From positions 1 to 64,000 of the forward strand of contig JAAYMV010000089.1 in the NCBI GenBank assembly GCA_012521185.1: a DNA stretch of 64,000 bases, written 5' to 3'. The stretch is from Bacillota bacterium (GTDB lineage: Bacteria; Bacillota; Limnochordia; Darwinibacteriales; DTU012). A program made the translations under genes and the position numbers. The notes under the pieces were generated by a model. The model did no database searches and was not told the DNA's origin. It was given only the letters and a program-made list of their open reading frames with translations. Positions 1-64,000 of this stretch are shown here, in pieces. Numbering within the stretch: the first letter of the stretch is position 1; each line of letters opens with the position of its first letter.

Positions 1-7
1 CATTTGA

Positions 8-1129
8 TTATTTCAGCCATTGAAGAATTTGATCTAAAACAACAGAATCTGACATGATTGTATTATGATTAACCGGAAATTCTGCAGTTTCAAATTTTAA
101 ACGATATTCATCCATTGACAACCCAATACCAAGTGCGCTATCTTTTTCAACAACGGCATCACTTACGATTGATTTTAATTCCTCATTGGAAAATAGCTCT
201 AGTATATCCCAATAAATGGATAAATGGCCTTTACTGGTACCAGCGACAAAATAATATTCAACATCCAAGGGCTCAATCAAACTATTTAATTCCGCAATAA
301 ATGCTGAACTAACAATTAAATCTCCTATTTCCGGAATGAATTGGTCAACTTTAATAGCTGCACTATTGATGGATTCACCATAATCAACGCCTAAATGGGG
401 TGTGGCTAGCGTAATTAGGCGTTTTACCCTTGAACTAACAGCCGGATTTCCTTCAATAGCAACCCGGGATAATAATCCTCCTTGACTATGAGCTAAAATA
501 TTGATTTTACTATTTTCAGGCACACCTTGGCAAATAATAGTTTCTAACCAAGCAGCATATTGTTGCAATGGATATCCTGTACCATAATCTACCGCATATA
601 TTTCTAAATCAGGTCGAAATCGGCTTAAATATTTAGCGGCATCTGTCCAAGCTAAGTAATCACCCGTAAATAATCCATGAATCATTAATAAGACTTCTTT
701 ATCAGTATCAACCGACATAAAAGTACCACTTTCTTGTCCTATTTGATAAATAGGCTTTTCCGTCCAGTTTCCATCTATGAAATGATAAACAACCATATTG
801 TCTTGGGTAAAGTCATGAACTAACTCAATAAACCGCGAAGAATAATAGACTACTGGAGCTAAAGAGGTTTGCAAGGCATAGTAATTGTTCCCGACAGTTA
901 TTGATGGTCCCCTAGTACCAAAATCAAACTGTATCCAAGCATCAGGAGGTAAATTAGAGTTTGAATTAAGTCTTCCAGACTCAACTAGAGTTTGTTGAGG
1001 TGCTTGCCATTCTAGAAAAATAACAAAATTAGAGTGTTTATCAGCTGCGCTTGCAACTAGTGAAATGCTAAATAATAACAGGATCATTAATCTAATAAGA
1101 GTTTTGACTTTACCATATTTAAGCTGCAT
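8..1129 (-). CDS. Secreted lipase-like alpha/beta hydrolase
   Basis: Predicted exported serine hydrolase of 373 aa; the true substrate is unknown. I start it at the ATG at 1129 because GGAGGAAG lies five bases upstream and the protein then begins with a normal signal peptide (charged start, hydrophobic core, about residues 10-29). The open frame continues 30 codons further up but has no RBS there. Seen motifs: oxyanion HG near residue 151, nucleophile elbow AHSQGG with Ser215, a lipase-like SDAVV motif with Asp324, and a C-terminal NHN with His355, giving a complete Ser-Asp-His triad. Resembles triacylglycerol lipase/PGAP1-like families. It lies downstream of the yneA-like gene, separated by a terminator, so it is probably a separate unit. 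Confidence 0.8.
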   Translation of the reverse strand: MQLKYGKVKTLIRLMILLLFSISLVASAADKHSNFVIFLEWQAPQQTLVESGRLNSNSNLPPDAWIQFDFGTRGPSITVGNNYYALQTSLAPVVYYSSRFIELVHDFTQDNMVVYHFIDGNWTEKPIYQIGQESGTFMSVDTDKEVLLMIHGLFTGDYLAWTDAAKYLSRFRPDLEIYAVDYGTGYPLQQYAAWLETIICQGVPENSKINILAHSQGGLLSRVAIEGNPAVSSRVKRLITLATPHLGVDYGESINSAAIKVDQFIPEIGDLIVSSAFIAELNSLIEPLDVEYYFVAGTSKGHLSIYWDILELFSNEELKSIVSDAVVEKDSALGIGLSMDEYRLKFETAEFPVNHNTIMSDSVVLDQILQWLK

Positions 1130-1215
1130 TTCTACTTCCTCCAATCGTAATAAGTAATTATAGTCAGAAGAGCCTGCTGGAGTCAAGTAGAAAGACTTAA
1201 GGAAACTAATAACAA

Positions 1216-1249
1216 ACAAATAAAAAGCTCATTTGAGCTTTTTATTTGT
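1216..1249 (-). terminator. Terminator of the LysM (yneA-like) gene
   Basis: A 16-bp perfect inverted repeat (1216-1231 with 1234-1249) followed on the minus strand by a T-rich tract. It overlaps the stop codon of the LysM gene and separates it from the hydrolase. Confidence 0.75.
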
Positions 1250-1554
1250 CAAAGGGTAGCTTGGTATACTGGAACTTTTAAAACTTGTCCAGGTATTATA
1301 TTAGCAGTCTGCAGCTGATTTTCCGATTGAATCACCCAAATAACTTTACGCGGATCTTCAACGGGTACTACTTGTTTAGCAATACTCCATAATGTATCTC
1401 CATTTTCTACGGTTATTTCTATGAAATCGACAGTATATTGCTGAGCAGCATTTCCAGTAGTGATACCAATTAAATGACTTAGGAAGAAACCTAACACGAA
1501 GGCAAATACAACTATACTGAAAACTGATAATAAGTTCCTATATTTCATTTGCAT
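1249..1554 (-). CDS. yneA: YneA-like LysM protein, probable SOS cell-division inhibitor
   Basis: A 101-aa protein with one N-terminal membrane helix (about residues 10-32) and a C-terminal LysM peptidoglycan-binding domain (about 46-97, containing GDTLWSIA and the PGQVLKVP end). This is the layout of Bacillus YneA, which delays division during DNA damage. The gene is divergent from lexA, exactly as in Bacillus, and its promoter carries two LexA boxes, so SOS induction is likely. ATG at 1554 is preferred over the ATG two codons later because AGGAG is correctly spaced for the first. Role is inferred from architecture and context; LysM proteins also have other functions. Confidence 0.8.
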   Translation of the reverse strand: MQMKYRNLLSVFSIVVFAFVLGFFLSHLIGITTGNAAQQYTVDFIEITVENGDTLWSIAKQVVPVEDPRKVIWVIQSENQLQTANIIPGQVLKVPVYQATL

Positions 1555-1572
1555 CCACTCTCCTGTCGGTTA

Positions 1573-1584
1573 GAACGTTTGTTC
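1573..1584. promoter_or_regulatory. LexA box 1 (yneA side)
   Basis: GAAC-GTTT-GTTC, flanked symmetrically by A and T, is an excellent match to the Gram-positive SOS box core (GAAC-N4-GTTC). It lies just downstream of the yneA -10 element. Confidence 0.85.
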
Positions 1585-1597
1585 TTTTTTTGAGTTT

Positions 1598-1626
1598 AGT
1601 ATAAACCGGAACGTATGTTTTGTCAA
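1598..1626 (-). promoter_or_regulatory. Sigma-A promoter of yneA-like gene
   Basis: Minus strand TTGACA (1626-1621), 17-base spacer, TATACT (1603-1598): near-consensus. LexA box 2 fills the spacer, so bound LexA would block RNA polymerase. Confidence 0.8.
1609..1620. promoter_or_regulatory. LexA box 2
   Basis: GAAC-GTAT-GTTT, one mismatch from the palindromic core, placed between the -35 and -10 of the yneA promoter. Confidence 0.7.
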
Positions 1627-1667
1627 GGGCAAAAACAAAATTATTTCTACTTTTTTTAACAAAAAGA

Positions 1668-1706
1668 GAACAAGAGTTTGAAATGCGTATTATCCTGTGT
1701 TATAAT
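1668..1706 (+). promoter_or_regulatory. lexA promoter with overlapping LexA box 3
   Basis: TTGAAA (1678-1683), 17-base spacer, TATAAT (1701-1706). A weaker box GAAC-AAGA-GTTT (1668-1679) overlaps the -35 element, which would give autorepression of lexA. Confidence 0.75.
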
Positions 1707-1754
1707 TAAAAAGACAATAAACCCCGTTGGTGAAACTGGAGGGAGAATTACAAG

Positions 1755-2390
1755 ATGACAAGCAAAACATTAAGTGAGAGACAAAAAAGTATTTTAAAAT
1801 TTATTCAAGAGGAAGTAGCAAAAAAGGGATATCCCCCTTCAGTGCGGGAAATTGGCTCTGCAGTAGGATTAGCATCTAGTTCTACTGTTCACTCTCATCT
1901 TAAAAAATTGGAGCAATATGGCTATTTACGACGAGATCCAACTAAGCCTCGTGCTATAGAGGTATTATATTCTGAAGATGGGACTGCTGTTGATCAGGCC
2001 TTGAACAAATCCGTAGTGAATGTACCTGTTGTCGGCCAAGTTACAGCTGGAGCGCCAATTTTAGCAGTGGAAAATGTTGAGGATTACTTTCCCCTACCCC
2101 GTGAGTTTGTAAAAGAAGGAGATACATTTATCCTCCGAATTAAAGGAGATAGTATGATTGAGGCTGGCATTTTTGATCGGGACTATGTTGTAGTACAAAA
2201 AACGTCAGCTGCCAATAATGGAGATATTGTTGTAGCATTAATTAACGATCAAGAAGCGACTGTGAAACGATTTTACCACGAAGGAGATCATATTCGCTTA
2301 CAACCAGAAAATTCAGCAATGGCTCCAATTATTGTCAAGGATGTACTAATCATTGGTAAGATCATCGGTCTTTTCCGCAAAGTATATTAA
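1755..2390 (+). CDS. lexA: LexA repressor, SOS regulator
   Basis: A 211-aa LexA of normal length. The N-terminal winged helix-turn-helix (about 1-70, with the conserved YPPSVREIG) binds SOS boxes. The C-terminal S24 autoprotease domain has the Ala98-Gly99 cleavage site in the VTAGAP motif, Ser133 in GDSM, and Lys171 in ATVKRF. RecA filaments trigger self-cleavage and derepression. The ATG follows GGAGGGAG at good spacing. Three LexA boxes lie in the shared region with the divergent yneA-like gene, so both genes are probably controlled by LexA itself. All catalytic residues are intact. Confidence 0.97.
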
Positions 2391-2420
2391 AAAACGCTAG
2401 GTTAACAAACCTAGCGTTTA
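2391..2420. terminator. Bidirectional terminator between lexA and pectinesterase
   Basis: 12-bp stem (2392-2403 with 2408-2419), 4-base loop, with T-runs on both strands. It serves the two convergent genes. Confidence 0.8.
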
Positions 2421-2426
2421 TAGTTA

Positions 2427-5102
2427 CTATTCAGTTTTGAAATCTTGGAATTCAAGCCTGAAGTTATCGAAGTAGAATTCCATTTGATGAGCTGTTTCAT
2501 AATTATCCATATATACTGCGAAGAATAATCCTTGGTTAAGATCGATTTCTTTTGGAAATGCTGGACTATTCCCTACTACATCAGGAACAGCGATTTCAAA
2601 GGCTGTTTGATTTAAAATAGTATTTTCATCACGGTTATAAAGTGTGGTCGTAATCATTTGTGTATTTAGATCAATATCAGCTACAATCCGATACCATTTA
2701 TTGGCCATCTTATCGTTTACGTGTAATTGAGTGCGATCACCATTTATTCTGGTGTTAAGTGCGTTAAACATATTAATTTGACGCCAGCCACGATGAAGCC
2801 CCCAACGCAAGAATCTTGTTTGGTCTTCACTGCTGTTTCCTTGATTTGCCAGACTAGTTACTAAATCAAAATAGCTGTACTGATCAGACATTAGACTTGT
2901 TGATTCTAGCAAAAAGTCAAAGCTGAAACGCAAGGTATCAGTGTTTTCTAAAGAGTTACCTTTAGCTTTTATAGCCGCTAATAAATCCCAATAGCCGCCA
3001 ATATGTGGTGGTAAAATGACTCCCTCTGCTTTAATAAACTTATAAACTACGTTGTTTGAACCTAAATTAGCTGATTCATCACCGTTACTAATATACCTAA
3101 TCATATCAAAACCAGCATTACTACCATTAGCAATTGGAGTAGCCCAAGCTTCCACAAAGTCAGCGGTTTCAATTACGATGGTTTCAAGAATGCCAGCTCG
3201 AACATTTAGTGTTTTAGTTTCATTTGCTTGACCAGCAACCTGCACAATTTCTTCTGGACCTACTCTATGGCCTTGATCGGCAGAAAGAAGAACCTCATAA
3301 CTGCCTGCTGGTAAGTATTCAACTAAGTAGTCAACCGTTTTTTGTCCTTTTGGAACTTGAACTTTAGCCTTTTTCAAAATGACACCGTCTTGAACAAAGA
3401 CCATGTCTACGTTTACATTTTTATCAGAAACCATGGCTAAAGAAACAGTTCCTTTTACATTGAAGCTGTTATCAGCAGTAGTTCTAGCAGTCACTGGGAA
3501 GGCGATTGCTTTCTTATCCCCATGGCCATTAGCTAAATCTTTTACATATAAAGTGACAGTGGCATTAACTGTTGGTTCACCAAAGGCTGGTCTAATTAAT
3601 CGGACTGTTTTACCATCTTCGCTTACAACAGCATATGGACTATCTGATTCCCAGGCGAAGACATATCCTGTTGGTGCCTCTGGAAGTACTACAATATCTC
3701 CTGCAACATTAGAGTCAATTTTTACTGTTTGAATCACCTGATAGATCCATTGATATTGCTCAGCTAAACCAAGTGGATCCCAGCCGTCTGTCCCTTTTAA
3801 GTAATTATAAGGATTAAACTCTAAGGCTTGCCATTCATTGATTACTGAACCCATTGGTGCTAAACGGTTAACTACTCGCATAGAAGTATCAATTGGCAGA
3901 CCTTGTTCATCAACGGAACCATATTCATAAAACCTAGCTTCATCTTTTTGAGTATTGCTCATATTGGTCCAGCCTTCATTACCAATCAAAGAAATATTTT
4001 GTACACTCTTAATGGTGGTACCGATAAAAGTAACTTGAGCTCCTAGCGGACTGCTCCATGGACGACCTAAGTTACCAGCATTTGGACGTTTGTCTAAGCG
4101 GTAATCTACAACACAATTCCAGAATAGATAACCATATGGATCGGTCGAAGCATGAGCGCCGGCTGTAATGGTTCCGGTTTTTCCAGTATCAGTGTAACCG
4201 GCAAACACTAAATTACATTGATTAAATACTGCAGTAGCACCACCATAGATGTAATCGGTCCCACCCATAATGGTACAGTTATCAAACAAAATCCGATTGC
4301 TGCCAACATATAATGTATCTTGCTTACTTCTAATAATACAATTGCGGATTATAGTTCGGTCTGAATCAGTATGCAGGGCAGCTGCTCTTTCAGTATAGGC
4401 TTCCTTCTCTACTTCAGTGCTACCTGCACCTAAATGAGCACGTGCTGGTTTTATACTTGGTTGTGGCTCTGGTGTAACACCAGCGTCAATTTCTTCTTGC
4501 GTTACATAAAAGTTAAAACTGCTTTCAAACGTAATATTTTCAGCGATGAAACCTGTTGCACTTCGCTCAAGCTTCACAGCACAGCCCCAGCGATCAGGTT
4601 TTCCAAGTACTCCACCTTTAACTGATTTATTTTGGTGAAGAACTCCATTCTTATCATAATAGGAAATCGTACTAACGCTATCACCAATATTATATCTAGT
4701 TAAACCTTCCCATGTAGCATCAGCAGACCAATCAACATTTGGATCATAAAAGCCATCAGTGCCTACATTATTATAAACGTAACCTATTCCGTAATACCAA
4801 GTAAGAACAACTTTTTCTGGATCTCCTGAAGCACTTCTAAAAGTTAGATAAGGCTTATCAACGATGATTTGTTCCCGATAAACACCATCAGCTATTTCGA
4901 TAATTACTCGATCTGCTTCCCTTGTAACATAGGGTGCTGCAGCAACTGCTTCTGTTACAGTTTTATATCTGTTTTGTGCTGGATCAGATTCTTGACTGCC
5001 ATCCACATAAATTATTGTTTTTGCTTCTGCGGCAGTTGACATAAAAATAAAACACAGAAATAACAACAACAATTTAGAACACCTTTTAATTACTTTAAAC
5101 AT
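2427..5102 (-). CDS. Large secreted pectinesterase (CE8) with C-terminal accessory domains
   Basis: An 891-aa exported pectin methylesterase. ATG at 5102 is chosen for its AGGAGG and because a clear signal peptide (about residues 1-27, ending at AEA) follows directly. Catalytic domain about 28-450 with the family motifs GVYREQ, SKQDTLY (Asp262), TDYIYGG (Asp283) and LGRPW (Arg347), so the active site is intact. After it come an Ig-like region (about 455-545), a carboxypeptidase-regulatory-like beta domain (about 555-640) and a C-terminal region resembling a concanavalin-like sugar-binding fold. It removes methyl esters from pectin outside the cell. It stands alone, without other pectin genes here, and a 17-base palindrome lies just upstream of its RBS. 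Confidence 0.88.
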   Translation of the reverse strand: MFKVIKRCSKLLLLFLCFIFMSTAAEAKTIIYVDGSQESDPAQNRYKTVTEAVAAAPYVTREADRVIIEIADGVYREQIIVDKPYLTFRSASGDPEKVVLTWYYGIGYVYNNVGTDGFYDPNVDWSADATWEGLTRYNIGDSVSTISYYDKNGVLHQNKSVKGGVLGKPDRWGCAVKLERSATGFIAENITFESSFNFYVTQEEIDAGVTPEPQPSIKPARAHLGAGSTEVEKEAYTERAAALHTDSDRTIIRNCIIRSKQDTLYVGSNRILFDNCTIMGGTDYIYGGATAVFNQCNLVFAGYTDTGKTGTITAGAHASTDPYGYLFWNCVVDYRLDKRPNAGNLGRPWSSPLGAQVTFIGTTIKSVQNISLIGNEGWTNMSNTQKDEARFYEYGSVDEQGLPIDTSMRVVNRLAPMGSVINEWQALEFNPYNYLKGTDGWDPLGLAEQYQWIYQVIQTVKIDSNVAGDIVVLPEAPTGYVFAWESDSPYAVVSEDGKTVRLIRPAFGEPTVNATVTLYVKDLANGHGDKKAIAFPVTARTTADNSFNVKGTVSLAMVSDKNVNVDMVFVQDGVILKKAKVQVPKGQKTVDYLVEYLPAGSYEVLLSADQGHRVGPEEIVQVAGQANETKTLNVRAGILETIVIETADFVEAWATPIANGSNAGFDMIRYISNGDESANLGSNNVVYKFIKAEGVILPPHIGGYWDLLAAIKAKGNSLENTDTLRFSFDFLLESTSLMSDQYSYFDLVTSLANQGNSSEDQTRFLRWGLHRGWRQINMFNALNTRINGDRTQLHVNDKMANKWYRIVADIDLNTQMITTTLYNRDENTILNQTAFEIAVPDVVGNSPAFPKEIDLNQGLFFAVYMDNYETAHQMEFYFDNFRLEFQDFKTE

Positions 5103-5133
5103 TGATATCCTCCTGTTATTTTTGTATTGTAGT

Positions 5134-5150
5134 TTGATGACTTTCATCAA
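5134..5150. promoter_or_regulatory. Candidate operator of the pectinesterase gene
   Basis: Perfect palindrome TTGATGA-CTT-TCATCAA, 32 bases upstream of the pectinesterase start. The position and symmetry suit a repressor site; the regulator is unknown. Confidence 0.45.
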
Positions 5151-5226
5151 TTTCTATTTTCAACATATTTTTGGTAATTCCTGTTAAATAAAATTATTAT
5201 TTATCTATTTAGCAAGCTAAACATAG

Positions 5227-5255
5227 AAAAGAGCAACTATTGCAGTTGCTCTTTT
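5227..5255 (-). terminator. Terminator of the 119-aa gene
   Basis: 12-bp stem (5227-5238 with 5244-5255) with a 5-base loop, ending in TTTT on the minus strand, 14 bases past the stop codon. Confidence 0.75.
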
Positions 5256-5268
5256 CTGCTTTATTGCT

Positions 5269-5628
5269 CTACTTTCGGATTGCTATCCCACCTATTTGCT
5301 GTTCAGTATTATTTGGAGATTCAACACCGAGAATGCTAAAAAACATCTCTAAGGCCTGGCGATTACCAATTCTTTCTGGTTCATCACGATCCTCAGGAAA
5401 AACAAAAGGTAGATTAGCGTACTCTTCTAGAGCATAATGATACGCATAATCTACCCCGTGTTCATTTATTAATTCCATGAGTTTTGTATATGTTTGACGC
5501 CGACCTTCAGCCTGCAGGCTCCAATACTCTGGTTCAGAGGTTAATTGACTCACTAGATGATCCTGTTTAGCTAAGCGTTTAAACTTCTTTAAACCTTTTA
5601 GAGCATCTTCTTTGCTTACCACTATCAT
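5269..5628 (-). CDS. Small hypothetical protein
   Basis: Unrecognised 119-aa soluble protein, mostly predicted helix, with a lysine-rich start (DALKGLKKFKR) and an acidic middle (VFPEDRDEPERIG). No cysteine pairs, signal peptide or membrane helix. I prefer the ATG at 5628, preceded by AAGGGGG, over an in-frame ATG at 5661 with a weaker site. A 58-aa gene lies 87 bases upstream in the same direction and a terminator follows, so the two may form a small operon. No function can be assigned. Confidence 0.6.
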   Translation of the reverse strand: MIVVSKEDALKGLKKFKRLAKQDHLVSQLTSEPEYWSLQAEGRRQTYTKLMELINEHGVDYAYHYALEEYANLPFVFPEDRDEPERIGNRQALEMFFSILGVESPNNTEQQIGGIAIRK

Positions 5629-5715
5629 GGCAAATTCCCCCTTTTTTAATATAAAAACCATCAGCTTCTCTTTTCTCTATGTTATATTTCGGTTGGATTT
5701 GCAGATTTAAATAGC

Positions 5716-5892
5716 TCATTGTTCATCCCGTACAACATAGATAAAAGAGGTTTTCCCATCATTTACTAAACAATAGTAGTCACAGATTCTTCCTTGATGT
5801 TCAAAAGAGCCGATATATTCCGCGTCCTCTAGTTCAACCAAATTGATCAGCTTGTCATCTCTCATTAGGTCAATATGATTGTTAACAACCAT
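5716..5892 (-). CDS. 58-aa small protein
   Basis: A short open frame starting with ATG at 5892 behind AAGGGGGG and ending with TGA at 5716. The product is 58 aa, acidic, and ends in a run that looks like beta strands (DAEYIGSFEHQGR, then DYYCLVNDG, then SFIYVVRDE). The pattern loosely recalls small DUF1292-type proteins but I cannot confirm this. It precedes the 119-aa gene on the same strand, with no terminator between. The strong RBS and sensible codon use support a real gene. Confidence 0.5.
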   Translation of the reverse strand: MVVNNHIDLMRDDKLINLVELEDAEYIGSFEHQGRICDYYCLVNDGKTSFIYVVRDEQ

Positions 5893-6041
5893 ATTCTGTT
5901 CCCCCCTTACATAATTGTATGTAGTTCCGAAGTCAGATGTGATTAGACATAGTATTGCTATTAACTGGTTGAACTATACACGGGACAAATCGAGCCTTTC
6001 ATTATATCAATTCGTCAGTGGAGTTAGATTTTGAGGGTAAA

Positions 6042-6065
6042 AAAGAGTAGTTTTCACTACTCTTT
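6042..6065 (-). terminator. Terminator of sigH-mgtC unit
   Basis: 10-bp stem (6042-6051 with 6056-6065) followed on the minus strand by TTTTTT; overlaps the mgtC-like stop codon. Confidence 0.8.
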
Positions 6066-6723
6066 ATTCAATAACTGCTTGTGATATACCAGATGTTGAT
6101 AATAGTTCACTCATTAAGCCTTCCACATTTTTGCCTGCTGTTTTGTTGATACTTAAAGTGATTAAGGCATTTCCTAAATCGTCATTATCAAAAGCTATAT
6201 TATTAACTTTAATATGGTATCTTGCTAAAAGTTGAAAGATAGCTACAAGTTGTCCTGGAGTATCGATAGTTCGAATCTTTAACACTCGAGACTCCTTTTT
6301 TCTTAATCCTACTTCTACATAATCTAATGCTAGTAGCGTAATAACTACTAAAATTGCTGTTAATATCGCAGGATAATACATTCCAGCCCCGACTGCCAGT
6401 CCTATTCCTGATACGGTCCATAGACTTGCTGCCGTAGTTAAGCCTTGAACATTAACCCCTTCGCGCATAATTGTGCCAGCACCAAGAAACCCAATTCCGC
6501 TAACTACACTAGCTGCGATTCGGCCAGGATCAAAATCAAGACCATGAGTAGGATAAAAAGCATATGCAGAAATCATCATGATCAAAGTTGAGCCAATAGA
6601 AACCAAAATATGAGTTCTAAATCCAGCTGGTCGTCCTAGTCTTTCACGTTCAATACCAATTAAACCTCCTAGAATAAATGAAACTACCAACCGAAGAGAG
6701 AAGTCAAAGATAGATAATTCCAC
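6064..6723 (-). CDS. MgtC/SapB family membrane protein
   Basis: A 219-aa membrane protein with about four to five helices in the first 135 residues, carrying the family signature GGLIGIERE followed by GRPAGFRTH and the GFLGAGTI segment. The C-terminal part (about 145-219) looks like the soluble ACT-like domain found in longer MgtC members. Family members are linked to magnesium limitation and to modulation of ATP synthase or membrane potential; the exact role here is unknown. Starts with GTG at 6723 behind AGGAGG. It lies 15 bases after sigH and is probably co-transcribed with it. Confidence 0.88.
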   Translation of the reverse strand: MELSIFDFSLRLVVSFILGGLIGIERERLGRPAGFRTHILVSIGSTLIMMISAYAFYPTHGLDFDPGRIAASVVSGIGFLGAGTIMREGVNVQGLTTAASLWTVSGIGLAVGAGMYYPAILTAILVVITLLALDYVEVGLRKKESRVLKIRTIDTPGQLVAIFQLLARYHIKVNNIAFDNDDLGNALITLSINKTAGKNVEGLMSELLSTSGISQAVIE

Positions 6724-6738
6724 GTCAACCCTCCTAAG

Positions 6739-7395
6739 TTATTCATCAGAAAGGTCTTCTGAATGCTGAATCCTTTCAATCTTAATTTTAACTCTACATA
6801 AAGCGTTGTCGATTGATTTGGTATGGACATCTAATCTTTCTGCTATTTCACGATAAGTATAACCAGCTAAATATAACTGAAACACTTCAAACTCAAAACT
6901 TGAGAAATGTCGCTTAATGGTTTCACCAGCCTTTTTCAGCTGATCACGAATAATTGCTACAGTCTCTGGATCATTCACTTTACTATTACTTAAAGTTTCT
7001 AATAATGTTCGATCACCTTCTGAATCATTAACTGGTTTATGCAATGAAGTATAGGAATTTAACGGAATATGCTTCTGACGAGTTGTACCCTTAATCGCAC
7101 TAATTACATTTCTTGTAATACATAGTTTTGCAAAAGCCCAAAAAGATGAAGTGCCTGCACTAAAATCTCTGATGGCTTTGTACAATCCGATCATACCTTC
7201 TTGAAACACATCATCCATTTCTCCACCCTGTAGGAAAAAAGAGCGTGTCCATGTATAAACCATTTTTTCGTACTTTTGCAATAAATACTCTTCAGCATCA
7301 GAGTTCCCAGCTTGAGCAAGTAAGACAATTTCCTCATCTGTTAAATTATCCCAAGGCGACTCAGGTAATCTAATTTGGCGCGCATATGCTCCCAT
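6739..7395 (-). CDS. sigH: RNA polymerase sigma factor SigH (sporulation onset)
   Basis: A 218-aa sigma-70 family protein very close in pattern to Bacillus Spo0H: region 2 with QEGMIGLYKAIRDF, then TRQKHIPLNSY, and region 4 with YREIAERL and KSIDNALCRVK. SigH drives transition-state and early sporulation genes, including spoIIA, whose sigma-H-like promoter is present in this window at 42016-42042. The start is ATG at 7395 with GGAGGGAAG at good spacing; a longer frame to 7413 has no RBS. It is followed at 15 bases by the mgtC-like gene. Confidence 0.93.
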   Translation of the reverse strand: MGAYARQIRLPESPWDNLTDEEIVLLAQAGNSDAEEYLLQKYEKMVYTWTRSFFLQGGEMDDVFQEGMIGLYKAIRDFSAGTSSFWAFAKLCITRNVISAIKGTTRQKHIPLNSYTSLHKPVNDSEGDRTLLETLSNSKVNDPETVAIIRDQLKKAGETIKRHFSSFEFEVFQLYLAGYTYREIAERLDVHTKSIDNALCRVKIKIERIQHSEDLSDE

Positions 7396-7486
7396 GTCTT
7401 CCCTCCAAAGCATAATATAATAATAAAATTATAACTTATTTCGACATGGAAGCTAATATTCCTGCTATTTTCTGGATAATAACCAA

Positions 7487-8698
7487 TTAACTAAATTCTT
7501 TTACCACTCTATTTAAAGCAATTTCAACATGTTCAATGCTCATACCACCTTGTAAATATACAATATAAGGTGGGCGTAATGGAGCGTCAGCACTGAGCTC
7601 AATTGAGGAACCTTGAATAAATGTTCCACCAGCCATTACCACTTGATCATCATAACCAGGCATTAAATCTGGTACAGGCACAAATTGTGAATCAATAGGT
7701 GAAGCTTGCTGAATCCCTTTACAAAAAGCAAGAATTTTCTCTGCATCACCTAACTGGATAGCTTGAATAATATCAGTCCGCTTTTCATTTGGTCTTGGTG
7801 AAACAGGATAACCTAAATCTTGAAAAACTTGAGCTGTCAAAATAGCACCTCGCATCGCTTGCCCTACTACATGAGGTGCAATAAGAAATCCTTGCATCAA
7901 GGTACGCATCAATCCGAAAGTAGCTCCTAATTGATTTCCTAAACCAGGTGCTGTCAGACTGTCAGCGCAGTCCATAACTAAATCATGATTACCAACAATG
8001 TAACCTCCACTAGGAGCCAAAGCACCACCAGGATTTTTAATTAATGATCCAGCCATCAAATTAGCACCCACTTCAGTAGGCTCCTTGATTTCGGCAAACT
8101 CACCATAGCAATTATCAACAAAGCAAATGCATTCGGGATTAATTGCCTTAACTACTTTAAATGCTTGCTCGATATCTGCGATAGGAATAGAAGGTCGCCA
8201 ACTATATCCTCTTGAGCGCTGCAACATAACCATACGAGTTTCCTTAGTTACTACTTTTCGAATTGCTTCATAATCCAGCTTACCCTCTTCAGTCAAGGAT
8301 ACTTCTTCGTAAACAATACCCTTGTTCATTAAGGAATTTTTTTCCTTTCCTCTTGTTCCAATAATCTGCTGCAAAGTATCGTATGGTGCTCCACTGATAG
8401 AAACCAGATGATCACCTGGTTTTAATACCGATAAACATAAATTTATGGCATGAGTACCAGATACAATCTGTGGTCTAACTAAGGCCGCTTCAGTTTTAAA
8501 AACAATAGAGAAAATTTCTTCTAGGGTCTCTCGACCTTGGTCATTGTAACCATAGCCAGTAGAGTTAGAAAAGCTGTAATCGCTGGCTTTTGCCTGTTGA
8601 AAGGCTTCTAAGACTTTTTCTTGATTAAATAAAGTTATTTCATCCAGCGATTCCCAAAACTCTTTTACTTTGTTTTTAGCATCTTTAACAACCGTCAT
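7487..8698 (-). CDS. ynbB: Methionine gamma-lyase/aluminium-resistance family PLP enzyme (YnbB-like)
   Basis: A 403-aa fold-type I pyridoxal-phosphate enzyme. Seen: the phosphate-binding region SGTHAI (about 80-85), the cofactor Asp195 in FVDNCYGEF, and Lys221 in SLIKNPGGA as the likely Schiff-base lysine. Matches the family annotated as aluminium resistance protein or methionine gamma-lyase family, close to Bacillus YnbB. True substrate not established. The spoVK-...-ynbB order is also seen in Bacillus. It begins five bases after the MFS gene stop, with GAGGAG somewhat far upstream, so it is probably co-transcribed. Confidence 0.88.
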   Translation of the reverse strand: MTVVKDAKNKVKEFWESLDEITLFNQEKVLEAFQQAKASDYSFSNSTGYGYNDQGRETLEEIFSIVFKTEAALVRPQIVSGTHAINLCLSVLKPGDHLVSISGAPYDTLQQIIGTRGKEKNSLMNKGIVYEEVSLTEEGKLDYEAIRKVVTKETRMVMLQRSRGYSWRPSIPIADIEQAFKVVKAINPECICFVDNCYGEFAEIKEPTEVGANLMAGSLIKNPGGALAPSGGYIVGNHDLVMDCADSLTAPGLGNQLGATFGLMRTLMQGFLIAPHVVGQAMRGAILTAQVFQDLGYPVSPRPNEKRTDIIQAIQLGDAEKILAFCKGIQQASPIDSQFVPVPDLMPGYDDQVVMAGGTFIQGSSIELSADAPLRPPYIVYLQGGMSIEHVEIALNRVVKEFS

Positions 8699-8703
8699 TA
8701 ATA

Positions 8704-9858
8704 CTACATCTCCTCATCATCTTCTAACTGTAATTTTGTTAATCTAAAAGCCGATAATGTCATCAATGCAATGGCAACTAATAATACCTGTAGTCCTATT
8801 GCTGTACCACTATTATCAGCAATTACTCCAACTAAACCAGGTAGGAATGTTCGACCTAGAGCACCAAAAAAGATTAATAAACCTGTAACTGTTCCTGTGT
8901 ATTCTGGAAACAACTTGGTACCTAAAGCCAAACTAGTTGGTAATAAGGTAGCGAAAAATACACCTGTTAAGGCAAATCCGATTCCTATTATAATTGGATT
9001 ATGGCTAAATACTGCCAAAGAAGCACTGAAGCAAGATAAAAATGCTCCACCTAATAGTATTTTAGCATAGGTAAGTCTGCGGGAGATAAACACTACAAAT
9101 AAACGTCCCACAGCTAATCCTGCACTATACAAAGTTAAGACTAAAGAAGCATAAAAATTACTTAAGTGATGGGTTCTGGTTAAATGAGTATTGATCCAAC
9201 CTATGTACGCTGTTCCTGTACCAGTATAACAGAACATAATTACACCTAAAAGCAGCATTTCTGGCTGTAAAGCAATACTACTTAAACTTTTCCAAGGAGA
9301 AACTCTGCTTCGAGCAACCTTGGGATAATTTTGACTATACATATAAATTAAATAGAGAACCATTATGCCAATGGTTACAGTAAATAATAAACGCCAGTTA
9401 AAATAGGTAATCATTAAACCAGCTAATAAAGGTCCACACAAAGCACCAACTCCAAACCAAAAGTGAAGCTGATTTAAATCAGAACCTTTATTTTTACTAG
9501 TAGAGGCAATTAATGAATTCAGACCTGAATCTGTAGTACCAAAACCAATACCTGTTAGTAACCAAATAGCTAGCGCTAAACTGGCTGAAGATGTGGTATT
9601 AAAAATCACCAGTCCAATTACCCATAGACTAATACCACTTAAAATCACTTTACGATGCCCTATAGCATCAGAAAGCATTCCAGCAAACAACACGGCAATT
9701 AACATGCCTATTCCTCTAAATGAATATAACATCCCTGCTTCAGTAAGGGATAGATTAAATTCTCCGATTAATGCAGGCAAAGTAGGCCCGAGAATTGTGA
9801 AGCTAAAGCCATAAAGGAAAAGACCTACAAATGCACCGAAATATCTGTTTCTGATAAT
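8704..9858 (-). CDS. MFS transporter with apparent ATT start codon
   Basis: Major facilitator permease with about 12 helices. The only standard start in frame (TTG at 9780) would remove the first membrane helix. In-frame codons upstream encode a proper first segment (RYFGAFVGLFLYGFSFTILGP), and an in-frame stop lies shortly above. The only initiation-like position is ATT at 9858, directly preceded by AGGAGG, giving 384 aa, a normal MFS length. Seen: the loop 2-3 motif GMLSDAIGHRKV. Substrate unknown. It overlaps the upstream 89-aa gene by 34 bases and sits five bases before ynbB. Confidence 0.8.
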   Translation of the reverse strand: MIRNRYFGAFVGLFLYGFSFTILGPTLPALIGEFNLSLTEAGMLYSFRGIGMLIAVLFAGMLSDAIGHRKVILSGISLWVIGLVIFNTTSSASLALAIWLLTGIGFGTTDSGLNSLIASTSKNKGSDLNQLHFWFGVGALCGPLLAGLMITYFNWRLLFTVTIGIMVLYLIYMYSQNYPKVARSRVSPWKSLSSIALQPEMLLLGVIMFCYTGTGTAYIGWINTHLTRTHHLSNFYASLVLTLYSAGLAVGRLFVVFISRRLTYAKILLGGAFLSCFSASLAVFSHNPIIIGIGFALTGVFFATLLPTSLALGTKLFPEYTGTVTGLLIFFGALGRTFLPGLVGVIADNSGTAIGLQVLLVAIALMTLSAFRLTKLQLEDDEEM

Positions 9859-10094
9859 GGTTCCTCCTTTCCATGGTCTTTATTAGTATTCGTTATTAGG
9901 TAGGCTTTTCCCTTCCCTCCGCAAAGCGAACATTTCCCTTGGCGATAGCTAACTTTTCTTAAATACAAAATACCATCAGCATGACCTTCTAGTTTTCCAC
10001 GTTTTCTGCCACGATTATAGCCGAAAGAAAATATAATAAAAGTCCAAACTAACAATATTAAACAAGCTAGATCAAAAAGAGCTATTTCAGGCAT
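9825..10094 (-). CDS. Small membrane protein with CxxCxGxG motif
   Basis: An 89-aa protein with one N-terminal membrane helix (about 5-25), a basic stretch (NRGRKRGK) that predicts a cytoplasmic tail, and a single CSLCGGKGKAY element resembling one repeat of the DnaJ zinc-binding region. The ATG at 10094 with GGAGGG is preferred over ATGs at 10109 and 10118. It overlaps the end of the upstream membrane-protein gene by eight bases and the MFS gene start, which suggests translational coupling. Function not recognised; a single CxxC could bind metal as a dimer. Confidence 0.6.
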   Translation of the reverse strand: MPEIALFDLACLILLVWTFIIFSFGYNRGRKRGKLEGHADGILYLRKVSYRQGKCSLCGGKGKAYLITNTNKDHGKEEPLSETDISVHL

Positions 10095-10629
10095 TTCGTT
10101 CCCTCCCATTATTTCCATGGGATATGATTAATGCACTGCTTAGAACTAAGACAGATAATAAAGGTTGGAAAATTAAGCTTGAATAAAAGAATATTAAAAA
10201 TAACAAAGCTGCTCGCTCAAACCCTAACCAGACAGCTATATTTTTGCGACCTTCCTCCAGATCAAGCTTTTGGTCAAACAGGTCATCGATCAATTGAACA
10301 CTGCCAATAATCAAATATGACCAGATAGTTAAGGCCAAACCTGCAGCTATAATAGCGATAAAAATGGATATTAGAATTTCAACCCAACTAGGGACATTAG
10401 TAGGCAAAATCATAAATATGCTATCCATCATGCCAAATGAATAACAGGCTAGAAATAATACTGCTGTTAATTTCAAATTGATTAGGCAAGCAAGTAAGAT
10501 ACAAACTAAACAATAGATGTAATTTGCCGAATTAAAACTGAGTTCATCTTCATCTAATAAGTCATCTATGAACTTAATTACTATCCCGGTCAACATGATA
10601 GCAACAGCGCTAGAGATGGCGTTTAACAA
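10087..10629 (-). CDS. Membrane protein with paired acidic DDLxD motifs
   Basis: Unrecognised 180-aa integral membrane protein with about five helices. Two similar acidic motifs face each other in the two halves: KFIDDLLDEDE (about 19-29) and QLIDDLFDQKLD (about 111-122), each following a hydrophobic stretch. These recall the metal-diphosphate motifs of UbiA-type prenyltransferases, but the protein is far shorter than that family, so this is only a resemblance. The start is probably TTG at 10629 behind AAGGTG; an internal ATG at 10596 lacks an RBS. Overlaps the GTPase gene by 20 bases. Confidence 0.6.
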   Translation of the reverse strand: MLNAISSAVAIMLTGIVIKFIDDLLDEDELSFNSANYIYCLVCILLACLINLKLTAVLFLACYSFGMMDSIFMILPTNVPSWVEILISIFIAIIAAGLALTIWSYLIIGSVQLIDDLFDQKLDLEEGRKNIAVWLGFERAALLFLIFFYSSLIFQPLLSVLVLSSALIISHGNNGRERNA

Positions 10630-11218
10630 ATTCCTTCACCTTCTTAAATCCAAGAGTATGTAAAGCAGATATTTCCAAGATTTGATGACCTGGAAATTCT
10701 GCTTTAATCTTTTCAATGCCTTCCATAGCTTCCGGTAGATCAATTTTATTAGCTAGAATTACATACCCTGGTTTTAGTTGACCAAATTGAGCCACTTGAA
10801 AATCAACTTCGCCAATAGTCTTTAAAATGTTGTTTTTCCCAATCTTTGCTGCGTCTAAAATATGTAGAATTATGTCGGCCTGACGAACAACCGCTAAAGT
10901 CTGGCTCATAGCGCGACGAATTTGTGGATCTTGATGAATTCCGTCCATCAAGCCTGCAGTATCAACGATTTCAAACTTCTTAATCCCTTTCCCCCATGGT
11001 AGTTCTAAAACTGCTGATTGAACAACCCTGGTGTAATGTGGGGTATCACTGACCAATAATTGTTTAGCCGCTTCTAACTCTAATGTTCTTGTATAAGAGC
11101 CTCGATGACTGTCCTGAAAAGTAAGGCTGATATCACTAGCGCCTAAGTAAATAGCAAAATTAATGGTAAATAAGGTTTTGCCCGCATTAGTCTGACCCAA
11201 AACTAGAATCTGTTTCAT
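10610..11218 (-). CDS. Small GTPase of the Era/Obg-like class
   Basis: A 202-aa single-domain GTPase. Seen: P-loop GQTNAGKT (8-15), G3 motif DTAG (86-89), NKID (157-160) and the SAL G5 motif (184-186), so the nucleotide site is complete. There is no additional RNA-binding or membrane domain. Its ATG overlaps the stop of the SpoVK-like gene as ATGA, and it is followed by the DDLxD membrane protein, suggesting the three work together. Bacillus has the GTPase HflX next to spoVK, but this protein is much shorter and is not HflX. Confidence 0.8.
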   Translation of the reverse strand: MKQILVLGQTNAGKTLFTINFAIYLGASDISLTFQDSHRGSYTRTLELEAAKQLLVSDTPHYTRVVQSAVLELPWGKGIKKFEIVDTAGLMDGIHQDPQIRRAMSQTLAVVRQADIILHILDAAKIGKNNILKTIGEVDFQVAQFGQLKPGYVILANKIDLPEAMEGIEKIKAEFPGHQILEISALHTLGFKKVKEFVKRHL

Positions 11219-12153
11219 GGTCCAACTTCCCCTTGAATATCTTCTTCAGTGATTTCCATTAAATCAGTTCGTGATAAATTTTTCATATTTACTAATCGTA
11301 CCGCTTGGCGCCGAATAGCTTTCTCGATAATATTTCTAACGGTTCGTGCATTACCAAAATTAGTTGTTTCAGCTGCCTTGAGCTCTTCGATTATCCGGTA
11401 GAGCTTGCGGCGAGCTCCTTTATTTAATTGATAATCTCTTTCCTGCAACATTAATTCTGCAATTTTAAACAACTCAAAGCTTGAGTAATCAGGAAATTCG
11501 ATTTGAATTGGAAAACGGGAGCTTAGTCCTGGATTTGTCTCCAAAAACTCTTTCATTGGCTCTGAATATCCTGCAAGAATAATAATTAGATTATTTCGTT
11601 GATCCTCCATAGTCTTCACCATGGTATCAATAGCTTCCTTACCAAAATCTTTTTCTCCACCTCTAGCTAAAGAATAAGCTTCATCAATGAATAGTATTCC
11701 ACCTGTAGCTTTACGCAGCTGTTCGCGAGTTTTTTGTGCGGTTTGTCCTATGTATTCGGCAACTAGGTCGGCTCGTTCTACTTCAACAAGATGTCCTTTG
11801 CTTAATACACCCATTTCCATGAAAAGTTTGCCAATTAAACGAGCTACTGTGGTTTTGCCAACTCCTGGATTGCCCGAAAAGATCATATGTAATACTACAG
11901 GCTCTGAAGCTAATTGCATTTGAACGCGTTTTTGCTGGATTTCAACGAAGGCATAGATCTCATGAATCAGCTGTTTAACAGATTCTAGACCAATTAATCG
12001 ATTTAATTCCTGTTGAATTTCTGCAATCTTATTTTCTTTGGACATCTCTAAGCTAATCTTACCTTCAGATGCAGATTTTCTAATAATTGATAATGCTTCA
12101 CTAACAGTGATATCGCCATTTTCCACTAAACTAAAAACACGCTCTTGATTCAT
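11215..12153 (-). CDS. spoVK: SpoVK-like AAA+ ATPase (CbxX/CfqX family)
   Basis: A 312-aa AAA+ protein with Walker A GNPGVGKT (94-101), Walker B ILFIDEAYS (153-161) and arginine finger in SSRF (Arg213). This is the CbxX/CfqX subgroup, whose sporulation member SpoVK is needed for spore maturation in Bacillus. The N-terminal 45 residues form an extra helical segment. Gene order miaA-spoVK matches Bacillus, except that hfq is absent between them. The RBS GGGAGTG lies in an inverted repeat that may sequester it. The assignment as SpoVK rather than another CbxX paralogue rests on context. Confidence 0.85.
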   Translation of the reverse strand: MNQERVFSLVENGDITVSEALSIIRKSASEGKISLEMSKENKIAEIQQELNRLIGLESVKQLIHEIYAFVEIQQKRVQMQLASEPVVLHMIFSGNPGVGKTTVARLIGKLFMEMGVLSKGHLVEVERADLVAEYIGQTAQKTREQLRKATGGILFIDEAYSLARGGEKDFGKEAIDTMVKTMEDQRNNLIIILAGYSEPMKEFLETNPGLSSRFPIQIEFPDYSSFELFKIAELMLQERDYQLNKGARRKLYRIIEELKAAETTNFGNARTVRNIIEKAIRRQAVRLVNMKNLSRTDLMEITEEDIQGEVGP

Positions 12154-12157
12154 TAGC

Positions 12158-12221
12158 TTTCACTCCCAGCCTTTTTGGCATATTTGCCACTACCTAATAT
12201 ATATACGTTAGTGGAGTGAAA
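12158..12221 (-). promoter_or_regulatory. Inverted-repeat leader over the spoVK RBS
   Basis: On the minus strand TTTCACTCC (12221-12213) can pair with GGAGTGAAA (12166-12158), which contains the Shine-Dalgarno of spoVK. The overlapping CCACTA (12214-12209) can instead pair with TAGTGG (12192-12187). The two pairings exclude each other. A small GGCA-AATA-TGCC hairpin lies between. It could be an RNA switch or an operator; the transcription start is not known. Confidence 0.4.
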
Positions 12222-12242
12222 ATGTTTCTTATTCTGTAAAAG

Positions 12243-12268
12243 CAAAAAGGCTACTATCTAGGTAGCCT
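12243..12268 (-). terminator. Terminator after miaA
   Basis: Seven-bp stem AGGCTAC/GTAGCCT with a 7-base loop, then TTTTTGCTTTT on the minus strand; overlaps the miaA stop codon and ends the mutS-mutL-miaA unit. Confidence 0.75.
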
Positions 12269-13184
12269 GTAATTCTACGATTTTACTTTGAATTTGATTG
12301 ATGATCACTTCTATTCGTGTCTGATCTAAGTCAAACCATTGAATGCGTTTATCCCGACGAAACCAAGATAATTGACGTTTTGCATAACGACGAGTATCTC
12401 GTTTTAATACATAGATCGCTTCTTCAAGGGTCAAATGCCCGTGTAAAAATAAGGCGATTTCTTTATAACCAATAGCTTGCAAAGCAGTAGGCTGTTCAGG
12501 GTATTTGATTAATAAATCGACTACCTCGTTAACTAAACCCATCTTAATCATTTGGTCGACTCGAGTTTCAATCCTTTGATAAAGCTTAGTCCGCTCTCGA
12601 TTTAGTCCAATAAAAATCGGCCGATACTTTCGCTCATGAACCTCCATTTTACTTTGTAATTCTGTAATGGTCTTGCCTGTAGTATGATAAACCTCTAACG
12701 CTCTAATTATCCGCCGATGATCATTGGGATGAAGTCGCTTAGCTGATTCAGGATCAATTTCAATTAACTGTTTATGTAAGCTGTCTGGCACATCTTTGGC
12801 TTGCTGTTGTAGTTGCTTGCGTAATGTTGGATCGGCACCAGAATCTGGGAACAAAAATCCATCAAATAATGCATTAATATACAGCCCAGTTCCTCCAGCA
12901 ATGATTGGTAAGCGATTTCGCGCTACGATTTCCTCAATTTTAGATTCTGCCAATCTGACATAATCAGCAACGTTAAATCTCTCGTTAGGATCAACAATAT
13001 CAATTAAATGATGTGGAATTAATTCTTGCTCATACTGAGATGGCTTTGCTGTTCCTATATCCATCTCCCGATAGACTTGCATCGAATCCGCAGAGATAAT
13101 TTCACCATTTAACTTTTGGGCAAGCTTAATTGCTAATTCGCTTTTCCCCACTGCTGTTGGTCCTACTAAAACTAAAACTATCAA
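12258..13184 (-). CDS. miaA: tRNA dimethylallyltransferase MiaA
   Basis: A 308-aa enzyme that adds a dimethylallyl group to A37 of tRNAs reading U-starting codons. P-loop GPTAVGKS (8-15), the DSMQVYREMDIGTAKP substrate motif and AGGTGLYI are all present. MiaB, which methylthiolates the product, is encoded 5 kb away in the window. The start is TTG at 13184, five bases after the mutL stop, with AGGTGA inside the mutL end. Third gene of a mutS-mutL-miaA unit. Confidence 0.95.
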   Translation of the reverse strand: MIVLVLVGPTAVGKSELAIKLAQKLNGEIISADSMQVYREMDIGTAKPSQYEQELIPHHLIDIVDPNERFNVADYVRLAESKIEEIVARNRLPIIAGGTGLYINALFDGFLFPDSGADPTLRKQLQQQAKDVPDSLHKQLIEIDPESAKRLHPNDHRRIIRALEVYHTTGKTITELQSKMEVHERKYRPIFIGLNRERTKLYQRIETRVDQMIKMGLVNEVVDLLIKYPEQPTALQAIGYKEIALFLHGHLTLEEAIYVLKRDTRRYAKRQLSWFRRDKRIQWFDLDQTRIEVIINQIQSKIVELQAT

Positions 13185-13189
13185 TTACT

Positions 13190-15022
13190 TCACCTGCCGA
13201 ATCGCCTTAAAATTTCCTGTTCCTCAATTTTGATAATTATTGGACGTCCATGTGGACATGTAAATGGATTACTAGTTTTTGCCAATTTTTCCAGAAGTTG
13301 CCGAATTTCTGCTTCATGCAGCCGCTCTCCAGCTTTTACTGCACCCTTACATGCTAAATTAATCGCTATTTGCTCTCGCGGATTTTCATTTTGTTCAATA
13401 TCATCGAGAATCTCTAAAATATCAGCTTCTGTGAATTTGTCTTTGTCTGATAAATATTGAGGTAACCCTCGTAACAGGAAGTCACTTCCACCAAAAGGCT
13501 CAATGTCGATGCCTAACCCCTGAAATTCGTATAAGTGTTCTATAATCCGTTGATAATCTTTTGCTGAAAACTGTAATGTTTGTGGTAAAATTTGTTGAAT
13601 ATATGGCTGGTAATCACTATTTACTAATTCTTCATATAAAATACGCTCGTGAACAATATGCTGATCAAGAATCCAAAGACCATTAGCAGTTTCCAATAAG
13701 ATATAGGACTGATGCAATTGCCCAATGATCCGACCGGTCAATAATCCTTCTTTTATATCTAAAGCATTTTGTGGCGGATTATTAAGTTGTTTAACGTATT
13801 CCCTAGGTTTAGGTTCTTCTTTTACTACTATTTCTTCCTTCTCGACAGTTTTTGTTGTCACACTATCTGCTACACTATCTGGCTGTTTTAATCCAAATAA
13901 AGCATCTACTTTTTCCCATGTTGCTGGCTGCCAGGGAAACAGATCCTGCACAGCTATTTGACGGTCTAATTTAGTTTGCTCAATTTGCTTGGTTACTTGA
14001 AGCTTTGGCTTTTCGGACAATGATACGCTCAGATCCTTACTTAGTAAACCTTGCTTGCAAGCTGTTAAAATCTCCTGGTAAACTCCCTGTTCATCTTGAA
14101 AGCGCACTTCAGCTTTAGTTGGATGAACGTTCACGTCTACCAACTCAGGATTCATAGAAATTAATAATACGTAAACTGGAAACTGACGTCGACCAAGCAA
14201 ACCTTGGTAAGCTTTCTCTACAGCACTAATAATTAATGGACTTTTAATTATTCGACCATTTAATACTGTAATCTGACCTTGACGGTTTCCCCTTGAGATT
14301 TCAGGTGGTGCTAAATAGCCTAATATTGAGCCAAAATAAGCCTGGTGATTTAATTTAACCATTTTATTGACATTAGCAAAATTTGACACAGCCCTAAGAG
14401 TTGTTAGTAATTCACCTTGTCCATGAGTTTGTAATATTAACTTATTATCAGCTACTAACTTAAATGCTATATGGGGGTGGGCTAAAGCAATATTGCTAAC
14501 AAAATCCACAATATAGCGCCTTTCTGTAGCACTAGTTTTTAAAAACTTATAGCGAGCAGGCGTATTATAAAATAATCGTCTAACTTCTACAGTTGTTCCT
14601 GGACTAATCCCTACTGGCTCAATAATAGACTGACCTGTATCTTCGATTCTAATTTGATAACCTTTCGGACTATCATGTTGGCGAGTTTTTAGCGTTAAAT
14701 CACTCACGCTAGCAATACTAGACAGAGCTTCGCCGCGAAAGCCTAAGGTCACTACATTAAATAAATCATTAACAGTAGATATCTTGCTGGTAGCGTGACG
14801 CATAAAAGCAATTTCCAAATCATCTGGATGGATTCCAATACCATTATCACTAACACGAATATATTCTTTGCCCCCATCCAAAATCTCTATCTCGATATTT
14901 GTAGCCTGAGCATCAATTGAATTTTCCACTAATTCTTTTACTACTGATGCTGGTCGTTCAATAACTTCACCGGCAGCAATTTTATGGGCAAGGTCTTCTG
15001 GTAATAACTGAATTCGCGTCAT
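13190..15022 (-). CDS. mutL: DNA mismatch repair protein MutL, endonuclease type
   Basis: A 610-aa MutL. The N-terminal GHKL ATPase has ENSIDA, DNGIGI and GFRGEAL. A variable linker spans about 340-430. The C-terminal dimerisation domain carries DQHIVHERILYEE, which fits the metal-binding endonuclease motif, and also the ACKGAVKAG and CPHGRP elements, so it should nick DNA as expected for a genome without MutH. I start at the ATG at 15022, two bases after the mutS stop, where AAGGAAG is well placed; the upstream in-frame TTG has none. Confidence 0.95.
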   Translation of the reverse strand: MTRIQLLPEDLAHKIAAGEVIERPASVVKELVENSIDAQATNIEIEILDGGKEYIRVSDNGIGIHPDDLEIAFMRHATSKISTVNDLFNVVTLGFRGEALSSIASVSDLTLKTRQHDSPKGYQIRIEDTGQSIIEPVGISPGTTVEVRRLFYNTPARYKFLKTSATERRYIVDFVSNIALAHPHIAFKLVADNKLILQTHGQGELLTTLRAVSNFANVNKMVKLNHQAYFGSILGYLAPPEISRGNRQGQITVLNGRIIKSPLIISAVEKAYQGLLGRRQFPVYVLLISMNPELVDVNVHPTKAEVRFQDEQGVYQEILTACKQGLLSKDLSVSLSEKPKLQVTKQIEQTKLDRQIAVQDLFPWQPATWEKVDALFGLKQPDSVADSVTTKTVEKEEIVVKEEPKPREYVKQLNNPPQNALDIKEGLLTGRIIGQLHQSYILLETANGLWILDQHIVHERILYEELVNSDYQPYIQQILPQTLQFSAKDYQRIIEHLYEFQGLGIDIEPFGGSDFLLRGLPQYLSDKDKFTEADILEILDDIEQNENPREQIAINLACKGAVKAGERLHEAEIRQLLEKLAKTSNPFTCPHGRPIIIKIEEQEILRRFGR

Positions 15023-15023
15023 A

Positions 15024-17591
15024 TTAATCTTCCTTATCAATTCTATCCTTTAAATCAGCTAAAAATTGCAACGCTTCCAAAGGAGTAGTTCGATTTAAAT
15101 CTAGACCTCTAATTTCTTGCAAAATTTCGTGTTCTATTTCACTAGCAGCCGCAGCAGGATGTTCTAAACTCTGAAATAGATTTAATTGTAGTGGTTTTTG
15201 TTGGTCAGCTTCTAACTGATATAACAGCACTTCAGCCCTTTCAATGATTGGTAAAGGCATTCCAGCCATTTTAGCTACATTAATCCCATAACTGCGATCC
15301 GCATTACCAGGCATGACTTTGTGTAAAAAGTAAACCTGGTTGTGTGCTTCTTCAACTGCCATTTTATAGGTGATTAATCCTTTTAGTTCTTTTTCTAGTT
15401 TAGTTAATTCATGATAATGCGTAGAAAATAAAGTCCGAGCTTTAATTCGATTATGAATAAACTCTACCACTGATTGAGCAATGGCCATGCCATCAAAGGT
15501 TGATGTTCCCCGACCAAGTTCGTCAAGAATAATTAAGGAACGTATGGTTGAGTTCTTAACTAAATTAGCTGTTTCTGCACATTCAACCATAAAAGTACTC
15601 TGGCCAGTACTTAAATCATCAGCTGCTCCAATACGGGTAAAAATCCGATCAACAAGCCCAATCCTGGCTGCACTGGCCGGTACAAAACTGCCCATTTGTG
15701 CCATAATCACAATTAAAGCTGTTTGTCGTAAATAAGTACTCTTCCCTGCCATATTTGGTCCAGTTAGCAATACAAAGAACTGATCTTCTCCCAAATTTAT
15801 GTCATTAGGAACAAAATTTGGTTGCAGTGCTTCTACAACTGGATGTCTGCCGTCTTTAATATCTAACACTAGATCTTCCGTAATCTCAGGACAAACATAA
15901 TTATTATTATAGGCTACTACAGCTAATCCTTGAAGAACATCAATAGTAGCTAAAATAGCTGAATTCTTTTGGATTTCAGAAATATAATCATTAACCTGAT
16001 TACGGATTTGGACAAACAATTCGTACTCTAAATCAGCACTACGCTCTTCTGCGCCTAAGATTAAAGCTTCTTTTTCTTTTAATTCTGGGGTGATGAACCG
16101 TTCAGCGTTAGCTAAGGTTTGTTTGCGTTGATAATCATCAGGAACATTAGCAAGGTTAGCTCTCGTTACCTCAATATAATAGCCAAAAACTTTGTTATAT
16201 CCAACTTTTAGAGATTTAATACCAGTTCGATTTCGCTCTTCAGCTTCTAAATTTGCTATCCATTGTTTACCATCACGTTTAGCAGCCCGTAATTGATCAA
16301 GCTCACTATTGAAACCATCTTTAATCAAATTACCCTCGCGAATGGTGATCGGAGGTTCTTCCACTATACTTTGTTCGATTAAAGTCACTAACTCAGATAA
16401 AGGATCTAACTGCCTGCTTAAATCCCCTAACATAGTCGGATTATTAGCTAATAATTCTTTGACGGCCGGAATTTGCTGTAATGAAACTTTTAATGCTAAT
16501 AAATCACGAGCATTACCACTGCCATTAACTAGTTTACTAAGCAATCTTTCTATGTCTAAAACCTTTGTTAGTGCCTCTTCTAACTCACTGCGTAACAGGG
16601 GATCATCAACTAAATAACCAATGGCCCTTTGCCGTTTTTTTATCTCTTCTATATTAATCAAAGGTTTTTCTAGCCAAGAACGCAGTAATCGTCCTCCCAT
16701 GCTAGTAACAGTTTCATCTAAGATTGATAATAAAGAACCTTTAGTTTTACCTTCTCTAATTGTTCTAGTTAACTCTAAATTATACTGGCTTGTTCCATCA
16801 ATTTGCAGAAAATCTGCTAACGAATATCTTGTAATATGGGTAATATGGGGTAAAGCCGCTTTCTGCGTTTCTTTAATGTAATTCAAGACTCCGCCAGCAA
16901 CTTGAATAAGTAATTCTTCTTGAAATCCAAGAGCAATAGTATTTTTTAAATTAAAATGTGTTAATAGCAGATGATGGCAACTTTCTAGAAACCAGTTTCT
17001 TGCTGGTGTTTTAGTTATTGTGGTTGGGTACACTTGACATATCTCTAATAACTCTTGATCCATAGTTTCTGATACAACTATTTCTGCTGGCTGTATTCGC
17101 ATTAATTCATCTTTTAATTTATCACTTGACTCTAATAAAGTTACTTTAAATTCGCCAGTAGACAAATCAATAATAGCTAAGCCATAATCATTGCAGTCAG
17201 TAGCCAAACCAACTAAATATACATTGCGCTTTTCTTCCAAATTACCTTCAATGAAAGTACCAGGTGAAATTACTCGAACAACATCTCGTTTTACTACACC
17301 TTTAGCCTGTTTCGGATCTTCTAATTGCTCACAAATAGCTACCCGGTAACCATTTTTAACGAGTTTCTCCAAATAGCCAGCTGCTGCATGATGCGGTACG
17401 CCACACATGGGAAGCCGGTCTTCCTTATTGCCTCGATCTCGACTAGTCAAGGTAATCTCTAAAACCTTAGAGGCTACTATGGCATCATCACCAAACAGCT
17501 CGTAAAAATCTCCTAAACGAAAGAATAACAGGGTATCTGGATATTGACTTTTTATATTTAAATATTGTTGCATCATCGGAGTTACTGTCAC
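15024..17591 (-). CDS. mutS: DNA mismatch recognition protein MutS
   Basis: An 855-aa MutS of normal length. The mismatch-reading Phe29-Tyr-Glu31 lies in GDFYELF, followed by connector, lever and clamp regions. The ATPase has Walker A GPNMAGKST (611-619), Walker B LIILDE (686-691) with the following GRGTSTFDG signature, and the STHYHEL segment. Start is GTG at 17591 with AGGTG; the ATG pair five codons later lacks spacing. It is the first gene of mutS-mutL-miaA, downstream of a terminator, so it should have its own promoter, which I could not define. Confidence 0.97.
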   Translation of the reverse strand: MTVTPMMQQYLNIKSQYPDTLLFFRLGDFYELFGDDAIVASKVLEITLTSRDRGNKEDRLPMCGVPHHAAAGYLEKLVKNGYRVAICEQLEDPKQAKGVVKRDVVRVISPGTFIEGNLEEKRNVYLVGLATDCNDYGLAIIDLSTGEFKVTLLESSDKLKDELMRIQPAEIVVSETMDQELLEICQVYPTTITKTPARNWFLESCHHLLLTHFNLKNTIALGFQEELLIQVAGGVLNYIKETQKAALPHITHITRYSLADFLQIDGTSQYNLELTRTIREGKTKGSLLSILDETVTSMGGRLLRSWLEKPLINIEEIKKRQRAIGYLVDDPLLRSELEEALTKVLDIERLLSKLVNGSGNARDLLALKVSLQQIPAVKELLANNPTMLGDLSRQLDPLSELVTLIEQSIVEEPPITIREGNLIKDGFNSELDQLRAAKRDGKQWIANLEAEERNRTGIKSLKVGYNKVFGYYIEVTRANLANVPDDYQRKQTLANAERFITPELKEKEALILGAEERSADLEYELFVQIRNQVNDYISEIQKNSAILATIDVLQGLAVVAYNNNYVCPEITEDLVLDIKDGRHPVVEALQPNFVPNDINLGEDQFFVLLTGPNMAGKSTYLRQTALIVIMAQMGSFVPASAARIGLVDRIFTRIGAADDLSTGQSTFMVECAETANLVKNSTIRSLIILDELGRGTSTFDGMAIAQSVVEFIHNRIKARTLFSTHYHELTKLEKELKGLITYKMAVEEAHNQVYFLHKVMPGNADRSYGINVAKMAGMPLPIIERAEVLLYQLEADQQKPLQLNLFQSLEHPAAAASEIEHEILQEIRGLDLNRTTPLEALQFLADLKDRIDKED

Positions 17592-17654
17592 TTACTTCAC
17601 CTCTTATCTTGCTAAATGGATTCGCTTCCCTGCTTGTTAAATCCTGCTCAAGCT

Positions 17655-17680
17655 AGAAAAGAGGCTACCGAAGTAGCCCC
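17655..17680 (-). terminator. UUCG-tetraloop terminator
   Basis: On the minus strand an 8-bp stem (one G-U) closes a cUUCGg tetraloop and is followed by TTTTCT. It ends the miaB unit. Confidence 0.8.
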
Positions 17681-18022
17681 TTAATCTTCTTCCCAATAAG
17701 GTGGTTGGGATATTATTTGATATATTTCTCGTTCGTCATCACGGAATATTTCATCAGTAAAATGGGGAAATTGCAAAACTTGCTCTTTCTCAACATTACT
17801 TTGGATATGATCATCAATGGCAATTACACAATCTAACGGTAATAAAAACCGTCGATTTTGTTGCGGATTATAGATTAAAAAGTAGCGAATCATATACTGT
17901 GACGGTTCTACTACTTGTGCTACAACATTACCAAGATAATCTCCAGAACAGCTAATTACCGGTAACTGCCATGTATCTCGATCCCGATTAGCCAATAATG
18001 TTTTTTGATGATCAAGCCACAC
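17681..18022 (-). CDS. PRC-barrel-like small protein
   Basis: A 113-aa protein, largely predicted beta strands, with a pattern (LPVISCSGDYLGNVVAQVVE, then RRFLLPLDCVIAIDD) resembling PRC-barrel domains, which occur in RimM and photosynthetic reaction-centre H subunits. The C-terminus is acidic and aromatic (QPPYWEED). Starts with GTG at 18022 behind GGGGGTG, 11 bases after miaB, and is followed by a strong terminator, so it is co-transcribed with miaB. Function unknown; family assignment is tentative. Confidence 0.65.
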   Translation of the reverse strand: MWLDHQKTLLANRDRDTWQLPVISCSGDYLGNVVAQVVEPSQYMIRYFLIYNPQQNRRFLLPLDCVIAIDDHIQSNVEKEQVLQFPHFTDEIFRDDEREIYQIISQPPYWEED

Positions 18023-18033
18023 ATTAGCACCCC

Positions 18034-19368
18034 CTATTTTACCAGTTCACCTCGAAGACTCCATGTTTGACATTGAGTAATTTTTACAGGAACTAGCTTA
18101 GAAACGAGATTTGGATCACCTATAAAGGTTACAGGGTGATTTGTACGAGTTCTACCTGTTAATTCTTGAGTTTCTGAATTTACACCATCTACTAAAACCT
18201 CAACGACTTGATTGAGATGAGTTTGCATATATTCGCTACTAATTTCATTTTGTAATTCAATTAAACGATAAATCCGATCTTTCTTGACTTCCTCTGGTAT
18301 TTGCTCACTCATAGTGGCAGCTGGTGTTCCATTGCGTGGTGAAAAGATAAATGTAAATGATGATGAAAACCCAACTTCACGGATTAAATCCAAGGTATCT
18401 TGGAAGTCTTCTTCGGTTTCACCAGGAAAACCAACAATTAAGTCTGTGGTTAAACTTATATTTGGAACCGCTTCCTTAATCTTGCGTACCAAATCTAAAT
18501 AATATTCTCTAGTATAACCCCGATTCATTAATTTTAAAATCCTGTTACTTCCCGATTGAACTGGCAGGTGCAAATGTTCGCAGACTTTCGGTAAATTTGC
18601 CAAAGCATCAATCAAGCTGTCTTTCATATCCTTAGGATGACTAGTTGTAAACCGAATTCGTTCTAGACCGGGAATATCATTTAATTGTTTTAGCAAATCA
18701 GCAAAATCCATATTTAAACCGAGATCTTTACCATAGGAGTTCACATTTTGGCCTAATAAAGTTACCTCTTTAAAACCTTCTTGGGCTAAACTAGTAACCT
18801 CATTGATTATCGCTTCTGGTTGACGACTAATTTCTTTACCTCTCGTATACGGGACTATGCAATAACTGCAAAAGTTAGTGCAACCATATATAATATTCAC
18901 AAAGGCTTTCAAATTATTACTTCTTCTAACTGGTAAATCTTCTACAATTTCATCAGTATCTTCCCACACTTCGATAACTCTTTCTCCATCCAACGCTCTT
19001 TCCAATAACTCGGGTAAGCGATGTATATTATGAGTACCAAAGATTAAATCTACATGTGGCAATTTCTTTAAAATAGCTTCTTGCTCATCTTTTTGTTGTG
19101 TCATACAGCCACAAATCCCAATAATTAAACCGGGTTTTTGTTCTTTTAATGCTTTAAACCGAGATATTTGACCATATACTTTTCTTTCAGGATTTTCTCG
19201 TACAGAACATGTATTATAGAGAATCAGCTCAGCATCTTCAACCGAATCTGTTTCTTGATAACCTAATGAAAGCAAAATTCCTGTAATCACTTCTGAGTCG
19301 TGAGCGTTCATCTGACAACCCATAGTCTTCAAATAGAATTTTCTTTGCTCTATGTTATTACTGCTCAT
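18034..19368 (-). CDS. miaB: tRNA-2-methylthio-N6-dimethylallyladenosine synthase MiaB
   Basis: A 444-aa radical-SAM methylthiotransferase. The N-terminal UPF0004 domain has the three auxiliary-cluster cysteines (C18, C54, C88). The radical-SAM motif is CTNFCSYC (C163, C167, C170), and a TRAM RNA-binding domain forms the last about 65 residues. Together with MiaA it makes ms2i6A37 in tRNA. ATG at 19368 follows AAGGAG. It is probably driven by an extended -10 promoter at 19407-19415. Confidence 0.96.
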   Translation of the reverse strand: MSSNNIEQRKFYLKTMGCQMNAHDSEVITGILLSLGYQETDSVEDAELILYNTCSVRENPERKVYGQISRFKALKEQKPGLIIGICGCMTQQKDEQEAILKKLPHVDLIFGTHNIHRLPELLERALDGERVIEVWEDTDEIVEDLPVRRSNNLKAFVNIIYGCTNFCSYCIVPYTRGKEISRQPEAIINEVTSLAQEGFKEVTLLGQNVNSYGKDLGLNMDFADLLKQLNDIPGLERIRFTTSHPKDMKDSLIDALANLPKVCEHLHLPVQSGSNRILKLMNRGYTREYYLDLVRKIKEAVPNISLTTDLIVGFPGETEEDFQDTLDLIREVGFSSSFTFIFSPRNGTPAATMSEQIPEEVKKDRIYRLIELQNEISSEYMQTHLNQVVEVLVDGVNSETQELTGRTRTNHPVTFIGDPNLVSKLVPVKITQCQTWSLRGELVK

Positions 19369-19389
19369 GAAGTAACTCCTTTCAATTAC

Positions 19390-19402
19390 TTACAACTTGT
19401 AA
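19390..19402. promoter_or_regulatory. Palindrome downstream of miaB promoter
   Basis: Perfect TTACAA-C-TTGTAA, positioned at the expected miaB transcription start. Possible operator; no regulator identified. Confidence 0.3.
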
Positions 19403-19406
19403 TCCT

Positions 19407-19415
19407 ATTATAGCA
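19407..19415 (-). promoter_or_regulatory. Extended -10 promoter of miaB
   Basis: Minus strand TGCTATAAT fits the extended -10 consensus TGnTATAAT, 39 bases upstream of the miaB start. No good -35 hexamer at normal spacing. Confidence 0.45.
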
Positions 19416-19429
19416 TAAAAACAGATCAA

Positions 19430-19449
19430 ATCCCCGCAGTAGCGAGGAT
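19430..19449 (-). terminator. Hairpin between miaB and DUF421 genes
   Basis: ATCCTCGC-tact-GCGGGGAT on the minus strand (8 bp with one U-G pair), then TTTGATCTGTTTTT. The stem is better on the minus strand, so it may stop transcripts running leftward from the Gx-transporter gene across the DUF421 pair. Confidence 0.35.
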
Positions 19450-19580
19450 CTTAACAATTTCTTTATCCTAATAATGATTTCATACTACCACAACTTAACC
19501 TAACTGTCTATCTCTGTAATAATAGAAATAGCTTTAATTCGGTTATACTAAACCTAAGCTCGAACAAAGGAGGGAATGTT

Positions 19581-20273
19581 TTGCTAACGATCTTTTTGCG
19601 AACCTTAATTCTCTACAGCGTAGTAGTTTTAACCATGCGTCTGATGGGTAAACGCCAAATAGGCCAATTAGAGCCTTATGAATTAGTAATTGCGGTAATG
19701 ATTGCTGAATTAGCAGCTGTCCCTATGGAGGACAAAGGTATTCCTTTAATTAATGGATTTATTCCCATCTTAACTCTCTTATTTTTACAAGTTTTAATTT
19801 CATACATTGCTTTAAAAAGTTTAAGATTCAATGCCTTTATGGACGGTGTTCCAAGCATCATTATCCGTAATGGACATATTGATGAAAAAGAGCTAGAACG
19901 TAATCGGATCAACCTGGTTGAGCTACTCGGACAATTAAGAGCCAAAGGATATCCGAATATCGCTGATGTCGAAATAGCCATTTTAGAAACTAGCGGAGAA
20001 ATAAGTATCATCCCAAAATCACAAAAAAGATCAGTTACACCAGAAGATCTCAATCTTCCTACAGAATATGAAGGTCTACCTATTCCCCTAATAATTGATG
20101 GTCTTATACAAGAAAAAAACCTAGCCTTAACCAAGCTAGATTCCAATTGGTTGAATATGGAACTTAAAAATCGAGGTATTTCTTCAGCAAAAAATGTATT
20201 TTTTGCTTCACTTGATACTCAAGGTAATCTATTTATTCAAGAAAAAGAAAAAAGAAAAAGACAAAAGAGGTGA
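19581..20273 (+). CDS. DUF421 (YetF-like) membrane protein
   Basis: A 230-aa protein of the YetF/YrbG DUF421 family: three N-terminal membrane helices (about 2-80, with the conserved MGKRQIGQLEPYELV) and a cytoplasmic alpha/beta domain (about 85-215). Family members are spore-associated in Bacillus, but the molecular function is unsettled. Starts with TTG at 19581 behind AGGAGG; a nearby ATG is out of frame. The next gene (DUF4363) begins six bases after the stop, and this pair commonly occurs together. The pair is on the plus strand amid minus-strand genes. Confidence 0.88.
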   Translation: MLTIFLRTLILYSVVVLTMRLMGKRQIGQLEPYELVIAVMIAELAAVPMEDKGIPLINGFIPILTLLFLQVLISYIALKSLRFNAFMDGVPSIIIRNGHIDEKELERNRINLVELLGQLRAKGYPNIADVEIAILETSGEISIIPKSQKRSVTPEDLNLPTEYEGLPIPLIIDGLIQEKNLALTKLDSNWLNMELKNRGISSAKNVFFASLDTQGNLFIQEKEKRKRQKR

Positions 20274-20278
20274 AAAAT

Positions 20279-20659
20279 ATGCGACTGCTAATCACCCTTT
20301 CGATCTTTATGATTCTATTTATTATCTTTTCAGCCTATATCCAAAATCAAATTCTTCTTACAGCAACTAATATTCGAGAACAGCTTCCGCAAATTAGTGA
20401 AGCAATTAATGCTGAAAACTGGCAAATAGCTGAAGAGCATGTAATTAGCTTACAAAAATACTGGAATGAAATCCAAGATTATTGGGATTTAATAATTGTA
20501 CATCGGGAAATCGAAGATGTAGAATTGTTGTTTAGTCGTCTGCTGAGTTACATAAAATCACAAGAAAAGCCGTCAGCCCTAGCAGAACTGGCAGCCCTTG
20601 ACGTGTACTTTAGCCATATTTATCGTAATCACATGTTCAATATCCAAAACGTCTTCTAA
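20279..20659 (+). CDS. DUF4363 family protein
   Basis: A 126-aa protein with one N-terminal membrane helix (about 4-22) and a helical external region rich in Trp and Glu (ENWQIAEEHV, SLQKYWNEIQDYWDL), as in the DUF4363 family that accompanies DUF421 genes. The ATG at 20279 with GAGGTG six bases upstream is preferred to the GTG at 20270. The GAGGTGA also contains the DUF421 stop, which suggests coupling. Its stop overlaps the stop of the convergent Gx gene by three bases, with no terminator between them. Confidence 0.8.
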   Translation: MRLLITLSIFMILFIIFSAYIQNQILLTATNIREQLPQISEAINAENWQIAEEHVISLQKYWNEIQDYWDLIIVHREIEDVELLFSRLLSYIKSQEKPSALAELAALDVYFSHIYRNHMFNIQNVF

Positions 20660-21165
20660 GGAAAACGGTTATGTCGTAGTATCTGCATTACAACTAGTCC
20701 TACAAAGATCCCTGTTGGAACGCTAAACAAAAGCAAGTAAGGTAAATATAAGAACAGGCCTGTGGTATCAGCGATGAAGGAAGCTACTATGATTTGTGTT
20801 ACACTATGTGTCACAGAACCAACTACACTAATGCTAACCATACTAAAGTGTTCACTAAAGTATCGGTAAACGATACCCATCGTGAAAGCACTGGCAATTC
20901 CACCTGAAAAACTCAGATAGAAAGTTGGTGTTAATAATGTCCCTAAGATCAATGATGTTAGTGTTGTTCTAAGTATATTTACTAGAATTGCTTCCCCCAA
21001 GCCGTAACGAATGATCACAAATAATGAAACCACATTGGCTAAACCTAACTTCGCCCCTGGAAATGGTGCGGGTATAGGAATAGCTGCTTCCAGGATATTC
21101 AAACTCATTGCTAGACTGGTTACTAAACCTAAAAAAACTACTTTTTTTACATCGTACCTTGCCAT
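20656..21165 (-). CDS. Gx transporter family protein (heptaprenyl-diphosphate synthase component I-like)
   Basis: A 169-aa membrane protein with about five helices and the family stretch APFPGAKLGLANVV. Members are annotated as Gx transporter family or heptaprenyl diphosphate synthase component I; they resemble ECF-type substrate-binding S components, so a transport role is plausible. The substrate is unknown. ATG at 21165 follows GGAGG by five bases. It comes 24 bases after fapA and is probably the last gene of the chemotaxis operon. Confidence 0.82.
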   Translation of the reverse strand: MARYDVKKVVFLGLVTSLAMSLNILEAAIPIPAPFPGAKLGLANVVSLFVIIRYGLGEAILVNILRTTLTSLILGTLLTPTFYLSFSGGIASAFTMGIVYRYFSEHFSMVSISVVGSVTHSVTQIIVASFIADTTGLFLYLPYLLLFSVPTGIFVGLVVMQILRHNRFP

Positions 21166-21189
21166 CTTTGCCTCCGTTTATTATCGGTT

Positions 21190-23163
21190 CTAACGAAGTA
21201 AACTTGCAGAACCAGAAAAGACTTCTAAACCTTCATTGCTGAGATAAACTCGCACCATGGAAGTTTGATTCTCAAATCGGTATTTTTGGTTGCCAATTGC
21301 AACTGTAACATTTGGATGGACTAATCCAATACTCATTCGACCGTTTCTGACAATCGATGCAACAGTAACAATTCCTGTTGGTCCGCCTAATTCTTTTACC
21401 TGAATATCTCCTTCTTCTACAACAATCTCGCCACCTCTGAAGACACCTCGTGCTTGATAATATCCTTGTCCAGCGATGATTTTCGAGTAATAAGCTCCCT
21501 GTCCAATTACTCTCACAGAGCCAGATGCTTCAAGAGTACTGTTTTGTAAATAACTTACGGTAATATCTGCGGTTTCTTCGGAGGCATGCTGGTAAAATTC
21601 CTTCCAATGCAATAAATCGCTGCGGATTATTTCAACTGTTGAAATATCAATTAACTCTAGAGGTCCTCGTCCTAAGAATACAGCCTTCATATTGTTAATT
21701 AACAAGAATAATCCATTCTCAAAAATATCTTTGCCTTCTGAAAACAGATGATCAAATTCTTGGATTTTCTTAGGCAAATCAGTATATTTGATCTCTAACA
21801 AATTCTTCACTACACGACCGTGACTGGTTTCAGGTTGTCTCTTAATAACAGTGTAAAATGCTGATAATAATGAAGAAACTTGTTCAGTCAACTCGTTGAG
21901 GAACGATGACAATTTGAGAAATGCAATCGCATCGCCGCCTGCAGAAATCTTTGATGAAATAGCATTTTTGGAAATTACAATATCACGGCTCGCTTGAATT
22001 TGGGCTTGAGTAACCATACCATAAATTTGAATACCACCAGAAAAAGCTTCTACTTTTAATTGTTCTGTAACATTACCTCTAATAATGATTTCTCCGTTGA
22101 AGCGGATATTACCGGTACTAAGATCCACATCTTTATTCAATTCATAAATCTTTAAAACTTTCAGCACGCCATTTTCTAAGACTGGACGACCAGGCTGATC
22201 TGCGTAAGCGGTTAAGCCATCTTCGCTGAGCACTACACCTTCACCGATTTGTATTTCTGGATTTTTCGGTTCTCCTACATTAATAACTTTTCCAAAAATA
22301 TTTTTTCCTGGTTGTCCGTGAACAGGTGCAGTCTTGGTCGCTAAAGGTTGTCCCTTTTCAACGTTAGGAACTATATTTAATTCAAAATGATCAATCCGAT
22401 CAGCTTCTAAATCAATTTCCCGTTGCCCACTTGTTAATGGAAAGAGATAGTCGATTGCACCATGACGTGGATAAATCGGTTCCTGTCCCCTAGCAATTAC
22501 CACTTCAAAATCATTTTCTTCTAATAACTCATTAGTAATAACATCATAATCGATACCATAAACAATGCCTGCCTTATTAACTTTCTCCCTAATTTCAGTT
22601 AAAGTTGCTTTAGGTGCAGGAATTGTTACTTCCTCAATCGATAATTCAATTATATTTGCCGGTTTACAATCTTTTAGTCTTCGGGTAACTCCATAGATCC
22701 GCCTTACTCGTAATAATGCCTCTAATTTATCTTCGCTAATTTCAATTTCTATGTCTGTGCTCGGCTGATGATCGTTTGGTAGCTGTATATCTAAAGGTTC
22801 AAGACCCTCTTCTAATGTGACAGCATTTTTTGCCTGCTTACCATTATAGTAAACAATAATTGTATTATCAAATAGAATCCTAGGCGGTGCTCCTCCATCC
22901 CTTGGCGGGGTATAAACTAATTTTCCATTTTCAACACCGACCAACCCTGCTCCAGGTACAATTTCTGGTTCTAATGACATTTGCGCAGTTTCTTTAAGCG
23001 TAACTTTAACCACCGCAAAAGTTCTTATCATTCCAAACAAATACTCTTTTGGTTGGTTAACCACTTCTACGTCTATCTCAGAGCGGGTCACATTTAGCTC
23101 GTTTAAGGCTAATTGGATCGCTTCATTAACGGTTTTACCTCTGTAAATCTTTGAATTAGCCAT
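21190..23163 (-). CDS. fapA: FapA (DUF342) protein with N-terminal Jag-N domain
   Basis: A 657-aa cytoplasmic protein. Residues about 4-50 match the Jag-N domain pattern (YRGKTVNEAIQLAL, then YLFGMI). The FapA domain follows, with its beta-helix-like glycine repeats (about 170-420), and a helical insertion at about 430-540. FapA proteins are linked to polar placement of flagella in other bacteria, which fits its place after cheR. I start at the ATG at 23163 with GGGAGGG six bases upstream, rather than the ATG at 23178 that lies inside this RBS region. Confidence 0.85.
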   Translation of the reverse strand: MANSKIYRGKTVNEAIQLALNELNVTRSEIDVEVVNQPKEYLFGMIRTFAVVKVTLKETAQMSLEPEIVPGAGLVGVENGKLVYTPPRDGGAPPRILFDNTIIVYYNGKQAKNAVTLEEGLEPLDIQLPNDHQPSTDIEIEISEDKLEALLRVRRIYGVTRRLKDCKPANIIELSIEEVTIPAPKATLTEIREKVNKAGIVYGIDYDVITNELLEENDFEVVIARGQEPIYPRHGAIDYLFPLTSGQREIDLEADRIDHFELNIVPNVEKGQPLATKTAPVHGQPGKNIFGKVINVGEPKNPEIQIGEGVVLSEDGLTAYADQPGRPVLENGVLKVLKIYELNKDVDLSTGNIRFNGEIIIRGNVTEQLKVEAFSGGIQIYGMVTQAQIQASRDIVISKNAISSKISAGGDAIAFLKLSSFLNELTEQVSSLLSAFYTVIKRQPETSHGRVVKNLLEIKYTDLPKKIQEFDHLFSEGKDIFENGLFLLINNMKAVFLGRGPLELIDISTVEIIRSDLLHWKEFYQHASEETADITVSYLQNSTLEASGSVRVIGQGAYYSKIIAGQGYYQARGVFRGGEIVVEEGDIQVKELGGPTGIVTVASIVRNGRMSIGLVHPNVTVAIGNQKYRFENQTSMVRVYLSNEGLEVFSGSASLLR

Positions 23164-23181
23164 AGATAACCCTCCCATTGC

Positions 23182-23943
23182 TTATGCTTTTTGATATACA
23201 CAATAACTAACTCTAGATAGACCAAATTGAGCAGGATTCATTATCTGTTCTGCAGAACCAACTACAAAATAACCTCCTGGATTTAAAGACTCAACAAACT
23301 TTTCAGTTAACTCCCGTTGTACTTCGGCTGTAAAGTAAATAAAGACATTGCGACAAAGAATCAGATCATAGCCTTTAGGAAATGGATCGGTTAACAAATT
23401 ATGTTGCTTAAATATTACATGCTTTCTAACAAGATCTTTCAACTCATAATCATTGCCGGTAACAGTAAAGTACTTGCTTAGGATATCATTGGATATTTCG
23501 TTAATATGAGTTTGTTGAAAAATACCTTGCCTAGCTTTTTCTAAAACAGTTTCGTCAATATCAGTAGCTAACAAAGTATTAAATTTCAACTTATTTTCTA
23601 ACAGTAAAATCGTAATCGAATAAACTTCTGCCCCGATAGAACAACCAGCACTCCAAATTTTTGCTGGTTTTGTACTTGCAATTTCTGGTAGTAATGTTTT
23701 TTCTAGATAATCAAACACCAATGTATCCCGAAAAAAATAGGAGGTATTGATTGTAAGATATTCCATAAAGCGTTTACGATGTTCTTCGTCTTTTTGAATT
23801 AAATCAACTAAAGCAGTATAATCCCCTAAATCATATCTGGAAATCCATTGTAAAATTCGTCGGTGCATCTGTTGTTCCTTATAGGAATTTAGATCAATAC
23901 CTAGAATATCGACTATCTTGCGCTTAAACATGCTATAATCCAT
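23182..23943 (-). CDS. cheR: Chemotaxis protein methyltransferase CheR
   Basis: A 253-aa CheR that methylates glutamates on chemoreceptors using SAM. The N-terminal helical domain (about 1-65) contains RRILQWIS, and the SAM-binding core has the SAGCSIGAEVYS motif and ILCRNVFIYF. The usual GCSxGEE is GCSIGAE here, a mild change. ATG at 23943 has GGAGG ten bases upstream. Placed between cheB and fapA, with CheB as its opposing enzyme. Confidence 0.95.
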   Translation of the reverse strand: MDYSMFKRKIVDILGIDLNSYKEQQMHRRILQWISRYDLGDYTALVDLIQKDEEHRKRFMEYLTINTSYFFRDTLVFDYLEKTLLPEIASTKPAKIWSAGCSIGAEVYSITILLLENKLKFNTLLATDIDETVLEKARQGIFQQTHINEISNDILSKYFTVTGNDYELKDLVRKHVIFKQHNLLTDPFPKGYDLILCRNVFIYFTAEVQRELTEKFVESLNPGGYFVVGSAEQIMNPAQFGLSRVSYCVYQKA

Positions 23944-23959
23944 TACTTAATAACCTCCA

Positions 23960-25018
23960 TTACATGTTACCGAGCAATCTCACAATACAATCAGCAATAC
24001 TATCGATAGGTAAAATATAATCAGCATTTCCAGACTCGATTACGGCCTTAGGCATACTATAAATTGTAGAAGTAGCTCGATCTTGTGCAATAGTAAAGCC
24101 CCCTAATTGCTTAATTCTGGCCATTCCTTCAGCACCATCACGACCCATACCAGTAAGAATAACGCCAATAATATTTGATTTAAAAACATTAGGTAGGTGT
24201 AACATTGTCACATCTACCGCGGGTCTCAAATATTGAACAGGAGCACTTTGGTTCAATCTGATTTGTTTTTGTGAATCAATAACTAAATGATAATCGCCAG
24301 GAGCAATTAAGGCATGCCCATTTTTTATATAATCTCCTTCTTCTGCTTCCTTGACATGAACACTGGAGATAGAATTTAGTCTTTCTGCGAAACTATGAGT
24401 AAAACCCTTTGGCATATGTTGGACTACAACAATACCTGCATTAATGTTTTCTGGTAAAGATAAAAAAATCTCTTCTAAAGCTCGCGGACCACCGGTAGAA
24501 GAACCTATAACCACTAAATTGTCACTAATCTCTCCAGGTTTAACGCTTACAGGCTTACGGGTTGAAACGGTGGGACTTATACTTATTTTTTTTGGTTCAG
24601 TTGCAATAGGTTTTTTTACTTGAATACCGGCAACCGAACGAACTTTAGTAATTAATTCTTCACTGACAGTATGTAAATCTAATGAAATTGCCCCAGATGG
24701 TTTAGGTATAAAGTCAACCGCTCCAAGGGACAAGGCTTTCATTGTTATTTCCGATCCACGTTGAGTCATGCTGCTAAGCAAAATGACTGGCAACGGATTA
24801 GAGTTCATTATTTCTTTTAATGTTGATAATCCATCAAGTACAGGCATTTCTAAATCTAGAGTTACAACATCTACATCTAACTTCTGCAACTTCTCTAAGG
24901 CATCTTGCCCATTACGTGCAGTGGCTACCACTTGAATATCTGGTTGTTGCTCTAAAATTTCTGTTATTACTTTTCTCATAAAAGCACTATCATCAACAAC
25001 AAGTACCTTAATTGGCAC
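23960..25018 (-). CDS. cheB: Chemotaxis methylesterase/deamidase CheB
   Basis: A 352-aa response regulator-esterase. Receiver domain about 1-120 with Asp9, Asp10, phospho-acceptor Asp55 and the FIPKPSG lysine. Linker about 130-165. CheB_methylest domain with catalytic Ser174 (GSSTGG), His201 (VVQHMP) and Asp294 (MGRDGA). It removes methyl groups from chemoreceptors after phosphorylation by CheA. Starts with GTG at 25018, AGGTG eight bases upstream, 11 bases after cheD. Confidence 0.96.
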   Translation of the reverse strand: MPIKVLVVDDSAFMRKVITEILEQQPDIQVVATARNGQDALEKLQKLDVDVVTLDLEMPVLDGLSTLKEIMNSNPLPVILLSSMTQRGSEITMKALSLGAVDFIPKPSGAISLDLHTVSEELITKVRSVAGIQVKKPIATEPKKISISPTVSTRKPVSVKPGEISDNLVVIGSSTGGPRALEEIFLSLPENINAGIVVVQHMPKGFTHSFAERLNSISSVHVKEAEEGDYIKNGHALIAPGDYHLVIDSQKQIRLNQSAPVQYLRPAVDVTMLHLPNVFKSNIIGVILTGMGRDGAEGMARIKQLGGFTIAQDRATSTIYSMPKAVIESGNADYILPIDSIADCIVRLLGNM

Positions 25019-25029
25019 CTAAAGACACC

Positions 25030-25512
25030 TCAAATCTCTATGGATTCTTGCCCTGCAGTTGTAACAACAACTATACCACTTTCTATAAATAAACGCATTT
25101 TACGACCATGATTACCAGCCACATCTTTTCCTATAATTGGAATTTTAAATAAATTAAGCTGCTGAATAACAGCCTCAATGTTTTGCGCTCCAATGCTTAA
25201 ATTGTTAGTTGCTAGGTTGGCAAATAAATTAGCCCCGCCAGCTAACTTTGCCACTAATCGCTCTTGACGAGCACCTTTTGCAATTGCTTGAGAAATCAAA
25301 GCTGGAATTGCAGTATCAGCATACTTTCCTGGTAAAGCATTTGGATCCCGTTCTGGTCTACTTTTAGCTAAAAAGACGTGTGCCATTGCCCCAACTTTTG
25401 CAACAGGGTCATGCAAAGTCACCCCAACACAAGACCCTAACCCAACAGTAGTCAAAATCCCAGAAGTTTGTAAAACCCGGATTTGTCCCATGTTTACGAA
25501 AACTTCCTGCAT
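25030..25512 (-). CDS. cheD: Chemoreceptor glutamine deamidase CheD
   Basis: A 160-aa CheD with catalytic Cys28 in GLGSCVG and His45 in GAMAHVFL. It deamidates receptor glutamines and, in Bacillus and Thermotoga, binds and stimulates CheC. Its ATG overlaps the cheC stop (TAATG), so the two partners are translationally coupled. Confidence 0.95.
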   Translation of the reverse strand: MQEVFVNMGQIRVLQTSGILTTVGLGSCVGVTLHDPVAKVGAMAHVFLAKSRPERDPNALPGKYADTAIPALISQAIAKGARQERLVAKLAGGANLFANLATNNLSIGAQNIEAVIQQLNLFKIPIIGKDVAGNHGRKMRLFIESGIVVVTTAGQESIEI

Positions 25513-26105
25513 TAAAATTCCTCCAACCCTAAAACCTCTGCGATTTTTGCAAATCCTGCCTCGGTGGGGAGGAAGATTATTCGCCCGGATAATTCAATCT
25601 TATTAGGGGTGGTAAAGATTGTTTTTATTAATGTGACTTGATCGGCAATTTCTGCATTAACTAAAATACTCTGCCAAATGGCCGCTGATATATCAATCGC
25701 TATATCAGGAACCGATGGGTAGAGTGTAAGGTTGGTAAGTGCACTCAAGGCATTGATATATGAAGTGATCAAAATATTACCAACCTCGAGCAAAGCAGAT
25801 TTACCAATTTCTGTAAGTTCTGTATCAGAACCCATTGTTAACATATTGGCTAATGTTACTGCACTAGGATATGGTAAGATAAAAGCCATATGACCTTCTG
25901 CGTCACCGGTCATTCTTACATAAACCCCTGCAACTATCTCTTCTGTTTCACCTATAAAATTACCTAACTCAGAGAAAGACAGCATCTCTGCTTCAGGCAC
26001 AACTAGTGTAAGTCTTTCGCCATGAAGCATCTTAGAAAGGGCTGTTGTACCATGACTAGCTCCTATATTCCCAAGCTCACGCAAGAAATCTAGTTTGGCA
26101 TCCAC
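25512..26105 (-). CDS. cheC: CheY-P phosphatase CheC
   Basis: A 197-aa CYX-family phosphatase with both active-site helices intact: Glu10/Asn13 in RELGNIG and Glu107/Asn110 in LEVGNIL. It dephosphorylates CheY-P and works with CheD. Starts at GTG 26105 behind AGGAGG; an overlapping ATG is out of frame. Confidence 0.95.
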   Translation of the reverse strand: MDAKLDFLRELGNIGASHGTTALSKMLHGERLTLVVPEAEMLSFSELGNFIGETEEIVAGVYVRMTGDAEGHMAFILPYPSAVTLANMLTMGSDTELTEIGKSALLEVGNILITSYINALSALTNLTLYPSVPDIAIDISAAIWQSILVNAEIADQVTLIKTIFTTPNKIELSGRIIFLPTEAGFAKIAEVLGLEEF

Positions 26106-26117
26106 ATTTTACCCTCC

Positions 26118-26480
26118 TTAGTCTGCTGCTTTGTTCAACGCCTCTATCACCCGCTCCGCATCAAATGGTTTTACCAAGAAATCCTTAGCACCTGCATTTA
26201 ATGCATCAATAACCATTGGTTTTTGACCCATTGCACTACATACGATTATCTTAGCATTAGGATCAATTTTCATGATTTCTTTAATTGCTGTGATACCATC
26301 CATTTTAGGCATAGTAATATCCATAGTCACTAAGTCAGGTCTAAGTTCAGCGTATTTTGCCACTGCTTCCTCACCATCTGCTGCTTCTCCAACAACATTA
26401 AAACCATTTTTTTGGATTACATTTTTGAGCGTCATCCGCATAAATGCAGTATCGTCTGTAATTAATACCGTTTTAGCCAA
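26118..26480 (-). CDS. cheY: Chemotaxis response regulator CheY
   Basis: A 120-aa single receiver domain with Asp9, Asp10, phospho-acceptor Asp54 (VTMDITMP), the switch Ser in VCSAMG and the FLVKPF lysine. The usual ORF start (GTG at 26489) would use a codon inside the Shine-Dalgarno. TTG at 26480, eight bases after AAGGAG, gives the typical start MAKTVLITDD and length. It overlaps the cheA end by eight bases. Phosphorylated by CheA; acts on FliM/FliY. Confidence 0.94.
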   Translation of the reverse strand: MAKTVLITDDTAFMRMTLKNVIQKNGFNVVGEAADGEEAVAKYAELRPDLVTMDITMPKMDGITAIKEIMKIDPNAKIIVCSAMGQKPMVIDALNAGAKDFLVKPFDAERVIEALNKAAD

Positions 26481-28527
26481 TGGTTTCACTCCTTCTCTTA
26501 ATTAATGTACTGTGATCCAAAATTAATGCTACCCGTCCACTACCTAGAACTGTAGCACCGCCGATACCAGGAATATCCCCTACAAGTTCATTGAGAGATT
26601 TAATAACTATTTCTTGTTGACCAATTAATTCATCAACTATAAAGCCAACTTTCCCACCATGATCTTCTGTTACGATCACTGAATAACTATCACCATCATC
26701 TTGTGATTCAAATCCTAAAGTTTCAGCTAAATCAAAGAGTGGTAAAACTTCATTTCTAAGCACAAAGACTTTTTCTCTATTAACCGTTTTAATCTGATCT
26801 TTAGTGATCAATAAATTCTCGCGCACAGCTTGGATTGGAATAGCATAAATTTGACCATGAGTTCGAACTAACAAGGCTTTAATAATCGCTAGGGTAAGCG
26901 GCAGCTTAATTACAATGCTAGAACCTTTACCAGGAGTAGAAGTCATAATGACTTGTCCACTTAAAGCTTCTACTGCAGTTTTAACAGCATCCATGCCTAC
27001 ACCACGACCAGAAATATCAGTTATTTTCTCACTAGTACTAAAGCCTGGCTTGAACAATAATTCAATAGCTTCGGCAGTTGACAGCTCACCAGTAAAATTT
27101 TCAGGTAATAAGCCTTTGTTAATAGCCTTTTCCTTGATCTTCTCTACGTTAATTCCTTGACCATCGTCTGCTACCTCGATAATCACATGACTTCCTTCAT
27201 GACGCGCTTCTAAACGAATTAAACCTTGAGCTGGTTTACCTAAAGCTTCTCTAACTTCCTTAGTCTCAATTCCGTGGTCAATACTGTTACGAATCAAATG
27301 TACTAACGGATCAGCAATCTGATTTACCAAAGAGCGATCTAATTCTGTATCCTCACCATAAATCTCTAATTGAATACTCTTGTTACTTGCTTGAGCTAAA
27401 TCTCGTACCATTCTAGGAAAACGATCAAAAACCTGTTTTACAGGAACCATCCGCAATTTCATTGCGGCATATTGTAAATCAGTGGTGATCCGGTCAAGTT
27501 GTTCAAAAGTACTTTTGGCCTCGTTATGATTAATAGTTTGACCAATTTCCAGAACTTGCGTTCTACTAATTACTAGTTCACCAACCAGGTTAATTAAATT
27601 GTCTAAGCGATCAGTAGCTACTCGGACAAATCGATCAGCAAAAACACCTTTATTAACTACAGAAGTATCATTCTTTTTCGGTTGAGCTATTTTTTGAGTC
27701 TTTGTTTCAGCTTTAACAGGTTTAACCTCAGTTACTTTTGTTCGACCGTTTAATTTTATTTCCTTGACAACTACTGATTCTACTTCTGAAATGCCTTCAA
27801 CTAGCTTTTGAATACTTTCTAAATCTTCTGTGGTTAAATAAACTACGGCAAACTCTAAACCAAACCGCTCCTCCTCTAAATCTTGAGCTGGAGGTTGGCT
27901 TTTGATAATCGTACCATACTCTTCTAAGGCATTAAATATAGTAAAGACTCTAACTGACTTTAATAAAGTCTTTTGACGCAACTTAACTTGCACTTCATAA
28001 GCATTAAACCCTTGATTAAATCCTTGTTTTACAGTCTCCTTGATAGCATCGTCCAAGGTAATAGTCAAGCCACTACTAACTGCAACGGGCTCCTGATTAG
28101 ATTCGAGAGCTGAATCAGCTTTTGGTGCTGATTTAGCAGCAAACTGATCTTTTGCATTTAGAATATCTTCCAATGGTTTTACCATATGGCTAATATCATC
28201 AATGTCTTCTTCTAATAAAGTTTTGTTTAAAAGTATTTCCAGGTTATCAAGGGATTCGAACAAGACATTTGTAATTTGCTGATTTGCTTGAATTTCTCCT
28301 GTTCGTAATAAATCAAGAACACTTTCCATCTGATGGGTAAAGTCTGCTAGTTCATTAAACCCCATAGTGCCTGACATACCTTTAAGACTATGAGCTGCTC
28401 TGAACATTTCATCTAGGATACTGCGGTCATCTGGATTATTTTCCAATGCCAGCAAATCCTGAGACAATGCTTGTAAATAATCCCGAGCTTCTGCTGCAAA
28501 GACATCTAGGAATTCGGAAGCATCCAT
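26473..28527 (-). CDS. cheA: Chemotaxis histidine kinase CheA
   Basis: A 684-aa kinase with the usual five parts: P1 phosphotransfer domain with His46 in RAAHSLKGMSG, a P2 CheY-binding region (about 150-265), P3 dimerisation helices with NLVGELVISRTQVLEIG, P4 ATPase with the HLIRNSIDHGIE N-box and ISGRGVGMDAV, and the P5 CheW-like domain at the end. Signals from receptors are passed to CheY and CheB. ATG at 28527 has AGGAGG eight bases upstream. Confidence 0.97.
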   Translation of the reverse strand: MDASEFLDVFAAEARDYLQALSQDLLALENNPDDRSILDEMFRAAHSLKGMSGTMGFNELADFTHQMESVLDLLRTGEIQANQQITNVLFESLDNLEILLNKTLLEEDIDDISHMVKPLEDILNAKDQFAAKSAPKADSALESNQEPVAVSSGLTITLDDAIKETVKQGFNQGFNAYEVQVKLRQKTLLKSVRVFTIFNALEEYGTIIKSQPPAQDLEEERFGLEFAVVYLTTEDLESIQKLVEGISEVESVVVKEIKLNGRTKVTEVKPVKAETKTQKIAQPKKNDTSVVNKGVFADRFVRVATDRLDNLINLVGELVISRTQVLEIGQTINHNEAKSTFEQLDRITTDLQYAAMKLRMVPVKQVFDRFPRMVRDLAQASNKSIQLEIYGEDTELDRSLVNQIADPLVHLIRNSIDHGIETKEVREALGKPAQGLIRLEARHEGSHVIIEVADDGQGINVEKIKEKAINKGLLPENFTGELSTAEAIELLFKPGFSTSEKITDISGRGVGMDAVKTAVEALSGQVIMTSTPGKGSSIVIKLPLTLAIIKALLVRTHGQIYAIPIQAVRENLLITKDQIKTVNREKVFVLRNEVLPLFDLAETLGFESQDDGDSYSVIVTEDHGGKVGFIVDELIGQQEIVIKSLNELVGDIPGIGGATVLGSGRVALILDHSTLIKRRSETIG

Positions 28528-28554
28528 TTACAAAACCTCCTTTTGGTAACCTGG

Positions 28555-29631
28555 TTAACTAATACTTTTAATCCGATTTTTCTGTGTGGAGATTTCTGTT
28601 ATTCGAACACCAAAATGTTCATCGACAATTACAACCTCACCGCGAGCAATTAAAGTATCATTTGCATAGATATCTATTGGTTCACCTTCAATAGTATCCA
28701 ATTCCATAATATTACCAGGACCAAGTTTTAAAATATGATCGATCGACATCCTTGTGCGGCCTAAAACAGCACGAACACGAACAGGAATATCTTTGATTAA
28801 CTCAATATTCAAATTCCCAAGGGCTGGATCCATGAATACTTGTTGCTGAAGATCAGCTGGTTGAAAACTCGAGACTTCAACTGCAGGACTAGCTGTCGCA
28901 GCAACTTCATTAGCTGAGTCATCTAAAGTCGGTTCGGGCTGGGAGCTAGTTTCGATTTCCATTTCAACCCCAGCAAAATCATCATTCATTAATTGTTGAA
29001 CCATTTGCTTAGCAAAGTCTAAATCAATAATTTGCAGCATAATACTATCAACTAAGTCTTCTATTTCCAAACGGAAAGATACTACTGCAAAAATATCACT
29101 TGTTTCTTGAATATCTAGTTCATCAGTAGCTAGGTTTCTTCTTTGAGTATCAGGTGGTGTAATATCAATTGCATAGTTAAACAAATCAGACATAGAAGTT
29201 GCAGCGGAACCCATCATCATGTTCATCGCTTCCGTCACTGCACTTAACTCAATTTCTCCAATGTGATCTGGAACATTTTCACCAGTACCACCCATCATTA
29301 GATCACCAATAACAGAAGCATCCGATTCTTTGATTACAAGTAAGTTTTCACCCCTTAAACCAGTTCTGTATTGAATATTCACTGTGATGCAGGGTATCGG
29401 ATAAGCTTCTTTAATCTCAGGCAACGTTTTAACTGACACATCAGGTACAGTAATTGTTACCTTGCGATTAATTAACGTAGATAAAGCAGTTGCGGCAGAA
29501 CCCATTGAAATGTTACCAATCTCTGCCAGTGCATCGCGTTCAATTTCCGTTAATTCTCTTGATGCATCATGCTCTTCAAAATTATTTAAAAGAGCATCGA
29601 TTTCATTCTGATTCACATGTTCATTACTCAT
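28555..29631 (-). CDS. fliY: Flagellar switch protein and CheY-P phosphatase FliY
   Basis: A 358-aa FliY. The N-terminus has a FliM-like CheY-binding peptide (NQNEIDALL). The CheC-like middle has two intact phosphatase sites, Glu37/Asn40 (EIGNISMG) and Glu134/Asn137 (EAMNMMMG). The C-terminal FliN/SpoA domain (about 265-350) joins the switch ring. I start at ATG 29631 with AAGGAG nine bases upstream; a GTG eight codons earlier has no RBS. Overlaps fliM by eight bases. Confidence 0.95.
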   Translation of the reverse strand: MSNEHVNQNEIDALLNNFEEHDASRELTEIERDALAEIGNISMGSAATALSTLINRKVTITVPDVSVKTLPEIKEAYPIPCITVNIQYRTGLRGENLLVIKESDASVIGDLMMGGTGENVPDHIGEIELSAVTEAMNMMMGSAATSMSDLFNYAIDITPPDTQRRNLATDELDIQETSDIFAVVSFRLEIEDLVDSIMLQIIDLDFAKQMVQQLMNDDFAGVEMEIETSSQPEPTLDDSANEVAATASPAVEVSSFQPADLQQQVFMDPALGNLNIELIKDIPVRVRAVLGRTRMSIDHILKLGPGNIMELDTIEGEPIDIYANDTLIARGEVVIVDEHFGVRITEISTQKNRIKSIS

Positions 29632-30610
29632 CGCTTCGTTCTCCTTGCGGCTCACATATAGATGTGATTACTACACCAAGTTTATTTCCAAGTTTACCTG
29701 GAGTTCCCTTAAACTTAGTGAGTTTACCAATCTTAATATCCAGATTTTCATTCTTATTGCGTTCAAGCTGAATGATGTCGCCAACTTTTAGTTCTAATAA
29801 ATCTTTGACAGAACAAGTTGTCGCACCTAACTCTACTTCCAATGGTAAATGAGTTTGACGAACTTTTCTTCTAAGTACCTCTGCTTTTACTGGATCTGGT
29901 TTCTTCAAAGAATCAAATAACCGGTGTTGAGTTAATTTATTAATAATCGGTTCCAGAGTCCTAAACGGGATGCATATATTAACCATATCTTCGGTTTCTT
30001 TAAACTCAAAGGTAAAGCTAATAACTACTACAACATCCCGATCCGTAGCAATTTGTAAGAACTGCGGATTACTCTCCATACTTTCAAGTTGGAAATCTAA
30101 CTGTTCAACTTCATCCCAAGCATCGTTCAGTAACTGGCAAAATACACCAATGATCTCCCTTTGAAAAACTGCTAATTCAATATCACTTAAGCCTCTTGAG
30201 GGAGAAACAGCTTGTCCAGGGCCTCCGCATAACCGATCATGTAATACAAATGCACTATCAGGAGTAAGCTGTACAACAACGTTGCCAGGAAGAGGTGTCG
30301 GGGCTAATACAGCCAATACAGATGGATTGGGCAATGAACGAACAAACTCACCAAATGAAAGCTGCTCAATGGAATGAAACTTCAGATCTAGTCTAGCCCT
30401 TAATTTAGCTGACATTAGTCCACTATATGTTCGACAAAACTGTTCATGAATTCTCTGCAAGGCACGCAAATGTTCTTTAGAAAACTTGTTTGGTTTTCTA
30501 AAGTCATAAAGATCACTGACTACTTCTTCCTCTTCTTCATCTTCCACACTTGACTGCCTAGTTGTCATAATTAATCGATCAATCTCTTCTTGGGTCAAAA
30601 TATCCTGCAT
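29624..30610 (-). CDS. fliM: Flagellar motor switch protein FliM
   Basis: A 328-aa C-ring component. The N-terminal CheY-P binding peptide (ILTQEEIDRLI) is followed by an acidic linker (DEEEEEE-like), the CheC-like middle domain (about 40-230) with the GGPGQ segment in place of catalytic residues, and a C-terminal SpoA domain. CheY-P binding switches rotation direction. AGGAGGTG precedes the ATG. First of a fliM-fliY pair inside the che genes. Confidence 0.95.
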   Translation of the reverse strand: MQDILTQEEIDRLIMTTRQSSVEDEEEEEVVSDLYDFRKPNKFSKEHLRALQRIHEQFCRTYSGLMSAKLRARLDLKFHSIEQLSFGEFVRSLPNPSVLAVLAPTPLPGNVVVQLTPDSAFVLHDRLCGGPGQAVSPSRGLSDIELAVFQREIIGVFCQLLNDAWDEVEQLDFQLESMESNPQFLQIATDRDVVVVISFTFEFKETEDMVNICIPFRTLEPIINKLTQHRLFDSLKKPDPVKAEVLRRKVRQTHLPLEVELGATTCSVKDLLELKVGDIIQLERNKNENLDIKIGKLTKFKGTPGKLGNKLGVVITSICEPQGERSDE

Positions 30611-30657
30611 CGTTTCTCACCTCCTAAAAAATAGTACCAATAATATCATCGGTAAGT

Positions 30658-31167
30658 TTAGGAGATTTCTTCAGTACTTGCTGCTTCTTTTGCATAATCT
30701 TCAATATTTTTTAGCTGGATTTGCTCTTCGGTTGTTAATATTTTGTTGACATCAAGCAAAATAAGCAAGCGATCATCAACTTTTCCTACACCGTTTAAAT
30801 AATCTGCTTTAAGACCAGCGATACTGCGTGGTGGTGGTTCGATCGCAGATTCAGGTATTCTTAAGACTTCAGCTACTGAATCTACTACAAAGCCTACTTG
30901 ACTACCATTAATCTCTACAATAATAACCCTAGTATTTTGAGTTTCTTCTTCCTCTTCTAATCCAAAACGTTTTCTCAGGGAAATTACTGGAATAATCTCA
31001 CCACGAATATTGGTTACCCCTTTAATATAATCACTTACATGAGGTAATTTAGTAATGCTTGGCAGCTTAATAATCTCTCTGACTTGAGTTATTTCACAGC
31101 CAAACTCTTCTTGATAAAGGCTAAATACTACTAGTTGACGTTCTTTATCAACACGTTGTTGTTGCAT
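30658..31167 (-). CDS. cheW: Chemotaxis coupling protein CheW
   Basis: A 169-aa CheW-like domain protein linking receptors to CheA: VREIIKLPSITKLP, VTNIRGEIIPVISLRKRFGL and the GKVDDRLLILLDV end are all typical. It is slightly long, with a basic start and an acidic tail. AAGGAG precedes the ATG. First gene of the run cheW-fliM-fliY-cheA-cheY-cheC-cheD-cheB-cheR-fapA; the promoter was not found with confidence. Confidence 0.95.
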   Translation of the reverse strand: MQQQRVDKERQLVVFSLYQEEFGCEITQVREIIKLPSITKLPHVSDYIKGVTNIRGEIIPVISLRKRFGLEEEEETQNTRVIIVEINGSQVGFVVDSVAEVLRIPESAIEPPPRSIAGLKADYLNGVGKVDDRLLILLDVNKILTTEEQIQLKNIEDYAKEAASTEEIS

Positions 31168-31301
31168 TAACCTCTCTCCTTTCTAAATCATCGATCAAAT
31201 TCTTTTATAAACTGATAACAAAACCCATTTTTAGTCAATGATGCTCAGTTTATTTATTCTGCTTAATTACTTTATATTCCTGCAAAATACCTGCAAAAAC
31301 T

Positions 31302-31333
31302 AAAAACTTCGAGTTAAGAAACCCGAAGTTTTT
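31302..31333 (-). terminator. Terminator of the spoVA operon
   Basis: Stem of about 13 bp (AAAAACTTCG with CGAAGTTTTT plus inner pairs), followed on the minus strand by TAGTTTTTGC. Separates spoVA from cheW. Confidence 0.8.
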
Positions 31334-31338
31334 CAGAT

Positions 31339-31689
31339 TTAATCTTTTGGTTTACTAACTAATGCTATTACGCTGCCAAATACAACAGCAGCAGTGACAC
31401 CTAAACCTGTAATTTCAAATGCTCCAGTAAACAACCCTTCCCATCCTAACCGTTTCACTTCTTGAAGCATACCTGTTGCAATCGCATTACCGAAACCACA
31501 GACAGGAATTAATGCGCCCGCTCCCGCAAATTTTACGAAAGGCTCATAAATACCAAAGCCGCTTAAAATTGCACCTAAAACCGTTAATCCAACAAGAACA
31601 TGTGGTGGCGCTAATTTAGTATGATCCAAAACCAGCTGAGCTAGAGCACAAATTGTACCACCAACAAGAAAGGCAATCAAATACTGCAT
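31339..31689 (-). CDS. spoVAE: Stage V sporulation protein AE (SpoVAE)
   Basis: A 116-aa membrane protein with about four helices and the SpoVAC/AE family segments GGTICALAQ, SGFGIYEPF and AGAGALIPVCGFGN. With SpoVAC and SpoVAD it forms the machinery that moves dipicolinic acid into the spore and releases it in germination. ATG at 31689 with AGGGGG is preferred over the upstream in-frame ATG at 31710, giving the normal family length. Eleven bases after spoVAD. Confidence 0.93.
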   Translation of the reverse strand: MQYLIAFLVGGTICALAQLVLDHTKLAPPHVLVGLTVLGAILSGFGIYEPFVKFAGAGALIPVCGFGNAIATGMLQEVKRLGWEGLFTGAFEITGLGVTAAVVFGSVIALVSKPKD

Positions 31690-31699
31690 GTAATTCCCC

Positions 31700-32707
31700 C
31701 TATACTTCAATTACTATAGCATGAGCAATACCAGGGATAGATTCACCTTGTTGAAAAGTTAAAGCATTTGTCAAAGCACCAGTTGCAATAATCAATACTC
31801 TGCTATATTTACCTTGTACCATCTCTTTGAATACATAACCAATCGTTACCACAGCTGAGCAAGCGCAACCACTACCTCCAGCACCAACTGGCTGTTGTGG
31901 ACTATAAATCATAACTCCAGCGTCTTGGTGCTTCTCTCCTAAACTCAATCCAGCATCTTTTGCTAGAATTGTAAACATTTTTTTACCTTGACGACTTAAA
32001 TCTCCAGTTAGTATTAAATCATAATCACCGACAGTTCTCCCTGTATCCTTCAAATGTTGTGTCAAAGTATCAATGGCAGCTGGTGCCATAGCACTACCCA
32101 TATCATTGACATCTTTAATGCCTAGATCAATTACTTTTCCAAATGTAACACTGGTTATTTTGGGTCCATCACCATCACTAGCTAAAACAACTGCACCAGC
32201 ACCAGTAACTGTATGTTGATTAGTAGGTTTACGTTTAACGTTCAGCTCGATCGGATAACGAAATTGGCGTTCAGCTGTCTGATAATGACTAGATGTTGCA
32301 GATAAAACCTTGTCTGCATAACCGCCATCTATTAAAATTGCACCTAAACCAACACCTTGAGTAAAAGTAGAACAAGCACTATATATTCCCAAAAACGAAG
32401 TATCAATGGAACGAGCACTAAAGTTTGCTGAAATGATTTGGTTTAATAAATCGCCTGCGATATAAAATTGAATATCTTGGACAAAAAGACTTTTCTTGTT
32501 CAACGTTTTATTAATGGTTTGTTCTAAAATCGCCAATTCGGCTTTTTCTGGCGTAGTTTGCCCTAATAAATCATCATCAAGAATATCATCAAAATATTTA
32601 GCTAAGGGGCCTCTGCCCTCCATGGGGCCAACAGTGCAGTGATGAGAAATTATCCTAGGAGGATTACTGAGGATGATTGTTTGTTGTCCGATACGTTTTT
32701 CCGCCAT
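31700..32707 (-). CDS. spoVAD: Stage V sporulation protein AD (SpoVAD)
   Basis: A 335-aa thiolase-fold protein that binds dipicolinic acid in spore formers. Family features: start with IIPNPP-like ILSNPPRI, GVGLGAILID, CACSAVVTIGY and the GIAHAIVIE end. GGAGG lies nine bases before the ATG. Middle gene of spoVAC-spoVAD-spoVAE. Confidence 0.95.
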   Translation of the reverse strand: MAEKRIGQQTIILSNPPRIISHHCTVGPMEGRGPLAKYFDDILDDDLLGQTTPEKAELAILEQTINKTLNKKSLFVQDIQFYIAGDLLNQIISANFSARSIDTSFLGIYSACSTFTQGVGLGAILIDGGYADKVLSATSSHYQTAERQFRYPIELNVKRKPTNQHTVTGAGAVVLASDGDGPKITSVTFGKVIDLGIKDVNDMGSAMAPAAIDTLTQHLKDTGRTVGDYDLILTGDLSRQGKKMFTILAKDAGLSLGEKHQDAGVMIYSPQQPVGAGGSGCACSAVVTIGYVFKEMVQGKYSRVLIIATGALTNALTFQQGESIPGIAHAIVIEV

Positions 32708-32728
32708 CCATGATTACCTCCTTGATTA

Positions 32729-33187
32729 TTAAAATAAACCTGTCAGTAAAGCTCGAATCAAAGTGACTATAAAACCAGATAGAATGCCAAACACTAGAAC
32801 AGGTCCGGCAATAACAAACATCTTCGAACCCATACCTAAGATAATTCCCTCTCGCCGAAATTCCATGGCCGCAGCAACAACAGTATTGGCAAATCCGGTT
32901 ATTGGAACAGCAGTTCCTGCACCTCCTATCTCTGCTAAATCATCATAAAAACCAAGGCCTGTAGCTACCGCTCCAAGGAAAATCATAGCAGCAAGAGTTG
33001 CCGCGGCTGCTTCCGTCTCAGTTCTTTCTAATTTAGTAAAAATATCAAGCATTAGTTGGCCTAAGACGCAAATTGCTCCTCCTATAAGAAAAGCCCACAT
33101 AACATGTTTCCAAGCATTAGGCTTAGGGCTATGCTCTTTAACCAATTTTTGATATGCTTCCTGTTTTGCTTTTTGTTGGGGATCCAT
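32729..33187 (-). CDS. spoVAC: Stage V sporulation protein AC (SpoVAC)
   Basis: A 152-aa membrane protein with a hydrophilic N-terminus (QQKAKQEAYQKLV) and about four helices. It shares the GGAICVLGQ and GAGTAVPITGFANTV signatures with SpoVAE. SpoVAC is thought to act as a mechanosensitive channel for dipicolinic acid. AGGAGG precedes the ATG; a sigma-G/F-like promoter lies upstream at 33223-33252. SpoVAA, AB and AF are not present, as in many Clostridia. Confidence 0.94.
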   Translation of the reverse strand: MDPQQKAKQEAYQKLVKEHSPKPNAWKHVMWAFLIGGAICVLGQLMLDIFTKLERTETEAAAATLAAMIFLGAVATGLGFYDDLAEIGGAGTAVPITGFANTVVAAAMEFRREGIILGMGSKMFVIAGPVLVFGILSGFIVTLIRALLTGLF

Positions 33188-33222
33188 ATTCTACCTCCTT
33201 TAAACTTGACGATATCATGGTT

Positions 33223-33252
33223 AGTATCAGATAAATAATCAAAAATATACCT
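33223..33252 (-). promoter_or_regulatory. Forespore (sigma-G/F-like) promoter of spoVA
   Basis: Minus strand GGTATA (33252-33247), 17-base spacer, GATACTA (33229-33223), close to the sigma-G consensus (TGnATA and CATnnTA). The start would be about 30 bases before spoVAC, matching known spoVA control. Confidence 0.6.
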
Positions 33253-33264
33253 TTTCAAGTGAAG

Positions 33265-33293
33265 AATAGATTTAGATAGATTGGAAATTATAT
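33265..33293 (+). promoter_or_regulatory. Candidate forespore promoter of the structured RNA
   Basis: GAATA (33265-33269), 17-base spacer, AATTATA (33287-33293): one mismatch from CATnnTA. The predicted start at about 33299 coincides with the closing stem of the putative RNA. Divergent from the spoVA promoter. Confidence 0.4.
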
Positions 33294-33297
33294 TGAT

Positions 33298-33624
33298 AGG
33301 AATCAACTGGTGGCTGAGCTAAGATCATTTTAATGATCGAGGAACTGGTTAGTTATCTAGCCTGACCGAAGGTTATTAAAGGTGCTTAAAAGGCAGGTTA
33401 ATGTCAAAAAGGGGCGTTAATTTGCTTGGATGGTATTCTTAATAGCTGAGCGAAGACTAGAATTCTTGTTCTAGCTATAACAATAAAAAGTTGTGGCGAA
33501 GGATAGGAATGATAGTCGAACAAAGATCACTATCGGTTCTGAGAGTTTTTAATAGGGTATGCAAGCTTTATTAAGGGCTGCAAGGATTGATAGTGGTCGG
33601 CGAGAAGGTCACCCTGATTCCTAA
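33298..33624 (+). ncRNA. Putative structured RNA, about 325 nt, novel
   Basis: The largest gap without genes in the window (33188-33669). Closing stem TAGGAATC (33298-33305) with GATTCCTA (33617-33624). Inside: a hairpin with a 7-bp top (33319-33330 with 33333-33354, 10-base bulge GAGGAACTGG); a 5-bp hairpin 33364-33376; a 15-bp stem 33392-33406 with 33414-33428, loop AAAAAGG, five G-U; a bulged hairpin 33443-33479; a small hairpin 33481-33495; a stem 33507-33517 with 33530-33541; a 15-bp stem 33545-33559 with 33566-33580, six G-U; and a hairpin 33594-33613. The G-U pairs become C-A mismatches on the other strand, so it must be plus-strand RNA. Not recognisable as tmRNA, RNase P, 6S, SRP or a riboswitch I know. 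Confidence 0.65.
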
Positions 33625-33630
33625 ATAAAA

Positions 33631-33656
33631 AGCCTACCATGTTCATGGTAGGCTTG
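33631..33656 (-). terminator. Terminator of the tonB-SLH operon
   Basis: Perfect 12-bp stem (33631-33642 with 33645-33656) followed on the minus strand by TTTATTT. On the plus strand it could also stop the putative RNA, although the U-tract there is weak. Confidence 0.8.
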
Positions 33657-33669
33657 ATTCACCTATATT

Positions 33670-34674
33670 CTAATATACAAAGGCAAAAATCAAACTAATT
33701 GTAGCTGCAACAGTAGCAATTAAGGCAGAACTCTTCGCTGAGCGCAGTTCTTTCTCGGAAATCTCTTTATAAACATCAAATTCTTCACGTAATTCTTTTA
33801 AATCTCTTTCCAACCTTTGTTCCCGAATCAGGCTTGCATTCATTTGGAGACTTATATCATCGGAAATCTTCCTTGCTAAAACAGATAATTCTTCCTCCGA
33901 AACTCCTACTTTACTCTGAATAACGTAAAACTCATCCTGCAAAGCAGCCAATTGGGCAGCATACTCTTGGAAGTTCTGTTCTAAAGCATCAATTTCTCCA
34001 TCAGTTTTCTTCACAGAATCAGCAAGAGTATTTAATTGACGTTGTAAGTTGCTGCCATCAGATTCTAGAGCTGCAAAAACAGCACTTTTTTCTCCGGTCC
34101 AATTCTCCAGTCTAGTAATGTCACTAATCAACTTATTTACTTGGCCTTCCAAATCAGCAATTGATGCTTGAAGAGTTGCATATGAGCTTGCCGTCCCAGA
34201 TGCTTCTGCCATTAAATCCGCTTTTAGCTTGGCTACTTCTTCTTGCAGTTGACTAGTTGTGCTAACCACTCGATTAACTCGATCTTCAGTTGCAATCATC
34301 CGCTTTTGCGTATCGGAAACACTAGTCTCGATCTGTGCCCGATTGGCATACCATTCTACCAACTCAGTGCGAAGTTCGGTAGTTAGCTCTTTTAGTATCT
34401 CAGCATCGCCTTGGTAACCGCTAACTCTTCCTGCTTCAATCTCATCTAAAATCTTAGCTAGCGCACTAGCCAAAGTATACCGATCTACAGATCTATTACC
34501 TTGAAATGTTCCATCCTCATATACGGCTAAATACCCTCTGTTAACTAAGGACACAACCGCTTGGTATGCCCAATGATCAGTCGGAACATCACGAACATTG
34601 GCCATTACTGGCTGAGCAATCATTAATATTAGCAATAAAATCACTGGATACAAAAAGTTTCGTGATAACTTCAT
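33670..34674 (-). CDS. SLH-domain coiled-coil surface protein
   Basis: A 334-aa exported protein. Signal peptide about 1-26. One SLH domain (about 27-80, RDVPTDHWAYQAV then DGTFQGNRSVDRYTLA) should bind cell-wall polymer. A long coiled coil spans about 100-305, and one C-terminal membrane helix about 312-334. The layout recalls SLH-coiled-coil proteins that tether outer membranes in diderm Firmicutes, but a helix replaces their beta-barrel. ATG at 34674 has GGGGAGG; upstream codons lack an RBS. Last gene after exbB-exbD-tonB-cohesin. Confidence 0.82.
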   Translation of the reverse strand: MKLSRNFLYPVILLLILMIAQPVMANVRDVPTDHWAYQAVVSLVNRGYLAVYEDGTFQGNRSVDRYTLASALAKILDEIEAGRVSGYQGDAEILKELTTELRTELVEWYANRAQIETSVSDTQKRMIATEDRVNRVVSTTSQLQEEVAKLKADLMAEASGTASSYATLQASIADLEGQVNKLISDITRLENWTGEKSAVFAALESDGSNLQRQLNTLADSVKKTDGEIDALEQNFQEYAAQLAALQDEFYVIQSKVGVSEEELSVLARKISDDISLQMNASLIREQRLERDLKELREEFDVYKEISEKELRSAKSSALIATVAATISLIFAFVY

Positions 34675-34687
34675 TTTACGTCCTCCC

Positions 34688-36715
34688 CTACGGTCGATCC
34701 ACAATTATATCTCGACTCTGAATTTGCACGTACACCGGCTCACCATAACTATCGTATACCCGAACATTATTTAATCTTAAATCAACACTACCAGGTGCTT
34801 TAGCTCGGAAATGGATAGTTAATAATGTACCGAATGACCATGGTACTGAATTATTCGGACCACGATCGCCATAAATTCCAGTAATGATTCCAGCTTTGTT
34901 GTTTACTGTTGGGTCTTGCCAAGTATAGTTCCTAAACAAATCTGGATTATCATCAACAAATAAAGTACCTCTACTAATATCTAAAGAACGACCAACTATT
35001 TCTACTACCTCTGAATTATAAGCTACATCTAACATTACTTTTTGCAAGTCACGTATATTAGTAGCCCAAATGGAAACAGAGAAATAATCTCCTGGATATA
35101 TTCGGCCATCTCCATATTTTTGTGGCATATCAACCCAGACTTTTGGATCTAAAGGAGGTACGAAGACAAAATTCGGTTCATCTCGCTCTGCAGCGCTAGA
35201 TAGTACTTTGACCGAATAAGGAACCATGCCTGAAACACCATACGGATTAATCGACCAAGTTAATTTAATCTCCTGCCCAGGTTCAAGATCCCCCGGAAAT
35301 TTTTGTGCTACTTCGCCTGGTGCAAGTTTAAACATTGGTGTACTAATTCTAGCCTCTACTCGATGAGCTGGAGCCCCTCCAATATTACGAATTGTAGCTG
35401 TTACTTGGAAGGGTGATGGTGTTAAACGCTCGCCGCTTACCTGCAGTGCTACTGGACCTTCAACTCTTAATTGAACATTAGCCGGTGAAACTATTGTTAT
35501 GTCGCGTTTTACTTGGTTAGGTTCACTATTAATCGAATTAACTTTCACTTCGTATGTCTGAACACCACTAGCACCCCAAGCAGGAATAACCTGCCAACTA
35601 GTTTGAATTGTATCATTTACTTCTAAATTACCTAGATTTCGTACCGGTGAACTATCTAATAACTCTAGTTCAGGTGGAAGATGTAAAGTTGCTGTAACAT
35701 TTCTAGCTTCGCCTTGACCAGTATTTTGAATATAAGCAACGATGGTGAAAGATTCTCGATCACGACTATCAGCTGTAATTTGATTTGGCGAGGTCACACC
35801 AACAGATAAATCACCTGGAGCAATAGTAACACCGCCTAATCCATAGTATGATACATAAGTCCTACTTTCTCCTGGTTTCAAAGGTGTTTGATCCCAAAAC
35901 AAAGCAATGGCACTATCTAATTCAAATTCTCCTGCCCGCATGAAATCACGGCCAGGTTGAAAGTCAAAGTTCCATAAATCATCAGCTAAACTACCCCAAT
36001 TAGTCAAATATACTCGATCCGGAGTAGTTACTTCGCCCCCACTTAAAGTACCTTGAGCCATTACTTGGGGATTAGAAAGTGAATCGAAGGCCAGCCAAAA
36101 CTCTGGCATTTGTGCTTTATAAAAAACAGTATCAGTTTGAAACGCCTGATCATTAACCCTAAAGGGTGCCCCATCGTTTTGACCGAGCATTGTGTCTAAC
36201 ATCAAACGTAATCCAACCAAATGTGCTACATTATCTGTATTATGTAGTTCATACTCAATTTTGGCTGAATCAATCAAACCTGTTGTCGTACTACGGGCAA
36301 AACTTAACTTTTGAGTAACAATCACAGGGCCTAACTGCCACTTGCACACTAAACTCTCATCAATTATCGTTGGACTTTGCAACATTATTCCATACCGTCC
36401 ATTTTTTCCGGCACGACGATTAGTTTCCGCGCCAAAAACCCAGTTTTCATTGCCAATTCTAACCGTGGTATAAGAGGTCCATGGTTCGGTGCCGCCATAA
36501 ATCAAATGTTTATTTTCGTCACCCAGCCGGTCAGGATCGCCACCAGTGGTCCCAACAGAGAAACGACCAGCATTATATGGACGATTATTCAAAATGATTC
36601 TAATATATTCATTCTTTAATTCTAAATAGCCAGCGTTTGATTGAGCATGAACTATATTTGGAACAAAGATGATTAGTAGTAAAAAACTAGCTATTAATCT
36701 CAGTGATTTCGGCAA
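34688..36715 (-). CDS. Secreted protein with CARDB-like repeats and C-terminal cohesin domain
   Basis: A 675-aa exported protein. Signal peptide about 1-24; an N-terminal beta-sandwich (about 30-295) of unknown type; two Ig-like CARDB/DUF11 domains (about 300-410 and 415-515, with ARNVTATLHLP and AHRVEARIST); and a cohesin-like domain (about 525-665, VSIWATNIRDLQKVMLDVAYNSEVVEIVG). Cohesins bind dockerins, but solitary ones occur in surface proteins. Start is TTG at 36715 with AGGAGG eight bases away. It lies between tonB and the SLH gene, so it may belong to an envelope assembly. Function unknown. Confidence 0.7.
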   Translation of the reverse strand: MPKSLRLIASFLLLIIFVPNIVHAQSNAGYLELKNEYIRIILNNRPYNAGRFSVGTTGGDPDRLGDENKHLIYGGTEPWTSYTTVRIGNENWVFGAETNRRAGKNGRYGIMLQSPTIIDESLVCKWQLGPVIVTQKLSFARSTTTGLIDSAKIEYELHNTDNVAHLVGLRLMLDTMLGQNDGAPFRVNDQAFQTDTVFYKAQMPEFWLAFDSLSNPQVMAQGTLSGGEVTTPDRVYLTNWGSLADDLWNFDFQPGRDFMRAGEFELDSAIALFWDQTPLKPGESRTYVSYYGLGGVTIAPGDLSVGVTSPNQITADSRDRESFTIVAYIQNTGQGEARNVTATLHLPPELELLDSSPVRNLGNLEVNDTIQTSWQVIPAWGASGVQTYEVKVNSINSEPNQVKRDITIVSPANVQLRVEGPVALQVSGERLTPSPFQVTATIRNIGGAPAHRVEARISTPMFKLAPGEVAQKFPGDLEPGQEIKLTWSINPYGVSGMVPYSVKVLSSAAERDEPNFVFVPPLDPKVWVDMPQKYGDGRIYPGDYFSVSIWATNIRDLQKVMLDVAYNSEVVEIVGRSLDISRGTLFVDDNPDLFRNYTWQDPTVNNKAGIITGIYGDRGPNNSVPWSFGTLLTIHFRAKAPGSVDLRLNNVRVYDSYGEPVYVQIQSRDIIVDRP

Positions 36716-36739
36716 GTAAGTGCCCTCCTTTCACTCTAA

Positions 36740-37768
36740 CTACTCAAGCCAACGAGTGTCCCCATAATGCACCTGAGAACCAAAAGAACCATCTGTCGCT
36801 CTAGTAAACTCAATATCTAAAGTGACAACATAATCACGATACATACCTTGGAATTCCCAAAGCAATTTTATAGTTTGGATAGCTTGTAAATCTAATCTTG
36901 GATCACCTGACGATGCTACTAACTCCACATCAATAACTTGTCCGGATCTCGAAACTGTTACATCTAAAGTAACAGTACCTTCAATTCCTTCATGCTCAGC
37001 ATCCTTCGGATAAATAGGATTTCTACCGCCAATATGTGCCGAACGACCACTGGGTGGTGGAGGTGGCGGTGGTGGTGCTACTTCTGCTTCTCCAACACCA
37101 GATTCTTGAGTACCAACATCTAAATCAGACTCTCCTCCAATTAGTTCTTGACCGGTAGAAGAATCTGGGCGCTGTTCTTCAACGACAGGTTGGGCAGGTG
37201 CTGTTGGATCTACTGGTGCTGCAGCAGCTAAGCGCTGGTCTTTCTGTTCTTGCTGTTCTTCAACGACAACTTCACGACCATGTTCACTAGTTAAAAGCTC
37301 TCCAGACTCTTGTACTATTGGACGTTCTATCTCCTGAACTGGTTCTGAAACCTCTGGTGTCGGTGCTGATTCTACAGTTACTTCAACAGGCTCAGGTAAT
37401 GGCTGTGGTTCTAGTTCTGGTTTAGGCTCTGGCGCTGGCTCAGGTCGTGGAATGGCTACCTCAGGTATATCAGCTGGCACTGGTGCTACAGCGGCTAATT
37501 CCTTAGGCGGTTCGCTGGTCGGACGTGGTGGTTCAACTTGTGGAACGGTCGTTACCGAGGAACGATCGGTAACCGGTGATTCTTCCCGCGTATTACTATC
37601 TACAGGTTGATAAACAACCTGAATAACCCCACCTTTTTCAAATCCTGGTGAGTCACTAACTAACAAAGAACTCCATTGAGGATAGGTGAGAAAAAGAATC
37701 GCGTGGATAACAATTGATAGAAAAATAAAGCGACTCATATAAGTTTCTTCGTTATCAAAAAAAGACAT
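36740..37768 (-). CDS. tonB: TonB family protein
   Basis: A 342-aa protein: one N-terminal membrane helix (about 12-32), a very Pro/Glu/Val-rich span (about 60-250) that includes PEPAPEPKPELEP and a run of eight prolines, and a C-terminal TonB domain (about 255-342, NPIYPKDAEHEGIEGTVTLD, then SSGDPRLD). It would carry energy from ExbB-ExbD across the envelope. ATG at 37768 follows AGGTGGGGAG; upstream frame overlaps exbD. TonB requires an outer membrane to be meaningful, a rare case among spore formers. Confidence 0.85.
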   Translation of the reverse strand: MSFFDNEETYMSRFIFLSIVIHAILFLTYPQWSSLLVSDSPGFEKGGVIQVVYQPVDSNTREESPVTDRSSVTTVPQVEPPRPTSEPPKELAAVAPVPADIPEVAIPRPEPAPEPKPELEPQPLPEPVEVTVESAPTPEVSEPVQEIERPIVQESGELLTSEHGREVVVEEQQEQKDQRLAAAAPVDPTAPAQPVVEEQRPDSSTGQELIGGESDLDVGTQESGVGEAEVAPPPPPPPPSGRSAHIGGRNPIYPKDAEHEGIEGTVTLDVTVSRSGQVIDVELVASSGDPRLDLQAIQTIKLLWEFQGMYRDYVVTLDIEFTRATDGSFGSQVHYGDTRWLE

Positions 37769-37784
37769 TTTCTCCCCACCTTTA

Positions 37785-38186
37785 CTAATTTCCAACTTCA
37801 ACCGCTAACCCAAGGTTATGCCCACCTACTGCTTTTATATGATCTAAAGCACTAACAATATGTTCGTAGGAAGCCTGTTTATCCCCCTTAACTATGATAA
37901 ACAAATCAGGTTCACTAACCAATTTGGCCTGCACTAATGCTCTCAACTCTGTACCTGTCACATTTTTACCATCTACATAAAAAGCTCCATTCCGATGAAC
38001 AGCCACTTCGAACTGAGCTGTCTGCGTTGAGCCGCTAACGGCCTTAGGTAGCTCAACCTCAAGACTCATACCAGAATGTTGTAAGGATGAGAAAACAATA
38101 TAAAAAATAAGCATATAGAAAACCACATCAACGAGTGGCAGCAAATCAGGTCTGGGAAGTTTTCTTCTAGAGCGAGTAAATTCCAC
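37785..38186 (-). CDS. exbD: ExbD/TolR biopolymer transport protein
   Basis: A 133-aa ExbD/TolR: basic N-terminus, one membrane helix carrying the conserved Asp (LLPLVDVVFYMLIFY, Asp20), and a periplasmic domain with the family end DLFIIVKGDKQASYEHIVSALD. The Asp carries protons. GTG start overlaps the exbB stop by one base (TAGTG). Pairs with ExbB to power the TonB-like protein. Confidence 0.9.
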   Translation of the reverse strand: MEFTRSRRKLPRPDLLPLVDVVFYMLIFYIVFSSLQHSGMSLEVELPKAVSGSTQTAQFEVAVHRNGAFYVDGKNVTGTELRALVQAKLVSEPDLFIIVKGDKQASYEHIVSALDHIKAVGGHNLGLAVEVGN

Positions 38187-38800
38187 TAGTATTCACCCCT
38201 AGAACTTAGAACTTCAATCAGTTCGTTTGATCTTTTATTCATCTCCGCAATATTGCGATCTATAATTTCCGATAAATAAGAATATATGGCAAGGGTAGGA
38301 ACGGCAATTATCAATCCTGTAGCTGTAGTAATTAATGCCTCTGAAATCCCACTACTAAGTGCTACAGCATTAGCAGCACCCTGATGCGCTGTAATAATGT
38401 CAAAACTGCGGATAATGCCTGTTACAGTCCCTAATAAACCTAACATGGGAGCCAAAGCTGATAATGCCTCTAAAATAGCCATGCGTTTTTCCATTTTATA
38501 GATTTCATTTCTTCCCACTTCATGCATATGTTCTTTGATCTCTTCACGTTCCCGATCATAAAAAGCAATACCAGCTGCTATAATTGCTGCTACAGGTCCG
38601 CGTGACCGTTTAGCAATTTGCATAGCTTCTAAGACTTTTCCTTGTCCAAGTGCTAATTTTACATCTTCCATTAAGTCTTCAGTATCAATCCTTGTTCTAA
38701 GTAAATACCATAACCTTTCTAAAGAAATAGCTACTGCAAGTACTGAACAAGCTAGTAGTGGAATCATTACCCAGCCACCACGGACAATGTAATTAACCAT
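38186..38800 (-). CDS. exbB: ExbB/TolQ/MotA family proton channel
   Basis: A 204-aa three-helix protein of the MotA/TolQ/ExbB family, with helices at about 10-30, 110-135 and 150-180. Conserved segments: LAPMLGLLGTVTGII and ALITTATGLIIAVPTL. I chose the ATG at 38800 with GGAGGGG seven bases upstream over the open frame up to 38869. First gene of exbB-exbD-tonB-cohesin-SLH. It is not a flagellar MotA: it is shorter and followed by exbD/tonB. Confidence 0.9.
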   Translation of the reverse strand: MVNYIVRGGWVMIPLLACSVLAVAISLERLWYLLRTRIDTEDLMEDVKLALGQGKVLEAMQIAKRSRGPVAAIIAAGIAFYDREREEIKEHMHEVGRNEIYKMEKRMAILEALSALAPMLGLLGTVTGIIRSFDIITAHQGAANAVALSSGISEALITTATGLIIAVPTLAIYSYLSEIIDRNIAEMNKRSNELIEVLSSRGEY

Positions 38801-38842
38801 GAATACCCCTCCAAATATAAATATGAGTCTGCTGTATTGATA

Positions 38843-38869
38843 AGTATAAATTCGACATTCTAAGGGCAA
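38843..38869 (-). promoter_or_regulatory. Weak candidate promoter of exbB operon
   Basis: TATACT (minus, 38848-38843) with TTGCCC 15 bases upstream; spacing is short, so this is only a candidate. Confidence 0.3.
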
Positions 38870-38950
38870 ATCCTTGCCAACTTAGAAAAACCTTGCTAAA
38901 CTCACTAAATACCTTCGTAAATCTTCATTTTATTATGTCGGCACAAAGAA

Positions 38951-38976
38951 AAAACAAGCTGCCTAGCAACTTGTTT
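38951..38976 (-). terminator. Terminator after the acetyltransferase gene
   Basis: Stem AAACAAG-U-UGC / GCA-G-CUUGUUU (11 bp with one U-G pair on the minus strand), then TTTTCTTT. Confidence 0.75.
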
Positions 38977-38996
38977 TTGTCTGTTATTTTGATTAG

Positions 38997-39506
38997 CTAA
39001 CTTACATCTACAAACCTTTGAATGCTCATTAGTATAATTTCTCGGCTACTGCCTTTTCTACCTAACCGGCCTTCTTTAACAAAACCTGCTTTTTGATAAC
39101 AGCGAATTGCTCGCCCATTGTCGGCATAAACTCGCAGGTAGATACGGTTTAAATTTAACTTGGAGAAAGCGTAGCGCAAACTTACCAAGATAGCATCAGT
39201 TCCGTAACCTTTGTCCCATAAATCTTTTTCACCGATCCGGATCTTGAGTTCAGCTTCACCACTGCGCCAAGCAATGTGGTCAAATTCTAAATCACCAATA
39301 GGCTGTTCATTAACTAAAATCATGAACTTCTTCTGGTAACGATTTCCTTTTAAGTTCTTATACCAATGACTAATGTCTAACATATTCTCAGTTTGTTTAG
39401 CATCATAATACCGATTTACTTCCGGATCTTTGCTCCAGGCAACAATATAACAAAAGTCATCCTTTTTTATTTGTCTTAGCGTAACTTGGTTCCCAGTAAG
39501 GTTCAT
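38997..39506 (-). CDS. GNAT family N-acetyltransferase (RimJ/RimL type)
   Basis: A 169-aa acetyl-CoA dependent transferase: VTLRQIKKDDFCYIVAW start, acceptor-facing beta strands, IRIGEKDLWDKGYGTDAI as motif A (pyrophosphate loop), and NLNRIYLRVYADNGRAIRCYQKAGF as motif B, which is the RimJ/RimL-like pattern. Substrate unknown. AAGGTGGGG lies upstream of the ATG. It is a separate unit ending in its own terminator. Confidence 0.88.
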   Translation of the reverse strand: MNLTGNQVTLRQIKKDDFCYIVAWSKDPEVNRYYDAKQTENMLDISHWYKNLKGNRYQKKFMILVNEQPIGDLEFDHIAWRSGEAELKIRIGEKDLWDKGYGTDAILVSLRYAFSKLNLNRIYLRVYADNGRAIRCYQKAGFVKEGRLGRKGSSREIILMSIQRFVDVS

Positions 39507-39591
39507 TAACCTGCCCCACCTTCAATGAATTTACTAGTATTAAAGTTCGCTAAGTGTTCACTCTAACCTTTTGGTAATTCTGGGACCAGGT

Positions 39592-40413
39592 TCAAGAATT
39601 TAACCATCTTGCCTTTAATTGGGCAACCCATTCCGCTGGGATACTAATCGAACCTAAGGCAGTATGGTCTTTATCAATATTTCCATGGCAATCAGAACCA
39701 CCGGTTGGACAAAGCTGATACTCTTCACAAATTCTAAGGTACTTATTTGTCTCCTCCTGGCTATGACTTGGGTAAACAGCCTCAATACCCGCTAAACCAT
39801 ACTCAACTAATTCTTTAATCAGATTATCGTCTCCCATTAATCCCGGATGAGCTAAGACTGGAATTCCTCCAGCGCTAAGCACCAATTTGATTGCTTCCTT
39901 TGGCGTAAGCTTTTGATACGGCACAAAAGCAGGTTTGTTTCGTGCTAAAAACTTATCAAATGCCTCATTGATTGACTCTACATAACCCTCTTCTAGCAAT
40001 ATTCGAGCAATATGTGCTCTGCCAATAACGCCATCGCCAGCTAATTCTTGCACCTTGTCAAAACCTATATTAATTCCTAATTGATTTAGCCGCTCTATGA
40101 TTGTTTTACCCCGTTCTGCCCTCTGTTCCCTTCGATATTGCAGAGTTTCTATAAGTTGTTCGTTATTTAGACGAATCCAATAACCTAGAATATGGACATC
40201 CCTGTTATTATGTTCTGTATTTAGTTCAATTCCAGGAATAATTTCTAAATCACTGCCCATTGCAGCTGCTATACAAGGCAACACACCATCAACAGTATCA
40301 TGATCAGTGATTGCAATAGTTGTTAAATTAGTCTTTTGTACCTGAGTTATTAACTCTTCCGGTGTCCACTTTCCATCAGATGCTGTAGTATGTAAATGCA
40401 AATCTGCCGCCAT
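39592..40413 (-). CDS. PHP-domain phosphoesterase
   Basis: A 273-aa PHP domain protein: DLHLHTTASDG, ITDHDT, PGIELN, VLAHPG and GGSDCHG supply the metal-binding residues. Similar proteins (YciV/RNase AM or TrpH-like) hydrolyse 3',5'-nucleotide phosphates or process RNA 5' ends; which one is not decidable. ATG at 40413 with GGGTGG is preferred; an ATG right after the sigF stop has no RBS. It is the last gene of the spoIIA operon, an unusual neighbour. Confidence 0.82.
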   Translation of the reverse strand: MAADLHLHTTASDGKWTPEELITQVQKTNLTTIAITDHDTVDGVLPCIAAAMGSDLEIIPGIELNTEHNNRDVHILGYWIRLNNEQLIETLQYRREQRAERGKTIIERLNQLGINIGFDKVQELAGDGVIGRAHIARILLEEGYVESINEAFDKFLARNKPAFVPYQKLTPKEAIKLVLSAGGIPVLAHPGLMGDDNLIKELVEYGLAGIEAVYPSHSQEETNKYLRICEEYQLCPTGGSDCHGNIDKDHTALGSISIPAEWVAQLKARWLNS

Positions 40414-40437
40414 GTTACCACCCTTTCTAAAACTCAT

Positions 40438-41178
40438 CTAAAGCTGCTTTTTCAATTCTGCTAAGATTCGCTTCTCCAATCGACTAACTTGAGACTGGGA
40501 GATTCCTAAAGCAGCAGCAACCTCAGTTTGACTCTTTTCAGCAAAATATCTTAACAAAACTAAACGCCGCTCTTCTAATTCTAGTTTACTCAAAAGATCA
40601 TTTATTAGAAATGACTGATCATCTTCAATTGTAGCGATTTGATCTTCTAATAACAAGGGTTCACCTTCATCTTCATGAACAATTTGCTGCAATGATTGAA
40701 CTGGCGCAACGGCTTCGAGAGCAGCCATCAATTCCTCGCTTGCTACATTTAGCCGACTAGCGATTTCTCCAACTGTTGGTGTTCTACCTAGTTCGTTAGT
40801 TAACTGGTCTTTCATCTTCAAACCTCGATGTGCTAAATCTTTTAATGAACGAGAAATCCTTAGCGGAGATGATTCCCGTAAGTATCTTTTTATTTCACCA
40901 ATAATTTTTGGTACTGCATATGTAGAAAATTTAACATCATAAGATAGATCAAAATCATCAATCGCCTTTACAAGCCCAATCGAACCAATTTGATAAAGAT
41001 CTTCCATTTCAATTCCTCGGTTTTCAAAGCGATTAGCAATACTTACCACTAATCTTAAGTTATTTTCCACTAGAAAATTACGTGCTTCTAGATTTCCAGC
41101 TTGAGCTTGGCTAATCAGATCACGAACTTCCTCGTCATTTAACGGAGCACGATCAGGTAATATACTCGACCAATTCAT
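40438..41178 (-). CDS. sigF: Sporulation sigma factor SigF (SpoIIAC)
   Basis: A 246-aa sigma factor of the SigB/F/G group: region 2 with NLRLVVSIANRFENRG and EDLYQIGSIGLVKAIDDFD, region 3 with RRGLKMKDQL-like residues and GRTPTVGEIA, and region 4 with KSQTEVAAALGISQSQVSRLEK. It directs early forespore transcription and is held by SpoIIAB until SpoIIAA releases it. Third gene of spoIIAA-spoIIAB-sigF, ten bases after spoIIAB. Confidence 0.95.
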   Translation of the reverse strand: MNWSSILPDRAPLNDEEVRDLISQAQAGNLEARNFLVENNLRLVVSIANRFENRGIEMEDLYQIGSIGLVKAIDDFDLSYDVKFSTYAVPKIIGEIKRYLRESSPLRISRSLKDLAHRGLKMKDQLTNELGRTPTVGEIASRLNVASEELMAALEAVAPVQSLQQIVHEDEGEPLLLEDQIATIEDDQSFLINDLLSKLELEERRLVLLRYFAEKSQTEVAAALGISQSQVSRLEKRILAELKKQL

Positions 41179-41188
41179 TCTTATCTAC

Positions 41189-41620
41189 CTAATTAGCAAT
41201 TGCATTAAGCTGTTTTGTCATAATCACCTTCGTGCCCTGATCGACCTCTGAGATAATGGACACTTGATCCATCAATTCGTGAATAAATACTAGGCCTAAG
41301 CCCATGCGCTCTTCTGGAATTGTAGTAAAACTAGCTTCTTTTGCTTGAGCAATGTCAGGAATACCATGACCAAAATCTTCCACACAAATTTCTAATTCTG
41401 TCTCAGAATATTTAGCCTCTAAGACTACGATCCCTCTTGTATTGCGATAACCATGAATTACAGCATTGGAGACAGCTTCCGATACAGCCACTTTTATATC
41501 TTCTATTTCATCTAGGGTCAACTCTAGTTGTGAGGCAAAAACCGCAATAGTAGTACGGGCAAACATTACATTTACAGATTCGCTAGGAAATTCTATTTTG
41601 ATCCAGTTTTTACAATCCAT
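41189..41620 (-). CDS. spoIIAB: Anti-sigma-F factor/kinase SpoIIAB
   Basis: A 143-aa GHKL ATPase: EAVSNAVIHGY (N-box), DFGHGIPD (G1) and ERMGLGLVFIHELMD (G2). It binds and inhibits SigF and phosphorylates SpoIIAA. GGGAGGGG precedes the ATG, 16 bases after spoIIAA. Confidence 0.96.
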   Translation of the reverse strand: MDCKNWIKIEFPSESVNVMFARTTIAVFASQLELTLDEIEDIKVAVSEAVSNAVIHGYRNTRGIVVLEAKYSETELEICVEDFGHGIPDIAQAKEASFTTIPEERMGLGLVFIHELMDQVSIISEVDQGTKVIMTKQLNAIAN

Positions 41621-41636
41621 TTCTTCCCCTCCCTAA

Positions 41637-41969
41637 TTATTCCTGCAAGGCTTCGGCAGCTGAATTTTTAAAACTAGCAATTCTTTCCATACCAGATAGC
41701 TTCAGTACCCGCATAACATGTGGAGTGGGTGCAACAATGGTTAGTTTACCTCCCCGTTCTTCAATAATCCGATAGCGTCCTAATATAGCTCCAAGCCCAG
41801 AACTATCAATGAAACTAACATTACTCATTATCAAAACCAGATTAATTAAATTCGGATTTTTTTGTAACTCTGCATCGATAGTTTCTTTAAAAGGTGGTGC
41901 TGTATGCATATCCAATTCGCCTTCAAGAGAGATAAGTAACGACTTATCTACAATTTCGCAAGATAGCAC
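41637..41969 (-). CDS. spoIIAA: Anti-sigma-F factor antagonist SpoIIAA
   Basis: A 110-aa STAS domain protein with the phosphorylated serine in IDSSGLG (Ser57). When dephosphorylated it binds SpoIIAB and frees SigF. The longer open frame to 42068 runs through the promoter; I use GTG at 41969, eight bases after AAGGAG, giving the normal family length. A sigma-H-like promoter lies about 50 bases upstream. Confidence 0.94.
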   Translation of the reverse strand: MLSCEIVDKSLLISLEGELDMHTAPPFKETIDAELQKNPNLINLVLIMSNVSFIDSSGLGAILGRYRIIEERGGKLTIVAPTPHVMRVLKLSGMERIASFKNSAAEALQE

Positions 41970-42015
41970 TATTATATCTCCTTTCTTAAATTTGCTTAAT
42001 GGAGCTGATATTTCA

Positions 42016-42042
42016 AATTTCGTTATTATAAAGTAAAATCCT
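42016..42042 (-). promoter_or_regulatory. Sigma-H promoter of the spoIIA operon
   Basis: Minus strand AGGATTT (42042-42036), 11-base spacer, AACGAAATT (42024-42016), compared with the sigma-H consensus AGGAwww-N11-12-RnnGAATww. One mismatch in the -10. SpoIIA is a classic sigma-H target. Confidence 0.6.
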
Positions 42043-42050
42043 GCCAATTG

Positions 42051-42078
42051 AAAAAAAGGAAGTATCAAACTTCCTTTT
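42051..42078 (-). terminator. Terminator between dacF and spoIIAA
   Basis: 10-bp stem (42054-42063 with 42069-42078), 5-base loop, then seven T on the minus strand. It isolates dacF from the spoIIA operon. Confidence 0.85.
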
Positions 42079-42083
42079 GGACA

Positions 42084-43265
42084 TTATATACCTAAAAGTA
42101 CATTAATCATATTATTAGATATTCTACTTACTAAATCTAACAAACTAGCCTGTTCAATGGTTGTAGATGGTCCTATTGGAGCACTGCCAATAAACTGATT
42201 GTCTAAGTAAGCATTAATCTGACCAATACTAGTACCTTGAACAATCGGTAGTCTTAAATTATCAGGATAAACGACTTCAGTAGTAATGCTACTCTCCTGA
42301 CCTCGCTCAATCGCCACAAAAAAATCCTCTAATACCACAACATCAACAACACCAGGATCGCCTTTACGAATATCTAAACTAGCCACTACACTATCCTCAG
42401 CATACAACAAATAGTCGGTATACTTGCGAAAACCATAATCTAAGAGTTTTGTCAAATCAGCTTCGCGTTTAGCTTCACTACTGCATCCTAAAACTACAGC
42501 AATTAATCGTAAACTATCCCGTTTGGCAGTTACTGATGAGCAATAGCCTGCTTCGGTGGTGAATCCTGTTTTTATTCCATCTACACCTGCATAACGACGC
42601 AACAATTTATTAAAATTCCATAGTTGAGGCTTTTTAGTTGTTTCAGCCCGCATCGTATATTCATATGTTGAAACAAAATCCATAAACAAAGGAACTGTTA
42701 TAGCATAGCGACTTAAAACTGCTACATCACGTGCAGTCATATATTGTTCACCACTAGTTGTTCCTGAGATCGGCAAACCATTAGAATTTATATACCTGGT
42801 ATTAGTCAGACCTAATTCTTTAGCTCTTTGATTCATTTTCTGAACAAAAGCTGCTTCTGAACTAGCTAAATACTCTGCCACAGCCACAGCCGCGTCATTA
42901 GCTGAACCTACTGCAACAGCATATAACATTTCCTTAAGAGGTAGTTGTTCACCTACCTCTAGCCATACTTGAGTTCCACCGCGAGAAGCTGCATAAGCAC
43001 TTGTACTTACTAAATCATCCAAAGCAACAACTCCCTGTTCAACTGCTTCTAAAGCCAATACTAAAGTCATGATCTTAGTTAAGCTAGCCATTGGAAAAGG
43101 CTCATCTATATTCATGGCATATAGAATTCGACCGCTGCAGGCGTCCATTAATAAGGCAGACTTAGCATCTAGTTCTAAATCATTTGAGTTTGCTATCACA
43201 CCATTAGATAGAGAAAAAATCAGTATAAGACTACAAATAATTAAAAAGGCAAGAATCCTTTTCAT
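42084..43265 (-). CDS. dacF: D-alanyl-D-alanine carboxypeptidase (DacF-like)
   Basis: A 393-aa exported penicillin-binding protein, S11 family. Signal peptide about 1-25; catalytic Ser61 in SLTK (61-64), SAN (121-123) and KTG (232-234); C-terminal beta domain about 290-365; and an amphipathic tail that can attach to the membrane. It trims peptidoglycan stem peptides. Adjacent to spoIIA as in Bacillus dacF, so a forespore role is likely. AGGAGG precedes the ATG. Confidence 0.93.
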   Translation of the reverse strand: MKRILAFLIICSLILIFSLSNGVIANSNDLELDAKSALLMDACSGRILYAMNIDEPFPMASLTKIMTLVLALEAVEQGVVALDDLVSTSAYAASRGGTQVWLEVGEQLPLKEMLYAVAVGSANDAAVAVAEYLASSEAAFVQKMNQRAKELGLTNTRYINSNGLPISGTTSGEQYMTARDVAVLSRYAITVPLFMDFVSTYEYTMRAETTKKPQLWNFNKLLRRYAGVDGIKTGFTTEAGYCSSVTAKRDSLRLIAVVLGCSSEAKREADLTKLLDYGFRKYTDYLLYAEDSVVASLDIRKGDPGVVDVVVLEDFFVAIERGQESSITTEVVYPDNLRLPIVQGTSIGQINAYLDNQFIGSAPIGPSTTIEQASLLDLVSRISNNMINVLLGI

Positions 43266-43297
43266 AAATTGGAACCTCCTTTAAATGGATTCCTTAA

Positions 43298-43326
43298 TAA
43301 TTATGGATTCCTTGCCTTGCTTATGC
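43298..43326 (-). promoter_or_regulatory. Possible forespore promoter of dacF
   Basis: GCATA (43326-43322), 16-base spacer, CATAATTA (43305-43298), resembling sigma-G/F sites. An 11-base direct repeat ATGGATTCCTT (43285-43295, 43303-43313) overlaps it. Confidence 0.35.
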
Positions 43327-44630
43327 TATAAGCTAGTTATTTTATTGTAGATTAGATCTTGATTACCAGTAAAGTTAGGCTGAATTGAAAAAGCAGATAA
43401 TACTTGTTCTAAAACTTGACCTGATTCCTGATTAGCATGGATAAATCCTAAAATATCTCCTGTTTCTACGTAATCTCCAACTTTCTTTTTTAATTCTATA
43501 CCAACTGCTAAGTCAATAGATTGATCCTGTTTTTGTCGTCCAGCTCCTAGCGTCATGGCAGCTTTACCAATTTCTAAAGCATTGATACTATTTATATATC
43601 CTGTTTGCTGACTTACTATTGCTATTTGACGTTTGGCCTTAGGTAAAAGCCCCAAATCTTCAATAACTTTGGCATTGCCTCCTTGATATGCTATCATTTC
43701 GCCGAATTTCACTAAGCCTGCTTTAGCACTCAGTTTTTTCTCTAGTAATTGGCGAGCTTCACTATAATTTCTGCTATGCTTAGCCAAAACTAGCATTTCA
43801 CTAGCGAGCTCCAAACAAAGTTCTGTTAAATCTGCGGCTCCTTCACCAGATAAAGTTAAAATGGCTTCTTGAACTTCTAAAGCATTACCAACCATGCAAC
43901 CTAAAGGCTGATCCATATTAGTAATTACTGCCACTGTCGGTTTATTAGCTTGCTTACCAATAGCAACCATAATTTTTGCTAATTCAGTTGCCTGCTCTAC
44001 ATTTTGCATAAAACCACCGACACCTGCCTTAACATCTAAAACAAAACCATCGGCTCCAGCTGCAAGTTTCTTGCTCATAATGGAAGAAGCAATCAATGGC
44101 AAGCTATCAACTGTAGCTGTAACATCTCTTAAGGCATATAACTTTTTATCTGCTGGAGTTATTTCTGCTGACTGACCAATTATCGCTAACTTGATCTGAT
44201 TAACTTGTTCTATAAATTGAGCTTGACTTAGTTCACAAGTAAAACCTGGTATACTCGATAACTTATCTAATGTTCCGCCAGTATGACCTAAACCTCGACC
44301 TGACATTTTAGCAACCGGAACCCCACAAGCAGCCACTAAAGGAGCCACAATTAAAGTAGTAGTATCTCCAACACCGCCAGTAGAGTGTTTGTCAATTTTT
44401 ATTCCCTTAATACTGCTTAAATCATAGCGCATTCCTGAATTAGCCATAGCCATAGTCAAATATGAAATCTCGTCAGCTTTCATACCTTGAAAATATACAG
44501 CCATGCACCAGGCTGACATTTGGTAATCAGGTATCTTTCCCTGGGTATAATTCTCAATTAAAAAATTAATTTCACTTTCGCAAAGCCCGCGGCCGTTACG
44601 TGTTTTAAGGATCAGATCGTAAACATTCAC
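43326..44630 (-). CDS. pdp: Pyrimidine-nucleoside phosphorylase
   Basis: A 434-aa enzyme of the thymidine/pyrimidine-nucleoside phosphorylase family, splitting uridine, deoxyuridine or thymidine with phosphate. Signature KMSGRGLGHTGGTLDK is present, with DKHSTGGVGD for phosphate. C-terminal barrel-sandwich domain about 345-434. Start is GTG at 44630, eight bases after AAGGAG; the upstream GTG at 44639 overlaps that RBS. It supplies (deoxy)ribose-1-phosphate to DeoB, encoded just upstream. Confidence 0.94.
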   Translation of the reverse strand: MNVYDLILKTRNGRGLCESEINFLIENYTQGKIPDYQMSAWCMAVYFQGMKADEISYLTMAMANSGMRYDLSSIKGIKIDKHSTGGVGDTTTLIVAPLVAACGVPVAKMSGRGLGHTGGTLDKLSSIPGFTCELSQAQFIEQVNQIKLAIIGQSAEITPADKKLYALRDVTATVDSLPLIASSIMSKKLAAGADGFVLDVKAGVGGFMQNVEQATELAKIMVAIGKQANKPTVAVITNMDQPLGCMVGNALEVQEAILTLSGEGAADLTELCLELASEMLVLAKHSRNYSEARQLLEKKLSAKAGLVKFGEMIAYQGGNAKVIEDLGLLPKAKRQIAIVSQQTGYINSINALEIGKAAMTLGAGRQKQDQSIDLAVGIELKKKVGDYVETGDILGFIHANQESGQVLEQVLSAFSIQPNFTGNQDLIYNKITSL

Positions 44631-44635
44631 CAAGC

Positions 44636-45802
44636 TCACTCCTTACATTCATCCAAAAAGTTTGTTCCAGGAAAAATCTCTGGTAGACCAAAAAAGGCTG
44701 CAATTGATTGAGCAACATCAGCAAAAGTATTTCGTACTCCCAAATTTATCCCTTTAATTTGAGAGCCATAAACTAAAAGTGGAACATATTCACGAGAATG
44801 ATCAGTGCTAGGAGTAGTCGGATCACAACCATGGTCAGCAACAATTACTAAAACATCTTCTGACTTTAATTCTGCTAATAAATTAGGCAGCCATCCATCA
44901 AAATCCATTAATCCATGAGCATAACTTTGATAATCATTGCGATGACCCCATAACATATCAAAGTCAACACAATTAGCAAATATCAAACCTTTAGTTTCTT
45001 GTTTTAGTAAGTGGATGGTATTCGTTATCGTTTCTTGATTGTCTTTGGCAGCAACGCTCTGACTAATTCCCCGACCTACAAAAATATCAGAAATCTTTCC
45101 AACAGCAGTAACAGGGATTTGGTATTCGGTTAACTGATCAAGTACCGTATAACCAATAGGCGGTAAACTAAAATCACGGCGATTAGCTGTACGAACGAAA
45201 TTTCCAGGTTGACCAATAAATGGCCTAGCAATCACTCTCGCAACCGCTAACTCATCCTGCAATAATTGGCGAGCAATCAGGCACCACTCATATAGCTGAG
45301 CAACTGGAACAATCTCTTCATGAGCAGCAATTTGAAATACACTATCAGCCGAGGTATAAACTATGGGAAAACCTGTCTCTATGTGTTTAGAGCCTAATTG
45401 AGCTATGATTTCGGTACCAGAGGCAACTACATTTCCTAGAATATCTCTTCCTATTTTTTCAGTAAATGCTTGAATTAGTGAATCGGGAAACCCAGTAGGA
45501 AATGTTGGAAAAGGTCTTTTTAATTGTATACCAGCTAATTCCCAATGTCCTGTGGTAGTATCTTTACCAGGAGAAACTGGTGCCATTTTCCCCCAAGCAG
45601 CTTGAGGCTGACTAGTTGGAGCTACACCTTTAATCGTAATAATGTTGCCTAAACCTAACTGCTGCAAATTTGGTAAATCTAAGCCATTAACTGCTTCAGC
45701 AATATTTCCTAAGGTATTACTGCCCTGATCACCATAAAGATGGGCATCAGGCAATTCACCTACTCCTACACTATCTAAAACTATTAATATAAATCGTTTC
45801 AT
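44636..45802 (-). CDS. deoB: Phosphopentomutase DeoB
   Basis: A 388-aa alkaline-phosphatase superfamily enzyme interconverting (deoxy)ribose 1- and 5-phosphate. Metal and phosphothreonine region DSVGVGELPDA and GKDTTTGHWE, with later DHGCDPTTPSTDHSRE. GAGGAG lies eight bases before the ATG. Between xerD and pdp; the xerD-deoB-nucleoside phosphorylase-dacF-spoIIA order is the same as in Bacillus. Confidence 0.96.
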   Translation of the reverse strand: MKRFILIVLDSVGVGELPDAHLYGDQGSNTLGNIAEAVNGLDLPNLQQLGLGNIITIKGVAPTSQPQAAWGKMAPVSPGKDTTTGHWELAGIQLKRPFPTFPTGFPDSLIQAFTEKIGRDILGNVVASGTEIIAQLGSKHIETGFPIVYTSADSVFQIAAHEEIVPVAQLYEWCLIARQLLQDELAVARVIARPFIGQPGNFVRTANRRDFSLPPIGYTVLDQLTEYQIPVTAVGKISDIFVGRGISQSVAAKDNQETITNTIHLLKQETKGLIFANCVDFDMLWGHRNDYQSYAHGLMDFDGWLPNLLAELKSEDVLVIVADHGCDPTTPSTDHSREYVPLLVYGSQIKGINLGVRNTFADVAQSIAAFFGLPEIFPGTNFLDECKE

Positions 45803-45817
45803 GAGATCAGCTCCTCT

Positions 45818-46711
45818 TTAATCGCTAATCTTAGCTCTAGGATGAGTTTTTTGATAAACATCCCGCAAATGTTGTTTCGTCAAATGAGTGTAAATCTGAG
45901 TGGTTGCTATATCAGCATGTCCTAACATTTCTTGTACAGAACGTAAGTCAGCACCATTAGCTAATAAATGAGTGGCAAAAGAGTGACGCAATACATGCGG
46001 GGTTAAAGTAATTTTTATTCCAACTTGTTTACCATAAGCCTTTAATATCTTCCAAAATCCTTGTCTAGTTAAGCGTTTACCTCTGGCATTAACAAATAGT
46101 GCTCTTTCTTTGGCATCTTTAACTAACTGCGGACGGGCCCTGGTTAAATACTGATCTAGTGCATGAAGGGCTTTCGAACCTATTGGAACAATCCGTTCTT
46201 TATTACCTTTCCCTAGGCAACGGACAAAACCTAAAGCATCGATATCTCCGAGATTTAGATTTATTAGTTCTGACACTCTAAGGCCTGTCCCATATAAAAC
46301 TTCTAACATAGCTCGATCTCGATATCCTGTAGTTTTAGTTAAATCAGGCGCTGTTAATAGCTTATCCACTTCTGCAACTGAAAGCACATCTGGTAAGATT
46401 AAAGCTTGTTTCGGTAATTCTAATAAATTGCAAGGATTATCTAAAATAATTTCTTCTCTAACTAAAAAGTCATAAAAACCTCTTAAAGCTGCTGTTTTTC
46501 TAGCTAGAGTACTAGTAGCATGTTGCTCCTGCTGTTGAAGATAACTCAAATATGTAAAGATCACATTGGTATCAGCCTGCAAATAATCATAATTTCTTTC
46601 ATTCATATAAGAAATAAACTGTTCTAAATCCTGGCGATAGGCTGCTAAGGTGTTATCAGCTAGTCCCCGTTCGATCAACAAATGATTAAGATATTCATGG
46701 ATTCTCTCCAC
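45818..46711 (-). CDS. xerD: Tyrosine recombinase XerD
   Basis: A 297-aa integrase with the complete active set Arg145, Lys168, His239, Arg242, His265, Tyr274 (LRHSFATHLL, then LGHADIATTQIYTH). Resolves chromosome dimers at dif. I use the GTG at 46711 with AAAGGTGG; the frame starts four codons higher at a GTG that overlaps the RBS. Context (spoIIM, deoB) identifies the housekeeping XerD rather than a mobile integrase. Confidence 0.93.
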   Translation of the reverse strand: MERIHEYLNHLLIERGLADNTLAAYRQDLEQFISYMNERNYDYLQADTNVIFTYLSYLQQQEQHATSTLARKTAALRGFYDFLVREEIILDNPCNLLELPKQALILPDVLSVAEVDKLLTAPDLTKTTGYRDRAMLEVLYGTGLRVSELINLNLGDIDALGFVRCLGKGNKERIVPIGSKALHALDQYLTRARPQLVKDAKERALFVNARGKRLTRQGFWKILKAYGKQVGIKITLTPHVLRHSFATHLLANGADLRSVQEMLGHADIATTQIYTHLTKQHLRDVYQKTHPRAKISD

Positions 46712-46729
46712 AGTTAAAACCACCTTTAT

Positions 46730-47374
46730 TTAAGCTAAAAGTCCTTTAGTTAAATTAATAAATATTGGTGTAAGATAAACCTCAACAAAAATACCAATAG
46801 TAAGTAATCCGCCACTTAATAACATAATAAAAGTGCAGGCTATAAATTGATTATAAATATTCTCTGTTGAGACACCAAGTAATGTTCTAAATGACGTTAA
46901 CGCAAAAGAAAAGGAAGCGCCGCCAGCAAGAATAATTGCCGGAACGGCAATTATATTATGGGGCACTATTGATACAATTGCTAGGACAATACCTTTAAAA
47001 AACAGCTCATCAATAACAAAACCTACACTAAATCCAACTACAAAGCCTCGTAGGAAAATGATGATCAAAATTAATGGCGCACCAATAATTGTTAAGCCTA
47101 GCAGCCAAAGCAAGCCACAGCTTTTTACAATATTATCAAGCATTCCATATCTAATTAAAGTTTGCCGGCTCAATGATAGATTTGGCGACATTGAACGGTA
47201 CATACTAATTATGTAACTGGATAAATCCCATTTTTGAGATTCAGACAAGGTTTGGACAGCTAATGCACCAAAAGCAATACCCATTACAAATAGAATTAGA
47301 ATTCCAAGGTAAAGCGATAAACGCCGTTTAATGTAAGCAGATAACAACTGGTAAATTTGATCAAGCAATGTCAT
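46730..47374 (-). CDS. spoIIM: Stage II sporulation protein M (SpoIIM)
   Basis: A 214-aa membrane protein with about five helices of the SpoIIM/DUF95 family: RGFVVGFSVGFVIDEL and VPHNIIAVPAIILAGG. Together with SpoIIP and SpoIID it thins septal wall so that the mother cell engulfs the forespore. AGGGG lies just before the ATG. A sigma-E-like promoter occurs upstream, fitting mother-cell expression. Confidence 0.93.
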   Translation of the reverse strand: MTLLDQIYQLLSAYIKRRLSLYLGILILFVMGIAFGALAVQTLSESQKWDLSSYIISMYRSMSPNLSLSRQTLIRYGMLDNIVKSCGLLWLLGLTIIGAPLILIIIFLRGFVVGFSVGFVIDELFFKGIVLAIVSIVPHNIIAVPAIILAGGASFSFALTSFRTLLGVSTENIYNQFIACTFIMLLSGGLLTIGIFVEVYLTPIFINLTKGLLA

Positions 47375-47398
47375 TCCTCCCCTGCCTGTCTTTAGAAA

Positions 47399-47427
47399 AT
47401 CATATGACAGGTCGAAGAAATATATGC
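47399..47427 (-). promoter_or_regulatory. Sigma-E-like promoter of spoIIM
   Basis: Minus strand GCATA (47427-47423), 16-base spacer, CATATGAT (47406-47399), one mismatch from the sigma-E pattern ATA-N16-CATAYANT. Confidence 0.5.
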
Positions 47428-48045
47428 TTAACCAAACAGCAACCGACTATTGATTGTTTCAACCATAAATCTCTGCTCATCTCCAAATAACTCCCAGCGA
47501 ACAATAGAAAGGGTCGCATTATCCAGCATTATCCGATAACTATAAGTTAAATCTAAGCCAAGAATACTAGCTAAAGCTATTCGCAAAGCACCTCCATGAG
47601 AAACAACTACTACAGTATCTTGATTAGTATGACAGATCTCTTGAATAGCTTCCATTACTCTTTGTTGTACTTGAGCTGCTCCTTCGCCACCTGGCACTTG
47701 AACATGAATGTCTTTTTGCCGTGCTTTATACAGAGAATAGTATTTTTCTTCGATTTCACTCCTGGTTAACCCTTCCCAAACACCAAATGAATATTCTCGC
47801 AATCGTATATCTTTTTGAACCACTAAATTAAACTGTTTAGCAATTGCTTCAGCTGTTGCGTAGGCTCGACTTAAATCGCTAGAATAAACGGCCTTTACTT
47901 GATAATTCTCTTTTAAGAATCTGGCCGTTTTTTCTGCTTGCTGCAGCCCAGTTTCTGATAGTTTAACATCTGTTTGCCCTTGAAATCTCCCTTCCTGATT
48001 CCAAATAGTTTCCCCATGTCGAATCAATATTAAAGTATTCACCAT
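47428..48045 (-). CDS. Histidine phosphatase family protein (phosphoglycerate mutase-like)
   Basis: A 205-aa member with LIRHGETIWNQEGRFQGQ (phosphohistidine His10) and the second His in VVSHGGALRIAL. Could be a phosphoserine or alpha-ribazole phosphatase or a broad phosphatase; the sequence does not decide. ATG 48045 or the next GTG codon could both use AAGGAG. Placed between the DUF3866 gene and spoIIM. Confidence 0.88.
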   Translation of the reverse strand: MVNTLILIRHGETIWNQEGRFQGQTDVKLSETGLQQAEKTARFLKENYQVKAVYSSDLSRAYATAEAIAKQFNLVVQKDIRLREYSFGVWEGLTRSEIEEKYYSLYKARQKDIHVQVPGGEGAAQVQQRVMEAIQEICHTNQDTVVVVSHGGALRIALASILGLDLTYSYRIMLDNATLSIVRWELFGDEQRFMVETINSRLLFG

Positions 48046-48056
48046 ACCACTCCTTG

Positions 48057-49121
48057 TTACTCAGGCACTAACTGTCCTGCTAACATACCAGCAGCAAAGG
48101 CTGCTTGAAAAAAATATGGATCTTCCGCAACTGTCCTACCCATACTGCGAAGTTCAAATGGACTATTCTCTAGCACAGAAATATAGGGTTCTGTGTCAAC
48201 CCAATGAATTTGATGCTGATGTAGCTTTGAAAGCTGATCAGAAATCAGTGGATGAGTTTTTAATGAAAACGGAAGAGCTAAATGACATTTGCACTTAACA
48301 ACGTGTTGTAAAGCAGTTAAACAATGATGACTTATACCTTGATGTCGATTGCGTGGATCTGCAAAACTAACCCTTAATGTACCTATCGGTTGACCTGCTA
48401 AAGAATCAACAGCATTAAGAAAAATACCTTGTTCCAAGGCACTAGTTCCCCATTTGGTGTTAGTTCCAACAACACCTGGTCCCATGAGGATTACAGCTAA
48501 ATCTGCTTGACAAACATGTTTGGCTGCTAATAATGCGCTAAAAACATTAACCGCTTCTAGATCTCCACCAAAAGCATGATTAAAAGTGATCGTCTGTTCA
48601 ATTAACCCGACTTCTTTTAAAACTTCTACCTGTTTGCTTAAGCCTAATGGTAAAGCTGCTCCATCACTCATTAAATATACGATTTTTTTCTCTGATGCTA
48701 ATTCTTTGAAGCCTAAACATACTGGTGCTAACATACTGTGTAAAGTACCAACTACAACAGGGATTCTATTTAGTGAATCAACTTCTTTCATCAGCTGGTG
48801 ATCAGGACTTGCTTCTTCTTCTACACTTAGTACTCGACCTTGATTAGGGGTATACCTTAACTTCATTATATGTCCATCAGTTGCTTCTAGTTCCCGATTC
48901 TTTCCAACCACCGCCATTACAAAATGGGTTCCCCCAGTACCTAAGTCTAGGGCAACAGCTGTAGTATTAACTACTACCTCATCCTTTACTTGACATTTTC
49001 CAGTTAACTGTGGAAAGTTGATAGCTTTCTCTAATCTGCCATTTATTTCTACTAACAGTTCTTGACGCTTTGTAAAATCTGTAACTTTGACAACCTTACC
49101 ACATTTTACCTGACAGTCCAT
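48057..49121 (-). CDS. DUF3866 family protein
   Basis: A 354-aa protein of a conserved but uncharacterised family found in Firmicutes and Actinobacteria near spoIIM/xerD genes. N-terminal small beta domain (about 1-60), then LDLGTGGTHFVMA at about 58-70, GTLHSMLAPVCLGF, VILMGPGVVGTNTKWG and VSFADPRNRHQGISHHCLTAL. The glycine-rich loops suggest a nucleotide- or sugar-binding fold, but no function is known. ATG follows AGGTG. Confidence 0.78.
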   Translation of the reverse strand: MDCQVKCGKVVKVTDFTKRQELLVEINGRLEKAINFPQLTGKCQVKDEVVVNTTAVALDLGTGGTHFVMAVVGKNRELEATDGHIMKLRYTPNQGRVLSVEEEASPDHQLMKEVDSLNRIPVVVGTLHSMLAPVCLGFKELASEKKIVYLMSDGAALPLGLSKQVEVLKEVGLIEQTITFNHAFGGDLEAVNVFSALLAAKHVCQADLAVILMGPGVVGTNTKWGTSALEQGIFLNAVDSLAGQPIGTLRVSFADPRNRHQGISHHCLTALQHVVKCKCHLALPFSLKTHPLISDQLSKLHQHQIHWVDTEPYISVLENSPFELRSMGRTVAEDPYFFQAAFAAGMLAGQLVPE

Positions 49122-49149
49122 TTTTTCACCTACCTAGAAAAATATAGCA

Positions 49150-49175
49150 AAAAAAGCAGGCAACATAACCTGCTC
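49150..49175 (-). terminator. Terminator after pnp
   Basis: AGCAGG/CCTGCT stem with an 8-base loop, then TTTTTTTGC on the minus strand. Confidence 0.75.
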
Positions 49176-49183
49176 ATTCCCAA

Positions 49184-51292
49184 TTATTCTTGTTTGTTAT
49201 TTTCTTTTGGTAAAGCTTCTTTACGTGATAAGTTAATTCTGCCTTGTCGATCAATGTCGGTCACCTTAACTAGGATTTCATCACCAATATTTACCACATC
49301 TTCAACTTTATTTACCCTGTCATGCGATAGTTGAGAAATATGAACTAGACCTTCTTTACCCGGTAATACCTCAACAAAAGCTCCAAATTTCATTACTCGT
49401 TTTACCGTACCTAGGTAGCTTTCACCAACTTCAACTTCTTTAGTGAGACTCTCAATTAATTTTAAGGCCTTTTGACCACCTTCACCATCAACGGAGGCAA
49501 TGTAAACGCGACCGTCATCTTCAATATCAATCGAAACACCAGTTTCGTCAATAATCTTTCTAATGGTTTTTCCACCAGGTCCAATAACATCACGAATCTT
49601 GTCGACTGGAATTTCTAAAGTAATAATTCTTGGTGCATATGGTGAAATATCTTTACGTGGTTGGTCAATTGCTTCTGCCATTTTTTCTAAGATAAACAGT
49701 CTGCCAGCTTTAGCTTGAGCCAATGCTTGACGTAAGATTTCCCGATCAACACCATCAATTTTGATATCCATTTGTAAAGCTGTAATACCATCACGGGTAC
49801 CAGCAACTTTAAAGTCCATATCACCTAAAGCGTCTTCCATACCAAGAATATCAGTTAAAATCGCTATTTTATCACCATTTTTTACTAAACCCATAGCAAT
49901 TCCAGCAACTGGTTTTTTAATAGGCACACCAGCATCCATTAATGCTAAAGTACTTCCACAAACACTAGCTTGTGATGATGAGCCATTAGATTCCAATACT
50001 TCAGATACTAAACGTAGAGTATAAGGAAACTCTGACTCATCAGGAATTACTGGTAATAAAGCTCTTTCTGCTAAAACACCGTGACCGATTTCCCGTCTAC
50101 CAGGACTGCGCATCGGTCTAACTTCTCCTACACTGTAAGCAGGGAAGTTGTAATGATGGATATAGCGTTTGCGATCATCTTCAGTAAGATTGTCCATTAA
50201 TTGTTCATCAGACTTCAAACCTAATGTACAACTTGTTAAGACTTGAGTTTGACCACGAGTAAACAAGCCAGAACCATGAGCTCTTGGTAAAATTCCAACA
50301 CGAGAACTAATCGGACGAATTTCGTCAGGTTTACGTCCATCAATTCGAATATTCTTCTCGATTATCTGCGTTCTAACAATGTTTCTAGTTAACTCATCAA
50401 GTACTGCTCCAATAGTTTTTTCATATTCAGCAAACTTTTCTTCACCAAATTGAGCTAGAAACTCTATATTGGTTTGCTCATAGACTTGATCCAGAAAATC
50501 TTGTCTAGTAAGTTTGTCAGCTACTTGTAATACTTCAGTTAGTTTATCAGTTGCAAATTCTTCAACCCAACTTTTAACTTCTGGATCTGGTAAGAAAACT
50601 TGCACCACTGCTTTTTCTTTACCAATTTTAGCGCGAATTTCTTCCTGGATAGCACAGATTTTTTTAATTTCGTCATGAGCAAACATAATCGCTTCCAAGA
50701 TAATTTCTTCATCTACTTCATTAGCACCGGCTTCAACCATCATTACCGCATTGGCAGTTCCTGCTACTGTTAAATCTAAATCAGATAATTCTTCTTGCTC
50801 TTGAGTCGGATTAATCACAAACTGATTATTGATCCGGCCTACTTTTACAGCTCCAACTGGACCTTGAAAGGGAATGTCAGAAATGTGTAAAGCTAAACTA
50901 GCACCAATCATTCCACATATCACAGGTGAATTACTTTTTTCTACAGATAAAACTGTAGCAACAATTTGAACATCTTGGCGAAATCCATCAGGGAATAATG
51001 GTCTTAAAGGACGGTCAATTAAACGACCAGCTAAAATTGCTTGTTCACTTGGTCGTCCTTCTCTTCTGCCCCATCCACCTGGGATCTTACCAATTGAATA
51101 CATTCTTTCTTCATAGTCTACTAATAATGGGAAAAAATCAATATCAGGACGAGGAGTCTTCGACATCGTGGCGGTAACTAAAACAACTGTTTCGCCATAC
51201 CTTACTAAAACGGAGCCGTTAGCTTGTTTAGCAACTTCACCGATTTCAAAAGTAAGAGGTCGATTTCCTAGTTCCATGGTAAAACTTTCCAT
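49184..51292 (-). CDS. pnp: Polyribonucleotide nucleotidyltransferase
   Basis: A 702-aa PNPase, a 3'-5' phosphorolytic exoribonuclease. Two RNase PH-like domains (about 1-230 and 310-545), a KH domain with [12 protein letters not shown] (GxxG loop, about 555-615), and an S1 domain (about 620-690, [30 protein letters not shown]). AGGAGG precedes the ATG. It follows rpsO after a terminator, the normal order in bacteria. Confidence 0.98.
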
Positions 51293-51340
51293 TATAACAT
51301 ACCTCCTTTTAAGTATAGTATCTCCAATTTCTTTAAAAAA

Positions 51341-51361
51341 GAGCGGGAGAGATTCCCGCTC
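51341..51361 (-). terminator. Terminator between rpsO and pnp
   Basis: 8-bp GC-rich stem GAGCGGGA/TCCCGCTC with a 5-base loop, then TTTTTT on the minus strand. Confidence 0.85.
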
Positions 51362-51364
51362 AAT

Positions 51365-51631
51365 TTATCGACGCAAGCCGAGTTGTTCAATAAGAGTTCG
51401 GTAGCGTTCAATATCCTTTTTCATCAAATAGTTCAGTAAACCTCTGCGTTGACCAATCATTTTATAAAGGCCACGGCGTGAGTGGTGATCGTTTTTGTGT
51501 TCTTTTAAGTGTTCAGTTAACTCAGCAATACGCTTAGTTAAAATTGCCACCTGAACTTCAGGAGAACCTGTGTCACCTTCATGCCTTTGAAAAGCATTAA
51601 TTATATCTTGTTTGCTTTCTTTGGAAATCAT
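51365..51631 (-). CDS. rpsO: 30S ribosomal protein S15
   Basis: An 88-aa S15 with the conserved [25 protein letters not shown] and [10 protein letters not shown] segments. It binds 16S rRNA early in 30S assembly and represses its own mRNA in several bacteria. I use ATG 51631 with GGAGGTG; the upstream in-frame codons belong to the leader. A hairpin leader lies in front. Confidence 0.98.
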
Positions 51632-51655
51632 GACTTCACCTCCATATTTTAGGTT

Positions 51656-51715
51656 AATAACACCACTTACCAAGAAAATCGCCGGAGATACGAATTTTCC
51701 TAGAAAAGGGTTATT
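51656..51715 (-). promoter_or_regulatory. Structured leader of rpsO
   Basis: Minus-strand RNA can form AATAAC/GTTATT (51715-51710 with 51661-51656) enclosing AGGAAAAT/ATTTTCTT (51701 and 51672 ends). Fits a cis element for S15 autoregulation; not matched to a known S15 leader class. Confidence 0.45.
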
Positions 51716-51722
51716 CCATTGT

Positions 51723-52643
51723 TTATTTTAGCATAATTCTATTTGCTTGTAAATGGTAATTAGGCAATTTACTAAGCACATAAGCCTTATCGTCATGCAA
51801 TTGTGCCTTTAATTGCTCTATCTCAGGAAAACGAATAATCTCTCTGATTTTCTCTAAGAACTGTAATTCAACAGTCTTACCGTATAAATCACCTTCAAAT
51901 CCAATTAAATAAGATTCAATAGTAGTTTCCTTACCATTGACAGTCGGATTATTGCTCACAGAAGTCATCGCTGGATAACTTGTCCCATCTGGTAAATAGC
52001 ACCAAGTAAAATAGACACCTGTTTTTGGGATTAACAAGCCAGGATTTACCTGTAGATTGGCAGTAGGAAAACCTAATTCTCGCCCAATTTGTTTTCCTGC
52101 TGTAATCATGCCAAAATAAGAATGGTATCTTCCTAGAAGTGTTGCTGCTAATTCTACATTACCAGCCTCTAAAGCATTTCTTATTCTGGTACTGCTAACT
52201 GGAATACCGTCCCATTCGTCAGCAGCAATCACACTTACTTCAAAACCATACTGCTTACCAAATTTTTGCAACAAATGATAGTCACCTTGAGCCTGAGCAC
52301 CAAACCGATAATCAAAACCACACACTAAATGCTTGGCCTTTAAATGATTAATAAGAACTTGAATAATGAAATCCTCGGCAGATAGTGCAGCAAACTCCTT
52401 AGTAAAGCTTACCCAAGCAATTTCTTGTATACCAGTTTCCATGATCAATTTTTGCTTCGTTGCAAAATCTACTAACAGTTTAGTCTTGCCGGTAAAATAA
52501 TGCTCTGGCGGAATATCAAAGGTGAATACTGCGGTACTAGCATTCTGCTGATTGACCTGTACTGCATATTTCAATAATGTTTGATGCCCCCGATGAACCC
52601 CATCGAAGGTGCCTAATGCTACAATTCGGCTTGTAGAATTCAA
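51723..52643 (-). CDS. ribF: Bifunctional riboflavin kinase/FAD synthetase RibF
   Basis: A 306-aa enzyme making FMN and FAD. N-terminal FAD synthetase domain with [10 protein letters not shown] (about 12-21) and SSTRIRNAL, and C-terminal kinase domain with [11 protein letters not shown] (about 187-197). The start is uncertain: TTG at 52643 fits the family length but has only a weak upstream RBS. In the truB-ribF-rpsO order common in bacteria. Confidence 0.94.
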
Positions 52644-52670
52644 ATTGATAGTCCAATTAAGCTTCAGCGC

Positions 52671-53600
52671 CTAAACCCCCTTCAAGACTCGGGTAGGCTG
52701 ACAAATTAAGCCATCCTTCCAACGAATTGTGGCTAAGGCTAAAAGCTCACCACTAAGATTCATCAGCAATACCTCATCGCCAACAGTTAAATCTTTAACA
52801 GTACTAATTAAATCATCCATAGTAACATAATTTCCATTACGTATTTTTTGCTCCACATAAGGAGAGGCAGTAACTTTCGGAAATTCAGGTAAAGCCTCTT
52901 CAATTGGAAGGATAAAACTGTAGTCCCTTTGCTGCACTTTTTCCTCTATTTCTTCTAAAGTAAAACCTTGCTGTATTTGAAAATTTCCACTGCGGGTACG
53001 CACTAAAAATGACATATGAGCAACTGTCCCTAGCTCTTTACCCAGATTACTACATAATGTTCGGACATAGGTTCCTTTTGAACAACTAACTTCAAACAAA
53101 ATGCGGCTGCCAAACTGCAAATAAGGTTCTTCCGGCCAAATCTTATTAATGTGCATTTCTTTAATCACTACTTGCCGTGGCTTACGATCTACAGTTATTC
53201 CCTGACGCTCTAATTCATACAATCGTTGACCATCAACCCTTACAGCAGATGCCATAGGTGGAATTTGTTGGATCTTTCCAAGAAATTTGCTAAAAGCATC
53301 AGCTAAATGTTTAGGTGATATTTGAACATCAAAATCGAGATTCTCAGTTTCACCACCGGCATCTTGAGAAGTTGTAGATATGCCTAAGGTCATTTCTGCA
53401 ACATAAGTTTTATCAGCTTCAATTAAATAAGGAACTATTCTCGTAGCTTTACCGACACAGATAGGCAAAACTCCAGCAGCACCTGGATCGAGTGTACCAG
53501 TATGACCTACTTTTTTGACTTTTAGTAATCGCCTAATATAATTTACTACCTGAAATGAACTCATACCAGGAGGTTTAATTACATTGATTATTCCGTCCAT
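52671..53600 (-). CDS. truB: tRNA pseudouridine(55) synthase TruB
   Basis: A 309-aa enzyme with KPPGMSSF, KVGHTGTLDPGAAGVLP (catalytic Asp) and the tRNA-binding C-terminal PUA-like part. It makes pseudouridine 55 in the T-loop. ATG at 53600, six bases after AAGGTG, overlapping the nrnA end by 26 bases. Confidence 0.96.
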   Translation of the reverse strand: MDGIINVIKPPGMSSFQVVNYIRRLLKVKKVGHTGTLDPGAAGVLPICVGKATRIVPYLIEADKTYVAEMTLGISTTSQDAGGETENLDFDVQISPKHLADAFSKFLGKIQQIPPMASAVRVDGQRLYELERQGITVDRKPRQVVIKEMHINKIWPEEPYLQFGSRILFEVSCSKGTYVRTLCSNLGKELGTVAHMSFLVRTRSGNFQIQQGFTLEEIEEKVQQRDYSFILPIEEALPEFPKVTASPYVEQKIRNGNYVTMDDLISTVKDLTVGDEVLLMNLSGELLALATIRWKDGLICQPTRVLKGV

Positions 53601-54564
53601 CAAATTCACCTTCTAATAAATCTTCTGCCGCTTTAATCACTCGATCCATCACCTGTTCTAAACTGCCTTCAAGTTTTGCACCTGCTGCCAGTAAGTGACC
53701 ACCGCCATTAAACTTAACAGCTAGTTGATGAATATCTATCTTATGGGATCTAAATCCAATTCTAATTTCATTTGGCGCAACTTCTCTAAATAAGATAGTA
53801 ATTTCAGAACCACGAATCATCCTCACATACTGGATTAATTGATCTGCGTCTTCTGGAGTAAGATTGAATTTTTCAAAATCTGACAAAGATATGCCTAACC
53901 AAACTAGACGGTTGCTATAACTTGTTTGAATCTTTCCAAGGGCATATCCAAGAAATTTAATAAACTCTAAGGATTTTGATTCAAATATTTCGCGAGACGT
54001 CTGGCTTGGGTTTGCTCCATATTTGACAAATTCAGCAGCAGCAGAAAGTACTTCAACCGAGGTATTTGAATGACGAAAGCCTCCTGTATCTCCAACTAAA
54101 CCACCATAAAGGGGTTGAGCACTTTCGTATGATAGCTCTGTGTCTAAGGCTTGATATAGCCGATAAATAATCATACAAGTTGCTGCTTGTTCTGGATCGA
54201 TTAAGTTATAATCGCAATTTCCATTATTACCACGATGATGATCAATGTTAAAAGTATGCTTAGCGTGAGAAATTAGCTCATAAACTTTACCTGTTCGTTC
54301 GGCTTCACAATCTAGAATGACTGCATTCTCAAAAGGTATTTCGGTTAAAGGTAAAATCTGATCGATATTTGGCCAATTATAAGCAGGAATTGGATCAGCA
54401 CACATCATCCAACATTTCTTTCCATGGACTTGCAATAAATGATACATTGCTAACATTGAACCAATACTATCTGGATCAGGATGCTCATGAGCTACTATTA
54501 AGAAATTATCTTTTTCCAATAACGCTTGGGTGAATAAGTCGATGCTATTCACCATCATCTCCAT
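53575..54564 (-). CDS. nrnA: DHH/DHHA1 phosphoesterase (NrnA-like)
   Basis: A 329-aa DHH phosphoesterase: AHEHPDPDSIGS, DCEAERTG, IDHHRGN, and the C-terminal DHHA1 substrate motif GGGHLLAAG. NrnA degrades short oligoribonucleotides and pAp. Start not certain: several ATG codons lie in a row; ATG 54564 with GGTGG is chosen. Overlaps the rbfA end by 20 bases. Confidence 0.92.
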   Translation of the reverse strand: MEMMVNSIDLFTQALLEKDNFLIVAHEHPDPDSIGSMLAMYHLLQVHGKKCWMMCADPIPAYNWPNIDQILPLTEIPFENAVILDCEAERTGKVYELISHAKHTFNIDHHRGNNGNCDYNLIDPEQAATCMIIYRLYQALDTELSYESAQPLYGGLVGDTGGFRHSNTSVEVLSAAAEFVKYGANPSQTSREIFESKSLEFIKFLGYALGKIQTSYSNRLVWLGISLSDFEKFNLTPEDADQLIQYVRMIRGSEITILFREVAPNEIRIGFRSHKIDIHQLAVKFNGGGHLLAAGAKLEGSLEQVMDRVIKAAEDLLEGEFDGRNNQCN

Positions 54565-54916
54565 CTTCTCCACCACCAGCACCTGTAATCTCTCTTAAAA
54601 TAGCTTCTATTCTTGAACCATGTTCTATAGAATTATCATATTGAAAAACTATTTCTGGAACATGACGCAGTTTTACACTTTTTCCAATCTCGCTACGGAT
54701 AAAGCCTGTTGCTTTATTTAAACCAATCATAGTTTGTTCCCTTTGATTTTCATCACCTAATACACTGACAAATATTTTGCAATATGATAAATCATTAGAA
54801 AGTTCCACATCGGTAATGCTAACAAAACCTAAACGAGGATCTTTAACCTTTTGCTGAATAATATAACTGGCTTCTCTTTTAATAGCTTCTTGTAAGCGGG
54901 TTACACGGTTACTCAT
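54545..54916 (-). CDS. rbfA: 30S ribosome-binding factor RbfA
   Basis: A 123-aa KH-like protein (RLQEAIKREASYIIQQKVKDPRLGFVSITDVELSND is the family start) needed for 16S maturation and cold adaptation. The C-terminal tail is glycine/aspartate rich. GAGGTG precedes the ATG; 19 bases after infB. Confidence 0.95.
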   Translation of the reverse strand: MSNRVTRLQEAIKREASYIIQQKVKDPRLGFVSITDVELSNDLSYCKIFVSVLGDENQREQTMIGLNKATGFIRSEIGKSVKLRHVPEIVFQYDNSIEHGSRIEAILREITGAGGGEDGDDGE

Positions 54917-54935
54917 ATCGTCACCTCATTGGATA

Positions 54936-57032
54936 CTACAAACTTCTAGCAATTTCCTTAATAATGAAAGCCTCTAAAACGTCACCGTCTTTTATATCGT
55001 TAAACTTTTCAACACCTATTCCACACTCATAACCTTGAGCTACTTCACGAACATCATCTTTAAAACGTTTTAGCGAGCTAATTTTACCTTCATGAACAAT
55101 AATGTTATCTCTGATTACGCGAATTTGAGCATTCCTTTGAATTTTACCTTCGGTAACATAACAGCCAGCGACGATAGTTCCTCCAGGAACTCTAAATGTT
55201 TGACGAACTTCAGCACTACCAATTACTTCTTCATCATAATCTGGTTCTAATAAACCACTCATGGCTGCTTTAACTTCTTCAATAGCCGTATAAATTACTC
55301 GATAATATCGAATCTCAACTTTTTCCCGTTCAGCTGCCCTTCGGGCATTAGATTCAGGGCGAACATTAAAGGCAATAATAACTGCATCAGAGGCTGCAGC
55401 TAGCGCCACATCTGTTTCGGAAACACCACCTACACCTTGGTGAATGACATTGACCCTAACCTCATCAGTTGATAGTTCTTCTAATGATGAGCGCAAGGCT
55501 TCAACGGAACCATGAACGTCAGCTTTGATTACAAGATTTAACTCATGCACCTCACCTTGAGCTATTTGAGCAAATAAATCATCTAAGTTAGCTCTAGAGG
55601 TAACGCGCATCTGTTGTTCTCTTTGTTTTTGTTGTCTAAGCTCGGCAACTTGACGAGCAATTTGCTCAGTTTCTACAACTACAAAAGGATCACCAGCTTC
55701 CGGTACATCGGATATACCAATTATTTCCACTGGCTGTGAAGGGTAGGCTTCTTTTAGATTTTGCCCATGTTCATTAGTTAATGCTCTAACTTTTCCAGAA
55801 ACATTACCCACTACAAAGTTATCGCCGATTCTTAAGGTTCCATTAGTTATTAAAACAGTTGCCACTGGTCCACGCCCTTTGTCTAATTGAGCTTCAATTA
55901 CAGTACCACGGGCTGGTCGATTCGGATTAGCTTTATACTCTTCCATTTCAGCAACCAACAAAATCATTTCTAATAACTCGTCAATTCCTTCAAGTTTTAA
56001 GGCAGACATTTCCACAAAAATTGTGTCTCCGCCCCATTCTTCTGTAATTAAACCATGTTCACTAAGTTCTTGTTTAATCCGATCAGGATTAGCATCTGGA
56101 TGATCCATTTTATTAATCGCTACAATAATTGGTACTCCTGCAACTTTGGCGTGGTTAACAGCTTCTACTGTTTGTGGCATTACTCCGTCATCAGCAGCTA
56201 CAACTAAAACAGCAATGTCAGTAACCTGAGCACCGCGAGAACGCATTGCTGTAAAAGCAGCGTGACCAGGAGTATCTAGAAAAGTAATTTTTTGTCCTTT
56301 ATATTCTACCTGATAAGCACCAATATGTTGTGTAATTCCACCGGCCTCAGTCTGAGTAACTTTTGATTTACGAATTCCGTCCAATAAAGTAGTCTTACCA
56401 TGATCCACGTGCCCCATAATCGTTACCACTGGCGGACGGGGTTGTAAATCTGCTGGATCATCAACTACATCGTCAGTAAATACAGCTTCGTCTAAATCTT
56501 GCTCAGGTTTAGCAGTAATACCATACTCCGCACAAATTAACGCTGCACTGTCATAATCAATAGCTTGGTTGATTGTTGCCATAACACCAAGACCGATTAA
56601 TTTCTTAATTATTTCAGCTGCAGGTACACCAATTTTTGCAGCCAAATCCTTAATAACAATTGACTCACCGATCTCCATTTCTTTTACTTTAGGCTGACCC
56701 TTTATCTTAGCATTACCTTTATCTTTTCGTTTCTTATTTAGTTTATTAATATCATCATCAACTTTCTTTTCAACATCTTTAGAGCGTTTTTTCTTTGGTT
56801 TTGTCCGACTAGCAATCAACTCATCTTCCTCAAGTTCGTCAGAGATTGACTGAGCTAACTTAGAACTTTCTTCTAAATTAGTAAAATGTTCCCGAACCAA
56901 ATTGGCAATGTCTTCCTCCACCATGCTCATATGACTTTTAACATCGGCTCCTAATTCTATTAAGAACTCGACTAAAACTTTGCTTTCTAGATCTAGCTCT
57001 TTGGCAAGTTCATATACTCTAATTTTCTTCAT
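54936..57032 (-). CDS. infB: Translation initiation factor IF-2
   Basis: A 698-aa IF-2. N-terminal IF2_N motif ([11 protein letters not shown]), a short lysine-rich linker (about 75-120), a second IF2_N region, the GTPase with [21 protein letters not shown] and NKMD, and the C-terminal fMet-tRNA domains. The gene start is ATG 57032, eight bases after AGGAG; the GTG and ATG just upstream overlap that RBS. Overlaps the ylxQ end by 14 bases. Confidence 0.97.
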
Positions 57033-57369
57033 TCGCATCACTCCTAATTATTCTCCTCGAAGACACATTATCGTCTGCTAAGATTTTCTGGATTGCTTGG
57101 GCAAAACCAGGATCTTGAATCAGCACCAAGGCACGCCGGGACTTGCCTATTGCTTGACCTAACTGTACTTTCGTTCCATATATATAAACTGGTACCCGAT
57201 ACTTTTCAGCTAAAAACATAAATTTTTTCAACGTATTCTCCGAGCTGTCCTCGGCAATAATTAAACAATAAGCATTTTTCTTACGTAAAGCTCCTTGAAC
57301 TCCATCTTCACCAGAAACTAGCTTTCCGGCCCGTTGCGCAAAGCCAAGTAAACTAAACACTTTAGTCAT
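57019..57369 (-). CDS. ylxQ: Ribosomal L7Ae-like protein YlxQ
   Basis: A 116-aa L7Ae/L30e-fold K-turn RNA-binding protein ([25 protein letters not shown]). Its ATG overlaps the ylxR stop by eight bases, and the RBS is weak, so translation is probably coupled. In the invariable nusA-ylxR-ylxQ-infB order. Role in RNA metabolism is presumed. Confidence 0.9.
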
Positions 57370-57625
57370 CTAACTGCTGCTCCAATACCTCTAATACTTC
57401 TGGCGCAATATTGGTATTTAAAGCTCTTTGCAATTGCTTTGCTTGAACAGCTTTAGTAAAACATGCTTTCGATGAGCAAATGTAAGCACCCCGTCCTGAA
57501 ATCTTACCACTTGGATCGAATTGAACACTACCATCTGGTATTCGAACAATCCGGATTAAGTCTTTTTTTGCTTTAGCAGTCCGACAACCCACACATGTGC
57601 GAGTTGGAATGTGCTTCTTTTTCAC
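57362..57625 (-). CDS. ylxR: YlxR/RnpM RNA-binding protein
   Basis: An 87-aa YlxR family protein: PTRTCVGCRTAKAKKDLIRIVR at the N-terminus with its CxxC, then GRGAYIC and C-terminal CFTKAV. The Bacillus homologue RnpM binds RNase P RNA and modulates it. GTG start behind AGGTGGG, eight bases after nusA. Confidence 0.92.
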   Translation of the reverse strand: MKKKHIPTRTCVGCRTAKAKKDLIRIVRIPDGSVQFDPSGKISGRGAYICSSKACFTKAVQAKQLQRALNTNIAPEVLEVLEQQLDD

Positions 57626-57633
57626 AATCCCAC

Positions 57634-59085
57634 CTACTTCTCCTCGTTAAATCCGAAATCTTCTAAATCAAGCATAGAAAAATCTTTGATTACTTTTGGT
57701 TCTTTATCTTCCTTTTCTTTTTTCTTTGTCTTACTTTTATCAACTGTGCCAGACTCAATATCTTCTAGATTAAGAGAGCCGAAACGTTCTTCCCAGCTTT
57801 TACGTTTCTTAATATTACTAATCTTTGCCAATGCGTCCTCATCTAACCCCTTAGAAGATGAAGCGAGCTGTTCGTCAGCAATTTCTTCTGCGACCTCGTC
57901 TTCTATTACTTCTTCAGCAACTTCCTCGGCAACATCCTGTTCCTGATCATCTTGTACTTCAACAACTTCTTCAATGATTTCTTCGAATTCCTGCTCTTGA
58001 GAAAACTCCAATTCTTCCAAAGGTTGGAACAATGGATCATCTTTAGCTTGCGATTCACTTTTTATATCAATTTTCCAATTAGTTAAGCGAGCTGCTAAAC
58101 GTGCATTCTGACCTTCTTTACCAATCGCCAAGGATAATTGATCATCAGGAACAACAGTCCGTGCAGTTTTATTGTTAGGATCAAGATTTACATATAGCGC
58201 TTTTGCTGGACTTAAAGCATTACCAATAAAAACCGCTTCATCTGGTACCCATTCTACTATATCAATTTTTTCGCCATTTAACTGGGATACAACCTCTTGA
58301 ACACGCATTCCTTTATTTCCTACACAAGCTCCTACTGGATCAACATTTTCATCTCGGCTAAAGACAGCTATTTTCGAACGCTGTCCAGCTTCTCGAGCAA
58401 CTGCTTTAATTTCTACAACACCAGACTGAATTTCTGGCACTTCAATTTCAAACAGATTTTTTAATAATCCAGGATGAGTACGGGACAAAAAGATTTGTGG
58501 TCCCTTACTGCTTTGCCTAACTTCACTTATGTAAAAGCGAAAACGACTATTTGGCTCATAATTATCATTAGGCATTTGTTCACTAGCTGGTAATACCGCT
58601 TCAACTTTACCTAAATCCACAATAATATTGCGATGTTCAACTCTTCGGACTATGCCAGTGATCACATCACCTTCACGATTAGCATATTCATAAAATACTA
58701 TAGAACGCTCTGCTTCTCGAATCCTCTGAATTACAATTTGCTTCGCAGTTTGTGCAGCAATTCGTCCAAAGTCTTTTGGAGTAACTTCTGTCTCAACAAT
58801 ATCATCCAACTGATAGTTAGGATCAATCTCTTGTGCATCATTTAAACTAATTTCTAAGGCTTCATCTTCTACTTCTTCTACTACTTTCCGACGAGAATAG
58901 ACATGAATTGCTCCTGTTTCTTGATTAATGTCTACGCGGACACTAGAATTAGAGTTAGCATCATAGTTCCTTTTATAAGCCGAAACAATGGCAGTTTCTA
59001 TTGCTTCTAATAAAATTTCTTTCGAGATGCCTCGTTCTTTTTCCAATTCATTTAATGCCCCAATCAGCTCCAGATTCATTCTCAT
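57634..59085 (-). CDS. nusA: Transcription termination/antitermination factor NusA
   Basis: A 483-aa NusA: N-terminal RNA polymerase-binding domain (about 1-125), S1 domain (about 135-200, GIVRRVEHRNIIVDLGKVEAVLP), and KH1/KH2 (about 230-345, with CVGNKGMRVQEV and SLAIGKEGQNARLAARL). After the KH region comes an acidic, Glu/Val/Ile-rich tail of about 130 residues not seen in Bacillus NusA, ending in a Lys/Glu stretch. ATG 59085 follows GGGGG. Confidence 0.96.
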   Translation of the reverse strand: MRMNLELIGALNELEKERGISKEILLEAIETAIVSAYKRNYDANSNSSVRVDINQETGAIHVYSRRKVVEEVEDEALEISLNDAQEIDPNYQLDDIVETEVTPKDFGRIAAQTAKQIVIQRIREAERSIVFYEYANREGDVITGIVRRVEHRNIIVDLGKVEAVLPASEQMPNDNYEPNSRFRFYISEVRQSSKGPQIFLSRTHPGLLKNLFEIEVPEIQSGVVEIKAVAREAGQRSKIAVFSRDENVDPVGACVGNKGMRVQEVVSQLNGEKIDIVEWVPDEAVFIGNALSPAKALYVNLDPNNKTARTVVPDDQLSLAIGKEGQNARLAARLTNWKIDIKSESQAKDDPLFQPLEELEFSQEQEFEEIIEEVVEVQDDQEQDVAEEVAEEVIEDEVAEEIADEQLASSSKGLDEDALAKISNIKKRKSWEERFGSLNLEDIESGTVDKSKTKKKEKEDKEPKVIKDFSMLDLEDFGFNEEK

Positions 59086-59101
59086 ACTGCCCCCTGTTTT
59101 C

Positions 59102-59563
59102 TCAAAACTCTACAGCCAAACGTGCTTTTGCAATTTTGTCGTAGGGTATCTCCCATTCTTTATCTTTAATTCTTATTTTTACAATACCTGAATCTAAACC
59201 TAATAGCTCACCTTGAAACTCTTTCATTCCTTCAATTGCTTGGTAGGCTCGAATATTAACCAGGGAACCTACAAATTTATTGAAATCTGCTTCCTTCTTT
59301 AATGGTCGTTCTAATCCTGGCGAAGAAACCTCTAAATAATAAGAATTTGCTATTGGATCTGCTTCATCAAGTAAGTCACTTAATTTTACACTCACTTCCC
59401 GGCAGTCCTCTACGTCAATACCACCTTCTTTATCTAAAAACACCCGCAGAAACCAGTCCTTACCTTCCTTAACATATTCTACATCGACTAGTTCCATGTC
59501 AGTGTTAGCAATTATTTCTTCAGTCCAATCACTAACTAACTGCTCAATTTGTTGTTTTTTCAC
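59102..59563 (-). CDS. rimP: Ribosome maturation factor RimP
   Basis: A 153-aa RimP: N-terminal domain with DMELVDVEYVKEGKDWFLRVFLDKEGGIDVEDC and SSPGLERPLKK, C-terminal SH3-like domain. Needed for 30S assembly. GTG start behind AAGGAG. First gene of the rimP-nusA-ylxR-ylxQ-infB-rbfA unit, with a leader of about 180 bases containing a terminator-like hairpin. Confidence 0.95.
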   Translation of the reverse strand: MKKQQIEQLVSDWTEEIIANTDMELVDVEYVKEGKDWFLRVFLDKEGGIDVEDCREVSVKLSDLLDEADPIANSYYLEVSSPGLERPLKKEADFNKFVGSLVNIRAYQAIEGMKEFQGELLGLDSGIVKIRIKDKEWEIPYDKIAKARLAVEF

Positions 59564-59616
59564 TAAATCAAACTCCTTTCTTTTACGGTACTGCCATCTT
59601 TAATCTGCACTTGCCC

Positions 59617-59651
59617 TTATAAGATTATTCTGCCGCAAAAGAACCTTATAA
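59617..59651 (-). promoter_or_regulatory. Second leader hairpin upstream of rimP
   Basis: TTATAAG/CTTATAA (7 bp) enclosing TTCT/AGAA, located between the terminator-like hairpin and the rimP RBS. Confidence 0.4.
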
Positions 59652-59665
59652 CAGCTATACATACG

Positions 59666-59690
59666 TAAAAGAGTGGGTATAACCCACTCT
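59666..59690 (-). terminator. Terminator or attenuator between polC and rimP
   Basis: 9-bp stem AGAGTGGGT/ACCCACTCT with a 3-base loop, then TTTTACG on the minus strand. It lies downstream of the promoter at 59753-59781 and upstream of rimP, so it can act on both the polC transcript and the rimP leader. Confidence 0.7.
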
Positions 59691-59752
59691 ACAGTAACAA
59701 AAATATATACTTCCTCGGAAACGCATCCGTTTGTGAATCTTATTGCACAATC

Positions 59753-59781
59753 ATTATACCACATTTGGTTATAGCTGGCAA
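59753..59781 (-). promoter_or_regulatory. Sigma-A promoter of rimP-nusA-infB operon
   Basis: TTGCCA (59781-59776), 17-base spacer, TATAAT (59758-59753) on the minus strand, near-consensus. Predicted start about 59746, leaving about 180 nt of leader. Confidence 0.7.
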
Positions 59782-59795
59782 TAGTCAATTAAGTT

Positions 59796-62700
59796 TTAAA
59801 AGAGACTTAATTGGTTCGTTTCTGGCATACCTGCTAAACAACCATGTTCATCTAAGGCCTCAATAACCGTTCTCGTAACTTTAGCTCTTTGACGTAAATC
59901 TTCTTTAGACAAGAATTCTCCCTCTTCCCGCGCATTAACTATTGCTTCAGCTGCATTGATGCCTACACCTTCTAATGAAGCTATTGGAGGCAGTAATTGA
60001 TTACCAATTGGAATGAAACGAGTCTGATGTGATTTGTAAAGGTCAATAGGTAAAAAAGTAATGCCACGTGCCAAAGCTTCTATAACGATTTCTAAATTTG
60101 TATATACGTTTTTATCTTTTGCCGTTGCTTCATTACCCTTCGCTAGAATTTTAGCCATTTCCTCACGAATTGTATCTTCTCCTGCTACCATTAAATTAGC
60201 ATTACAGTCATCAACTTTTAGACTAAAATAAGCAGCGTAGAAGATTGCTGGGTAATGTACTTTAAAATAAGCTGCCCGAAACGCTGTAATTGCATAAGCA
60301 ACAGCGTGAGCTTTCGGGAACATGTATTTGATTTTAAAGCAGGAGTCAATATACCAATCAGGTACGTTATGCTTTTTCATTAATGCTACATCTTCCTCGG
60401 ATAGTCCTCGACCTTTTCGAACCTGTTCCATGATATTGAATGCAGCGCCAGAATCTAAACCTTTATGAATTAAATAAACCATAATGTCATCACGACAAGC
60501 AATAACATTAGCAAAATCGGTAACATTATTTTTAATTAATTCCTGTGCGTTGTTTAGCCAAACATCAGTGCCATGGCTTAATCCCATGATGGCGACTAAA
60601 TCAGCAAAGGTTTTGGGTCTGATTTCTTCTAACATCTGTCTAGTAAATCCAGTTCCGAACTCAGGAATACCTAGAGTGCCTATTGGCGTGCCAATTTGCT
60701 CTTCTGTTACATTCAAACTAGATAAGCCCGAGAAAATCTTCATTGTTTCTGGATCATCCAAGGGAATATCGGTTACGGAAATGCCGCTTAAATCTTCAAA
60801 AATACGAGCCATAGTCGGACCATCATGACCGAGGTTGTCTAGTTTTACCAAACTATCATGAATATAGCTAAATTCAAAATGAGTAGTAATAACGCCACTT
60901 TTACTGTCATTAGCTGGATATTGGATTGGTGTAAAATCATAGATTTCCATATCTTTTGGGACAACAATCATTCCGCCAGGATGCTGACCAGTAGTACGTC
61001 TAATACCAGTTAATTTGTTTACTAAGCGATTAATCTCTGCTGTTCTTTTAGTCTGGTTAACCTCTTCCAAGTACTTTTTTACAAAACCATAAGCGGTTTT
61101 ATTAGCTAAGGTACCAACTGTACCAGCTCTAAACACATGGTCTTCACCGAACAACTCTTCTGTATACTTTTGGATTGTCGCTTGATATTCACCACTAAAG
61201 TTCAAATCAATATCGGGTACTTTGTCGCCATAAAAACCCATAAAAACTTCAAATGGAATATCAAAACCATCTTTATTCAACTCTGTATCACATTTTGGAC
61301 ACTTCTTCGCCGGTAAATCAACCCCGCTGCCCACTTCACCAGCAGTGAAAAATTCACTCCATTTACAGCTAGGACATAAGTAATGAGGTGGCAACGGATT
61401 TACCTCAGTTATACCACTCATGGTAGCAGCAAAAGAAGAACCAACAGAGCCGCGGGAGCCAACTAAATAACCATCCTCTAAAGACTTTTTCACTAATTGA
61501 TGAGCAGTCCAATAAAGAGCTGCAAAGCCATTACCAATGATCGCTTCTAACTCACGATTTAATCGTTTTTCCACTAATTCAGGTAAAGGATCACCATATA
61601 ACTCTTTTGCAGTTTTATAGCATAATGCTTTTAATGACTCTTCTGCTTCTGGAATAATAGGCGGATGCAATCCTTGCGGAATAGGAGTTAAATCTTCAAA
61701 TTCATCAGCTAACTTATTAGGATTAGTGATCACGATTTCTTCAGCAAGGTCAGGCTCCAAATAATTAAATTCCTCCAACATTTCTTCTGTGGTTCTAAAA
61801 TATAACGGCGCTTGCCGCTCTGCGTCTTCAAAACCTTGACCCATTAATAAAATCGTCCGATACAAGGAATCCTCTGGACGTAAGAAATGCACGTCACCAG
61901 TAGCGATCACGGGAATGTTTAAATCTTTTCCTAAGGCGATTATTTTACGGTTAATATTTTTCAGACATTCTGCTGTTTTAACGTATTCTGTACCAATTAA
62001 AAATTCATTATTCCCTAAAGGCTGAACTTCCAAATAATCATAGAACTTAGCTATTTCTGCTAAATTAGGGGCGTTCTTTAAAGCAGCCTGATACACTTCA
62101 CCTGCTTCGCAAGCTGAACCAACAATTATTCCCTCTCGATGCTTAGCTAAAACATCGCGGGGAATCCGCGGACGCCGATAAAAATAGTCAAGATGAGAAA
62201 AAGAAACTAGCTTATACAGATTTTTTAATCCGACTTTGTTTTTAGCTAACAACACAATGTGGTAAGGATAATCATCTTCGCTCTCAATTAAATATCCTTC
62301 TAAACCAAAAATAATCTTGACCCCATATTTTTGTCCTGCATAATAAGCAGCCGGAAAGGCCTGTACTACACCATGGTCAGTAACAGCTACAGCTTTATGC
62401 CCCCATTCTGCAGCTTGTTTTACCACATCTTCTACATCGATAGTTCCATCTAAGCCACTCATTTTAGTGTGTAAGTGAAACTCAACCCGCTTGACTGCTG
62501 CTAAATCTTGAACACCTGGAGGAGCTTCGATTTCATTGATTCTTTGCACCATTAAAGAAAGTTCACCATCAAAAGCTTGAAACTCAACATTACCTTTAAC
62601 TTTTACCCACTTTCCAACAGCTAAATCGGGCAAATCTTTTTCATCATCAAGAAAAAACTTACAAGTTATGGAATCAGTCCGATCATAAATGTCAAAAGTT

Positions 62701-63221
62701 ACTAATATCTTGCCTGACCTAGTTGTTCTTTGCTGGTAATCTATAATTTCTCCGGCAATTGTAACCCCTTGTTCTTCTTCGAAAATGTTTCTAATTAACA
62801 TTGGCTCCTCAGAAATAGGTCTTAATAAATTGCTATTACGACTTCTACTTCTACGGTTGCCATTACCATTATAACTGTTATTAACAGCAGGTTTGGTATT
62901 GTTTACTTCTGGTCCTTTAAAGTTTTTTAAGATATTTTCCATATAGTTTTGATCAGAATCATCAGATTCTATTTCCTCTAACTGCTCTTCCCATTGAAAA
63001 ATAACTTGATCAATCTCTGGAATTCTGCTTGTTAACTGATCAGCTAACTGTTGCCAAAAACTGGCTGTTCCTCTTGGTTTACCAGCGAATAGCACTTTCC
63101 AGCGGCGGTGTTCAGGTTCAACCTGAACTTGTAAGATTTCAACGGAACTAACTAATGGATCCGTGGAAACTTGGGTAAGAATATCGTTGTTCTCCGGTTG
63201 GATAATATAAACCCGGTTCAT
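59796..63221 (-). CDS. polC: DNA polymerase III PolC lacking the exonuclease insertion
   Basis: A 1141-aa PolC, about 300 residues shorter than Bacillus PolC. N-terminal domain about 1-100, a low-complexity Asn/Ser/Arg linker (about 105-135), OB domain (about 145-235), PHP domain (about 246-450, FHLHTKMS and TDHG), zinc motif CPSC and CPKC (about 616-644), polymerase active site PDIDLNFSG (about 668-676), and C-terminal QLSLF, the beta-clamp binding peptide. In PolC the proofreading exonuclease interrupts the PHP domain; here IIFGLEGYLIES passes directly into YPYHIVLLAKN, so that insertion is missing. ATG 63221 with AGGAGG. Confidence 0.93.
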   Translation of the reverse strand: MNRVYIIQPENNDILTQVSTDPLVSSVEILQVQVEPEHRRWKVLFAGKPRGTASFWQQLADQLTSRIPEIDQVIFQWEEQLEEIESDDSDQNYMENILKNFKGPEVNNTKPAVNNSYNGNGNRRSRSRNSNLLRPISEEPMLIRNIFEEEQGVTIAGEIIDYQQRTTRSGKILVTFDIYDRTDSITCKFFLDDEKDLPDLAVGKWVKVKGNVEFQAFDGELSLMVQRINEIEAPPGVQDLAAVKRVEFHLHTKMSGLDGTIDVEDVVKQAAEWGHKAVAVTDHGVVQAFPAAYYAGQKYGVKIIFGLEGYLIESEDDYPYHIVLLAKNKVGLKNLYKLVSFSHLDYFYRRPRIPRDVLAKHREGIIVGSACEAGEVYQAALKNAPNLAEIAKFYDYLEVQPLGNNEFLIGTEYVKTAECLKNINRKIIALGKDLNIPVIATGDVHFLRPEDSLYRTILLMGQGFEDAERQAPLYFRTTEEMLEEFNYLEPDLAEEIVITNPNKLADEFEDLTPIPQGLHPPIIPEAEESLKALCYKTAKELYGDPLPELVEKRLNRELEAIIGNGFAALYWTAHQLVKKSLEDGYLVGSRGSVGSSFAATMSGITEVNPLPPHYLCPSCKWSEFFTAGEVGSGVDLPAKKCPKCDTELNKDGFDIPFEVFMGFYGDKVPDIDLNFSGEYQATIQKYTEELFGEDHVFRAGTVGTLANKTAYGFVKKYLEEVNQTKRTAEINRLVNKLTGIRRTTGQHPGGMIVVPKDMEIYDFTPIQYPANDSKSGVITTHFEFSYIHDSLVKLDNLGHDGPTMARIFEDLSGISVTDIPLDDPETMKIFSGLSSLNVTEEQIGTPIGTLGIPEFGTGFTRQMLEEIRPKTFADLVAIMGLSHGTDVWLNNAQELIKNNVTDFANVIACRDDIMVYLIHKGLDSGAAFNIMEQVRKGRGLSEEDVALMKKHNVPDWYIDSCFKIKYMFPKAHAVAYAITAFRAAYFKVHYPAIFYAAYFSLKVDDCNANLMVAGEDTIREEMAKILAKGNEATAKDKNVYTNLEIVIEALARGITFLPIDLYKSHQTRFIPIGNQLLPPIASLEGVGINAAEAIVNAREEGEFLSKEDLRQRAKVTRTVIEALDEHGCLAGMPETNQLSLF

Positions 63222-63244
63222 GCCATTCACCTCCTATAAAGAAC

Positions 63245-63265
63245 ACTCCCAGCTAGGCTGGGAGT
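63245..63265 (-). terminator. Hairpin after the glycosyltransferase gene
   Basis: 9-bp stem ACTCCCAGC/GCTGGGAGT with a 3-base loop; T-tail only moderate (GTTCTTTAT) on the minus strand. Confidence 0.5.
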
Positions 63266-63891
63266 TACAATTTTGCAGTACGTAAAATTTCCCAATACAT
63301 TTTTAAGCGCAAGCAAAAACCTTTTACTATGCCTCTTTTTTCTTCTTTCATAATCTGGGATAAAGCTGGCAAACTAACCATTTTCACCCTTACATTATGC
63401 TTGTCTGCATAGCGTGAGAGCGACATTTCAACGCCATATCTACTATGTTCTATTTCAGGTATGGATTTAAACAACTCCTGCCTAATTGCTCTTTGTCCAG
63501 ATAAAAATGGTGCTATTTTTTGAGCTAAATCTGTTGCTAAACGACCATCTTCAAAAACACCTACAGTCATTTCTGCTTGATCATTAAGCACTGGTTCTAA
63601 TAGCCTGGAAATATGGTTTTGTGTTAAACCAACTAAGTCTGCATCAATGAACAGAAAAATATCAGCATCAGTATGAGCTGTGCCTTCTTTCATCGCTCCA
63701 CCTTTACCAACATTTTCTTTTAGTTCAACAACTATAGCACCAGCTTCTTTTGCTCTAATGGCAGTTTGATCATTAGAGCCATCACTAACAACAATTACTT
63801 CGGCAATTAAAGGTGATGCTTTCAAACACCTGACCACATCACCTACAGTTTGTTCTTCATTATACGCTGGAACAATTGCCGCAACCTTCAC
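63265..63891 (-). CDS. Family 2 glycosyltransferase
   Basis: A 208-aa GT2 enzyme: IVPAYNEEQTVGDVV, VVSDGSNDQT and the metal-binding FIDADLVGL. Similar to dolichyl-phosphate mannose synthase-like or glucosyl-3-phosphoglycerate synthase-like small cytosolic enzymes; the acceptor is unknown. No membrane helices. GTG start with AGGAG eight bases upstream, just after proS; not the usual neighbour of polC. Confidence 0.88.
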   Translation of the reverse strand: MKVAAIVPAYNEEQTVGDVVRCLKASPLIAEVIVVSDGSNDQTAIRAKEAGAIVVELKENVGKGGAMKEGTAHTDADIFLFIDADLVGLTQNHISRLLEPVLNDQAEMTVGVFEDGRLATDLAQKIAPFLSGQRAIRQELFKSIPEIEHSRYGVEMSLSRYADKHNVRVKMVSLPALSQIMKEEKRGIVKGFCLRLKMYWEILRTAKL

Positions 63892-63902
63892 AGGGCATTC
63901 TC

Positions 63903-64000
63903 CTAACCTCTGATGAATTTAGACACCCAATCTTCAACTTCTGATAATGATACAGGAATTTGCTCCTTAGTTGAACGAATAGTAACTTCCACTTTTCCCT
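63903..64000 (-). CDS. proS: C-terminal end of prolyl-tRNA synthetase (partial)
   Basis: The last 32 codons run off the window edge. The visible end GKVEVTIRSTKEQIPVS, then EVEDWVSKFIRG, matches the pattern of the anticodon-binding domain end of ProRS (for example the E. coli ending EYLVKQIKG). In many Firmicutes proS precedes polC. Only the C-terminus can be judged here. Confidence 0.5.
   Translation of the reverse strand, partial: GKVEVTIRSTKEQIPVSLSEVEDWVSKFIRG

Follow-up and report, generated by a model that had tools for sequence, protein, structure and literature searches.

A candidate class of large structured RNAs with a six-way junction and forespore-type promoters in endospore-forming Bacillota

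Introduction

Few developmental processes in bacteria have been studied as thoroughly as sporulation, and the list of its parts consists almost entirely of proteins. A gap next to the spoVA genes of a Bacillota bacterium (Limnochordia; Darwinibacteriales) raises the question of whether an RNA belongs on that list. The gap lies in a 64,000-nt stretch of DNA, the window, which comprises positions 1 to 64,000 of contig JAAYMV010000089.1. A preliminary description, made from the sequence alone, had noted that positions 33298–33624 hold no ORF and could fold into a closed, multi-branched RNA. Is this fold real, does it have relatives, and does it serve the adjacent genes or act independently of them?

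Results

The plus strand of 33298–33624 folds with a computed energy of −135.1 kcal/mol, compared with a mean of −77.2 (sd 4.5) for dinucleotide-shuffled sequences (z −12.9; none of 100 shuffles was as good), and contains no ORF of at least 40 amino acids. The same shuffle test gave z −1.46 for the opposite strand. Of the 117 pairs in total, 30 are G-U. Because such pairs are frequent and the other strand folds weakly, both in the window and in several homologues, the strand is fixed, and the ORF-free, multi-branched RNA in plus orientation is borne out. The structured core, supported by fold and covariation, spans 33298–33622, and the transcript probably starts at about 33298–33300. Its outermost element in the predicted fold is an 8-bp closing helix (33298–33305 with 33615–33622), followed by the P1 helix (33309–33315, GGUGGCU, with 33607–33613, GGUCACC), which is placed by fold and alignment. 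Linker J1/2 (GAGCUAA, 33316–33322), the GCU of which is able to pair with GGC at 33599–33601, leads into arm P2 (33323–33338), which has 6 bp here versus about 15–16 bp in larger members. Linker J2/3 (GAGGAACU, 33339–33346), the likewise 6-bp arm P3 (33347–33362) and linker J3/4 (UGACCGAA, 33363–33370) precede arm P4 (33371–33447), which consists of an outer helix, a small internal loop and a 15-bp inner helix; the 15-bp stem 33391–33405/33413–33427 includes five G-U pairs. Linker J4/5 (GAGCGAA, 33448–33454) is followed by arm P5 (33455–33517), identified by covariation and fold, and by linker J5/6 (GAACAAA, 33518–33524). Arm P6 (33525–33598) comprises an outer stem of 16 bp (33525–33540/33583–33598), a 3/3 internal loop and a stem of 15 bp with six G-U pairs (33544–33558/33565–33579), and linker J6/1 (GGCGAGAA, 33599–33606) closes the ring. 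The closing stem, the two G-U-containing 15-bp stems and the further hairpins of the preliminary description are thus all present. A hairpin at 33630–33655 reads as a consensus intrinsic terminator on the minus strand; on the plus strand, with a weak T run, it is a possible end of the RNA.

When 73 genomes of the bacterial class were searched for DNA similarity, only weak matches of 16–41 nt turned up and the homologues were missed; these were reached by way of spoVAC synteny, a DNA pattern and two covariance models. Piecewise folding of spoVAC loci revealed two more strong folds on the same strand and in the same place (G054, G058), both of which keep the 5′ motif GGCYGAGYUAAGAYC...GRUCGAGNRACYGGU. 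A pattern scan placed these two on JAAYFS010000006.1 and JAAZLZ010000050.1, both from Bacillota MAGs, and added a further member on CAJXZV010000017.1, where spoVAC does not adjoin. The covariance model of the 5′ domain (R1) gave members across the bacterial class and the phylum, and that of the 3′ domain (R2) gave many more; the window RNA, which itself belongs to the R2 seed, matches R2 with an E value of 1.1e-21. Pattern matches in Streptomyces, Gemmatimonadota, Bdellovibrio and viral contigs lacked a class-like fold and were discarded as chance, as were two others (L066 and L074, the former from a genome that has a real copy elsewhere). Four R1 matches (L086, L087, L088, L090) were rejected since the class fold is absent at the match position.

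Sixteen full RNAs of about 305–430 nt were aligned by sequence only with MAFFT; one further sequence (L118, from G143) was excluded, as its P1 could not be placed. They share a six-way junction, in which five arms join the closing helix P1. In each of P4, P5 and P6 an outer and an inner helix, both of about 16 bp, flank an internal loop of about 3 nt per side, and P2 and P3 are single helices that are short in the subgroup of the window. The helix columns of P4–P6 are nearly gap-free despite only 38–66% identity between groups. GNRA loops cap P5 and P6 in most of the larger members. At every junction there is a linker with the motif (G)GAGCNAA, and the six are near-identical (consensus of the 16 RNAs: GAGYUAA, GAGCAAA/C, (G/U)GMGCGAA, GAGCCAA, GGGCAAA and GGMGCGAA). 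A role as a CsrA sponge was dismissed, as GGA occurs only in J3/4 and J6/1. Linkers may also pair with each other in clamps of 2–3 bp (J1/2 with J6/1, J2/3 with J3/4, and J4/5 with J5/6), which have moderate covariation support, the first being 77% paired; the three clamps suggest a pseudo-threefold symmetry of the RNA. One family (f9, with L111, L112, L120, L121 and relatives) carries an extra conserved hairpin of about 30 nt between promoter and P1. The window RNA has the six helices with covarying pairs and the six GAGCNAA-type linkers that define the class.

Could the fold nevertheless be a chance product, or the remnant of an inverted repeat without RNA function? The general caution owed to a single sequence speaks for this view, which the comparison of relatives refutes. 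We scored first the consensus of the members' own folds. In the 16-member alignment 92.6% of the cells pair, as opposed to 33–44% when the partners are slid, and 119 of 150 pairs show changes on both sides, so that the compensatory changes sought in relatives are present. None of 500 shuffles matched any of five covariation measures. In a stricter test the pairs predicted for the window alone were applied to the other 15 sequences, which are at most about 66% identical to the window RNA: 87.7% pairing was retained (33–46% slid), and pairing persists in 85% of the cells whose 5′ base differs. With the strand asymmetry, these compensatory changes and the conserved linkers, we give a chance fold practically no credence.

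The promoter was analysed in 49 upstream regions. We scored 11 positions of a forespore model, GYWTA-N14-16-GGNNANANTW, the consensus strings of which come from work on B. subtilis. This sigma-F/G-type model reached a mean score of z 15.9. At least nine of the 11 positions match in 44 of the 49 regions, versus five of 49 in controls at −300 to −225 and 13 of 49 on the reverse strand, and no control reached 10/11. Upstream of the RNAs there is no enrichment of the sigma-A model (z 1.8), and values for sigma-E (z 1.3–1.7) and sigma-K (z −0.6) are likewise low. The sequence observed in the members is G(T/C)ATA, a spacer of 14/15 nt, and GGNNANANTA; it mostly ends 5–10 nt before P1, and 30–39 nt before it in the family with the extra 5′ hairpin. 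In the window, the −35 element GAATA (33264–33268, plus strand), assigned as sigma-F/G type by the family-wide enrichment, is followed after 14 nt by the −10 element GGAAATTATA (33283–33292), which ends 5 nt before the closing stem, the same position relative to the RNA as in most homologues. This promoter matches at nine of 11 positions, and an equal-scoring chance match lies nearby. The preliminary description had put a promoter start at about 33299, on the closing stem; a sigma-70 scan found no promoter, but with the forespore-type promoter at 33264–33292 this start is correct for a different sigma factor. The consensus for sigma-F and sigma-G in C. difficile, with a conserved G upstream of the −10 element for sigma-F, has been reported (PMC3789822). 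The sigma-F and sigma-G consensus sequences overlap, and the spoVAC operon has a forespore promoter (PMC7438776). The two factors are not separable by sequence here, yet transcription of the RNA in the forespore is predicted from these motifs with high confidence. Most mapped members have an intrinsic terminator downstream or a T run directly after P1.

In the window the RNA is divergent from spoVAC (32729–33187, minus strand, PF03862), beyond which lie spoVAD (31700–32707, minus, PF07451) and a spoVAEB-like gene (31339–31710, minus, PF03862). Downstream, an SLH/coiled-coil protein gene (33670–34704, minus) is convergent. The window also contains TonB and ExbD genes (36740–38186), pointing to an outer membrane in a spore former, i.e. 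a diderm member of the Bacillota. From the arrangement at spoVA one might propose a cis element of this locus, which would either regulate spoVAC from a divergent or antisense position or serve an adjacent gene as its leader. The RNA is divergent from spoVAC in three genomes (G000, G054, G058), as is a weaker match in G004, and it stands convergent behind spoVAEB in five genomes of one family. Moreover, spoVAC has its own forespore-type promoter (33222–33250, minus; GTATA at 33250–33246, N17, GATACTA at 33228–33222) only 14 nt from that of the RNA. Yet copies elsewhere in the phylum have flanking genes without a common theme, among them a pstB-like ABC gene, a sugar-transport gene, a CRISPR array, hypE-like, spoIVA, trmK, comA and others, and the downstream gene is mostly convergent, for which reason a riboswitch or leader was rejected as well. 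In addition, one genome (G032, locus L043) has the same spoVAC and SLH neighbours, but between them only a terminator and no RNA; at this fixed locus the RNA has been either lost or inserted. A cis role is therefore improbable. The description as divergent from spoVA holds for the window locus but not for the class, which is not tied to it; with flanking genes not shared, an own promoter and usually an own terminator, the homologues indicate an independent transcript. Because of the varied neighbours and the convergent downstream gene, we consider the RNA a free-standing gene rather than a spoVA leader, and a role in trans is highly probable.

Some neighbours are sporulation genes: spoVA on either side in the bacterial class of the window, spoIVA in G363, and genes in G103 that, from our own reading of the sequences, we take to be of the germination type. 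In two genomes (G145 and G181; L127 and L136) the RNA lies near a gene for a ComA-type phosphosulfolactate synthase. In Bacillus, sulfolactate is known from spores, and this gene is thus a spore-related neighbour. The direct adjacency to an apparent CRISPR array from about 8050 in a single genome (L113, G216) is probably a coincidence.

We then related the RNA to SpoVAD (PF07451) in 399 genomes sampled evenly over the phylum. R2 matches occur in 171 of them, and 337 encode SpoVAD; among the 73 genomes of the bacterial class, R2 matches 25. All 171 carriers encode SpoVAD and none of the 62 SpoVAD-less genomes carries the RNA (171/0/166/62; Fisher p 1.5e-17, kinship of the genomes being ignored). 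Since 166 SpoVAD genomes have no detectable copy, the RNA is not universally required for sporulation; the EcsB-bearing ones among these 166 appear to resemble Bacilli. R2 had no match in one Streptomyces, one Gemmatimonadota and one Bdellovibrio genome. At L034 and L035/L067 (G057 and G056) a contig breaks off within the RNA or immediately ahead of it, probably since the long inverted repeats are an obstacle to assembly; in metagenome assemblies, breaks of this kind will hide copies.

The varied neighbours could also point to a mobile or selfish element, such as a MITE, a transposon RNA, a retron or a phage element. Two nearly identical copies lie 15 kb apart in inverse orientation in one genome (L114/L115, G084:C41:40035 and 55502), and more than one match site was seen in G145, G104, G374, G415 and G442. 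Against mobility stand the single copy in the window genome, the strict link to SpoVAD and the forespore promoters. No transposase or reverse transcriptase was recognised beside annotated copies, on which ground a retron or other RT-linked RNA was rejected, and none of 2.9 million viral contigs matched a conserved 3′-domain pattern. A mobile origin is thus very unlikely.

Comparison of the window RNA and its homologues with Rfam 15 gave nothing at gathering score. The weak matches, to miRNA and leader models and many on the wrong strand, are due to chance, and none on the plus strand of the window is meaningful. The statement that the RNA fits no known class therefore stands, and 6S RNA, SRP, RNase P and tmRNA were rejected for lack of a match. 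A term search of two systematic surveys (PMC11109978, PMC8632094) returned no similar RNA. The class is absent from Rfam and undescribed in the open literature covered; an earlier description elsewhere is possible.

CsfG, reportedly described by Marchais et al. in 2011, lies at ylbG-ylbH, whereas the window RNA is located between spoVAC and the SLH gene and other copies are elsewhere. This forespore sRNA under sigma-F and sigma-G shares its promoter type with the new class but has 136 nt and conserved CU-rich loops (PMC3574147), in contrast to 305–430 nt, two to three times that length, and purine-rich linkers. Bvs196/S547, a 294-nt forespore RNA of the hinT-ecsA locus in Bacilli, is also sigma-F/G-dependent; it binds spo0A and sspN-tlp mRNA and affects spore resistance (PMC9147052). 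By this example, a null mutant of the new RNA may show reduced heat and UV resistance. The new class has a forespore promoter in common with it, but occurs in other lineages and has a six-way junction. By analogy, the RNA could be a trans-acting antisense sRNA that base-pairs with forespore mRNAs, as its promoter class is the same as that of both RNAs. Nearly all its bases are paired, however, the loops vary, and the conserved unpaired positions are short purine linkers at the junction. Even with filters off, R1 and R2 gave only chance-level scores at six Bacillaceae-like hinT-ecsA loci, which have no GAGCNAA linkers, and Rfam offered no match either; an antisense sRNA is accordingly a rather unlikely alternative. 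The same hinT-ecsA regions (L182–L187, about 240–700 in ecsB orientation) contain two to four copies of AAATGAGGTGT on the minus strand within a folded stretch. This repeat is purine-rich and Shine-Dalgarno-like, and the hinT-ecsA RNA is another repeated-motif forespore RNA, apparently unrelated in sequence to the new class.

OLE, GOLLD, ROOL (PMC12286853) and the raiA motif/ModT (PMC11706538) are likewise large, ornate and independently transcribed RNAs with conserved architecture, several of them without known function (PMC12286853, PMC11706538). The Rfam models of OLE, GOLLD, ROOL and raiA did not match the new class. We know of none among them with such a six-way junction, repeated linkers or forespore promoters.

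Discussion

The preliminary description of the gap is confirmed, and it understated the finding, as the junction linkers and the many homologues had been missed. Building on the computed structure, covariation, promoter type and membership in one class, and on the restriction of the sampled copies to SpoVAD genomes, we favour, with good confidence, a new class of forespore-transcribed structured RNA that acts in trans and probably serves as a scaffold to which protein binds. The RNA would be transcribed by RNA polymerase with sigma-F and/or sigma-G in the forespore, from which the spore develops. From a promoter ending 5 nt before the closing helix, the transcript would fold into the six-way junction of P1 and P2–P6 and form a rigid scaffold, in which helix lengths are kept and helix sequences are free to change. 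The repeated linkers and, in larger members, the GNRA-tipped arms may provide contact points for protein or other RNA parts. The RNA would then exert its effect in trans while the spore matures, lies dormant or germinates. The lengths of the helices and the repeated linkers are conserved, the stems and loops variable, which makes a scaffold the likeliest mechanism; as a function drawn from analogy, it is a conjecture to which we give even chances. Tentatively, and with greater doubt, one may imagine the RNA as a dedicated structural part of the dormant spore that is made in the forespore only, packaged via its linkers as a symmetric RNA or RNA-protein particle, and ancestral to a large share of the endospore-forming Bacillota.

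The covariance models and the linkers make the class easy to annotate. Since a large, ornate RNA comes here with a predicted cell type and timing, its function is directly testable. The RNA in the gap probably belongs to endospore formation as a component that has been overlooked. If this is true, a missing part of the endospore would be an RNA of strict architecture that about half of the sampled spore formers carry (171/337) and none of the 62 SpoVAD-less genomes does.
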